Positions 1 to 37,316 of a stretch of DNA of 37,316 nucleotides are shown in pieces. The notes beneath the pieces were generated by a model. It was not told the DNA's origin, searched no databases, and worked only from the letters and a program-made list of their open reading frames with translations. The position numbers and the translations under genes were made by a program. This stretch comes from Saprospiraceae bacterium (GTDB taxonomy: Bacteria; Bacteroidota; Bacteroidia; Chitinophagales; Saprospiraceae). The stretch's first letter is position 1. Each line of letters begins with the position of its first letter. The stretch covers positions 1 through 37,316 of the forward strand of contig JALHRK010000020.1 of assembly GCA_022841505.1 (NCBI GenBank). The letters run 5' to 3'.

Positions 1-1788
1 GCTGCATTCGGTGATCCATACGAGGTGAACCGCAGCCACGAAGAAGGCGCTGAGCTGGCGACAAAGCTGCTGTTGGCTGACATGGTCCGCGTGAATGCGG
101 ACCACTACAAAGACCTGGCGAAGCGCCTGACAAAAGACCTGGCAAAGGAATGCGCCCGGGCCGCCGGATGGCTGGCCATGCTGGCAAGTGTGCGGGGCAA
201 AAAAGACGCCGCCGTGCTGGGTTTTGAGAGCAAAGAGCAAGTGCTGGAAGCAGCGCTCGAAAATATACAGGCGGAGGCGCTTCGCCCCCTGCGCGTGAAC
301 AACATGCAGGTGCTGCGGCGCTGGGTGCGGAGGTACAAAGAGGAAGGTTATGTGTGTGTGATCCCTTCCACAGTGGGTAACAAAAATGCCTCGAAGCTGG
401 AGGATGAACACATACGCCACCTGATGGCCCTGATGGGCGATCCGCACAAGCCACCGGTGACTACCGTCACCTACCTGTACAACAAAGACGCCGCCCAAAG
501 GGGATGGCCTCAGATAACGCACGTGACAGCCCGCAATTACCTCTATGTGCCAGACAACCGGCGCGTGTGGGAAATGATGCGCCACGGCGAACAGAGCTGG
601 TACAACGAGTATGACGTGACCATTCGCAGACAGGCGCCCAGCGCGCCCGATGCGCTTTGGGTGCTCGATGGGACGCCCCTGGACCTCTACTACCAGAAGC
701 GGGTGCGCAAGTTCAACGAGCACACCGGCAAATGGGAAGAGCGCGCCAGTTACTACAACCGCCTGTACGCCTTCATCGTGGTGGATGCGCACTCCTGGAA
801 GTTTGTTGGCGTGGCCCTTGGCAACACGGAAACTGCGGAACTGGTAGCCCGTGCATTGAAGTCGGCAATCAACACCGAAATGGTGCTGCCGCGTCAGCTT
901 CAGTATGACCACGGGTCCGGTATCGGCGCGCAGGAATGGCTGATGAAGTCGCTCGAAATCTACAACACTGCCACGCGGCCCTACAACCCGAAAGGCAAGA
1001 TCATAGAGGCGTGCATCGGCCACTTTCAAAACATGGTGCTGCGCTACTTCGACAACTGGGCAGGCGGCAACGTCACGGCAAAGTCAAAGGACAGCCGGTT
1101 TAACCCTGATTTTTTGAAAGAGAAGCGTGACGAGATCCCGACTGAAGACCAGGTGCGCAAGCAGTTTGAACAGGCCGTGAATGCCTGGAACAACCTGGCA
1201 ACAAAGGACCGGGAAGCGCCGGCGGAAAAGTACCGCCTGACGCAGTCGGTTGGCAAAAAAGTGGATGCATTCGACGTGGTGAACATGTTCTGGCAAAAGC
1301 GCCGGAAACCTTACACCTACTGGCAGGATGGCATTACGATCGAGATTGACTCGAAGGCATACAACTACCAGGTGCAGGATGTGGGCTTCTACAAAAAGCA
1401 CATCCGGGATAAATTCCAGGTGGTGTACGATCCGGAATGTCTCGACTTCATCTACCTGTATCAGAACGATAAGCCTGTTCTGGACGCAGATGGAGAGCCA
1501 GTGATCGCGATGCAGCCGGAACTGGCGCCGATGGCCCTGCACGACCACTACGAAGGCAGCCGCACAAATTTGAACGCGCTGCTGAGCATGAAGGACCAGG
1601 TGAAGCAGGACACGATCGAGGAGGTCGCCGCCATTCGGCGCTATGCCGATGAAACGAACCTGAACCTTGGCGCTCGAATGATCTTCAAAACCGATTTGAA
1701 TGCCGCTGAAACGCGCGTAAAAGCGGCCCTGCTCGATGAAGATGACCACGATCTGGGCCACTTACTTGAGAATCAATATTTGGATTGA
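1..1788 (+). CDS. MuA-like DDE transposase, 5'-truncated by the window edge
   Basis: This is the transposase that would insert and replicate the phage DNA by transposition. The frame is open to base 1, so the gene probably begins upstream. A GTG at 25 is only a fallback start; residue numbers here count from it. The N-terminal end-binding domains of MuA are largely missing. The catalytic core is visible: D215 in the LDGT motif, D295 in YDHGSG and E328 in KIIEACIG. The 33-residue D-E spacing is close to the D-x35-E pattern of DDE integrases. A Mu-type beta-barrel and C-terminal region follow. MuB lies directly downstream, as in Mu. The family assignment is firm; the true start cannot be seen. 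Confidence 0.93.
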   Translation, partial: AAFGDPYEVNRSHEEGAELATKLLLADMVRVNADHYKDLAKRLTKDLAKECARAAGWLAMLASVRGKKDAAVLGFESKEQVLEAALENIQAEALRPLRVNNMQVLRRWVRRYKEEGYVCVIPSTVGNKNASKLEDEHIRHLMALMGDPHKPPVTTVTYLYNKDAAQRGWPQITHVTARNYLYVPDNRRVWEMMRHGEQSWYNEYDVTIRRQAPSAPDALWVLDGTPLDLYYQKRVRKFNEHTGKWEERASYYNRLYAFIVVDAHSWKFVGVALGNTETAELVARALKSAINTEMVLPRQLQYDHGSGIGAQEWLMKSLEIYNTATRPYNPKGKIIEACIGHFQNMVLRYFDNWAGGNVTAKSKDSRFNPDFLKEKRDEIPTEDQVRKQFEQAVNAWNNLATKDREAPAEKYRLTQSVGKKVDAFDVVNMFWQKRRKPYTYWQDGITIEIDSKAYNYQVQDVGFYKKHIRDKFQVVYDPECLDFIYLYQNDKPVLDADGEPVIAMQPELAPMALHDHYEGSRTNLNALLSMKDQVKQDTIEEVAAIRRYADETNLNLGARMIFKTDLNAAETRVKAALLDEDDHDLGHLLENQYLD

Positions 1789-1819
1789 GAATAATTGCAA
1801 ACGTCAAAATCTACATCTT

Positions 1820-2710
1820 ATGAACCAGGACATGATCACGAAAATCGTAGCGGCCATCCGGCGCTACATGGTTGAAAAAGAGATCAGCCAAAACAAACTT
1901 TCCGCCATGATCGGCATGAGCGCGGCGCACATGAGCTACGTGCTGAACGAAACCATGTGGGATAAAGTGTCGGACGACAAATGGCGCCAGTTGCGCGCCC
2001 GCTTCCTGCCATCGAGCTGGGGCACTTACGAAACGATCAATTACAAAGCCCTCCAAAAACTTTGCCGCGACACACAGGAAGCCAGCATCACCAACTGTGT
2101 GGCCGCCTACACAGGCGCCGGCAAAACCGTTGGCCTGCGCGCCTACTCCGAAAGCACGCCAAACGCCTACTTCGTGCAGGCAGACCAACTGATGAGCAAC
2201 AAAGATTTCCTGCGCGAAGTGCAGCGCAGCATGGGCATCGTGAGTGAAGGTACGGCCCGCGAAATGCTGATGGCCATTGTGCGCGAACTGGAGAAAACCG
2301 AACGCCCGCTGCTGATTATTGACGAGGCCGACAAGCTGCGCGATTCCTGCCTGATGAGCCTGAAGGTGATCTATGACCGGCTGGAAGGCCGCTGCGGATT
2401 TGTGACCGCCGGCACGGAAGTGCTGAAGACCAGGCTGACAAAATTTGCCCAGCGCGATAAGCTGGGATACCGCGAGATCCTGCGCCGCTTTGGCAACTTC
2501 AAAACGCTGCGCCGCTTCGATTGCAAGGACGCCAAAGTGAAAGCTGAAGTACTGAGCATCTGCAAAGACCAGGGCATTGAAGTTGAAAAGCAGGTGCTGC
2601 ACATCATGCGGGAAGCCGACAATTACGGAACCCTTCGCAACCTGATCCAGCAAATTCAGCGGCTGAACACCCGCGTGGTGGAAACCGAACAACTGGAAGA
2701 GGTTGCCTAA
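1820..2710 (+). CDS. MuB-like AAA ATPase, target-DNA activator
   Basis: An ATP-dependent DNA-binding protein that, in Mu, selects target DNA and stimulates the transposase. The 296-residue protein has an N-terminal helix-turn-helix (about residues 20-45, containing SQNKLSAMIGMS). Walker A is GAGKT at 99-103 and Walker B is LLIIDEAD at 164-171. Together this is the HTH plus AAA layout of MuB. I chose the ATG at 1820 because the protein then begins immediately before the HTH, and the frame upstream overlaps the end of the transposase gene. The stop overlaps the next start as TAATG, which suggests translational coupling. Confidence 0.92.
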   Translation: MNQDMITKIVAAIRRYMVEKEISQNKLSAMIGMSAAHMSYVLNETMWDKVSDDKWRQLRARFLPSSWGTYETINYKALQKLCRDTQEASITNCVAAYTGAGKTVGLRAYSESTPNAYFVQADQLMSNKDFLREVQRSMGIVSEGTAREMLMAIVRELEKTERPLLIIDEADKLRDSCLMSLKVIYDRLEGRCGFVTAGTEVLKTRLTKFAQRDKLGYREILRRFGNFKTLRRFDCKDAKVKAEVLSICKDQGIEVEKQVLHIMREADNYGTLRNLIQQIQRLNTRVVETEQLEEVA

Positions 2711-3111
2711 TGCAATACGCCATGAGTAAGTGGATTGACAAAGCCAAGCAGGAAACCGGAATTACAGACGATCGCATGAAGTTGCTGATCTACAACACAG
2801 GAATCGCTTTTCTGGAAATGCAGGAAGCGGACGACCGGAAAACATTGAAGATGCTGGAGTGCTCGACGATGTTCTGGACCTGGTACAACCGACAGTTTCA
2901 GATGCTGTGTGCTGAGTTTTTCCGCGACTATGGCGCCATCCTTCAGGACATGCGCCGGAGCGACATAGAGCGCCACTTCGTGGACTTTGTGGCCCGCGAA
3001 AAGATTAGCTATTACGGCATCAATAGTTATGCCTTCCTGCTCACGCAGTTTGCTCCAGAGGATCAGGTTTTTACAGTTTACAAAGGGGAAACTATACAGG
3101 TGGAAGAGTAA
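2710..3111 (+). CDS. Hypothetical early protein
   Basis: A 133-residue soluble protein I do not recognise. It has no signal peptide, membrane segment or nucleotide-binding motif, and it is rich in charged and aromatic residues with a predicted mostly helical character. The start overlaps the MuB stop (TAATG); an in-frame ATG four codons later (2722) is an alternative. Its position between MuB and Gam puts it in the early transposition/replication operon, where Mu carries small genes of host-modifying or unknown function. Confidence 0.75.
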   Translation: MQYAMSKWIDKAKQETGITDDRMKLLIYNTGIAFLEMQEADDRKTLKMLECSTMFWTWYNRQFQMLCAEFFRDYGAILQDMRRSDIERHFVDFVAREKISYYGINSYAFLLTQFAPEDQVFTVYKGETIQVEE

Positions 3112-3130
3112 TCAAAACCTTTCATCAAAC

Positions 3131-3592
3131 ATGGACACACCGACAATACCGAACAGGAAAGACGCCGAAAAGGCAATGAACATGTATGCAACGGCATCCG
3201 CGAAATTGGAACAACTGAAAGCTCAGAAAAAATTGGACCTGGCGAAGATCGAGGAAAAGTACGTTGAAAAAATCAGCGACCTGGAGGCGAAATTTAATGA
3301 ATCGAAAGCGATCATCAAAGCATACGCGGAATGGGCGCCCGAAATTTTCAACGACAAAAAGTCCTGCCAACTGGGAGTCGGCACAATCGGCTATCGGTTA
3401 GGAACGCGCCTTGAATGCCTGGCAAAATTTGACTGGAACACCGTGGTGCCCTTGCTGAACGAGAACTACGTCCGCACAACTGTGGAAATTGACAAGAAGA
3501 AATTGCTTGCCGATTTCAAGGATGATCTAAACGCGCTGAATGAGGTTGGCCTCACGATTGTGCAAGAAGACGCCTTCTACGTGAAGCTATGA
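3131..3592 (+). CDS. Gam-like host-nuclease inhibitor (Mu Gam family)
   Basis: Mu Gam is a Ku-like protein that binds DNA ends and shields them from exonucleases. This 153-residue protein has the family's layout. A long charged helix/coiled coil covers about residues 10-65. A compact C-terminal domain ends in the typical sequence VEIDKKKLL, then GLTIVQEDAFYVKL. I chose the ATG at 3131; the frame is open upstream, but those codons overlap the previous gene. Its place three genes after the transposase agrees with Mu. The call is based on layout and C-terminal motif, not on an alignment. Confidence 0.82.
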   Translation: MDTPTIPNRKDAEKAMNMYATASAKLEQLKAQKKLDLAKIEEKYVEKISDLEAKFNESKAIIKAYAEWAPEIFNDKKSCQLGVGTIGYRLGTRLECLAKFDWNTVVPLLNENYVRTTVEIDKKKLLADFKDDLNALNEVGLTIVQEDAFYVKL

Positions 3593-3616
3593 TTTGACGA
3601 TTGCATACAGCTTTCT

Positions 3617-3642
3617 GCTGCCAGTCGCTTTTGACTGGCAGC
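3617..3642 (+). terminator. Strong hairpin after gam, possible terminator or processing site
   Basis: A perfect 10-bp stem (GCTGCCAGTC pairing with GACTGGCAGC) encloses a six-base loop, 25 bases after the gam stop. It is followed only by CCTTTAAA, not a clear T-run. It may be a weak terminator, an attenuator or an RNA-stabilising hairpin. Confidence 0.5.
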
Positions 3643-3661
3643 CTTTAAACCTGGACAGGAG

Positions 3662-4012
3662 ATGAACAGGAAAACAACATTTAGAGTGCCAACCGAAGAT
3701 GGGCCTTGCTTGGTGTCAGGGTACAAAGTAAGAGTACGAGAACTCCCGGAAGTTTTGTTTTTTCTACACAAGGAGCCATTAAAAAAAGATTGGGCAGGCG
3801 CGTTTGGAAGGCACGGTACATATAGGTTTTGGCAAGTTTCAGAATATAAAACCGGATTAGCCTTTTCGGGAAAAAGATACACTTCTCCGGAAGATGCCAT
3901 GAAAGGATTTACTGAATTTCTCAGTCAGGCATTCATGGGTTGGCAGTTACTCTACGTGGTGTCATTTCACGCCAAAGCATTAAACGATATGCCATGCTCC
4001 CAAAAGACCTGA
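3662..4012 (+). CDS. Hypothetical protein
   Basis: A 116-residue soluble protein with no family I can name. The coding sequence is more AT-rich, with different codon choice from the neighbouring early genes, which may indicate recent acquisition. The ATG at 3662 follows a GGACAGGAG stretch that is too close to be a normal Shine-Dalgarno site. The C-terminus overlaps the next gene by 19 bases. There is no signal peptide or clear membrane helix. Confidence 0.6.
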   Translation: MNRKTTFRVPTEDGPCLVSGYKVRVRELPEVLFFLHKEPLKKDWAGAFGRHGTYRFWQVSEYKTGLAFSGKRYTSPEDAMKGFTEFLSQAFMGWQLLYVVSFHAKALNDMPCSQKT

Positions 4013-4410
4013 TCATCCAGCTCCGCACCATCCTCAGCAAAAATAAGATTGACGAGGAGGGCAAAGAAGACCTGGTCTTGCAGTTCACCAACGGGGGAAC
4101 AAAGAGCATCCGGGAAATGAGAAAGGTGGAAGCCATAGCAATGATCAGGGCGCTGAACGACACGCCCGACACCTACGACGACTCCGCCAACCGAAAGCGC
4201 CGGCAGATACTGGCCTTGTGCCACGAAATGGGATGGGAAGATGATCAGGGACGAGTGGATATGACCCGCGTTAACGCTTACTGCACCACACGCGGCTACC
4301 TCAAAAAGCCCCTGAATGATTACAAACCCGGCGAGCTTCAGAAGCTGGTCAGTCAGTTCAAGACAATGCATAAAAACTATCTACGAAATGGCAACAACAC
4401 AACAGTATAA
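3994..4410 (+). CDS. GemA/gp16-like candidate (DUF1018 family?)
   Basis: A 139-residue basic, helical protein. The central part (KRRQILALCHEMGW, then a VDMTRVNAY segment and an ending rich in L/K helices around ELQKLVSQFKTM) has the pattern of the Mu gp16/GemA group. In Mu these proteins affect host gene expression and lie after gam. Position and pattern agree, but I could not align it, so the family is tentative. The ATG at 3994 is preferred over an upstream in-frame TTG (3940) because it needs less overlap with the previous gene. It overlaps the next start by 23 bases. Confidence 0.55.
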   Translation: MLPKDLIIQLRTILSKNKIDEEGKEDLVLQFTNGGTKSIREMRKVEAIAMIRALNDTPDTYDDSANRKRRQILALCHEMGWEDDQGRVDMTRVNAYCTTRGYLKKPLNDYKPGELQKLVSQFKTMHKNYLRNGNNTTV

Positions 4411-5455
4411 GATCACAGCACCGGGCACAAATAAGCACGTGGTGGCTACGTATCACGACGGACAGCTCTACGCCCTGGAAGGCATTCACAACCTGGCGCA
4501 TTTGTGGGAAGGCATCGCCATCAACAGCCCTATTCCGCTGCTGGAACTGGAGATACCCGCCAACCTGGTGCGATACGATGGACTGGTGAACATCGAGAAG
4601 GTGGAAGAAGGAAACGTGTCGCAGAAAATTGCAAAGTTCTGCGCCTGCTTCCGCCACCACATGCGCTTTGCATACGTGATGCACAAAAGTGATGTCGCCT
4701 CCATTAAGGACGTGCCCGTCACGGACGAATTGATGGAAGCCTACTTTGGCAGCCGGGAATGGTGGGGAAAGCAGCCCAAAAGCATCCGCAACTACGCAAC
4801 AAACATCAACGCCGTGCTCCAGTTGGCGCAGCAAAAGAAAGATCCGGTGAGCGAATTCCCAATGGAATACAACGCCGAATTTGAATTCAAACTACCAGCC
4901 GCCAAACTGCCAGCATACTGGAAACACCTGCGCCAATTAGGCTACTCGCCTGTGAAAAACGGCAGCGGGAAGGTGACCAACTGGACCAAAGGCGCGGTTG
5001 TAATGATTAGTTGGTTTTTCGTTTTGACACTGGTCTCCGGGTGCATGACGCCGCAGCGCGCAGCGCGCTACGTGCATCAGCATCCGGAACTTTTCCCCTC
5101 CAAAACGGATACGGCGTGGCTCGACTTCGTGATAGAAGACACTGACACCTTCTACATGGAACAGGATACCTTCTATATGGATTGGGAATGGGCAGGCACC
5201 GACACCACCATCACCTGGGACACCCTCCGCACCCAGGGCGCCGTCGCCATCACCAACACGGCCAGCGGCAAACCTCGAATCCGGACAGAAATCATCAGCA
5301 AAGCCGACACGCTATATCAGCGAGACACCGTGACCGTGAAACTACCAGGCATCAACAAAACGATCATCATCCGCAAGCGCGTGCAAAACACCTGGTGGTG
5401 GATTGCCCTGGGCGGAGGCTTGCTAATCTTATTCCTATGGCGAAGGAAAAAGTAG
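4388..5455 (+). CDS. Fused ORF: unknown N-terminal domain plus lipoprotein/membrane-helix module (unimolecular spanin-like)
   Basis: One open frame of 355 residues appears to hold two proteins. The first about 205 residues form a soluble domain I do not recognise. From the internal in-frame ATG at 5003, the last 150 residues make a complete lipoprotein. It has a short hydrophobic signal with lipobox VSGC (Cys14 of the module) and a Thr/Asp-rich, probably beta-rich ectodomain. A C-terminal membrane helix begins at WWWIALGGG and ends in RRKK. An N-terminal lipid anchor plus a C-terminal inner-membrane helix is the topology of unimolecular spanins such as T1 gp11, which fuse inner and outer membranes at lysis. 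At 5001-5005 there is TAATG, the junction type used elsewhere here, but the TAA is out of frame with the upstream ORF. The fusion could therefore come from a small indel near the end of the first gene. Confidence 0.7.
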   Translation: MATTQQYKITAPGTNKHVVATYHDGQLYALEGIHNLAHLWEGIAINSPIPLLELEIPANLVRYDGLVNIEKVEEGNVSQKIAKFCACFRHHMRFAYVMHKSDVASIKDVPVTDELMEAYFGSREWWGKQPKSIRNYATNINAVLQLAQQKKDPVSEFPMEYNAEFEFKLPAAKLPAYWKHLRQLGYSPVKNGSGKVTNWTKGAVVMISWFFVLTLVSGCMTPQRAARYVHQHPELFPSKTDTAWLDFVIEDTDTFYMEQDTFYMDWEWAGTDTTITWDTLRTQGAVAITNTASGKPRIRTEIISKADTLYQRDTVTVKLPGINKTIIIRKRVQNTWWWIALGGGLLILFLWRRKK

Positions 5456-5769
5456 TCCTGAAGCTTAGTCCGGATGAACTCCGGGCGCTGCAAAGCTTCG
5501 TGCATCTGAACCTTGAAAGCCTGAAAAGTCAGGAGTTATCTTGGGATGCATCAATGGCTCGCCTGCTGAGCATCATCCTGGCAGGGCTGCTGAAGAAGAA
5601 GCTGGCGCCGGCGCTGATCTTCCCAGGGAAGGAAACCAAGCTGACGCTGAGCATGGAGCAAGCCCTTGCTTTTGAGATCGCAGCTTCAGCATGGGACTTC
5701 ACCGACTTTGATGAATTCACAGGCGCTTTGCTTCTCTACATCCTGGAACAAATCAGAATAGCAACATGA
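5437..5769 (+). CDS. Hypothetical protein
   Basis: A 110-residue protein, mostly helical, with no recognised domain. The ATG at 5437 lies within the last codons of the preceding lipoprotein-like gene (19-base overlap), so the two are probably co-translated. A hydrophobic stretch near residues 43-55 (LLSIILAGLL) is too short and too charged around it to be a clear membrane helix. The C-terminal half is acidic. The stop overlaps the next start. Confidence 0.65.
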   Translation: MAKEKVVLKLSPDELRALQSFVHLNLESLKSQELSWDASMARLLSIILAGLLKKKLAPALIFPGKETKLTLSMEQALAFEIAASAWDFTDFDEFTGALLLYILEQIRIAT

Positions 5770-6071
5770 GCGTAGCAAGCGAAAATAAGACACTGCGGCA
5801 CTACCGCATCCAACAGATGTACAAAGAGCTGGAAAGCTACAAACTTTCCTCTCAGTTCATCGAGGAAACGCTGTGCAGCTTCTTCACGGTTGGGCCGGCA
5901 ACGATTTACCTGGCCATGAAGTCGGAGGAGATCAAGATGTCTTACGAGTACCTGGATCTGGACAAAGAATGGGCAGCCGGCGTAGTTAAAATCATTCAAT
6001 CAGCGGCTTATCGAAAGCAAAAAAAGCAGCAATCGAAAGCCGATAAAACACAATACAAACTCGCACTATGA
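5766..6071 (+). CDS. Small hypothetical protein, possible HTH
   Basis: A 101-residue protein with a basic C-terminal tail (KQKKQQSKADK). The segment around residues 28-50 (SSQFIEETLCSFFTVGPATIYLAM) has the spacing of a helix-turn-helix of the kind found in small phage regulators or small terminase-like proteins, but it is not diagnostic. The start overlaps the previous stop by four bases, and ATAGCAAC precedes the ATG. The next gene overlaps by four bases. Function unknown. Confidence 0.65.
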   Translation: MSVASENKTLRHYRIQQMYKELESYKLSSQFIEETLCSFFTVGPATIYLAMKSEEIKMSYEYLDLDKEWAAGVVKIIQSAAYRKQKKQQSKADKTQYKLAL

Positions 6072-6871
6072 AAAGGATGAATTTGGATAGCAGCATCAAC
6101 CTGGGCGGACACAAGCGCTCAGTGAATGACCTGGAAACACTCCAGGGCAGCATTGATGACATTTGCCAGGCCATTGGCCTCATGCTCGGCAACAGCGGCA
6201 GTGCAGCCGTGCTGAGCGAGCTGGAGATTGAAGACCTGGGCGCAACCTACAACCTGAACAAACCGGCCTCCGTGTTCTACAACGGCAAGCTATACCGCGT
6301 GAACAGCGTTTTTGGCGCAGCCAAAGGCGGCGTAGGATCGGAGTATAAATTCGAGATCACCACCACGCCACTGGCTGACAACCCGGTCACGTACCAAAGC
6401 GGCGCCTCTTTCAATGTCCACATCGAGGAGGAAATGGAGCTGCGCCACACCAACGCCAGCGGCGCCCAATACTTAGCGCTGTCGGCTGTGACGGCAAGCG
6501 AGTGGATCACCTTCCCCACCACAGCGCTAACAAACCTCACGGTTGCCGGTGGCGGCGAATACTGCCGGGTAAAGTATCGGGTGCTGGGTAAAACGCTCTT
6601 TTGTTATGTGGCGGTTGTTGGCCAGCTCACGGGCACATCATTCGCCATTCCATTGCCGAACGGCTACAAAACAAAGGAGTTTGTACGCCTGCCGGTGGCA
6701 ATGTACGCCAACCTCGACGGCGTTGGCGCCAAGCAGTTCAATACCTTTTTCGCGATCGCCGATGGCTTTGGTTCTATGCTGTTCCAAAATGGTGGAACGG
6801 TGTATGACTTGCCGGAATACGATCCCGGCGCCATCAACTTCGCTACAACTTTTGTGATTGAGATCGAATAA
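6068..6871 (+). CDS. Fibre-like or structural accessory protein
   Basis: A 267-residue protein whose C-terminal 110 residues read like a small beta-rich knob found at the ends of phage fibres. A CRVKYRVLGKTLFCYV strand pair is followed by small-residue turns and ends with FVIEIE. The N-terminal 60 residues are helical (a SVNDLETLQGSIDDICQAIG segment), as in a trimerising stalk. The middle (residues about 65-140) suits a beta sandwich. It sits in the early/middle arm, away from the tail genes, which is unusual for a receptor-binding protein. It may be a moron or a second fibre. No signal peptide is present. Confidence 0.6.
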   Translation: MKRMNLDSSINLGGHKRSVNDLETLQGSIDDICQAIGLMLGNSGSAAVLSELEIEDLGATYNLNKPASVFYNGKLYRVNSVFGAAKGGVGSEYKFEITTTPLADNPVTYQSGASFNVHIEEEMELRHTNASGAQYLALSAVTASEWITFPTTALTNLTVAGGGEYCRVKYRVLGKTLFCYVAVVGQLTGTSFAIPLPNGYKTKEFVRLPVAMYANLDGVGAKQFNTFFAIADGFGSMLFQNGGTVYDLPEYDPGAINFATTFVIEIE

Positions 6872-7010
6872 TAGCAACAACTACGCCTTCCTCATCAGGC
6901 AAAAACCGGCTGTTGGCAGGCCAGATTACGGGATCCGGGAAATGATGAGACGAGAGCTGCCCCCACCACCACCAGAACCAGAACTACCGCTACCGCTACC
7001 ACCAGATTAA
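6858..7010 (+). CDS. Cryptic micro-ORF 1 with NNY-x4-RQK-x5-PDY-x-IR motif and Pro-rich tail
   Basis: A 50-codon frame that could start at TTG 6858, inside the end of the previous gene. A shorter version would start at ATG 6942. It contains NNY (from 6876), RQK (6897), PDY (6921) and IR (6933), then a proline-rich tail PPPPPEPELPLPLPPD. The same spaced residues recur in the next micro-ORF with different third codon positions, which argues that protein sequence has been kept. No family is known to me. The unusual start is the main weakness. Confidence 0.4.
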   Translation: MRSNNSNNYAFLIRQKPAVGRPDYGIREMMRRELPPPPPEPELPLPLPPD

Positions 7011-7098
7011 CAACTACTACGAAACTACACGACAGAAGGGACCGCCCCCCAGTCCCGACTACCCCATACGGATTAAGGGAATAGCAACAAAGACATAA
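7006..7098 (+). CDS. Cryptic micro-ORF 2, paralogue of micro-ORF 1, joined to it by an overlap or +1 shift
   Basis: The frame from 7006 (ATT) to the TAA at 7098 repeats the spaced residues of the preceding micro-ORF: NNY from 7009, RQK from 7030, PDY from 7054 and IR from 7066. It has no ATG. It begins exactly at the stop of the first unit (GATTAAC), so a +1 shift or a one-base indel would give a single protein with two repeats. It may be expressed by frameshifting or re-initiation, or it may be a decayed gene. The coding status is uncertain. Confidence 0.35.
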   Translation: MNNYYETTRQKGPPPSPDYPIRIKGIATKT

Positions 7099-7128
7099 AA
7101 GTTCGCGCAGGAATGAAGCGCTGGAAGC

Positions 7129-7198
7129 GCGAAGTAGCATAACGGTAATGCGCCGGGTTCATAAGCCCGGAATGATGGGGTTCGATTCCCACTTCGCC
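7129..7198 (+). tRNA. tRNA-Met(CAT)-like, non-canonical
   Basis: A tRNA-like cloverleaf: acceptor GCGAAGT (7129-7135) pairs with ACTTCGC (7191-7197). A three-pair D stem encloses AACGGTA. A perfect five-pair anticodon stem, CCGGG (7153-7157) with CCCGG (7166-7170), encloses the anticodon CAT (7160-7162). A TTCGATT T-loop follows (7181-7187). Three things are odd: the anticodon loop has eight bases (TTCATAAG) instead of seven, the T stem has only three to four pairs, and no CCA is encoded. It could be a functional phage tRNA, a suppressor-type tRNA or a decaying gene. It lies between small protein genes on the same strand. Confidence 0.6.
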
Positions 7199-7239
7199 AC
7201 TAAGAAAAACTCAGATTATTTCATCAAACACATAGCAAC

Positions 7240-7698
7240 ATGAAGCTCATTGGCAGGGCCACATTTCCGGGAAGAATGTCAAACACTGGCGTCGTTCCCA
7301 TGGTCACAATCAACAAATCTGGCGGAATCAGACTGAATAAAGCAGCCGTGGATCTGCTGAAGATTCAAGAGAAGGAACGCGTTGGCGTCTTTTTCATGGC
7401 GTCGGATGATGAAAACGACTGGTACATCACTGAAAATGTAGGCGCCGATACAGAAAACTCAGTGGAGCTGAAAAACAAAGCACCTGAATTCACTGGCAGC
7501 TACGCAGGCTTGACGAAATACCTGATGGCGAAATACGCAGCAAAGGAAGAGGAAACCACACTACGCATCCAGATCAGCAAAGAAGCTGTGGAACAGGTGG
7601 TGCAATTGGGAAGTAACAAAATAAAATGCAACACCTGGCTGCTCATCACGGCGCCCCTGGCTGAAGCTAAACGGCAGGCCGGTTTGCTGAAGAAATAA
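7240..7698 (+). CDS. Hypothetical protein, possible swapped-hairpin-like N-terminus
   Basis: A 152-residue soluble protein. The N-terminal segment (MVTINKSGGIRLNKAAVDLLKIQEKERVGVFF) has the strand-turn-helix pattern seen in AbrB/SpoVT-type DNA-binding hairpins, but this is a loose resemblance. The C-terminal half is charged and helical. The ATG at 7240 is preceded by ATAGCAAC, the same leader as the gene at 5766. It is the first protein gene after the tRNA-like sequence. Function unknown. Confidence 0.65.
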   Translation: MKLIGRATFPGRMSNTGVVPMVTINKSGGIRLNKAAVDLLKIQEKERVGVFFMASDDENDWYITENVGADTENSVELKNKAPEFTGSYAGLTKYLMAKYAAKEEETTLRIQISKEAVEQVVQLGSNKIKCNTWLLITAPLAEAKRQAGLLKK

Positions 7699-7822
7699 TT
7701 TGGTTTTTTGGGACTACCATTTGGAAGCCGCCGGCGAAGGTCGGCGGCATCTTTGACGCAAACACGTTGGTTTTTTCTCATAGTATGTTCTCGCCTGGGC
7801 AATGTGCCAGGCAATTCAGGTT

Positions 7823-7886
7823 CGCTCAGACTAATGGAGCCATCACATGTAGTGGATGGGTGGAGGTTCGATCCCTCCCTGAGCAG
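7823..7886 (+). ncRNA. tRNA-like fold lacking a D-arm
   Basis: GCTCAG (7824-7829) pairs with CTGAGC (7879-7884) as an acceptor-like stem. A perfect T-arm follows the canonical pattern: GGAGG (7862-7866), loop TTCGATC, CCTCC (7874-7878). A hairpin CCATCAC/GTG-G-ATGG (7840-7859) occupies the anticodon position with loop ATGTA. There is too little sequence for a D-arm. It may be a tRNA mimic, a degraded tRNA or a structured leader. Confidence 0.35.
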
Positions 7887-7916
7887 CGAAGAGTGATATT
7901 TTCATGCTACTTGGTA

Positions 7917-7947
7917 CCTGGCGGCGGGCGTCGTCGCCAGGGCTTTT
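7917..7947 (+). terminator. Intrinsic terminator-like hairpin
   Basis: A 10-bp GC-rich stem (CCTGGCGGCG pairing with CGTCGCCAGG, one G-T pair) with a five-base loop, followed after GC by TTTT. It ends the hairpin-rich stretch just before the gene at 7964. Confidence 0.5.
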
Positions 7948-7963
7948 AAAACGAACGACTGCC

Positions 7964-8128
7964 ATGTATAATTCAGGCATAATTGATTTCGATCAGCCCT
8001 TTGATAAGCCGTCGCCTAAAAGGAAAACAGGCCAGGTTGGCCTGCATACACGCGCTGGAAATCGCGTGCGCAAAAACAGAATTCGTAACCGCATCGCCCG
8101 GGCATCCAGGCGCGCAAACAGGAAGTAA
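7964..8128 (+). CDS. Small basic protein
   Basis: A 54-residue protein with a very basic C-terminal half (RVRKNRIRNRIARASRRANRK), which suggests nucleic-acid binding. The ATG at 7964 is preferred because upstream codons fall in the terminator-like hairpin. The stop is three bases before the next start, so the two genes are probably one unit. No family is recognised. Confidence 0.5.
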   Translation: MYNSGIIDFDQPFDKPSPKRKTGQVGLHTRAGNRVRKNRIRNRIARASRRANRK

Positions 8129-8131
8129 GCC

Positions 8132-8563
8132 ATGCGACTGAATCAAAAAGACAAGAAGATCAATTCAACCAAAACCAGTGAAGTGCTGGCTGAATTAAAC
8201 GCGATGGACCAACAAAATAACATCCAGCTCGTTGAGCGCGAAGTCTCCACCGGCGAGATCCCGGAAAATGAAGTCATCATCCTCTACCAATACTGGGTGG
8301 ACGTGAAGGTTCGCGAAAACCGCGATGGATACCCGATCAAGACAATCACCTTTTTGCCGGTGGCCGCCAACCCAATTGACGCTGAAAAGACAGCGGCCTT
8401 TCTGGGGCGCAAGCGTGGCAAGCTGAAAGGCATAACAATTCCTGAAGCAAGCCAGGTAGCTGTCGCCTATTATCCAAACAGAAAAGGACAACCGGATTGC
8501 ACGGAGGAAGAAAAGGAAGTCATCTGGGAAGCCTACACCGGCAAAAAACTAAAAAGACCATAA
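8132..8563 (+). CDS. Hypothetical protein
   Basis: A 143-residue soluble protein with a central beta-rich segment (EVIILYQYWVDVKV) and a basic region (FLGRKRGKLKGI). It has no motif I can link to a function. It follows the small basic protein by three bases and is followed by a hairpin and a terminator, so it is the last gene of a short unit. Confidence 0.65.
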   Translation: MRLNQKDKKINSTKTSEVLAELNAMDQQNNIQLVEREVSTGEIPENEVIILYQYWVDVKVRENRDGYPIKTITFLPVAANPIDAEKTAAFLGRKRGKLKGITIPEASQVAVAYYPNRKGQPDCTEEEKEVIWEAYTGKKLKRP

Positions 8564-8572
8564 GACGCAATT

Positions 8573-8592
8573 CCCGGGCGAAAGAGCCTGGG
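8573..8592 (+). other. Hairpin sharing CCCGGGCGAA with the c4-like RNA
   Basis: CCCGGGC (8573-8579) pairs with GCCTGGG (8586-8592; one G-T pair) around GAAAGA, ten bases after a stop codon. The first ten bases are identical to those opening the c4-like RNA at 11916. It may be a small structured RNA start or part of a leader ending at the terminator at 8626. Confidence 0.35.
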
Positions 8593-8625
8593 GGGAGTAT
8601 TAACAGTATCGCTATAACAAGTCGA

Positions 8626-8659
8626 GGGCTGCATTGCAGGGTGTGGTGCAGCCCTTTTT
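8626..8659 (+). terminator. Intrinsic terminator
   Basis: A perfect 8-bp stem (GGGCTGCA pairing with TGCAGCCC) with a 13-base loop, directly followed by TTTTT. It separates the gene ending at 8563 from the gene at 8673. Confidence 0.75.
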
Positions 8660-8672
8660 AAAACTCAATTAG

Positions 8673-8894
8673 ATGAGCATTCAGGATCTTTTAAATATGC
8701 CGTTACATACGGTTCATTCCTTCAGGGTAGACTCTAATGTTTTGAGAGTACCAGGGGGTTGGATATACTCAACATTGGTTCGTGAAAACCATTACAACAA
8801 TACTTCCGGCGACTATGAATCAGATGTTTGGAAGAATGTCTATGTGCCTGAGCCGCCGGTTGTTCTCGAATGCAAAACTTTTGAAGGCGTATGA
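8673..8894 (+). CDS. Small phage protein with RVPGGWIYSTLV motif
   Basis: A 73-residue protein. The segment VLRVPGGWIYSTLV, then VYVPEPPV, resembles small uncharacterised phage proteins that carry a VPGGW-IY motif; the function of that group is unknown to me. It is the first gene after a terminator, so a promoter probably lies nearby, although I could not assign one. The stop overlaps the next start (GTATGAA). Confidence 0.6.
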   Translation: MSIQDLLNMPLHTVHSFRVDSNVLRVPGGWIYSTLVRENHYNNTSGDYESDVWKNVYVPEPPVVLECKTFEGV

Positions 8895-9202
8895 AACACA
8901 AGACTTTACCAGCCCTCAAAGGGCAGGCATTATTAGAGCTACTGATGGATGTTTGCGGCGTGCTGCAAGTGAGCTACGAGGAGGTAATGCACTCGGGTAC
9001 GCGCCTGCGGGTGCTGTCAGATACCCGAATTATCTTCATTCACCATGCTTACGATCTTGGATTCGAGAGCCGCGACATGTGTGTTTTTCTTGGCTTCAAT
9101 CATGCCAGTGTTGCATACCTAAGAGATAAGTACGACGACATAGTTGATAGCGTATTTGAGAGCAAAAAACAACTGGTCGAAAAGCATTTGAATGATGCTT
9201 GA
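8891..9202 (+). CDS. Orphan DnaA domain IV-like protein
   Basis: A 103-residue protein. Residues about 45-85 match the pattern of the C-terminal, DnaA-box-binding domain of DnaA: an arginine-led helix (TRIIFIHHAYDLGF), then SRDMCVFLGFNHASVAYLRDK. The latter corresponds to the family's G-x-x-F-G-R-D-H-S-T-V stretch, here as FLGFNHASV. There is no AAA domain, so it could bind DnaA boxes or repetitive sites without being an initiator. It lies in the middle of the early arm. Fairly confident about the fold, not about its role. Confidence 0.65.
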   Translation: MKHKTLPALKGQALLELLMDVCGVLQVSYEEVMHSGTRLRVLSDTRIIFIHHAYDLGFESRDMCVFLGFNHASVAYLRDKYDDIVDSVFESKKQLVEKHLNDA

Positions 9203-9662
9203 TGTACCAATGACCGCCTACAAAAGATGGGGCTGCGTGATACAGCTTCATAGGCAATCTTATTATTGTTCGGATTCAAAAACGGTACACCACTGGACCG
9301 GGTATAAATTTGAGAATTTCATGCGGTGGAAATGGTATTTCAGATACCGCGCTGCTTTGCTCCAGGTGCAAAATCCGTATGTGCTTGTCGAAATAAGGGA
9401 ATACCAATTTGACATTGCCTTAGCCGATAAGGAAAAAGAGCGCCATTTGAGAGCAAAACTAACCGCCGCCAAAAGGAAACATACGGAATATTTGAATAAA
9501 GTGGAGCAAGCCAGGCAAATATGGCAGGAGTTATTCCCAATCGAAAGCGATCCACTTTTTGAAAAAGTAATGGGCAAAATTTCAAGACTGAAGGTCAGAA
9601 TTTCAGAGCTTGAAGAAGAGATAAAAACTGAATATCCTTCAATTATAAAACAAGAGTCATGA
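9192..9662 (+). CDS. Hypothetical protein with coiled coil
   Basis: A 156-residue protein. The first 75 residues contain many aromatic residues and no clear domain. Residues about 80-148 form one or two charged amphipathic helices (RHLRAKLTAAKRKH and ISRLKVRISELEEEI) that look like coiled coil. The start is at 9192 or 9210 (both ATG); either overlaps or nearly overlaps the DnaA-like gene. The coding sequence is AT-richer than most of the arm. Confidence 0.6.
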   Translation: MMLDVPMTAYKRWGCVIQLHRQSYYCSDSKTVHHWTGYKFENFMRWKWYFRYRAALLQVQNPYVLVEIREYQFDIALADKEKERHLRAKLTAAKRKHTEYLNKVEQARQIWQELFPIESDPLFEKVMGKISRLKVRISELEEEIKTEYPSIIKQES

Positions 9663-10048
9663 TAACGATTATCGCATCCGCCATCCTGCTCTTTATGGCA
9701 GGGATCGCCAAGGGCATCCAGGATACCCTTTGGTTTCATTTTGAAGCATCGCCCTTTGCGAAAAAGAACCCGCTGTTCTGGGATCCGAAAAGATCATGGC
9801 AGAATAAGTACAAAGACTATATGGGCGGCGATGAGCGCCCGCGCTTCCTGTTCTCAAAAACATACCTGGCCTTCCTCACGGACGGCTGGCACTTATTCTC
9901 AACCATCCAGCTCACCTGCATCCAGGCAGCCGTGGCGCTGCCGGCTGTGGCCGCGCTTGACGTGCCGATGTGGTGGTTGCTGCCGGCAATCGTCGTGCTG
10001 AAGCTGGTTTTTGGCGCAGGTTTTCGCATTTATTACAAATTCAAATAG
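9659..10048 (+). CDS. Membrane protein, unknown role
   Basis: A 129-residue integral membrane protein. An N-terminal hydrophobic helix (ITIIASAILLFMAGIAKG), an aromatic, charged middle and two hydrophobic segments near the C-terminus (IQAAVALPAVAAL and WWLLPAIVVLKLVFG) suggest three membrane passes. The start overlaps the previous stop (ATGA) and the next gene begins directly after its stop. It could belong to a lysis or membrane module with the following small membrane protein, but this is only positional. Confidence 0.65.
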   Translation: MITIIASAILLFMAGIAKGIQDTLWFHFEASPFAKKNPLFWDPKRSWQNKYKDYMGGDERPRFLFSKTYLAFLTDGWHLFSTIQLTCIQAAVALPAVAALDVPMWWLLPAIVVLKLVFGAGFRIYYKFK

Positions 10049-10246
10049 ATGAAATTCCCAATGAACACCAAGGATAAGATCAAAGACTATGCCGGCACGG
10101 CGCTAATGATTGTCTTCGTTGTTGCGCTTTTGTGGGTTGCTGTTAGCGGCTTCATTCAGCGCTTCAAGTGTCCTAAAATGACAGAAACGGAACTGTTTTT
10201 GCACATCCCAAAGTCCTTTGTGTGCCGCTGGCATCACTGCGACTAA
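10049..10246 (+). CDS. Small single-pass membrane protein
   Basis: A 65-residue protein with one strong membrane helix (about residues 17-35, TALMIVFVVALLWVAVSGF), a charged N-terminus and a C-terminal tail containing three cysteines (KCPK, VCRW and HHCD). The start directly follows the stop of the preceding membrane protein, so the two are likely co-translated. Size and topology would suit a holin or antiholin, but nothing specific shows this. Confidence 0.55.
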   Translation: MKFPMNTKDKIKDYAGTALMIVFVVALLWVAVSGFIQRFKCPKMTETELFLHIPKSFVCRWHHCD

Positions 10247-10261
10247 CTCATTAATCAATAG

Positions 10262-10522
10262 ATGATCATGGACGAATTAATCGCAGTACTATTAGGAATG
10301 GGCTACAAGAAAGAAGGCTACGGCTACTTTCTGACTACCAAAAACAACACACATTGGTGTACTTTTTACGGAGAACACACAAAGGCTCCTTCGTTACAGA
10401 TGTATGCATATTATTCAGAAGATCCGCATTGTGATAAGATTTACGACACAGGGCTTATTAAGCTCCCAGCACCTGAGTTGTTCAACTCCATTGTCGTTCT
10501 TTTCAACATCAGTCATAACTAA
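10262..10522 (+). CDS. Hypothetical protein
   Basis: An 86-residue soluble protein rich in aromatic residues (KKEGYGYFLTT, then THWCTFYGEH). It may be a small alpha/beta fold. The ATG at 10262 or 10268 can serve as start. No family is recognised. It sits in a string of small co-directional genes with gaps of 4 to 26 bases. Confidence 0.55.
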   Translation: MIMDELIAVLLGMGYKKEGYGYFLTTKNNTHWCTFYGEHTKAPSLQMYAYYSEDPHCDKIYDTGLIKLPAPELFNSIVVLFNISHN

Positions 10523-10526
10523 GCTC

Positions 10527-10727
10527 ATGGAAGTCTTATTAAACGAAATCAAGCGCATTTGTGCCACCCAACCAACCGACAACTGGGTGCCCTTCTCAGA
10601 GATCAGAACCGCCTACCCTGCCGAAATGCACGTGGAGGCGCTCATGATCGAAATCATTTCCCTGCTCAAGCGAGGGCTTATTGATGTGCTGATCGAGGGG
10701 CAGAATCTTTTTTTGAGACCGCTATAA
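10527..10727 (+). CDS. Small hypothetical protein, winged-helix-like
   Basis: A 66-residue protein whose helix-helix-strand order (VPFSEIRTAY, then VEALMIEIISLLKRGLIDVLIEGQNLFLRPL) resembles a small winged helix. In this reading LLKRGLI would lead into the wing. The ATG at 10527 lies four bases after the previous stop. DNA-binding function is inference only. Confidence 0.5.
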   Translation: MEVLLNEIKRICATQPTDNWVPFSEIRTAYPAEMHVEALMIEIISLLKRGLIDVLIEGQNLFLRPL

Positions 10728-10753
10728 TTCCAGTAAATTTAAAAACATAAACA

Positions 10754-11083
10754 ATGCAACACACAATCAAACCACCAACCAACCGCATCCAAATATCTTT
10801 GGAAAATTGGGTAAAGACAGCCATTGAGAAGTTTGGAGAGGATAAGAAAAATTGGAAATTCAAGTGTCCCTCCTGCGGAGGCGTTCAATCGTTGGCTGAT
10901 TTTATAGAAAACAACGTCAGCGAACCGGATGGCAAATTCTATTTCTCCTGTATCGGTCGTTGGGTTAAAGATCGCGGGTGTGACTGGACGCTTGGCGGCT
11001 TACTTCAAATTCACAACACAGAGGTTGTTACCGACGATGGCGACACTGTGCCCGTCTTTGATTTTGCAGAACTCCAGGTGTAA
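10754..11083 (+). CDS. Zinc-ribbon protein (VVA0879-like)
   Basis: A 109-residue protein with a clear CPSCGG knuckle (about residues 38-43) preceded by WKFK. A second metal-binding pair follows in FSCIGRW and DRGCDW. The order F/K-C-P-x-C-G-G-x-Q-S, C-I-G-R-W, GCDW is typical of a group of small phage proteins known as VVA0879-like, whose function is unknown. The C-terminus (VFDFAELQV) is also conserved-looking. It is probably metal-binding; the family name is from memory. Confidence 0.6.
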   Translation: MQHTIKPPTNRIQISLENWVKTAIEKFGEDKKNWKFKCPSCGGVQSLADFIENNVSEPDGKFYFSCIGRWVKDRGCDWTLGGLLQIHNTEVVTDDGDTVPVFDFAELQV

Positions 11084-11155
11084 GCACATGTAACTTTCAT
11101 TTTCTATCTTCGTTCCACTCCTTATTATATCACTGAGAAAACACAACAACAGCAG

Positions 11156-11803
11156 ATGAAAAAGATTATCACAGCAAACAACGACACCCAACTGGCGGGA
11201 TGGATCACAACCCTTGAAAGCGCCGGTGTAGAGTACAAGCAGATTTTAAACTCCGAGGGCAAGCCTGGCCTCTTGCTAAATGAGGAAGACGCGGAAAACT
11301 ACCTGAATATCCGTAAACTGAGCACCGCCGAAGAGCAATTCAAAAACTTCTTTTCTCGCTTTTCACAGCAAAGACCGACAGTAGCTAAAGAGAATAAAGG
11401 ATGTATGCCAAGTTGGACTACTATTCTGGGTTTAGCGGTTGCGTTAGTCGTCCTGGGCAAGCTATCTGACTGCGGCGGAAGCGATAGCGCTTCTTATGAA
11501 AGCGAGCCAACTCCAAAAAGGGAAATGACTCTTCAGGATTCCATTGAGTTGCAATTCAGTGCGTGGGATGGCTCACACAGGGGCATGGAAAAGGCGATCA
11601 AAGCCCAAATGAAAAACCCTGATAGTTATGATCACGTGGAAACCCAATATAAAATTATTGGAGAGGGAAATGAAAACGGTGTTAGAGCGCTCTACGTAGT
11701 CACTACCTTCAGGGGAACCAATAGCTTCAATGCGGTAATTACGCAACAAGCCAAAGGCACATTTACTATAAGTGGCGACCTCCTCTCAATGGGCATAGAA
11801 TAA
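11156..11803 (+). CDS. Membrane-anchored hypothetical protein
   Basis: A 215-residue protein with three parts. A cytoplasmic N-terminal domain (about 80 residues) resembles small alpha/beta phage domains. One membrane helix follows (about residues 88-104, TTILGLAVALVVLGKL). After it comes a C-terminal domain with AIKAQMKNPDSYDHVE, then VTTFRGTNSFNA, a pattern seen in small secreted or periplasmic proteins. A TATCTTCG element about 50 bases upstream resembles a weak Bacteroidota -7 box. It is unrelated in sequence to the neighbouring BRO-N gene. Function unknown. Confidence 0.6.
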   Translation: MKKIITANNDTQLAGWITTLESAGVEYKQILNSEGKPGLLLNEEDAENYLNIRKLSTAEEQFKNFFSRFSQQRPTVAKENKGCMPSWTTILGLAVALVVLGKLSDCGGSDSASYESEPTPKREMTLQDSIELQFSAWDGSHRGMEKAIKAQMKNPDSYDHVETQYKIIGEGNENGVRALYVVTTFRGTNSFNAVITQQAKGTFTISGDLLSMGIE

Positions 11804-11820
11804 CTAAAAAATAGTACCCC

Positions 11821-11851
11821 TTGTTTTTTAAATCAAAATTCTGCAACTTTG
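11821..11851 (+). promoter_or_regulatory. Bacteroidota-type promoter with palindrome over the -7 box
   Basis: TTG (11821-11823), a 20-bp spacer, then CAACTTTG (11844-11851), one mismatch from the TAnnTTTG -7 consensus. The inverted repeat CTGCAA-CT-TTGCAG (11841-11854) covers the -7 box and could be an operator. A transcript would start near 11858 and run into the c4-like RNA. Confidence 0.6.
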
Positions 11852-11857
11852 CAGTGC

Positions 11858-11996
11858 AGAACGTAGTACATATCGGATTCCGAAAGAGAAATCCATAGAC
11901 AAGACTGAAAGACAACCCGGGCGAAGGGGTAGGCCCCCATGCTTCCTATGCTCTTCGGAGATATGGTTACGTTCTGCAAGCGCCCGGGCCTTTTTT
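11858..11996 (+). ncRNA. c4-like antisense leader RNA controlling the antirepressor
   Basis: A structured RNA just upstream of the BRO-N antirepressor. An 8-bp stem, CCCGGGCG (11916-11923) with CGCCCGGG (11981-11988), followed by TTTTTT, makes a terminator whose loop encloses further hairpins: GAAG/CTTC, GGGG/CCCC and CAT/ATG. Inside it, 11965-11978 (GGTTACGTTCTGCA) is perfectly complementary to 12021-12034, which begins at the second base of the antirepressor start codon. A second partial copy of the target lies at the 5' end: TGCAGAACGTA at 11855 and CATATC at 11869. It can pair with 11960-11978. This matches the logic of the P1/P7 c4 RNA, where antisense pairing blocks translation of ant. 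Confidence 0.7.
11981..11996 (+). terminator. Terminator arm of the c4-like RNA
   Basis: CGCCCGGG closes the stem begun at 11916 and is followed by CC and six T residues. It would end the short RNA ahead of the antirepressor and give read-through control of that gene. Confidence 0.65.
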
Positions 11997-12019
11997 AACT
12001 TTTCAAATTATAATTGTCC

Positions 12020-12661
12020 ATGCAGAACGTAACCGAAATGATCGTACCATTTGAGTACGGTTCCTACCAAATCCGATCTATTGAGATCGAAAATCAACCT
12101 TACTTTGTAGCTCAAGATGTTTGTGATGTTTTAGGTATCAGCAATGCGAGGGATGCCTTAAACAAAAGCCTGGATCCGGATGAGAAGCTGATGTCGAAAA
12201 TTTCTACATCAGGTCAGAGTCGTGAAACCTGGCTCGTAAACGAATCCGGCCTTTACACCTTAATAATGAGGAGCAACAAACCGGAGGCTAAAGCCTTCCG
12301 CAAGTGGGTCACCAGTGAGGTGCTGCCGGCGCTGCGCAAAACGGGCAGCTACTCGGCGCCTCAACATCCTTATCGGGAAGTGCTGCGGGTGGCCACACTG
12401 GCAGTGGCCATTGTGGGCAGCCAAAACAAACTGGCCGCCCGGCTGGGCATCAGTGGCGGCCACATGAGCAGTGTGTTTCATCCGGAGCAGTGGCACATGG
12501 TGAGCGCCGAAATGATGGGCCGTGTGGAGCAGGTGTGCAACCACATTGTTCAGCACGGCATCGGCTACGACCGCAAAACCGTGGATTTGCTCATGCAGAT
12601 CAAGGATACCAAGCTGCGCACCCAATTGTATGACCGTTTCAAACAAGGAGGTGTGCTATGA
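12020..12661 (+). CDS. BRO-N antirepressor with C-terminal HTH-like domain
   Basis: A 213-residue protein. Residues about 8-108 are a BRO-N domain: YFVAQDVCDVLGISNARDAL, then LVNESGLYTLIMRS and FRKWVTSEVLPALRKTG. Phage antirepressors with this domain inactivate a repressor or act as DNA-binding regulators. The C-terminal 90 residues contain a Cro/YdaS-like helix-turn-helix (NKLAARLGISGGHMSSVF). The ATG at 12020 is chosen over an in-frame TTG at 12014 because the c4-like RNA is complementary to it. The first about 280 bases are AT-richer than the rest, which hints at domain swapping. It overlaps the next gene by four bases. Confidence 0.85.
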   Translation: MQNVTEMIVPFEYGSYQIRSIEIENQPYFVAQDVCDVLGISNARDALNKSLDPDEKLMSKISTSGQSRETWLVNESGLYTLIMRSNKPEAKAFRKWVTSEVLPALRKTGSYSAPQHPYREVLRVATLAVAIVGSQNKLAARLGISGGHMSSVFHPEQWHMVSAEMMGRVEQVCNHIVQHGIGYDRKTVDLLMQIKDTKLRTQLYDRFKQGGVL

Positions 12662-12873
12662 TTACCCGAATCAGTGAAACCCAGGTGCAGCTCACCATCA
12701 CGCTCAGCGTGGAAGACGTGGCCGGGCTGCCACGCCATTTTCACGCCGTGCTGAAAGACACGATGACCGGCGATATTAGCCCCGCAGGCCGCTGCGGCAT
12801 CGTATACATGCTCGATATATTAGACGAAGCGCTGCCATCGGAAGCGCAGATGGAGCAACTACTACAAGCGTAA
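12658..12873 (+). CDS. Small protein after the antirepressor
   Basis: A 71-residue acidic soluble protein, translationally coupled to the antirepressor (ATGATT overlaps its stop). No family is recognised. In P1-like systems a small partner (icd) accompanies the antirepressor, but icd lies upstream of ant, so no equivalence is claimed. It is the last gene of the plus-strand left arm. Confidence 0.55.
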   Translation: MITRISETQVQLTITLSVEDVAGLPRHFHAVLKDTMTGDISPAGRCGIVYMLDILDEALPSEAQMEQLLQA

Positions 12874-12879
12874 AATGAA

Positions 12880-12917
12880 AGAAGCCCGGCGCCATCGCAC
12901 CGGGCTTCTCTGTTTTT
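12880..12917. terminator. Bidirectional terminator between convergent operons
   Basis: A perfect 10-bp stem (AGAAGCCCGG pairing with CCGGGCTTCT) with a 10-base loop, followed by TCTGTTTTT on the plus strand. The minus strand also ends in T-rich sequence. It sits between the end of the left arm (12873) and the end of the minus-strand operon (12916). Confidence 0.8.
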
Positions 12918-13236
12918 AAAGGTATTTCACCCAGGCATACCAGCGCCGCCCGGCGCGATACTCCGCGTTCTGATCATTCTCAAAAGCTTCCCGCTCGAAA
13001 GAGATGTTCCGATAGGCAATATCCCAGTTGCCCCATTCAATTCGCCTGATCAGGAACTCAATGAAGTACCAGGCTAAGAAAGGAATCCACAGCATTTCCG
13101 CCTGTTGCCGCAGGTGAATCCGCTCGTGGTTGTCCTGGATGGCCGTGAGTGTGCGGCCTCGTTTCACCAGGATGACGAAAAACAGCGCTACGCCAATGTA
13201 GCGGCTTCTTGGTGGAATAACATGCAAATAGATCAT
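12916..13236 (-). CDS. Membrane protein with HERIH motif (zinc-peptidase-like)
   Basis: A 106-residue protein with a hydrophobic segment near the N-terminus (YIGVALFFVILV) and a second after the motif (WIPFLAWYFIEFLI). HERIHLRQQ fits the HExxH zinc-binding signature and resembles small M48/M56-type membrane proteins common in Bacteroidota. A C-terminal AYRNISFEREAF segment could supply the third ligand. The start overlaps the preceding stop (ATGA). Peptidase activity and a role in lysis or maturation are inference. It is the last gene of the minus-strand operon. Confidence 0.6.
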   Translation of the reverse strand: MIYLHVIPPRSRYIGVALFFVILVKRGRTLTAIQDNHERIHLRQQAEMLWIPFLAWYFIEFLIRRIEWGNWDIAYRNISFEREAFENDQNAEYRAGRRWYAWVKYL

Positions 13237-13829
13237 ATCCGATATGGGTTGTTGTCGTATTGCACGACTTCGTTAAAATCTTCCAGTGGTTCCAATTGGC
13301 TCTGCCCGGCGCGAATGATTTCCTGTGTGGCAGCAACGGCGCGCTCTGTGGCTGCTTCGTTCAGCTCATTGAGGCTGCTATCGGTTGCTTTTCCCTGGAA
13401 CTGAAGCACGTGCTCCACCACCTGCGTGCGGTCTTCATCCAGCGCTTCAGTCTGGAACAGGAAGCGCTCCACGTGGCGGGCGCCGGTCCAGTCGTCGAGG
13501 GCGTTGATCACCTGGTCCAGGAAGTCGAGGTGCTCAAGTGCATCGGCCTGGCTGGTGCTGCCGGTGTGCTCGTCGCTGAAGAGGATCTGATACACGTGCA
13601 GTTCGAAGATGTATTCATTCGACTGCCGGCTGCGGTCGCTCTGGAGTTCCCATTCGCCGCCCACAAAGCTCAGGGCTATGAGCGGAAAGCTGTACGGGTG
13701 CTCCTGGTTGCCGGCTGCGGCTTTGAAATCAACGCCCTGGTTGTTGTGCAGTACCAAGGTCGTCAGACCGCTTACGCGCTCCAACAGGCGCGCCTCAATG
13801 TCGAGAAAAGTTTCTGATCTCCATCCCAT
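13233..13829 (-). CDS. Tail-terminator-like protein (gp37-type candidate)
   Basis: A 198-residue protein. The first 110 residues fit a tail-terminator or tail-completion pattern. A starting helix (FLDIEARLLERV) is followed by strands FPLIALSF and YIFELHVYQ and then LDFLDQVINALDDW. Such proteins cap the tail tube at the head end. It follows the gpG-like gene, which agrees with a head-tail joining role. The last 80 residues are helical and not typical. Assignment is by pattern and position. Confidence 0.55.
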   Translation of the reverse strand: MGWRSETFLDIEARLLERVSGLTTLVLHNNQGVDFKAAAGNQEHPYSFPLIALSFVGGEWELQSDRSRQSNEYIFELHVYQILFSDEHTGSTSQADALEHLDFLDQVINALDDWTGARHVERFLFQTEALDEDRTQVVEHVLQFQGKATDSSLNELNEAATERAVAATQEIIRAGQSQLEPLEDFNEVVQYDNNPYRI

Positions 13830-13834
13830 TCCAC

Positions 13835-14329
13835 TTACATTTTAAGGGCATTAGAAAGCCGTTTAGATAGCATTTTATTGATGCGCCGGCTCAGCTCCAC
13901 ACTTGGGCCTATGTATTGGCGCCGGGGCATCTTGAAGTCAATCTTGCGCGTGTGGGCGCTCACGCTCGTGCGCCCTGTGCGCGTGCGGCGCTGATGGGCG
14001 CGCACGTTGGCGTTGCCGGTCACCTGGCCGCCCTCGTTGTGTATCTGTGCGTAGGGCACATCGCTTCCGATGTACACCTTCGAGCCGCTTATCCTGGTCA
14101 CGCGCACGCTGCGCTTCAGGCGCCCGGTGTCCACCAGTAGCGCCCGGCCTTTGTTGCGTGGCGCTTTGCTGCTACGCTTTTGCCACTTCTGCACGGTGGC
14201 ATCATGGAAGCCCTGCTTGCGGAAGTTGTCTTTGGCAAAGTTCACGGCCTCCTCGCCGATCAGCGCCGGCAGGGCGGCCTTCAGTGCGGCGTACTGACGC
14301 AGTATTTTACCAAAGTCGTGCTTCACCAT
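13835..14329 (-). CDS. Virion morphogenesis protein, Mu gpG-like
   Basis: A 164-residue basic protein with the phage virion-morphogenesis pattern. An N-terminal helical region leads into WQKRSSKAPRNKGRALLVDTGRLKRSV, then VYIGSDVPYAQIHNEGG and a C-terminal PRRQYIGPS. The LVDTG-L-S/R and YA-x-IHNEGG motifs are typical of gpG and related tail-completion proteins that join head and tail. It starts at the tape-measure stop (TAATG on the minus strand), so the two are coupled. Confidence 0.85.
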   Translation of the reverse strand: MVKHDFGKILRQYAALKAALPALIGEEAVNFAKDNFRKQGFHDATVQKWQKRSSKAPRNKGRALLVDTGRLKRSVRVTRISGSKVYIGSDVPYAQIHNEGGQVTGNANVRAHQRRTRTGRTSVSAHTRKIDFKMPRRQYIGPSVELSRRINKMLSKRLSNALKM

Positions 14330-16254
14330 TAGTTGCCGGATATTGCGACCTCTGTGTCGCGGATGCTCTTAATCAGTGCTTCCCGCATAGCGTTCTCCAC
14401 AGCGGCAGTGCCTTCCTTCAGGTTGTTGGTCACAAAGTTTTCTATGCCTACGAGTTTCTGAATGGTCACATTTACGTTACGCGTGGCTTGTCCTCCACCT
14501 ACTACGGATTGTAGGCCCTGGCGTATTTTATCTCCACCAGGTGGTAGAGCGTCTGGAGCTGGATCAGGCTTTTTCCTGTTTTTGTCGGTAATTTTGGAAT
14601 CTTCTTTGGTTCTTTTGGCCATGTCATCAAGCATAGCCCTTCTTTCGTCTTCCAGTCCGACACGAGATTGTGTAGCTCCCAATTCATTTGACCACGTGTC
14701 TGGGTTTAAGGCCCATTCCTTCGTGAACTTTTTCATGACATCGAAACCTCCATCATAGTTTCGGATGCCTTGTTCTTCTAAGTCTCTTATTATTTTTTTA
14801 TATGTTTCAGGCGTTGGTTTTTTTAACTCTTCCTGGTGATTGACAACGGACCTCAGTGTATAGAGCTGCGTGCGCGGCTCCATGCCTTCTATTTCTTTGT
14901 CAGTAAACCCAAAGCTTTTCAGTTTCTTTTTCCCTTCTTCCTGCCTGTCACTTCTTCCTATATAGCCAAGTTCATCATCCTTGTTTGCCAGCCATACGAA
15001 TCCGTCTTTCAGTTTACCCAACATACTGCCAATACCGGCAAAGCCTTTTTCAATCTGGGGCAACCGGGCTTCAAGGCCAGGCAGCAGGGTGTCATTTATA
15101 TATTGCAAAGCATTGACAATAACAGGCATAGCAATACTTCCAATGCGTACCATTGCTGTCTCAAACTTGTTTTTAGCCTGATCCACAAGCGTTGCCATAT
15201 CGCCTTTGGCGTTTTTCAGGGCCTGCTCCAGGCTAAACGGCGTTTTGTCGAAGTCCTCAAAGGTCTTCATCATGGACTCGCCATTCTTGGCCGCTTCCTG
15301 AATCAAGGCCATCAGTCCCTCATTGCCAGTAAACTGGTTGATCAGTCCGCTCAGCGCTTTATCGTTGCCCTTTGCCCCGCCAAAGCTCTTGTTCAACTGC
15401 TTGACGATCTGGTCAATCTGCATCACCTTGCCGGTCGTTTTGTCGAAGGCAGTGATTCCGGCCTTTTCAAATGCGGCTAAGGTGGCAGGCTTGAGCAGAT
15501 CCTGGAAGGCGCCCTTGGTGAGGGTGGCCGCCTCCTCTGCGCTTTTTGTTTTTGTGGTGAACACCGCAAAAAGCTTGTTCGCGCTGTCCACGCTTTGGCC
15601 GGCAGCGTTGGCAGCGCCGGCGTAGTCCGTCTGTACTTTTGCGAGCTGATCAAAGGTGACGATACCAACCTGGACCGTTTTTGCCATGGACGTGAAAAAC
15701 ATGTCCATGTCGCTGGCCTCCAGGTTAAAGTTTCGGATGCCCTTGATGGCGCCCTCCACGGCGGTGGAGAAGTTTACCTTTGTCGCCGTGGAAAAGTCCG
15801 CCGTTTTTCGGGCAATCTTGTCCACGTCTGCGCCAAAAAGCCCTGTGCCTGATTGAATGTCGAAGAACGCCTTCGACATGTCAGTTGCTGCCTTGCCGGT
15901 GTCCGACGAGGCAGTCAGTATGCTGTCTCGCAGTCCTTTAATCTGCGCGTCCGTCTTATCCAGGTTCAGGTTTTTGAGTTCCAGGAACTGGTTTTCAAAC
16001 TCCTTGGTTTTCTGAAGCGCCATCGTCATGCCCGTCGCGATCAGCCCGGCGCCGGCTATCACGCCCGCGCCGGCCAGGCGCATCCCCTTGCCGATCTTGT
16101 CGCCCATGCCCCCAAACTTCGTATCGAAGTCGCGGACAAACTTGCTTGACTGCGCATCGAGCTTTTGAAAGCCCATGCTTGCACTGGTCAGCGCTTTACC
16201 AAGGTGATCCTTGACATCGAGTATGGTGAGCGTCTTATTTACGGTTGTGGACAT
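14329..16254 (-). CDS. Tail tape measure protein
   Basis: A 641-residue protein that sets tail length and threads the tube. The N-terminal 370 residues carry the TP901-type tape-measure core. A glycine/alanine-rich hydrophobic segment lies near residues 57-80 (GAGVIAGAGLIATGM). The core repeats follow: FSTATKVNFSTAVEGAIKGIRNF, VQTDYAGAANAAGQS, LFAVFTTKTKSAEEAATLTKGAFQDL, then LINQFTGNEGLMALIQ. The C-terminal half is helical and charged. It is shorter than many Myoviridae tape measures. Unlike in Mu, the gene is in the inverted packaging block, not next to the tail tube and chaperone genes. Confidence 0.88.
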   Translation of the reverse strand: MSTTVNKTLTILDVKDHLGKALTSASMGFQKLDAQSSKFVRDFDTKFGGMGDKIGKGMRLAGAGVIAGAGLIATGMTMALQKTKEFENQFLELKNLNLDKTDAQIKGLRDSILTASSDTGKAATDMSKAFFDIQSGTGLFGADVDKIARKTADFSTATKVNFSTAVEGAIKGIRNFNLEASDMDMFFTSMAKTVQVGIVTFDQLAKVQTDYAGAANAAGQSVDSANKLFAVFTTKTKSAEEAATLTKGAFQDLLKPATLAAFEKAGITAFDKTTGKVMQIDQIVKQLNKSFGGAKGNDKALSGLINQFTGNEGLMALIQEAAKNGESMMKTFEDFDKTPFSLEQALKNAKGDMATLVDQAKNKFETAMVRIGSIAMPVIVNALQYINDTLLPGLEARLPQIEKGFAGIGSMLGKLKDGFVWLANKDDELGYIGRSDRQEEGKKKLKSFGFTDKEIEGMEPRTQLYTLRSVVNHQEELKKPTPETYKKIIRDLEEQGIRNYDGGFDVMKKFTKEWALNPDTWSNELGATQSRVGLEDERRAMLDDMAKRTKEDSKITDKNRKKPDPAPDALPPGGDKIRQGLQSVVGGGQATRNVNVTIQKLVGIENFVTNNLKEGTAAVENAMREALIKSIRDTEVAISGN

Positions 16255-16257
16255 GGC

Positions 16258-18783
16258 TTACTTTTTGAAGATCAGCAATCCCGCGCGGAGCAGATCCGCA
16301 GCGGTGTCAATGAGCGAGATCCCGACAATCTCCTCACGTGAAGCGAGGTTGAAGGCCACGGTGAGCAGCACAGATTTGCCCTGGAAGAACTTGAAGTGCT
16401 GCCGCGTGTAGACGGCGCCTTCGCGCAGCCACACTTCGTCCGGAGCATTCAACAGCTCTTCAATGAGTGTAATCAGGTTGCCGCTTCCGCGTGTGGTGAG
16501 GTCATCGAGCAGGTTTTTAGCCATTTCAACGGGACGTGAACGGTAGTCGGTCATCCTGATTTTTTCCGGATCGTTCAGGTCGTTTTTGCCTACCTGGCCG
16601 CTCCACCATTTTTCGGCCTGCTTTGCTGTGGTGGTTTTGGTGGTCAGTTTTGGCAGGCTCTTCATGGCGTTGTGACTCACCAGGTCGGTGTAGCTTTTCC
16701 AACTCAGGTCGTTGGGCTGGAAGCTTTGCACGTATTCGGCGTTGCGCGCAAACACCTGGCCGGTGTCGGCATAGTTGATGTCGAATCCGCGTTTCACCAT
16801 GCGGTCCCAATCTTCGCCCATCAGCGGCGTCACGTCGGTGAGTTTGCTCACGGTCTTGCCGTCGCGCTCGCCGCGCGCAATGCCCTCGCAGCGGCAACCG
16901 AATTCGTTTGGTGGATAGAGTTTGGCCGCTTCCGGGTCGTCTGTCGCAAACAGGCGGCCATCGAGCGCCGCGTGTGAATCTCTCACGCGATCGTCGCCTA
17001 CGGTTTGGTACTCCCAGTAAGGTAACAACTCCGCGTCGGCCTTCAGGCGCATCCAGCGCGCTGCTGATTGTGCGGCGGCCACGGCGTGGTTGTATTCCGC
17101 CCGCATCCAGTTCACGTTGTAGTTCTTCAGCAGTGGCTCGGCTTGCGTCTTGAAGTCGCTGAAGCTTTTGGCCTGGTTCTTCAGCTCGTTGAGTTGCTGC
17201 ACCATAGCCAGGTCTTTGGCGGCGCTGAAGCGGGCGATGTTGCTCTCCAGCATGGTTTTCACCAGGTAGTCCGGTGTGTTGAAATCCACGCTGCCGGTCG
17301 GGAAACCATCATCTACGCCGTTGGTGAGCTGCGCCATCAGGGCTTTGAAGTGCTTGCGGTTCACCTTGCCGGTGGTGAGGCGCTCGGTCCATATCTGTTC
17401 CAGGAGTTCCTGCTCCGTGGCGGTAATGGCGCCGTCTTCTAATGCCAGTTGAATGTCTTCCGTCTGCCGGAACTTAGGCAGGCTTAGCTTTTTTTTTTCC
17501 ACCTTGGCCGGATCCGGTTGCTTGCTGATGTCGGGTTGCTGCGTACGGGCTGCCGGGTTGTCCTTGATGTCGTCGCCACTGACCGGCGCCGGAATGCCAA
17601 ACATCTCGTAGATGTACGACATCGGGATGTCGGCAATGCTTTGCAGCTTCACGAGCAGGTCGGCCATGGCCACTTTGCTCAGGCGCTCGTGATCGTCGTA
17701 CATGAACTTTCCTTCAGCTACCGGGTAGCCGTGCATTTCCATGATAGGCTTCAGCTTCGCGTTCAGCACAGCGAGTACCATCAGGCGGTAGCCCATGACG
17801 GCCTCGTCTTCAGCTTTCTGATGGGTTTCGGACTGGCTCAGCGAGCTGCCGGCCTCCGTTGTCATGGTCTGAAGCAGGAAGGCTTTGCTGATTTCCCCAT
17901 TATGAAAGGAAGCGTTGGTCTGAAACGCTTCGCTGTTGCCGGCCTTGGCGCTGTCGTGCAGCTTGAAGGTGGATCCTGCCGGAATGGCGATGCCGGCGTT
18001 GCCGCCCTGGCCATCGAGGGCTTTTAGGGCTTCAGCTCGCTGCCCTGGAATATTGGGATCGTAGGCAATTTCGCGGATTGGCATTCCGTACACTTCCAGG
18101 AACTCCGACCAGGTGGCCACTCCGTAGCGCTTCAGCAGCACGTTTTGGCTAACGATATTGAGCAAGCCCAGGTCTGTCTTTTTGCCAACCTCCAGCAGGA
18201 AGTAGTTGTAAGGCTTTTCCCGGAACTTGATGGCGTTACTTTCATCGCCCGCCCTGGGAAGGATGTCGCCGTACTCCGGACGCACGTTGGCCCGGTGAAT
18301 CAGTTCGGCGCCTTCCATCGACGCCGGGTCGTAATTCTTCTGAAGGAAGTTGAGCTGAAGCAGGCTGTGGCCGTACCACTTTGCCTCTACAATTCCCTTG
18401 ACGATCTCTGCAAAAAATGGCTCAGCAGCCAGGGCTGTGACGATCTCGTCTTTTTTGCCGTTCTTGTCGTAGAAGATGATTGGGTTGTTGGTGCAGCGCA
18501 GGCGGATCCGCTCCATAACGCTAAACAGGTGCGCATCGAGCAGCACCTCATTGTATACTTCATAGAGCATTCGCCGATCGGGCCGGGTTGCGCTTTCAGC
18601 AATGCGCAGTCCGGAGCGCCACTTGCCGATGTCCGGAGCGTTGCGAAACAGCACGATTTTTTCAACCGTTACAGCCTTGCCGCCACCGGTGACGAGCTGC
18701 TCTTCAGTAGCCGGTTTTGTGGCTGCGGCCAACTGGATCTGACTATCGTCAAAAACAAACAAATTCTTTATTCCCTTCCACAT
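16258..18783 (-). CDS. Portal (DUF935/Mu gp29-like) fused to MuF-like head protein and a nuclease-like C-terminus
   Basis: An 841-residue fusion. Residues 1 to about 420 match the Mu gp29-type portal, with VLLDAHLFSVMERIRLR, YGMPIREIAYDPN and FLLQTMTTEAGSSLSQSETH motifs. Residues about 440-640 match Mu gpF/SPP1 gp7 head proteins, with YWEYQTVGDDRVRDSHAALDG and a PPNEFGCRC metal-binding ending. The last about 95 residues (LIEELLNAPDEVWL, then HFKFFQGKSVLLTVAF) look like the nuclease-fold domains (PBECR-type) often attached to MuF proteins. In Mu the portal and F genes are separate. It follows gp36 with a 138-base gap. Confidence 0.85.
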   Translation of the reverse strand: MWKGIKNLFVFDDSQIQLAAATKPATEEQLVTGGGKAVTVEKIVLFRNAPDIGKWRSGLRIAESATRPDRRMLYEVYNEVLLDAHLFSVMERIRLRCTNNPIIFYDKNGKKDEIVTALAAEPFFAEIVKGIVEAKWYGHSLLQLNFLQKNYDPASMEGAELIHRANVRPEYGDILPRAGDESNAIKFREKPYNYFLLEVGKKTDLGLLNIVSQNVLLKRYGVATWSEFLEVYGMPIREIAYDPNIPGQRAEALKALDGQGGNAGIAIPAGSTFKLHDSAKAGNSEAFQTNASFHNGEISKAFLLQTMTTEAGSSLSQSETHQKAEDEAVMGYRLMVLAVLNAKLKPIMEMHGYPVAEGKFMYDDHERLSKVAMADLLVKLQSIADIPMSYIYEMFGIPAPVSGDDIKDNPAARTQQPDISKQPDPAKVEKKKLSLPKFRQTEDIQLALEDGAITATEQELLEQIWTERLTTGKVNRKHFKALMAQLTNGVDDGFPTGSVDFNTPDYLVKTMLESNIARFSAAKDLAMVQQLNELKNQAKSFSDFKTQAEPLLKNYNVNWMRAEYNHAVAAAQSAARWMRLKADAELLPYWEYQTVGDDRVRDSHAALDGRLFATDDPEAAKLYPPNEFGCRCEGIARGERDGKTVSKLTDVTPLMGEDWDRMVKRGFDINYADTGQVFARNAEYVQSFQPNDLSWKSYTDLVSHNAMKSLPKLTTKTTTAKQAEKWWSGQVGKNDLNDPEKIRMTDYRSRPVEMAKNLLDDLTTRGSGNLITLIEELLNAPDEVWLREGAVYTRQHFKFFQGKSVLLTVAFNLASREEIVGISLIDTAADLLRAGLLIFKK

Positions 18784-18920
18784 TTTAAACGACTTGTTTT
18801 AAAGCCCTTCAACAATCAACTTACGTAAAGCGGCATATTGACACGACTCAACACATGATCTTTCAATTTGAACACACTTGAACGGGGGTACAGAGCATTT
18901 CAGGAATGAATCTGCCCCGG

Positions 18921-19622
18921 CTAAAAGTAATTTTCGCGTTTTGTGTTGCTAATCCATGCAATTGACCCCGTGTCGGGGGTTCCATCTTCGTTGGCGTCGG
19001 TGCGCGGAATTGAGGGTGTCAGTTCCTTCCTCCGGATCAACTTCAATTTCTTTTCGGCATCGAGGTATCGGTCGGTCCGGAGCTGTGGCACCTGGTTCGG
19101 ATTCAGTCGGGCGTGATAGTGGTACAGTGCGATGTCGCAATAGAGCATCACCATCAGGTCATTCCGCTTCAGGTAGAAATATTCCGGGTCGTTGATGTCC
19201 GTGCCGGCGGGCGCATCCTTAATGCACAGGTATTTTATGCCGACGGCGTTGGCCACTGTGTCGCCGGGTTCATATACGCCCTCTTCGTCATCGTAGGTTT
19301 CGTACACCAACCCTGCATCGAGGATGAACTTTGTGTTGATCTCGATGTCGGCGCCGGTTGCGTCCAGGATGCAGACATACTGCTCGCCGGTTGACTTGAT
19401 GACCAGGTCGCCAACCTTGTATTGTCCTGAAGCTGAAAAATCGAATACGCGCCGGTTGAAAATCTTGTCGGTGTCGTATTCGCTGTTCAGGTAGCCCTCC
19501 ATTTCTTCGCGGGCAAAAGCTTCAGCTCGTATGCGCACCTGGTCGTTGGCATCCGTGACCATATTTTTTACGGCCTCTTTAATAAGGCTGTTGTAATCCC
19601 AATTGCAGACGAAGTTGTACAT
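18921..19622 (-). CDS. Mu gp36-like (DUF1320) protein with two inserted repeats
   Basis: A 233-residue protein. The flanks match the gp36 pattern. An N-terminal helix region (REEMEGYLNSEYD) and a C-terminal part (LMVMLYCDIALYHYHARL, then TDRYLDAEKKLKLIRR) would form the head-tail adaptor core. Between them, residues about 68-100 and 117-151 form two similar beta modules of the form Y-x-x-GD-x-V-x4-G-x-x-Y-x-CI-x-DA. They resemble small carbohydrate-binding (CBM5/12-like) modules and may decorate the neck. Usual family members are about 140 residues long, so the insertion explains the extra length. Confidence 0.68.
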   Translation of the reverse strand: MYNFVCNWDYNSLIKEAVKNMVTDANDQVRIRAEAFAREEMEGYLNSEYDTDKIFNRRVFDFSASGQYKVGDLVIKSTGEQYVCILDATGADIEINTKFILDAGLVYETYDDEEGVYEPGDTVANAVGIKYLCIKDAPAGTDINDPEYFYLKRNDLMVMLYCDIALYHYHARLNPNQVPQLRTDRYLDAEKKLKLIRRKELTPSIPRTDANEDGTPDTGSIAWISNTKRENYF

Positions 19623-19672
19623 GGCGGTTGTGTTGGCGCCTGATGGCCACGATGACCATCAGGCACGGTTTC

Positions 19673-20197
19673 TTATTTCATTTTGGATGGTGGCGGAACA
19701 CCAAGCGCAGGCACGTCGTCTTCAGTGCGGTAGGCCGTGAAAGTGCCGCCCCCTTTTTTCGCATTGGGGATCAACCTATCGAGCCAGCTCTGAAGCGTTC
19801 TGAGTAAGTTGTTATCCTTCTCCGTTGGAGTCCATCTCACGATGGGCTCGATGGCGATGAATAGCAGTGCAAGAATAGCGGCGAAGTTCTCAAAGTTGTT
19901 CCAGCCCCATTTGGCCCATGCCAGGATTCCCCCTGTTTCCGGTTTTGGATCAATGACGATCACGTCTTCTTCCTCCCCTGATCCATACTGCACCCGGTAG
20001 ACATTGATGTCCTCCGGAGACTGTTTGAAGGCTTGTGAACGCGGATTCACTTCGCTTCCAAATGATGTTTGTGGCGATCGGGCTGCCTCTTCAAGCCTTT
20101 CCTTTTCGGCTTTTTTTTCGGCGGAGCAACCGCCAATTGCCCCATATCCCAGCAGGCCAACGAAGGCAGCGTAAAACAGGATTTTTAAGATTTTCAT
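19673..20197 (-). CDS. Lipoprotein with second membrane helix, possible lysis protein
   Basis: A 174-residue protein. A short signal (KILFYAAFVGLLGYG) ends in lipobox IGGC (Cys24). A charged region follows, then a hydrophobic helix near residues 104-120 (FAAILALLFIAIEPIV). The next part (RWTPTEKDNNLLRTLQSWLDRLIPNAKKGGG) resembles small Bacteroidota phage membrane proteins that I recall as holin-like. Lipid anchor plus membrane helix again suggests a membrane-linking protein. The start at 20197 is chosen because codons further upstream (frame open to 20335) do not form a signal peptide. It lies between terminase and gp36. Confidence 0.6.
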   Translation of the reverse strand: MKILKILFYAAFVGLLGYGAIGGCSAEKKAEKERLEEAARSPQTSFGSEVNPRSQAFKQSPEDINVYRVQYGSGEEEDVIVIDPKPETGGILAWAKWGWNNFENFAAILALLFIAIEPIVRWTPTEKDNNLLRTLQSWLDRLIPNAKKGGGTFTAYRTEDDVPALGVPPPSKMK

Positions 20198-20225
20198 GGT
20201 ATATGAAATTAGTGTGAATAAGCTT

Positions 20226-21737
20226 TTAATAGGCAAATCGGCTGCGCTTTTTGGGCACGTTGGCCGGTGGCGTTGCGTTGACGACCATGCTTTCGAGAAT
20301 GAAAATTGCACCCTCCACAGCATCCGGCCCGTCATCGTTCAGGCTCGTGCCTTTCTCGAATCCGGTGAACTGACCGAGAAGCCGAGCCATGTGCGGGTCT
20401 TCTTCTTCAGCTTTGTTGAATTTCAGGATACCGCTGTTAAACATGGGATCGAGCGAACTGATCCGCTGGAACTTGTCAGGCTTGGCACGGTAGTCGCCGG
20501 TCAGTCGCAAATGCCTTTTCTTTTCTTCAGCAAGCGGGGTCAGTACCTTCAGGTGCATGTCCTGGATGAAGCTTGCCTCCATGCGGTGGTGGATCATGGT
20601 GTGATCTCCCACCAGGTTGTCCAGCTCATAATGCCAAAGGAACATTTCCCGGATGCCAACCTTGTCCAAAAACACCTTCAGTACATGAAATTCGAGGCCC
20701 TTCTTTCCAACCAGGACAGTGGCCTTGTAGTCACTCTTCTGATTGTTTTTGTAGGACGGGTCGGTGTAGGCAACCAGGAAGTCGTATGCATTCCAGGCAA
20801 GGCGTTTGGTCCAGGCGATGTTATCGGTTTTGAAAATCTTACCTTCCTCGATCGGGTTGTTTTGATATTCCCGTTGTGAGCTGATGTACCCACTTGCTTT
20901 TTGTTTCGCTTTGCATTCCGCTGTGCTCAGGTATTCCGGCCAGTTACTTTCGTCGGCGTCGTTCAGCATGTTCACGCGGCTCAAAACGGTGGCCACTTCC
21001 TTGTCCGCTTCAAATTTTGCGGTCACGGTGTTTTTGTGAAACTTGTTTTGAGGGATGATCAATCGCCACTTCTTAGTGCTCAGGGCGCCCATAAAATCTT
21101 CCTTCACCCACTCGAACTGCTCGATGCTGATCTGATCATTTTTCAATGACTTCTTGTCATTGAGATCATCAATCGTTCCATAGTCCGGACGGCGGTGGCC
21201 AAAACGCGTGCCCCTGGGAGATTGGTTTGCGCCAAAGGCAAAGAAGCCGATGCCTTTGTTGGTCACAAAGCTGTCCATGTCCCAATTGCCGTGCGAGCGC
21301 TGAGTGCCAAAATCGCTTATGATCGCCTGGTTTGCCTCAAGGTTGGCCTTGATGTCCATCATGAGCCGAATGGCAAGATCCTCGTTGGCGCTGCCGCCCA
21401 TCATACCGTTCAACTCACTGTTCAAATACAGGAAAATAGGCAACATACAGTTGGCGTGCGTGCTCTTTGCAAACTCACGCGACCACTGCCACAGGTGTAC
21501 TTTGTTGGGGTTTTTGATGACGGACTTAACCGCCTTCATGTGGAAGCCGCCCATTTTGCCCTGGCAATAGAGCGGAAAATAGTGATAGCAAAACTCGTCG
21601 TAGTGCTTCAGCAGGTGAGCAATGCGGGCCTTGCGCTCGTCCTCGCTTTCATACGGGTTGATGCGACCGTTGGTGGAGTCGGCCACCCGGTTCATCTTTT
21701 CCTCGAAAATCTTTAGGAGGTCGCGTTCACTTGCCAT
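20226..21737 (-). CDS. Terminase large subunit, Mu gp28-like
   Basis: The 503-residue packaging motor and nuclease. The ATPase part has a Walker A variant W-S-R-E-x-A-K-S-T (residues 85-93) and a Walker B-like TIDD (188-191). The nuclease part has D326 in AYTDPSYK and a late acidic site in NDDGPDAVEGAIF near residue 470. Length and motif order match large terminases of Mu-like phages. It overlaps the small-subunit gene by 11 bases, so the pair is co-translated. Confidence 0.88.
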   Translation of the reverse strand: MASERDLLKIFEEKMNRVADSTNGRINPYESEDERKARIAHLLKHYDEFCYHYFPLYCQGKMGGFHMKAVKSVIKNPNKVHLWQWSREFAKSTHANCMLPIFLYLNSELNGMMGGSANEDLAIRLMMDIKANLEANQAIISDFGTQRSHGNWDMDSFVTNKGIGFFAFGANQSPRGTRFGHRRPDYGTIDDLNDKKSLKNDQISIEQFEWVKEDFMGALSTKKWRLIIPQNKFHKNTVTAKFEADKEVATVLSRVNMLNDADESNWPEYLSTAECKAKQKASGYISSQREYQNNPIEEGKIFKTDNIAWTKRLAWNAYDFLVAYTDPSYKNNQKSDYKATVLVGKKGLEFHVLKVFLDKVGIREMFLWHYELDNLVGDHTMIHHRMEASFIQDMHLKVLTPLAEEKKRHLRLTGDYRAKPDKFQRISSLDPMFNSGILKFNKAEEEDPHMARLLGQFTGFEKGTSLNDDGPDAVEGAIFILESMVVNATPPANVPKKRSRFAY

Positions 21738-22245
21738 TCAAAACACTGCTTTTTGACTTTACGAAATCGAGAACATGCAGGGCCAATTGTGCCGCCAGGT
21801 TTGCATCGCGCCGGTTGATGAACTCTACCAGCTCGTCCGCAATCTGGTAGTAGGTCCCGAATTGATAAGCCTTTTCGAGCTTGTCAATTTGGGTGGCAAT
21901 CTTGCTCATGGTGTCGGCTTCGCTGGCAGTGGCGAACTGCTTGCCTTCCCCACGTGACTCGATGAGCAGGTTTAGCTCGTAAAGTTGCCGATACCACTGC
22001 GCCACAATGCGGTCTTTGGTGATCGTTCGCGCTGCCTTGCTGGTCTTCCAGGCGCCGGCGTCTGCGTTCACCCAGCCACTCAGGGTTTTTTCGGTTACGC
22101 CAACGATCTCCGCGATCTTCCCCTGGGAAAGATCAGTGGTCAAAAACAGGTGTTCTGCCTGCTTCTTGCGCTCAATCATCGCCTTTTTTTGGCCCTTCCC
22201 GTTGCGTTCCACAACTGGCTCAGCGGCCTGCGTCCCTTTTTTCAT
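21727..22245 (-). CDS. Terminase small subunit-like HTH protein
   Basis: A 172-residue protein with a basic N-terminal tail and a helix-turn-helix near residues 40-62 (SQGKIAEIVGVTEKTLSGWVNAD). A helical oligomerisation region follows (about residues 95-130). It starts the minus-strand operon and overlaps the large terminase, as small terminases do; in Mu-like phages this place is held by gp27-type DNA-binding proteins. It recognises the packaging start site by family inference. Confidence 0.78.
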   Translation of the reverse strand: MKKGTQAAEPVVERNGKGQKKAMIERKKQAEHLFLTTDLSQGKIAEIVGVTEKTLSGWVNADAGAWKTSKAARTITKDRIVAQWYRQLYELNLLIESRGEGKQFATASEADTMSKIATQIDKLEKAYQFGTYYQIADELVEFINRRDANLAAQLALHVLDFVKSKSSVLNGK

Positions 22246-22348
22246 GTCCCAAATTTCGTTTCTTTTACTCCGATAAAAAGATGAGCAAAAAAATAAATTT
22301 AGATTAGACTAAAATAAGTATAAATAACTGAATGTAAAATAATTGCGA

Positions 22349-22380
22349 TTTGCAAGGCTATCTAAATAGGCTCATTTTTG
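22349..22380 (+). promoter_or_regulatory. Late promoter candidate for the rightward head/tail operon
   Basis: TTTG (22349-22352), a 20-bp spacer and CATTTTTG (22373-22380), one base from TAnnTTTG. It sits 33 bases before the start at 22414, in the AT-rich 168-base gap between divergent operons. I could not assign the matching leftward promoter. Confidence 0.5.
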
Positions 22381-22413
22381 TGATCTAATCAGTTCTAATT
22401 CACAAAAGAGCGC

Positions 22414-23430
22414 ATGAAGCGAGTAAGGGTACACAGTGACGCAATAAACCAGTACGGTGGCAGGATTTTAACCAGCGGCCTGGACTGGTCGTTGTTTGAC
22501 CAAAACCCCGTTTTGCTTTATAACCACATCCGGCACACGGATAGCTGGGATAAATCGAAACTGGTTTTTCCGATCGGTAAATGGAAGGATCGGTTGGTCG
22601 GCGCAAGCGATGTGACGATGATGCCTGAATTCGACGAGGACGACGAGAATGGCCGCATGGCAAAAAGCAAATGGGAGAAGGACATTCTTAATACCGCCAG
22701 CATTCACGTGCGGGTGGTGGAGATGTCGGAAGATCCCGCGCTGATGCTGGCAGGGCAAACGCGCCCTACTATTACTAAGGCGATTGTTATGGAGGTTTCC
22801 GTGACGGACATTCCTGGGAACTACACCTGCCACAAGCTTTCTTTCGACAACGGATACAGTGTAGCCCTCTATAGCGCCGGCGCTGACACGAGTGAATTGG
22901 ACAAGTTCCTGCCTGTTATTAAACAAAAAAAATCCACGAAAATGGACGAATTGCAATTGGTTGCCCAGGTAATGGGTCTGCCGGAGGGTTCGAGTGCTGC
23001 TGCAATTGTGGCTGCGTCTACGAATTTGAAGAATGAAAACACGCGCCTGGCTGCTGAACTCGATGCCGCCCAAAAGGAACGTGATGCACTGAAGCTGAAA
23101 GGCGATACCGACAAATGCGTGGCCCTGGTGGCAGGCGCAGTGGCTGCCGGCAAAATCACCAAAGCACAAGAGCCTACCTGGCAGAAACTTGCTGAAGGTG
23201 ACTATGACAACACGAAAGTGTTGCTCGACACCATGAAGCCCTATGTGCCTCCAACCACTCAGCTCTCCAGCACCGGAACGGACAAAAGCGAAGGCGACCT
23301 GGTTGCTCGATACAAAGCGCTGGACAAAGCCGGCAAACTTGGCAGCCTGCCTGAAGAAGAGCGCAATTTGCTGCTGGCGGCTTATGTGGAGCACTTGGAG
23401 AAATCTGGAGTTGTTAAGGCGACCGCGTAA
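22414..23430 (+). CDS. Head maturation protease fused to scaffold region (Mu gpI-like)
   Basis: A 338-residue protein. Residues 1 to about 165 match the prohead-protease pattern: NPVLLYNH at the start, IGKWKD, SIHVRVVEM and a strand region KAIVMEVSVTDIPGN. Residues about 180-338 are helical and charged like a scaffold. They include a coiled coil (NLKNENTRLAAELDAAQKER) and the Mu I-like segment ALVAGAVAAGKITKAQEPTWQKLAEGD. Protease and scaffold domains joined in one chain are known in Mu-like phages. It is the first gene after the divergent promoter region. Confidence 0.78.
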   Translation: MKRVRVHSDAINQYGGRILTSGLDWSLFDQNPVLLYNHIRHTDSWDKSKLVFPIGKWKDRLVGASDVTMMPEFDEDDENGRMAKSKWEKDILNTASIHVRVVEMSEDPALMLAGQTRPTITKAIVMEVSVTDIPGNYTCHKLSFDNGYSVALYSAGADTSELDKFLPVIKQKKSTKMDELQLVAQVMGLPEGSSAAAIVAASTNLKNENTRLAAELDAAQKERDALKLKGDTDKCVALVAGAVAAGKITKAQEPTWQKLAEGDYDNTKVLLDTMKPYVPPTTQLSSTGTDKSEGDLVARYKALDKAGKLGSLPEEERNLLLAAYVEHLEKSGVVKATA

Positions 23431-23649
23431 ATGGACACTACGATCACACTTTCCAACCTGATCACTATCGGGATTTGGATAGGAAGCCTGGTCGGGGTTT
23501 ATGTCGCCCTGGATCGAAGGGTTACAAAAGCGGAGTCAAGCATTGAAAGCCTTAATGCGGCTTACGGCAAGTTTGAAAAGGACATCATCGCAAGGCTGGA
23601 TAAGCTGAATGATAAACTGGACCGGTTGATTGATCGAAACCTGAAATAG
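23431..23649 (+). CDS. Small membrane protein with coiled coil
   Basis: A 72-residue protein. A membrane helix (about residues 9-26, LITIGIWIGSLVGVYVAL) is followed by a charged coiled coil (KAESSIESL, then IIARLDKLNDKLDRLIDR). The start directly follows the protease stop. The layout resembles XhlA-like or holin-accessory proteins, but here it lies within the capsid genes, so a role in assembly at the membrane is also possible. Confidence 0.6.
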   Translation: MDTTITLSNLITIGIWIGSLVGVYVALDRRVTKAESSIESLNAAYGKFEKDIIARLDKLNDKLDRLIDRNLK

Positions 23650-23676
23650 TTTTTACCCAAACAAATAATACAGCAA

Positions 23677-24639
23677 ATGGCTGACTTAATTAAAAGCATT
23701 TGGATTGACCTCCTGATCGGAGACAAGGAGGAGTTCTTCGAGAACGACACCTTCCTCAGCCACGGCATGAACATGTCGTATGCGGTGGAGAACAACGAAA
23801 TCAATTTTTCATACAAAGGTCCGCGCCCTGGTGTGACGAAAAACTTCCGGAGCGACGGAACCACTGAGTTGCCGATCCATGACAGGACGGACACGCCGGA
23901 AAAAGTCGGCCTCGACAATTATTCCACAGATCAGTTCATGTTGCCAAAGGTGGACCTGTTTGGGTTGCCTTACGACAAGAAAGCTTCCTTGATGGAAGAC
24001 AGCCGCCTGGCGCTGTTGGAATCCATTGCAGTGGAGGGATTGTGGGCGATTTCCCCGGCGGCTCACATTGCCGGCCAAACGCCAATCATCAAAGCGGACA
24101 GCGCGAACGCCGCCGCAACGGACAACTACGACCTGATCCTGGAGGCGGACATTATGAACCTGCGCATCGCGCTCGACAAAGCCTACCCTGGCCTGAAAAA
24201 AGCCAACTGGATGCTGGCCGTTGACACGGACGCATACTGGGGCTTGGTGAAGAACAGCACCATCCTGGCAGAGCAGTACAAGTTTCAGATGAGCACCGGC
24301 AATATCCTCAGTGATACGCCTGATCTGAAGATTTACAACTTCACCATCTGGTGCGACGACCGCACGGCTTGGTATAACCACAGCACGGAGCAAAAGATCG
24401 CGTACAACGCAACCACGCCTGGCTACACCGTAGGCACGAGCTGGAAGAGCGCCCTGGCCTACGTGCCGAACAAAACGTTCTGCACGGCCATTGGCACCAC
24501 CCAGATGTTCGACAAACTGAACGACCCGGCCAAGCAGGCGGACTTTGTCAGCTTCCTGAGCCGCGCTTATGTTGGCCCCTGGGGCGAAACTGCCGCGAAC
24601 CTGAAATACGTAGGCGCCATTCAGCGCCGCCCGAACTAA
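23677..24639 (+). CDS. Major capsid protein
   Basis: A 320-residue protein that would form the head shell. It lies immediately after the protease/scaffold gene and before a strong terminator, the usual place for a highly expressed capsid gene. Its helix/strand pattern fits an HK97-type fold: an N-terminal helical arm, then MLAVDTDAYWGLVK and FQMSTGNILSDTPDLKIYNFTIWCDD, ending in YVGAIQRRPN. No specific motif defines the family, so the assignment rests on size and position. Confidence 0.72.
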   Translation: MADLIKSIWIDLLIGDKEEFFENDTFLSHGMNMSYAVENNEINFSYKGPRPGVTKNFRSDGTTELPIHDRTDTPEKVGLDNYSTDQFMLPKVDLFGLPYDKKASLMEDSRLALLESIAVEGLWAISPAAHIAGQTPIIKADSANAAATDNYDLILEADIMNLRIALDKAYPGLKKANWMLAVDTDAYWGLVKNSTILAEQYKFQMSTGNILSDTPDLKIYNFTIWCDDRTAWYNHSTEQKIAYNATTPGYTVGTSWKSALAYVPNKTFCTAIGTTQMFDKLNDPAKQADFVSFLSRAYVGPWGETAANLKYVGAIQRRPN

Positions 24640-24665
24640 TAGCAACTAACTGATGACGGTTGGTG

Positions 24666-24697
24666 TCCGGCGCCCAGTGTGGCGCCGGATGCTTTTT
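24666..24697 (+). terminator. Intrinsic terminator after the capsid gene
   Basis: A perfect 9-bp stem (TCCGGCGCC pairing with GGCGCCGGA) with a six-base loop, followed by TGCTTTTT. It may limit read-through from the capsid into the secreted-protein genes and adjust their expression level. Confidence 0.82.
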
Positions 24698-24729
24698 CTC
24701 CTCACATTCACACACATCATTCGTTCGAC

Positions 24730-25152
24730 ATGAAAACGAAATTCATTTTCTCGATCCTCCTGGCACTGGCAACGGCCTTTGTTTCCATTCCTGAAGTAGC
24801 AGCCCAGAAGGGCAGCGACAAAGTGAAGGTATACGAGCGCAGCGCCACTGGCCGAACCATCACAAAAACGCCTACGCTGGCCGAATGCGAAGACATCACG
24901 GAAACCACGGCGGCCACCTACGTGCTGCTGGACACGGACCGCATTGTGTGCGCAACCAGCACCAGCAACGTGGTGAAGATCACCGTGCCCAGTAATCCTG
25001 GCTATGAGCAACGATTTTGGCTGCGAGCGGAAAAACCCGGGGCCAACAACATTATCCTTCAGGGAGGTGTGGTGGACACGATTACGAGTAGTGCGACCAA
25101 GTTCTATTTCTTCAACACGGTTTCGGAGACCTGGAAGAAATACAGTTGGTAA
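24730..25152 (+). CDS. Secreted protein with Sec signal peptide
   Basis: A 140-residue protein. The first about 24 residues form a Sec signal (KTKFIFSILLALATAFVS, cleavage near VAAQ). The mature part of about 115 residues is beta-rich, with TTAATYVLLDTDRIV and NPGYEQRFWLRAEKPG. The ATG at 24730 is chosen because the signal peptide begins there. It is one of three consecutive signal-peptide genes between capsid and tail. It may be a surface or decoration protein exported by the host. Function unknown. Confidence 0.65.
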   Translation: MKTKFIFSILLALATAFVSIPEVAAQKGSDKVKVYERSATGRTITKTPTLAECEDITETTAATYVLLDTDRIVCATSTSNVVKITVPSNPGYEQRFWLRAEKPGANNIILQGGVVDTITSSATKFYFFNTVSETWKKYSW

Positions 25153-25183
25153 AGATTTACACCTGAGTTTTCCCCTGTCCAGA

Positions 25184-25207
25184 GAGTACAGGTTTCGGCC
25201 TGTACTC
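25184..25207 (+). other. Hairpin between secreted-protein genes
   Basis: A perfect 9-bp stem (GAGTACAGG pairing with CCTGTACTC) encloses TTTCGG. No T-run follows, so a role as mRNA stabiliser or attenuator is more likely than termination. It sits 35 bases before the start at 25242. Confidence 0.5.
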
Positions 25208-25241
25208 CCACTCATTAAAGAGCGTTCAAAAGCCTGTTCAA

Positions 25242-28200
25242 ATGCGGTTTGTATTCCTTTTTATCGCCTTTTCAATCTTCTGCTTCGATGCGGCTGCGCA
25301 GCGCAAGCCGGTGACCTTCCCAGAGAAGACCACCGCCGGCGATAACGATGCCATATACAGCCAGGAAGACGGCGCGGATAAGAAGATCAAGTTCAGCACG
25401 GCAAGGAAGTATTTCCTTCCCCTGGTGAACGTGATCGAGCGCGACACTGCGCCGCCGGCGACGGGGAATACGACGCTGCTGGGGCAGTTTTTGACGGTGA
25501 CCGGGAGCGAGGATGTGTATTATGTGGATGGCGCCGGGCGCTCGATCCGCATGGGCGTTGCCCAACCTGCATTAGATAGCGCGCTTCAGCTCGCATTGGT
25601 CGCTGACAGCTTGTATATTATATTAGGTGTGGAGCCGGATCCTGACACGCTTTGTAATATTGGCGGCTATTGTGTGACTTTGCCGATCGGGGAGCGCACA
25701 GAGGCCGGGTTTGGACTCTATGAGGTTGGAGATACGATCCACAACGACACGACCATAATGGCAACGGAGTGGTCGCTGATGCAGATGGCGGAGGAGATCA
25801 GGAGTGAGATTGAAGATAGTTCCGTCGTTTGGAGGGATACGTTTACGGACTTGCGGGCAGAGCTGACGGCGATTCAGGATAGCCTTGGGAATATTCCTGA
25901 TGGCTCCGGAACAGCAGGTTATGTGGCGAAATGGCAAGATGTGAATACGGTAACGAATTCGTTACTATACGATTCCGGCACTTACGTTGGGCTTGGTACG
26001 AATTTGCCGGGTACTCAGTTTACAATACGTGCCCCGGATTTGGGGACAACGCAAACGAACACTTCCGGCTTGCTTGTAAGTACTTCCGGCGTTGCGGGTT
26101 CAGGAGCTACAAAATATTCAGGGGCGGTTTCTTGGGAAGGTTTCGGGTTTGGCACGACCGCTGGGACCTCGCAAAGCGTCCGGTTTCGGTCGGACGTTAG
26201 GCCGGTGCAGGGGGCGACGCCAACGGGGTATCTGAATTTTGGGGCAAGCATTAACGGCGGCGCGTATTCGGAAAATATACTTACGCTTCGTTCAGACGGC
26301 GGAGTAGGCATAAGAAGAGTCGCGGGCGTCGGTGTCTTAAATGTACAAGGTTTTGGCACGTCGGCGGCAACGAAAATTTTCGGCGCATACAATTCATCTG
26401 GTACAAATACTTTTTCTATTCATGATAATGGGCGCATTAGTTTTGGCTCTTCGGGTGTTATGTCAATGGAGGCGGTAGGAGGTCAGGTAAACGTAGAATT
26501 TGCAACAACTGCTAATGGAGTAAGATTCTTCAATAGCTTTAACCGATATGTGCAGGGCGAGAAGTTTTATTTCACGGCAACTGGTAATGGATTCGGTACA
26601 ACAACACCTGACTATTTATTAGATGTAGAGACTGCCTCCGCACCTAACGCTATAGCAAGAATATATAACACAAGCACTTCGACTCAAAATAGCCAATTAT
26701 ATATTCGTAGTGCCGGGACTTTTGCAACGGCCAACAGTAGCATAGAATTTCAAAACGCCGCGGGTACAGGGGTTGCAATTGTTGGTTCTACGGGAACAGG
26801 TTATACCAATGCATCCTTTCCCGCTTTTACACCTGACGGTACTTTTTTTTACGGTCTGAACGATTTTGGCGCGGTCGCGCAGAACGGCAGATTTGCGTTT
26901 CAAACTGGAACAGGTGGGTCATCGGTGCGAATGGTGATTACAAATCCGGGGCTGATTGGCATAGGCACAACAACACCGGTGTTAACGCTTGACGTTAGAA
27001 GCGCATCGGCCAACACAACAGCCGTTCAATCTATCGCAAACAGCACCGTCATAACCCCTTTAAAAACCTTCGCCACAAACACAACACCGGAAAGCGCTAT
27101 AACTGCGTCACCGGGCGACGTGGCTTTTTCTAATACTGGAGCAGCTTATTTAAAAGAGTCAGGCAGCGCAACGAACACCGGGTGGGCAAAGTTTAGCACG
27201 TCAACGGATTTAGCTGGCTATCTTCCCCTAACGCTTCCTGCAAATAGAACCGTAAACCTTGCGGGTTATAGGGTAATGTTCCAGGATCAAACCGATTTTT
27301 ATCCGGCGTTTTTGGTAGATGCTACCAAAGTTGAAATCATTGGTTCTGCCACGACCAACATAACGATGGGTGCAATAACAGACTGGATTGACATTATTGC
27401 TGGAGATGATATTCGCCTGCAAGCAATGGATAATGTTCAACTCGTTGCCGACACGACTAAAGTGTTAGGGCATTTCAGGACTAATAACACGGTCGGTATA
27501 GGAGACGTCACAAATGGCGCCGCAATAGGAATTTCAGGGTATGCAGCCGGCAATATTTTCACCACTATAACAGAGGGTTATGCAATCAACCTCACGCCTG
27601 GCGGATCGCTGGAGGTGGACACTGCACAGATTGCAACTCAGTCCGATCTTACTGCGGCGGTGGCGGCTGCAACCTGGCTAAAACCAGAATGGGAAAGTGG
27701 GCCAGTGGACATCACCACAGATGACACACTTCTCGTCGAAAATACAGCACTGGATGAATTCCTGAAGCTTAGTGCTAATTCGCTTCATTTTGAAGGAGGT
27801 GGAGAGGAACTATTGATCAAAGCTGGATTGATTTCTGGAAGTAATTTGGCGCTAAATCTTACTGGAGATATTGCTGTGACCGGCGCAGGATCAAGCCTTG
27901 ATTTCTTAGGGTATGGGTATTTTAGTTATGGCACAGGGATTGAGTTTCAAGCAGGAACCAATGCGTTTTTTGGCGGAACGGATACATTAGAATTTAGTTT
28001 CCCAACCACTAATTTTGAAACAGTTGTCCGTGTTGTTCCGAATACAGGTGGTGTAGGCGCCGAGATTCGTTTGCATGAGGCCCTGGTAAATGGGCTTCAC
28101 TATGTTTCATTTGAGGCCGATCCTTCGATGGCCGGAAACATCCGCTATAAGCTACCAGCTTTCATACCAGCCTCTAATGGAGGAACATGGATCTCTGACG

Positions 28201-28460
28201 CTGCTGGTAATATAACACACAGGCAAGAAGAAGTATCTACCGCATCCGGAACAACGGACGGCAGCGGTGACCTTACCGTGTCGCACGCGATCGGCGACGC
28301 GACCTACAATCTCGACATAACCGTGAAAGGAACGACAGCTATCTATGCACAGCCGCACACATACGGTTCGACTGATTTCAAGATTCGATTTTTTGACATG
28401 ACTGGAGCGCCTCTTACGGGCGTTGCGGTCAATGCGGATTACATAATTGTTGACAGGTAA
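25242..28460 (+). CDS. Fibre-like protein with Sec signal peptide and GIGTTxP repeats
   Basis: A 1072-residue protein. It begins with a Sec signal (FVFLFIAFSIFCFDAAAQ). Repeats of the form G-[IFL]-G-T-x2-P-x3-LDV occur near residues 250, 450 and 573. A Gly/Ser/Thr-rich shaft and a C-terminal beta domain of about 70 residues (TSGTTDGSGDLTVSHAIGD-like, ending VNADYIIVDR) follow. Such repeats are common in tail fibres and cell-surface proteins of Bacteroidota. A signal peptide on a virion fibre is unusual. It could be exported to the cell surface by the lysogen, or the leader could be a retained part of an acquired gene. The middle (about 25950-28250) is much AT-richer than the flanks. Confidence 0.68.
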   Translation: MRFVFLFIAFSIFCFDAAAQRKPVTFPEKTTAGDNDAIYSQEDGADKKIKFSTARKYFLPLVNVIERDTAPPATGNTTLLGQFLTVTGSEDVYYVDGAGRSIRMGVAQPALDSALQLALVADSLYIILGVEPDPDTLCNIGGYCVTLPIGERTEAGFGLYEVGDTIHNDTTIMATEWSLMQMAEEIRSEIEDSSVVWRDTFTDLRAELTAIQDSLGNIPDGSGTAGYVAKWQDVNTVTNSLLYDSGTYVGLGTNLPGTQFTIRAPDLGTTQTNTSGLLVSTSGVAGSGATKYSGAVSWEGFGFGTTAGTSQSVRFRSDVRPVQGATPTGYLNFGASINGGAYSENILTLRSDGGVGIRRVAGVGVLNVQGFGTSAATKIFGAYNSSGTNTFSIHDNGRISFGSSGVMSMEAVGGQVNVEFATTANGVRFFNSFNRYVQGEKFYFTATGNGFGTTTPDYLLDVETASAPNAIARIYNTSTSTQNSQLYIRSAGTFATANSSIEFQNAAGTGVAIVGSTGTGYTNASFPAFTPDGTFFYGLNDFGAVAQNGRFAFQTGTGGSSVRMVITNPGLIGIGTTTPVLTLDVRSASANTTAVQSIANSTVITPLKTFATNTTPESAITASPGDVAFSNTGAAYLKESGSATNTGWAKFSTSTDLAGYLPLTLPANRTVNLAGYRVMFQDQTDFYPAFLVDATKVEIIGSATTNITMGAITDWIDIIAGDDIRLQAMDNVQLVADTTKVLGHFRTNNTVGIGDVTNGAAIGISGYAAGNIFTTITEGYAINLTPGGSLEVDTAQIATQSDLTAAVAAATWLKPEWESGPVDITTDDTLLVENTALDEFLKLSANSLHFEGGGEELLIKAGLISGSNLALNLTGDIAVTGAGSSLDFLGYGYFSYGTGIEFQAGTNAFFGGTDTLEFSFPTTNFETVVRVVPNTGGVGAEIRLHEALVNGLHYVSFEADPSMAGNIRYKLPAFIPASNGGTWISDAAGNITHRQEEVSTASGTTDGSGDLTVSHAIGDATYNLDITVKGTTAIYAQPHTYGSTDFKIRFFDMTGAPLTGVAVNADYIIVDR

Positions 28461-28472
28461 AAACACAGTGAA

Positions 28473-29054
28473 ATGAAAAAAGTATTAGCCTCTTTGGCAT
28501 TCGTGATTATCAGCAGTTTGGTGTTTGCACAAAGCGACCCTTTGGACGCGGACACGGCTATCTACCGCCCAAACCAGGACGGTACATTCGACATCATCAC
28601 AGGAAAGGTTTTTCCAAAAGTGAGCGCAGAGAACAAAGTCAAATTTGAAAAAGAGCGCATTAAGCGGCAACTAAATCAGCTCGCAGAGCTTGAGCGCCGC
28701 GTCGCAGAGCAAAAGAAAAAGGTGCAGTTAGATAGCGCGGCCCTGGAGTCGAATTTACAAAACATCAATACAAACGATCTTTTTGCCGATGAGCTTACTG
28801 GGCTTGTGGGCACCTGGAAATTGACCATAAAGGACAAGGCTGATGAAATTACGGTTGATTCAACAGGCGCTTTTAAATCCAAAAAATCCGGGCCAGGGCA
28901 GCTTAATGTATTGGCTGAAGGCGCCAAAGAAATATCGCTTATCCTGGGCGAAACGAAGTTGATTTTGACCAGGTCAAACGATAAGCTTTTCGAGAATGAA
29001 AAGCTCGCCGTGAAATTGCGGAGGAAGGAAGAAGAAGGGGAGAAGAAGCGGTAA
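28473..29054 (+). CDS. Secreted coiled-coil protein with lipocalin-like domain
   Basis: A 193-residue protein. A Sec signal (KVLASLAFVIISSLVFAQS) opens it. A charged coiled coil follows (about residues 50-85, KEIR/ELERRVAEQKKKV). The C-terminal domain (LVGTWKLTI, then ADEITVDSTGAF and KEISLILGETKLILTR) has the GTW start of lipocalin-like barrels. The C-terminus is very basic (LRRKEEEGEKKR). It follows the fibre-like gene by 12 bases, so it is probably co-expressed with it. Its role is unknown; it could be a chaperone or anchor for the fibre. Confidence 0.58.
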   Translation: MKKVLASLAFVIISSLVFAQSDPLDADTAIYRPNQDGTFDIITGKVFPKVSAENKVKFEKERIKRQLNQLAELERRVAEQKKKVQLDSAALESNLQNINTNDLFADELTGLVGTWKLTIKDKADEITVDSTGAFKSKKSGPGQLNVLAEGAKEISLILGETKLILTRSNDKLFENEKLAVKLRRKEEEGEKKR

Positions 29055-29086
29055 ATTTTCAAACAACAATCAAACCATATTTCAAC

Positions 29087-29539
29087 ATGGATACTCAAGA
29101 AAAAAGCCTTTATCGGGCGACCGCCCAGGTACGCTGGGAAGTAGAGCGAAGATTCTTACCACGTGCGTTGGTGGTCACGACCGAAGTGGTGGTGATGGAT
29201 CAAAAACCAAGCCCGGGTAATTTCATCGCTTCGCTTAATCAATTGGTCTTCGATGGTCGCGAAGCCCCAGGAGGAACAGGAAGCAAGAACACGGCGCTGA
29301 GCGTGTACGGTGAAATTCAATACCGCAAAATTTCCGGACCGGTGGATGCTGAGGATGGCCAACAGCCTGAACCGCTGCCTGAAGCTCCTGAAGGTGATGA
29401 AACCGGTAAAGGACCATGGGTGCCAAGCAATGCGACATTGGAAGCCATTGCTAACGACCTGGAATCTGAAGAAATCGGCAAAGAGCCGCTGACGAAAACA
29501 CCAGCCGAACTGGAAGCTGAAGCTACTGAAACCGAATAG
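29087..29539 (+). CDS. Hypothetical protein upstream of the tail sheath
   Basis: A 150-residue protein. The N-terminal 85 residues are beta-rich with a basic patch (VERRFLPRALVVTTEV). The C-terminal 65 residues are acidic and proline-rich, probably disordered (QQPEPLPEAPEGD, then a run of Glu and Thr). It directly precedes the tail sheath gene. In Mu this place holds gp38, but I see no clear similarity. Confidence 0.55.
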   Translation: MDTQEKSLYRATAQVRWEVERRFLPRALVVTTEVVVMDQKPSPGNFIASLNQLVFDGREAPGGTGSKNTALSVYGEIQYRKISGPVDAEDGQQPEPLPEAPEGDETGKGPWVPSNATLEAIANDLESEEIGKEPLTKTPAELEAEATETE

Positions 29540-29567
29540 TTTTTAATCTCTATAAAAGACAATAGCC

Positions 29568-30830
29568 ATGGGATTACCCCTTGTAGTTATTACCAGGACA
29601 GCCGGCGGCATTGGTCGCCTGGGTCAGGACGCAGGTGAAGGTGTGGCGGCGTTGGTATCGGGTGGTGTGGCCGTCTCCGGAGGCGCGCAGTTGAATACTG
29701 TGTATAAGCTTTATGCTCCGGCAGGAGCTGAAGCAATTGGGTTGACGGCGGCCTATGACACATCAAACAAAGTATTGGTTCGGCATCACATTGATGAGTT
29801 CTTCCGCCTGAACCCAACGGGTGAGCTGCACCTTATGGTGGTGGCCCAAACCGTGACTATGGCGCAGATGTGCGACATGGATAACAACTACCTCAAGAAG
29901 GTGCTCAGGGATGGACAGGGGCGCATCCGGAAAGCTGGTGTGGTTCGTAACCCGGCAGCCGACTATACAGCAGTCCTCGACGACGGCCTTGATGCTGACG
30001 TGTTGGCTGCCATCCCGAAAGCCCAGGAGCTTGCGGATGATGAGTATGCCAACGACAGGCCCATCAACAATATCGTCATTGAAGGACGCCAATATAATGG
30101 CGCAGTGGGCGATGCTGCGGATTTGCGGGCTATCTCCGGAGGACCATATCGGGATGTCTCGGTTGTGATCGCCCAGGACTCCGCGATCGCAGCGCTCGAT
30201 GCTGAGTATACACCTTATGCTGCGGTTGGCGCTTACCTTGGTGTGGCAACCAACAAGGCGGCCAGTGAGTGCTTTGCACAGCCGATTGATCGGTTTAATC
30301 TCACGTCGGTAGCAGATGGCCGATTCCTCACAGCTTACCTCAGCAACAACAACCCACTGAGTAACCTGGTAGAGGCCGACATTGATGCGCTGCACGACAA
30401 AGGCTACATCTTTGGCCGCACGTTTAATAATTTCGACGGGGTTTACCTGAATCAAAGCCACGTATGTGCGCCGGAAACGGACGACTACAACGCCAGTGAA
30501 ATGCGCGATGTAATCAACCGTGCAGTGCGTCTGACCAGGCCGGTACTGATTCCGCTGTTGAATAGCACGAACTTTCCGGTGGTGGCAGGCACTGGACGCA
30601 TCGAGCGTCGGGTAGCTGCCGGCATCGAGGCGGACATTCGCACAGCACTGGAAGCGATGAGCAGCGATGTGAGCGTGATTCAAACGGTACTTGTAGATCC
30701 AGCCAAGGATGACCTTGGACAGGATCATCCCAGCTTCCTTGTGGATCGGGTATTGCGCGTGGTGATCGGCCTGATCCCGAAAGGCAAGGCTGAACAGATT
30801 ACTGTCACAATCGGCTACACGACCGGTTAA
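29568..30830 (+). CDS. Tail sheath protein (contractile tail)
   Basis: The 420-residue sheath subunit of a contractile tail. It starts with GLPLVVITRTAGGIGRLG, typical of Mu-like sheath proteins (DUF2586-type). A variable middle domain (DANVLAAIPKAQELADDEY region) follows, and the C-terminal part has KDDLGQDHPSFLVDRVLRVVIGLIPKGKAEQITVTIGY. The latter matches the strand swap typical of sheath C-termini. It lies directly before a tube gene, the standard order. Confidence 0.85.
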   Translation: MGLPLVVITRTAGGIGRLGQDAGEGVAALVSGGVAVSGGAQLNTVYKLYAPAGAEAIGLTAAYDTSNKVLVRHHIDEFFRLNPTGELHLMVVAQTVTMAQMCDMDNNYLKKVLRDGQGRIRKAGVVRNPAADYTAVLDDGLDADVLAAIPKAQELADDEYANDRPINNIVIEGRQYNGAVGDAADLRAISGGPYRDVSVVIAQDSAIAALDAEYTPYAAVGAYLGVATNKAASECFAQPIDRFNLTSVADGRFLTAYLSNNNPLSNLVEADIDALHDKGYIFGRTFNNFDGVYLNQSHVCAPETDDYNASEMRDVINRAVRLTRPVLIPLLNSTNFPVVAGTGRIERRVAAGIEADIRTALEAMSSDVSVIQTVLVDPAKDDLGQDHPSFLVDRVLRVVIGLIPKGKAEQITVTIGYTTG

Positions 30831-30856
30831 TTCATTACTCAAAAAAAAGAACCATC

Positions 30857-31276
30857 ATGGCACTTGTGAACGGACAAGGATATGATTTCGCTTCTATTAC
30901 TGTGTCGCTTTTGGGCAATCCGGTAGTGTTTGGATTCAAGGCAATCAGCTACGGTAAGACCCGCGCTAAAATGAATAGCAAAGGCGCTCAAGGTGAACCT
31001 GTGGAGCGCACTCGCGGTGACGCGGATTATACCGGCTCGATTTCCCTCACTTTGAAAGAGGTGAAAAGAATCCGGGAAGCTGCCGGCAAGCAAAGCCTGG
31101 TTGATATTCCGCCTTTCAATATCAGCGTGTCTTTCGCCAATGGTGTGGACCCGGTGACGGTGGATATTTTGCAGAGCTGCGAATTTACTGAAGACACGAC
31201 TGCGTCCTCATCGGGCGACACAGAGGTAATCATCGTATTGCCACTGCTCCCTGGGGGAATCCTTTACAATCAATAA
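30857..31276 (+). CDS. Tail tube protein
   Basis: The 139-residue tube subunit. The beta-rich sequence fits the small tube fold: ASITVSLLGNPVVFGFKAISYG, then a loop RAKMNSKGAQGEPVERTRGDADYTGSI, and a strand DPVTVDILQSCEF. It lies 26 bases after the sheath gene and ahead of the chaperone. Assigned from length, strand pattern and gene order. Confidence 0.75.
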   Translation: MALVNGQGYDFASITVSLLGNPVVFGFKAISYGKTRAKMNSKGAQGEPVERTRGDADYTGSISLTLKEVKRIREAAGKQSLVDIPPFNISVSFANGVDPVTVDILQSCEFTEDTTASSSGDTEVIIVLPLLPGGILYNQ

Positions 31277-31295
31277 CCATTAAAATACAGGGAAC

Positions 31296-31646
31296 ATGGC
31301 AGTTAAAACAGGTGTAGAGCTTCCTTCAAAAGTGAAGGAAGCAATTGAAAAAGTTGGCAAAGACCTGGTGCGCAAAATCGTGGTCCAGCTCCCTGGGAAT
31401 CAGGAAGTGGTTGGCTACGTGTATGTGCCGGAAGCTTTGCCCAACAAACTCAGAACCATTTATTCGCGCTCGATGAGCGCTTATAAGAATGGATCGGCTT
31501 TTGATGCCGGCGAAATCATCCTGGGCGAATGCTGGATTGATGGTGATGCCCGGTTTCGTGACCCAAACAGTAAGGTCTACATGAGTGCTTGTCAGCAAGC
31601 TTCAGACTTAGTGGATTTTTTTCCGACGGCTATCAATCCTATATAA
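31296..31646 (+). CDS. Tail assembly chaperone, short (unshifted) product
   Basis: A 116-residue protein between tail tube and baseplate genes. The last 8 codons read out over a slippery T-run (31616-31622) and stop at 31646. Tail assembly chaperones are made in two forms by -1 frameshifting, and the short form is usually the major one. The N-terminal helix region (KVKEAIEKVGKDLVRKI) and the compact middle agree with this role. In Mu the equivalent is gp41. Confidence 0.75.
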   Translation: MAVKTGVELPSKVKEAIEKVGKDLVRKIVVQLPGNQEVVGYVYVPEALPNKLRTIYSRSMSAYKNGSAFDAGEIILGECWIDGDARFRDPNSKVYMSACQQASDLVDFFPTAINPI

Positions 31647-31834
31647 TACAGTATCAGCAGTATTTAAGCGATGCTGAGCGCCTGTATCCGCCGATCAATG
31701 ACAACCTCATAGAGGAGATGAACGCGGCAATCGCTTATCACTACGGGATATTAGAACCGGAGAATCTGAGCGATGAAGTTTTTTGGCGGGCATGGCGCCG
31801 CCTCGAATACATGAAATTGGACAGAGATGTATAG
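31296..31834 (+). CDS. Tail assembly chaperone, -1 frameshift fusion product
   Basis: If ribosomes slip -1 at T-TTT-TTT (31616-31622, in frame as D-F-F), translation continues in the overlapping frame to the stop at 31834. The product is about 179 residues: about 109 of the short form plus 70 ending VFWRAWRRLEYMKLDRDV. The added part is helical, as expected for the second domain of tail chaperones (lambda gpGT, Mu gp42-type). The downstream frame has no good start of its own near the slip, which supports a frameshift. Confidence 0.7.
31616..31622 (+). promoter_or_regulatory. Slippery site for -1 frameshifting
   Basis: T-TTT-TTT, exactly in phase with the zero frame (codons GAT-TTT-TTT), followed by CCG. 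The heptamer matches the X-XXY-YYZ rule and lies 24 bases before the zero-frame stop. Confidence 0.75.
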
Positions 31835-32471
31835 TTTTGATAGCTTACAACTGATGAGAAGAGCTTTCGGCGTAGGCCGGGAAGCTCTTTATGGCCAGGT
31901 GATTTACCGGGTGGGCGATGGCAACATTAGCCCATCCGGCAAATCAGACTATCAGGACATTGAAATAGCGCCACTTGAAGGTGATGTGAAGGATTTTTTT
32001 GGCCGCCCGGTTTTGTCGCCGGTGGCCATCGAGGGCGGTCGGTATCCTGAAAAGGATCAGCAGGGCCGCATTCGCCAGATAGCCTACCCGGATTACAATT
32101 TTCCGCATACTACCATTATTGAAATCAACCGGCCAAAATTGATCGTTAAGACGAATGTGCCTGGGTCCAGTGGTGGCTCCTTTAAAGAGTATATCACGAT
32201 GGATGACTATCGCATTGTGATGCGGGGTTTAATTGTGAATCAGGAAAATGATTACATGCCCGAACAGGGCATTCGCGAATTTCACAATATATGCCAAGTG
32301 CCTGCGGCGTTGGGCATCAGAAGCGAGTTTCTGGAATGGGCGGGTATTTATGACATTGTGGTGGAAGACTGCAATGTTTTTCAAATTGAGGGATTTAGCC
32401 ACGTGGTCGGATTTCAGGTCAATGCCCTGAGCGATAAGGTGACTGAAGTAAGACTGAGGGATGGCATATAA
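31827..32471 (+). CDS. Baseplate-region protein (DUF6046-like)
   Basis: A 214-residue protein. The strands VAIEGGRYPEKDQQGRIRQIAYPDYNFP and TTIIEINRPKLIVKTNVPG, and the ending VVGFQVNALSDKVTEVRLRDG, have the pattern of DUF6046-type proteins found after tail-chaperone genes in Bacteroidota phages. The start overlaps the chaperone frameshift stop by 8 bases. A baseplate or tail-initiator role is inferred from position. Confidence 0.6.
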   Translation: MYSFDSLQLMRRAFGVGREALYGQVIYRVGDGNISPSGKSDYQDIEIAPLEGDVKDFFGRPVLSPVAIEGGRYPEKDQQGRIRQIAYPDYNFPHTTIIEINRPKLIVKTNVPGSSGGSFKEYITMDDYRIVMRGLIVNQENDYMPEQGIREFHNICQVPAALGIRSEFLEWAGIYDIVVEDCNVFQIEGFSHVVGFQVNALSDKVTEVRLRDGI

Positions 32472-33003
32472 CATCTACATAGGCGAAGACCAGGACTTGT
32501 TTGACCTGGCCATTCAAGAGTACCAGGACTTTCGGAAAGTCATGGTTATCCTGGAAGACAACGCCCTGGAAGTAGATGCAGCGCTCAGCGCCGGCCAGCA
32601 GCTTCAGTATCGCGACGAAATGCCGGCCTTGCTCCTGGACCGAAAAGGCATTGCGGATCCGCCGGCGCCGCGCACGGACAAACGGTATTTGAAGGTAGTT
32701 GAAGAGGGCCAGGATCTGTTTGATCTGGCTATCCAGGAATACGGAGAAGTCCGGTTCCTTCCAATGTTTTTGTTTGACAATTTTATTGATCCGGATGTGT
32801 TTTTCACCGCTGGCCAGTCGCTCAGCTTCAGGGATGTGATTCCTGAAGGGATTGCAGATGACAGCCAGTTGACGGACTGGTTCCGGCGCAACAATATCCG
32901 TGTTAATACACACGCGCCGGGCGACTCGGGTTGGTGGGAAACCATTGACGGCGAGGCATGGGAAACGCAGGACGGCAATTTCTGGAAATTACAACCGCAA
33001 TAA
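32461..33003 (+). CDS. LysM-like double-repeat tail protein
   Basis: A 180-residue protein with two copies of a LysM-like module: residues about 8-55 and 83-130, each containing the exact sequence LFDLAIQEY and ending in a LSAGQQL/FTAGQSL loop. Such modules bind peptidoglycan or join the tail tube to the baseplate (Mu gp43/gpX-type). The two copies share amino acids but differ at synonymous codons, so the duplication is old and selected. The C-terminus is acidic and tryptophan-rich (GWWETIDGEAWETQDG). The next start overlaps the stop as TAATG. Confidence 0.7.
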   Translation: MAYNIYIGEDQDLFDLAIQEYQDFRKVMVILEDNALEVDAALSAGQQLQYRDEMPALLLDRKGIADPPAPRTDKRYLKVVEEGQDLFDLAIQEYGEVRFLPMFLFDNFIDPDVFFTAGQSLSFRDVIPEGIADDSQLTDWFRRNNIRVNTHAPGDSGWWETIDGEAWETQDGNFWKLQPQ

Positions 33004-33941
33004 TGAGGCGCTTAACGTGTGAGATCACCATCGGGAAATTCGTTTTTGACTTCGCCAACGAGGTCACAATCGAAACGTCTTGGAAGCGCCTGACAGACAC
33101 GGCAACAATTACCCTGCCCAGGAAGCTGAAGTGGCAGGATAAATTTATAAAGGACGAGGTAAAAAAAGGACATGGAGTCGAAATCAAGTTAGGATATGAC
33201 TTCAACTTTGTTACCGAGTTCTCAGGTTTTGTAAGCCAGGTGCGCAACGGCGTGCCCGTAGTGATTCAATGCGAAGATGCGATGTGGAAGCTGAAGCAAA
33301 CGAACGTCACGAAGAGCTGGCGATCGGTGCGCTTGCCGCAAATGCTCAAGGAGATTTTGCCCGCCGGCACAAAGCTGAATGCGCTCGATGCGGATTTGGG
33401 GCCGTTCCGGATCTCGAAGGTAAGTGTGGCTAAGGTGCTTGAGGAGCTGCGGCGCCAATATGGGTTCTGCTCTTTCTTCAGGGATGGCGTCCTGGTCGTT
33501 GGTTTTCCTTATAGCCAGGTGACCGCTACACGTGGCGCCTACATCTTTGAGGAAAACATCAAAGACGACCGGCTTGAATACCGCAAAAACGATGATGTGA
33601 AAATCAAAGTTCGGGCGGTTTCAATGTTTTCAGGGGGCGGCTCGATCGAGCAGGAAATAGGCGATGCTGATGGCGAGTTGCACTCATTGCATTTTTACAA
33701 TCTCAGCACGGCGCAATTAAAAGAAAGCGCCACCCAGGAATCGGCCAGGCTACGTTACGAGGGATTTAGAGGCGGGTTTGCGGCATTTGGAGATCCGTTC
33801 ATCCGTCACAGCGATATAGCCGACCTGAGCAGCTCAGAATACCCTGAGCGCAATGGTGCTTACCTGGTAGATGAAACCAGAGTGAGCTGGGGCCTTCAGG
33901 GTTACCAACGTGAATTAAAACTTGGGCCAAAAACGAAGTAA
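33003..33941 (+). CDS. Baseplate hub / late control protein D-like
   Basis: A 312-residue protein. It starts with a small-strand domain (LTCEITIGKFVFDF, then TATITLPRKLKWQD). A hub domain follows with VEIKLGYDFNFVTEFSGFVSQVRNG, VIQCEDAMWKLKQTNV and ADLGPFRISKVSVAKVLEELRRQYGF. The C-terminal part ends near DETRVSWGLQGYQRELKLG. This is the pattern of gpD/gp44-type hub proteins. It starts on the preceding stop (TAATG). Confidence 0.82.
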   Translation: MRRLTCEITIGKFVFDFANEVTIETSWKRLTDTATITLPRKLKWQDKFIKDEVKKGHGVEIKLGYDFNFVTEFSGFVSQVRNGVPVVIQCEDAMWKLKQTNVTKSWRSVRLPQMLKEILPAGTKLNALDADLGPFRISKVSVAKVLEELRRQYGFCSFFRDGVLVVGFPYSQVTATRGAYIFEENIKDDRLEYRKNDDVKIKVRAVSMFSGGGSIEQEIGDADGELHSLHFYNLSTAQLKESATQESARLRYEGFRGGFAAFGDPFIRHSDIADLSSSEYPERNGAYLVDETRVSWGLQGYQRELKLGPKTK

Positions 33942-34486
33942 TGAAAGATCTGCTTGAACAGATGATGAAAGACGTGATCCGGATGAGCCTTCTGAAGGCC
34001 ACGGTGACCGCTGTGGATCGTTCAGGCTTCACTTGCGATGTTCAGCCGGTTGATGGATCGGCAGAAGTGTTTGACGTGAAATTAAGGGGTATTCAGGCCG
34101 GCGCCGAAAGCGGGTTGATTCTGTTCCCCAAGGTTGGCGCCGTCGTCCTGGTTGGCATGGTGAGCGCCACAGATGCTTACTTGCTTCAGCCTTCAGAGCT
34201 GGATGGGTTCATCATCAAGCAGGCCGGTTTCCGGCTGGAGGTTGACCAGGAAGGCAATGCGGTTTTCAACGACGGAAGTTTTGACGGGCTGGTGAAATTG
34301 CCAGTGCTTCAGACTGAAATCGAGAAGTTGAACAGCTATTTGAATGCCATCAAACAGGCGTTCACGTCGTTTGTTCCGGTCCCGGGTGACGGTGGCGCCG
34401 CACTGAAGACGATCATGCTTTCTACAATTTCGAGTTTGCCGGTCGCTGATCTTAGCCAGGCCGGAAACGATAAAATCACCCATTGA
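33941..34486 (+). CDS. Baseplate spike/assembly protein (gpV/gp45-like)
   Basis: A 181-residue protein. A helix (LLEQMMKDVIRMSL) is followed by an OB-fold-like part (ATVTAVDRSGFTCDVQPVDGSAEVFDVKLRG, then LILFPKVGAVVLVG) and a C-terminal helix/turn region. This matches the gpV/gp45 spike family. The start overlaps the hub stop by one base and the stop overlaps the next start by one base. Confidence 0.72.
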   Translation: MKDLLEQMMKDVIRMSLLKATVTAVDRSGFTCDVQPVDGSAEVFDVKLRGIQAGAESGLILFPKVGAVVLVGMVSATDAYLLQPSELDGFIIKQAGFRLEVDQEGNAVFNDGSFDGLVKLPVLQTEIEKLNSYLNAIKQAFTSFVPVPGDGGAALKTIMLSTISSLPVADLSQAGNDKITH

Positions 34487-34824
34487 TGAGTTTTTATGCT
34501 ACCATATTTCGCGACATAGAGCTGGATGAAGAGGGTGACCTGAAGATCAGCGCCGCCGGCGATTTTACGTTAGCTGAAAGCAATCAGATTGAAGTGGAGC
34601 ACATCCTGGTCAGTGCGCCGGGCAATTGGCGAGAATTTCCGGCGGTGGGCGTGGCCATTCACCGCTACATCAACAGCACGGGCCAGGTGACTGGCCGCAT
34701 TGGCCTTCAGCGCAAGATCCGGCTTCAGCTTGAAAACGACAACATGGAAGTTGGCCAACTCGTCATCGCACAGGGCACCAACGGCCAGGCAAGTATTAAT
34801 GTCACCGCCAAAAGAATTCGATAA
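34486..34824 (+). CDS. Baseplate wedge protein, gpW/gp25-like
   Basis: A 112-residue protein with the gp25-like pattern. It runs from a starting strand (FYATIFRDIELDEEGDLKIS) to QIEVEHILVSAPGNWREFPAVGVAIHRYINS, where the EHIL-x6-GEWR-like motif is centred, and then a C-terminal strand region. The ATG at 34486 overlaps the previous stop; a TTG one codon earlier is less likely. The stop overlaps the next ATG (TAATG). Confidence 0.78.
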   Translation: MSFYATIFRDIELDEEGDLKISAAGDFTLAESNQIEVEHILVSAPGNWREFPAVGVAIHRYINSTGQVTGRIGLQRKIRLQLENDNMEVGQLVIAQGTNGQASINVTAKRIR

Positions 34825-35714
34825 TGGCAACGATCCAGGAACTCTACGCGCTGCAATTGCGCACTTACGACGACGTAAAAACGTTCGCGGTCCAGAGCAA
34901 GGAAAGGATCGTTGAAATTTATGAGCAGATCATTGGTGAGGTACTGGCAGACACCACGCTGAGCGACTTGAACAGCACGTCACAAACCGCTATCTGGCGG
35001 CTTTGGGCATTTATAGCGGCGATTAATATATGGCTTCATGAGTTCCAGTGGATCAGGTATAAGGCATTCCTGGAAGAGGCGGCCAGGTACGCACAAAGCC
35101 ACACTGCGGCGTGGTACCAGCAAAAAGCGTTTGAGTACCAGCATGGAGACGCCGTGACGGTTGTCAATGGCGCTGTGACTTACGATCCTATTGTTCCGGA
35201 TAATCGCATTGTTGCCGCGTGCAGCGTGAAAAGCGATTCAACTGGCCGTGTGACGGTAAAAGTGGCAAAGCTGGACAGCGGTGACCTCGTTGCACTTGAT
35301 AGCTCTGAAAAAACCGGTTTTGAGGGTTACCTGGACCGCTATAAAGACGCTGGCGTTATTACGAGCGTGGTGAGCCTTAACGCTGATGCCTTGCGCATTT
35401 ATGCCGATGTTTACTACGATCCTTCCCAGGCGCCGCTGGATGTGTTTCAGCCGGCTTTTGAAGCTGCGGTGGTCGCTTACCTTCAGAACCTGCCGTTCGA
35501 CGGCACAGTGCGTGTAATTCGATTAATTGATGCGGTCCAGCAAGTGACCGGGTTTTCTGACATTAATATTGGGTTGATTGAAGCGAGCGTTGCTTATGTT
35601 GGTTCGCCTACTTATGTAGCCTTCACGTTGTCTTATGAGACGGTTGCAGGCTACATCAACATTGATGAGAATTTCCTTTTGGCCGACACCATAAACTACA
35701 TCGCCAATGTTTGA
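34824..35714 (+). CDS. Baseplate protein J-like (Mu gp47-type)
   Basis: A 296-residue protein. The N-terminal 100 residues are helical (DLNSTSQTAIWRLWAFIAAINIWLHEFQW, FLEEAARYAQSHTAAWY). The C-terminal part has the gpJ pattern VRIYADVYYDPSQAPLDVFQPAFEAAVVAYLQNLPFDGTVRVIRLIDAVQQVTGF, ending in IGLIEASVAYVG. J proteins form the edge of the baseplate wedge. It overlaps the next gene by 8 bases. Confidence 0.8.
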   Translation: MATIQELYALQLRTYDDVKTFAVQSKERIVEIYEQIIGEVLADTTLSDLNSTSQTAIWRLWAFIAAINIWLHEFQWIRYKAFLEEAARYAQSHTAAWYQQKAFEYQHGDAVTVVNGAVTYDPIVPDNRIVAACSVKSDSTGRVTVKVAKLDSGDLVALDSSEKTGFEGYLDRYKDAGVITSVVSLNADALRIYADVYYDPSQAPLDVFQPAFEAAVVAYLQNLPFDGTVRVIRLIDAVQQVTGFSDINIGLIEASVAYVGSPTYVAFTLSYETVAGYINIDENFLLADTINYIANV

Positions 35715-36183
35715 TGAGACCACGATAACAAGGTTGTTGCCGCCGTTCCTCCGGAAGGATAAAATGATCGCGTGGCTAAAGGCTTTGCTGGTGAATGGCC
35801 GGACGATTTACGCGGCTTTTAGTGCCTTCAGGACCAACACAAACGTGTGTATCCAGTACAATAGCCAGACGGCGAGTTTAGAGGCGTTTATCCGTATGAA
35901 AATGAACAACAACGGCATCAATATCGTGAATGATTTCAGCGATATTGAACCGGCGTTCGACTTTTATTTGAACGAAGATCAAGCGGCCCAATATGAATTT
36001 TACCTGATCGAAGCGGCTGATCCGTCATACATTTTTTACGTCGCAGAAGAGGCGAATGCGACGCTGTTTTTTGATTTTATCGTTGAGGTTCCGTCTGCAT
36101 TGATGAGTGAAGAAATCATCATCAAAGCTTGGCTCAACAAAGTGAAATTGATCGGCAAGAGGTACAAAATTGTGTACTATTAA
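35707..36183 (+). CDS. Tail/baseplate protein, gpI-like candidate
   Basis: A 158-residue protein following gpJ, where Mu has gp48 (gpI-like). The start (ITRLLPPFLRKDKMIAWLKALL) would be a helical arm; the rest (EFYLIEAADPSYIFYVAEEAN, FFDFIVEVPS, ending RYKIVYY) is beta-rich. No conserved motif is recognised, so it is called from gene order. It is the last gene before a strong terminator. Confidence 0.55.
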   Translation: MFDETTITRLLPPFLRKDKMIAWLKALLVNGRTIYAAFSAFRTNTNVCIQYNSQTASLEAFIRMKMNNNGINIVNDFSDIEPAFDFYLNEDQAAQYEFYLIEAADPSYIFYVAEEANATLFFDFIVEVPSALMSEEIIIKAWLNKVKLIGKRYKIVYY

Positions 36184-36190
36184 TCTGCTC

Positions 36191-36242
36191 AAAAAGTGCT
36201 TAAACAGGCTGAAAAAAAGTTTGATTTTAAGCACTTTTTTTT
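36191..36242 (+). terminator. Strong intrinsic terminator of the tail operon
   Basis: A perfect 14-bp stem (AAAAAGTGCTTAAA pairing with TTTAAGCACTTTTT) with a 21-base loop and an extended T-run. The symmetric A/T ends mean it can work in both directions. It ends the rightward head/tail operon. Confidence 0.85.
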
Positions 36243-36250
36243 GCTTAAAT

Positions 36251-36269
36251 AGTTGTCAATATGACAACT
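36251..36269. promoter_or_regulatory. Palindromic operator over the -33 box
   Basis: AGTTGTCA-ATA-TGACAACT, a perfect 8-bp inverted repeat with a three-base spacer, which covers the TTG -33 element of the promoter below. It is a good candidate for binding by a repressor, possibly the HTH protein at 36735. Confidence 0.65.
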
Positions 36270-36283
36270 TTGATTTATCTTTG
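36253..36283 (+). promoter_or_regulatory. Consensus Bacteroidota promoter
   Basis: TTG (36253-36255), a 20-bp spacer and TATCTTTG (36276-36283), an exact TAnnTTTG. It drives the gene at 36356. The leader contains a 12-codon frame at 36301 and a small CTCGG/CCGAG hairpin. Confidence 0.72.
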
Positions 36284-36355
36284 TAAGGTCATTGAAAGCA
36301 ATGATATTCACCAAATCCCTCGGAACTGGGCCGAGCTAAAAAAAGCCAGATTGAC

Positions 36356-36694
36356 ATGGTTTTAGACCAATTGGTTGGGATGATCGAGCAAGTTGCTCTT
36401 GAGCATCCAGAAGGTTTCACACTGGACGTTAGAAACCTTGAATTAGTGAAGACCGGAATAGCGGTTGCTCATGCGGAAACGCAGAATCAATTCGGTTTCG
36501 GTGGCCTTTACACCTGCGTTCAACATGCCATCTACAACTACGGTTTTGTGGGTGGTTGGCGCAACGAAAAAGGCCAGATGCAATACGATAGCATCCGGTT
36601 GTTCACCTCCCTTCCAAAAGCGATCAAATGGGGTCGCAAACAAGGCCAAATCGCCATCTACGATTTGGACAACGGTTGGGAAATCATTCTGTAA
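36356..36694 (+). CDS. Hypothetical protein at the right end
   Basis: A 112-residue soluble protein. The pattern (GFTLDVRNLELVKTGIAVAHAETQNQFG, then a glycine-rich turn and AIYDLDNGWEIIL at the end) gives an alpha/beta fold I do not recognise. It is the first gene of the separately regulated right-end unit. Because it has its own promoter with an operator, it may be expressed in the lysogen. Confidence 0.6.
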   Translation: MVLDQLVGMIEQVALEHPEGFTLDVRNLELVKTGIAVAHAETQNQFGFGGLYTCVQHAIYNYGFVGGWRNEKGQMQYDSIRLFTSLPKAIKWGRKQGQIAIYDLDNGWEIIL

Positions 36695-36697
36695 AAA

Positions 36698-36719
36698 AGT
36701 GGGGGCGAAAGCCCCCACT
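36698..36719 (+). other. GAAA-loop hairpin between right-end genes
   Basis: A perfect 9-bp stem (AGTGGGGGC pairing with GCCCCCACT) with a GAAA tetraloop, 4 bases after a stop codon. No T-run follows. It could act as a terminator with low efficiency or stabilise the upstream mRNA. Confidence 0.5.
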
Positions 36720-36734
36720 AAAACTTTATATTGT

Positions 36735-37202
36735 ATGAAAAATTTGCAATTATTGGGCCTCGAAACGGCCATTTATGACGCTATTTTGCGCACTGATTCG
36801 CGCTATCAACAGATGATGAAAATCAGGTGTGAAGTGCTTGCTTTTGACGCCGCAAAACGCGTTGTAACTGTTCGTATTGAACAGTTTAAGAAGTACACAG
36901 ACAAGGTGTTCACAGACAAAGAATTAGTTGAAAAAGCAAAGGAAGTGTTCTCGCACTTGCCTGAAAGCTTTACAGTGCATTATCGAGCACTGACATGGAA
37001 AGGAGAAGGAATTGAAGCTATTTCGGCTGATTGGGTTAGAAATCAAATGAAAAAGTATGACTTAAAGCAGACTGACATCGTTGAGGCTTTTGGCCTTGAT
37101 AAAGCTGTTTTGAGCAAGCTTTTGAACAACCGATACGAGTTTACCAGATGGCACAAAGTTGCCTTTTGGTACTACTTCAAATACCTGTCAAAGATGAAGT
37201 GA
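36735..37202 (+). CDS. C-terminal HTH protein, possible regulator
   Basis: A 155-residue protein. The C-terminal 50 residues include a helix-turn-helix of the Cro/XRE kind (LKQTDIVEAFGLDKAVLSKLLNN). The N-terminal part (about residues 25-75) is a mixed domain I do not recognise. The ATG at 36735 is preferred; codons further upstream overlap the preceding gene in another frame. Because the operator at 36251 is palindromic and lies in the same unit, this protein could be its repressor, but there is no direct evidence. Confidence 0.6.
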   Translation: MKNLQLLGLETAIYDAILRTDSRYQQMMKIRCEVLAFDAAKRVVTVRIEQFKKYTDKVFTDKELVEKAKEVFSHLPESFTVHYRALTWKGEGIEAISADWVRNQMKKYDLKQTDIVEAFGLDKAVLSKLLNNRYEFTRWHKVAFWYYFKYLSKMK

Positions 37203-37223
37203 ACACTGTTTGTGTTCCATTAA

Positions 37224-37271
37224 AAAGGGATTTCAGAAGGCTTTTGTGCCTCTGAAATCCCTTTATTTTTT
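37224..37271 (+). terminator. Intrinsic terminator of the right-end unit
   Basis: A perfect 14-bp stem (AAAGGGATTTCAGA pairing with TCTGAAATCCCTTT) with a 13-base loop, followed by ATTTTTT. A smaller GAACAC/GTGTTC hairpin (37201-37217) precedes it. The remaining 45 bases of the window are AT-rich with no visible gene. Confidence 0.85.
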
Positions 37272-37316
37272 AGTACTTTTGGATTTTAAAAAATGTTACT
37301 GCGCGTTTTTTGATTT

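What the first reader, a model, noticed from the sequence alone, without database searches (positions are those of the whole stretch)
11821..12034. c4-like antisense RNA that can pair with the start of a BRO-N antirepressor
A structured, terminator-ended RNA lies just upstream of an antirepressor gene. Its segment 11965-11978 is perfectly complementary over 14 bases to the translation start (12021-12034). A partial copy of the target at the RNA's 5' end (11855-11865 plus 11869-11874) can pair with the same antisense segment over 11+6 bp. Duplicated target and antisense partner in one transcript is the arrangement of the P1/P7 c4 system, where pairing blocks ant translation. I know of no example in a Bacteroidota Mu-like phage, but I cannot search.
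Basis: partly seen in the sequence, partly recalled or inferred. Interest (0 to 1): 0.85.

Follow-up and report, generated by a model that had tools for sequence, protein, structure and literature searches.

The report
C4-like antisense switch before phage antirepressor
A Mu-like phage carries, just in front of its antirepressor gene, what looks like a short terminated RNA that begins with a copy of the gene's start site and then carries the matching antisense, the layout that phages P1 and P7 use to stay dormant, and its one close relative has changed both sides of the pairing together.

Summary
Window 11965-11978 is perfectly complementary (14/14) to the antirepressor start 12021-12034; a partial copy of the start (11855-11874) opens the leader, and a GC-rich stem with six T closes it. 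In the only close relative found (L002), 3 of the 14 target positions differ, and each is matched on the antisense arm; the upstream copy also changed and still pairs, partly by G-U. Across 131 deduplicated antirepressor leaders, the order 'start copy, antisense, start' at k>=8 occurs in 14 (0.37 expected from mismatched pairs), at k>=9 in 8 (0 of 3930). Phage P1 has the same order: a1/b1, c4, a2/b2, icd, ant. Rfam C4 or c4-2 match the P1 control and some of these leaders, not the window; a model from 11 other leaders also misses it. So it works like C4 and belongs to a wider set of C4-like leaders, mostly Bacteroidota where named, that Rfam covers only partly; it is not a recognised member of C4 or c4-2. 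No transcript or translation data exist. The mechanism (trans block of Ant translation, perhaps with attenuation through the 5' copy) is inferred.

The parts
11821..11851 (+). likely promoter: TTG 11821-11823, 20-nt spacer, CAACTTTG 11844-11851 (near the Bacteroidota TAnnTTTG element)
   Evidence: read from sequence; the consensus is recalled. A strict T[AG]nnTTTG lies upstream of the 5' copy in 12 of 19 related leaders; the window and L002 depart from it (CA for TA)
11855..11874 (+). 5' copy of the ant start: 11855-11867 and 11869-11874 can pair with 11960-11978; begins 3 nt after the promoter element
   Evidence: changed at five sites in L002 but still pairs
11916..11923 (+). P1 / terminator 5' arm CCCGGGCG
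   Evidence: unchanged in L002
11926..11937 (+). P2 hairpin candidate GGGG(TAGG)CCCC
   Evidence: read from sequence; inferred, not the MFE choice
11945..11966 (+). P3 hairpin candidate with TTCG loop, identical in L002
   Evidence: read from sequence; inferred fold, not the MFE choice
11965..11978 (+). antisense segment, 14/14 complementary to the ant start
   Evidence: three changes in L002, all compensated
11981..11996 (+). P1 / terminator 3' arm CGCCCGGG and U-tract
12020..12661 (+). BRO-N antirepressor gene, 213 aa from ATG 12020 (a TTG start at 12014 is also open)
12021..12034 (+). target of the antisense, on the start codon and codons 2-5

Best explanation
The leader is a C4-type antisense switch. 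A promoter just before 11855 makes a short RNA of about 140 nt that ends at the terminator 11981-11996; some transcripts read through into the antirepressor gene. The short RNA, or a trimmed body starting near the P1 stem, exposes the segment 11965-11978. In trans this segment pairs with the ant start region of read-through mRNA and blocks ribosome entry, so the antirepressor stays off in the lysogen and immunity is kept. The 5' copy is the second pairing partner: in a fresh transcript it can capture the antisense segment before the real start is made, which would leave the first mRNAs translatable after infection of a cell without the RNA; when short RNA from a resident prophage occupies the 5' copy, the terminator and the antisense would both be favoured, which reinforces repression. 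Shown here: the parts, their complementarity, coordinated change in one pair of phages, recurrence, and the shared order with P1. Inferred: transcription, trimming, trans action, sign, and the role of the 5' copy.
For: 14/14 complementarity at the start codon. In L002, whose leader differs at 25 of 213 aligned sites, 3 of 14 target sites differ and all 3 facing antisense sites differ to match (rough chance 1.5e-5, assuming independent sites at the leader's own rate); P1 arms unchanged. The 5'-copy helix is kept in L002 as 14 bp + bulge + 5 bp with three G-U pairs, which fits RNA rather than a DNA site. Three-part test over 131 leaders: k>=8 in 14 vs 0.37 expected (11 of 3930 mismatched pairs), k>=9 in 8 vs 0 of 3930. 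It picked out L162, later seen to be an Rfam C4 RNA at 67.1 bits. In 11 other leaders the closing stem covaries: 9 of 15 predicted pairs have a change on both sides in at least one sequence. P1 has the order a1, b1, c4, a2, b2, icd. c4 RNA of P1/P7 is reported to block ant translation and to underlie heteroimmunity (PMC12197685, passages seen).
Against: No expression data. Only one close relative was found, so coordinated change in the window's own lineage rests on one pair, which may have swapped a cassette rather than mutated stepwise. Rfam C4, c4-2 and model R1 all miss the window. In silico the unprocessed short RNA hides the antisense in the 5'-copy helix (P 0.90), and a body without the first 38 nt leaves it only 0.53 unpaired. 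117 of 131 leaders do not pass k>=8; among the 17 Bacteroidota genome-contig leaders in that set only 4 do.
Confidence: 0.74

Rival explanations
1. Cis-acting attenuator only: within each transcript the antisense segment chooses between the 5' copy (read-through) and freeing the terminator or clamping the start, with no trans-acting RNA.
For: Window fold: in the read-through RNA the antisense pairs with the ant start (P 0.99), in the short RNA with the 5' copy (P 0.90). The 5'-copy helix and the terminator stem cross, so they compete or form a pseudoknot.
Against: In 14 of 16 leaders folded (all but the window and L002) start pairing in cis is predicted at 0.11 or less, so the cis clamp is not general. 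The antisense lies in a stem-closed body as in C4 and c4-2. P1/P7 c4 is listed as acting in trans (PMC12197685 table).
Confidence: 0.15
2. IsrK-like activation: the terminated RNA pairs in trans with its own read-through mRNA and turns antirepressor translation on, because its 5' copy takes the antisense off the start.
For: IsrK of prophage Gifsy-1 has the same outline: one promoter, terminated sRNA plus read-through antirepressor mRNA, and it activates (PMC4825925, abstract and passages seen). In P1 the Rfam isrK model gives a weak match over the a1/b1 region (35.1 bits, below its cut-off 50). The window's predicted cis start clamp (P 0.99) would need such relief.
Against: The antisense covers the start codon itself, and the P1/P7 parallel is repression. 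The cis clamp is not predicted in 14 of 16 leaders.
Confidence: 0.07
3. DNA-level element (repressor binding repeats) or chance repeats, with no RNA function.
For: Two direct copies and one inverted copy could be operator half-sites.
Against: Recurrence of the copy-antisense-start order with mostly different sequences; a covarying closing stem in 11 other leaders; wobble pairs in the 5'-copy helix of the window and L002; six T after the stem.
Confidence: 0.04

Closest known systems
C4 antisense RNA of phages P1/P7 (Rfam RF01695) with its a1/b1 targets (RF03163)
   Same: Same order of parts upstream of an antirepressor operon: promoter, target copy, stem-closed antisense body, real target at a start region. 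The pairing sequence differs between close phages, as in P1/P7 heteroimmunity.
   Different: No Rfam hit. One continuous 14-nt antisense next to the 3' P1 arm, against two targets of 7 and 8 nt annotated in P1. The target lies on the antirepressor's own start codon, not upstream of icd. The P1 stem is followed by a U-tract; P1 c4 shows none.
c4-2 RNA (Rfam RF02944, clan CL00128)
   Same: Occupies the same place in other antirepressor leaders: L036, L066, L081 above cut-off; L040, L008, L132, L052, L195, L051 below it. All of these but L066 were laid out with a 5' copy and a target.
   Different: The window and L002 are not matched and lack the GGUG/CACACC inner stem of the R1 leaders. The paper that I recall as describing c4-2 (2017) is not held.
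IsrK of Gifsy-1
   Same: Terminated sRNA and read-through antirepressor mRNA from one promoter.
   Different: Reported to activate; whether it has this three-part complementarity was not tested here.
sar RNA of phage P22
   Same: Antisense RNA that interferes with antirepressor translation (PMC12197685 passage).
   Different: Recalled: transcribed from the opposite strand, not a leader with a duplicated target.

Membership tests
C4 antisense RNA (RF01695) | matches the covariance model | tested here: not met
   no match in the window at gathering score, nor in 11780-12100 at E<=10; positive control P1 scores 68.8 bits
C4 antisense RNA (RF01695) | lies just upstream of, and co-oriented with, an antirepressor gene | tested here: met
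C4 antisense RNA (RF01695) | antisense complementary to the start region, with a second target copy near the transcript start | tested here: met
   same order as P1; the transcript start itself is inferred
C4 antisense RNA (RF01695) | two split antisense segments a' and b' | tested here: not met
   one continuous 14-nt segment
C4 antisense RNA (RF01695) | three-way junction: long closing stem, two hairpins, antisense exposed | tested here: inconclusive
   closing stem clear and kept in L002; inner hairpins read by eye, the MFE fold differs
C4 antisense RNA (RF01695) | trans repression of ant translation; processing from a precursor | not testable with these tools
   needs bench work
c4-2 RNA (RF02944) | matches the covariance model | tested here: not met
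   some other leaders match
C4-like leader subtype modelled here (R1) | matches model R1 built from 11 leaders | tested here: not met
   no match in the window at E<=1; best + strand score 3.1 bits with filters off
IsrK-type activator | sRNA activates the antirepressor in trans | not testable with these tools
   sign of regulation cannot be read from sequence

The most novel reading that the evidence does not exclude
Bacteroidota phages carry a large, mostly unrecognised set of C4-like leaders in which the transcript begins with a decoy of the antirepressor start, often pairing with the antisense over a longer helix than the true target does. This would make a self-timed double switch (transcription attenuation plus translation block) with a freely re-writable pairing 'address' that, together with the BRO-N domain, forms an exchangeable immunity cassette.
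Probability: 0.3. Interest if true: 0.8.

Novelty: new variant of a known kind. Interest (0 to 1): 0.62.

Why it matters
Little is known of lysogeny control in Bacteroidota phages: PMC12135933 (abstract and passages seen) says so for intestinal temperate phages, identifies the repressor of one transposable Bacteroides phage, and its main text does not contain the word antirepressor. If the switch is real, it gives a sequence rule for immunity groups: phages sharing the pairing address should cross-repress at this step, and phages with different addresses should not. It would also make the duplicated a1/b1 target of P1, whose role I recall as unsettled, open to comparative tests, because a duplicated target recurs across distant phages.

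Tried and rejected
Searching for more close relatives failed: two further viral-contig scans with neighbouring genes (one matched no relative, one returned only the L002 contig), a 23-base pattern scan (only the L002 contig), and 198 genomes of the order (only the window's own) gave nothing new. blastn of the leader against phage records: no match.

The exact-complement scan alone is weaker than the three-part test: k>=10 in 12 of 131 against 1.3% of mismatched pairs, and its list holds AT-rich or distant matches that I take for chance (for example L062, L089).

The three-part count: 168 loci were given to the script. L034, L045 and L046 (match at the end of the locus, no leader), L084 (partial match), L206 (stops inside), and repeat copies of L002, L004 and the window (L123, L124, L086, L088, L203) were left out by hand; L001, L211 and L212 are also repeat copies from DNA or neighbour-gene searches. 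158 had 180 nt of leader (dropped: L014, L044, L054, L090, L137, L153, L185, L205, L207, L208), and 131 remained after removing near-duplicates. L054 shows the layout by eye but is not counted. L010, L049, L057, L062, L063, L066 and L079 look alike by eye or by model but fall below k=8 and are not counted. The 19 leaders and the 16 were chosen by hand. The closing stems drawn and the duplex scores there have no shuffled control, and the stretch offered for the 5' copy was longer than that for the target; one search repeats the comparison without that bias.

Model R2 (10 other leaders) had no consensus pairs and was not searched. R1 was searched in 87 sources, not in L123-L212. Rfam was run on the window and on 20, 11 and 13 partly overlapping sets of loci, not on all. 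In one search, leaders of L002, L003, L004, L007, L010 and L054 had no c4-2 or C4 match at E<=5, L160, L136, L004, L087, L089 and L090 had none at E<=1. Folds do not include pseudoknots.

Literature: nine searches of the held library and six look-ups by id. The 2017 paper that I recall for c4-2 is not held. 'c4-2' with 'c4-a1b1' and 'c4-2 RNA' with Rfam gave no paper. 'c4 antisense RNA' with Bacteroid gave one, PMC2864571, whose table lists C4 under Proteobacteria and phages (passages seen). So no held paper was found that describes such leaders in Bacteroidota antirepressors; most subscription papers are not held.

Full report
What is there. The sequence 11821-12034 holds, in order: a likely promoter (TTG 11821-11823, CAACTTTG 11844-11851), a partial copy of the antirepressor start (11855-11874), a GC-rich stem (11916-11923 with 11981-11988) followed by six T (11991-11996), and between the stem arms a segment 11965-11978 that is the exact reverse complement of 12021-12034, the start of the BRO-N gene. 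The gene has Pfam Bro-N (97.4 bits) and PHROG antirepressor matches. The window is one whole contig of its genome and reads as a Mu-like phage: transposase and transposition protein, Mu portal, Mu F, Mu-like protease.

More than chance. Fourteen-base inverted pairs less than 150 nt apart occur at three places in the window. The stronger test is comparative. From I gave 168 loci to the script; 158 had enough leader and 131 remained after removing near-duplicates. I asked for a k-mer of the start region that occurs in the leader as a direct copy and, further downstream, as its reverse complement. k>=8: 14 of 131 against 0.37 expected (11 of 3930 mismatched pairs); k>=9: 8 of 131 against 0 of 3930. 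In 12 of the 14 the copy sits at -155 to -177 and the antisense at -36 to -64; L015 and L162 differ. The 14 include L162, which Rfam identifies as a C4 RNA at 67.1 bits: an unplanned positive control. Of the 27 genome-contig loci with titles in the set, 17 are Bacteroidota by title and 4 of these pass k>=8 (L051, L052, L056, L081); 0 of the 10 from other phyla pass. L004, an unnamed viral contig, has the same leader as L050, a Mariniphaga locus.

Coordinated change. L002 (an IMG/VR contig, 93.6% identical to the window over one 7-kb stretch) is the only close relative found. In its leader 25 of 213 aligned sites differ. In the 14-nt target three sites differ (12029, 12030, 12031), and the three facing sites in the antisense (11970, 11969, 11968) differ to match. 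The 5' copy changed at five sites and still pairs, as 14 bp, bulge, 5 bp with three G-U pairs. The P1 arms did not change. With the leader's own rate and independent sites, an exact match of this kind has a chance of about 1.5e-5. The changes alter the protein at residue 4 (V to T), so pairing rather than the peptide seems to be kept. Divergence between the two phages peaks over the leader and the BRO-N domain (8-30% per 100 bases from 11800 to 12300, against 0-4% from 11500 to 11800 and 0-5% from 12300 to 12900). This looks like an exchangeable specificity cassette, but other stretches diverge as much (7-15% from 11100 to 11500, up to 14% near 13000, up to 32% near 9000), so the patch is not unique, and the coordinated change may have come by recombination.

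The wider set. In 19 hand-chosen leaders laid out as duplexes a T[AG]nnTTTG element lies upstream of the 5' copy in 12; the gap to the drawn helix is 4-5 bases in 6, none (one base overlap) in 3, and 10-12 in 3. In 7, the window and L002 among them, no strict element was found. A candidate closing stem can be drawn around the antisense in all 19 (no shuffled control). By my reading a U-tract follows it in 12 and not in L052, L132, L160, L195, L003, L008 and L162; P1 c4 also shows none. Extending each core without gaps, the 5'-copy helix is longer than the target helix in 10 of the 14 leaders that pass k>=8 (for example L004 15 against 10, L052 16 against 8) and shorter in 4: the window (13 against 15), L160, L015 and L162. 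In 11 leaders the closing stem covaries: 9 of 15 predicted pairs have a change on both sides in at least one sequence.

Known families. Phage P1 was the control: Rfam C4 68.8 bits and c4-a1b1 51.0 bits, with annotated a1, b1, c4, a2, b2 and icd in the same order as here. Rfam c4-2 matches the same place in L036 (58.0), L066 (43.9) and L081 (53.6) above its cut-off of 41, and in L040 (40.2), L008 (36.0), L132 (33.5), L052 (28.8), L195 (25.9) and L051 (24.8) below it; other leaders searched had no such match (listed under Tried and rejected). It also occurs in 8 of 296 genomes of the window's phylum, 7 above cut-off and all 7 of one genus. The window gives no C4 or c4-2 match, and model R1 gives at best 3.1 bits on the right strand. 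So the window RNA works like C4 but cannot be filed as C4 or c4-2.

How it may work. Folding (no pseudoknots) puts the antisense of the window's short RNA in the 5'-copy helix (P 0.90) and, in the read-through RNA, on the ant start (P 0.99). Across the 16 leaders folded, the 5'-copy pairing in the short RNA is 0.72 or more in 8 and 0.42 or less in 8; cis start pairing is 0.11 or less in 14; and without the first 38 nt the antisense is 0.26-0.95 unpaired, 0.53 in the window. So the folds do not settle one mechanism. They allow a trans-acting RNA that is freed from its 5' copy by trimming, by the terminator stem or by another molecule. P1 c4 comes from a precursor cut by RNase P (recalled; not checked here). 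A second layer, in which short RNA bound to a nascent 5' copy favours termination, follows from the crossing of the two stems but is inference. The sign is repression by analogy with P1/P7 (PMC12197685); IsrK (PMC4825925) shows that an RNA of similar outline can activate.

Verdict. The reading is sound, the kind is known, and this variant is not recognised by Rfam. The recurrence, the duplicated and often longer 5' copy, and the possible cassette are the new parts. All functional statements need bench proof.

Noticed in passing
A C4-like switch on a multi-copy gene family outside the antirepressor setting.
   Followed up: partly
L004 4016-4113 (same in L050 7016-7113): A second C4-like body (35.4 bits, model R1) downstream of the antirepressor, before a short open frame; by eye its upstream part and antisense pair over a long stretch, but no start-site complement was seen.
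   Followed up: partly
window 7128-7200: A tRNA-like gene (Rfam tRNA 43.3 bits) for which ARAGORN gives an undetermined type with a four-base anticodon 'cata'.
   Followed up: no
window 11800-12300 against L211 (L002's contig): Patch of raised divergence over leader and BRO-N domain with calmer flanks, suggesting exchange of an immunity cassette; other stretches of the contig diverge as much.
   Followed up: partly
window 16258-18783, C-terminal part: The portal/Mu F fusion protein ends in a PBECR2 nuclease-like domain (34.0 bits, cut-off 27.1).
   Followed up: no
L052 144-226 and L057 3790-3881: Rfam RT-17 RNA matches near antirepressor loci (40.6 and 57.9 bits, cut-off 40.4).
   Followed up: no
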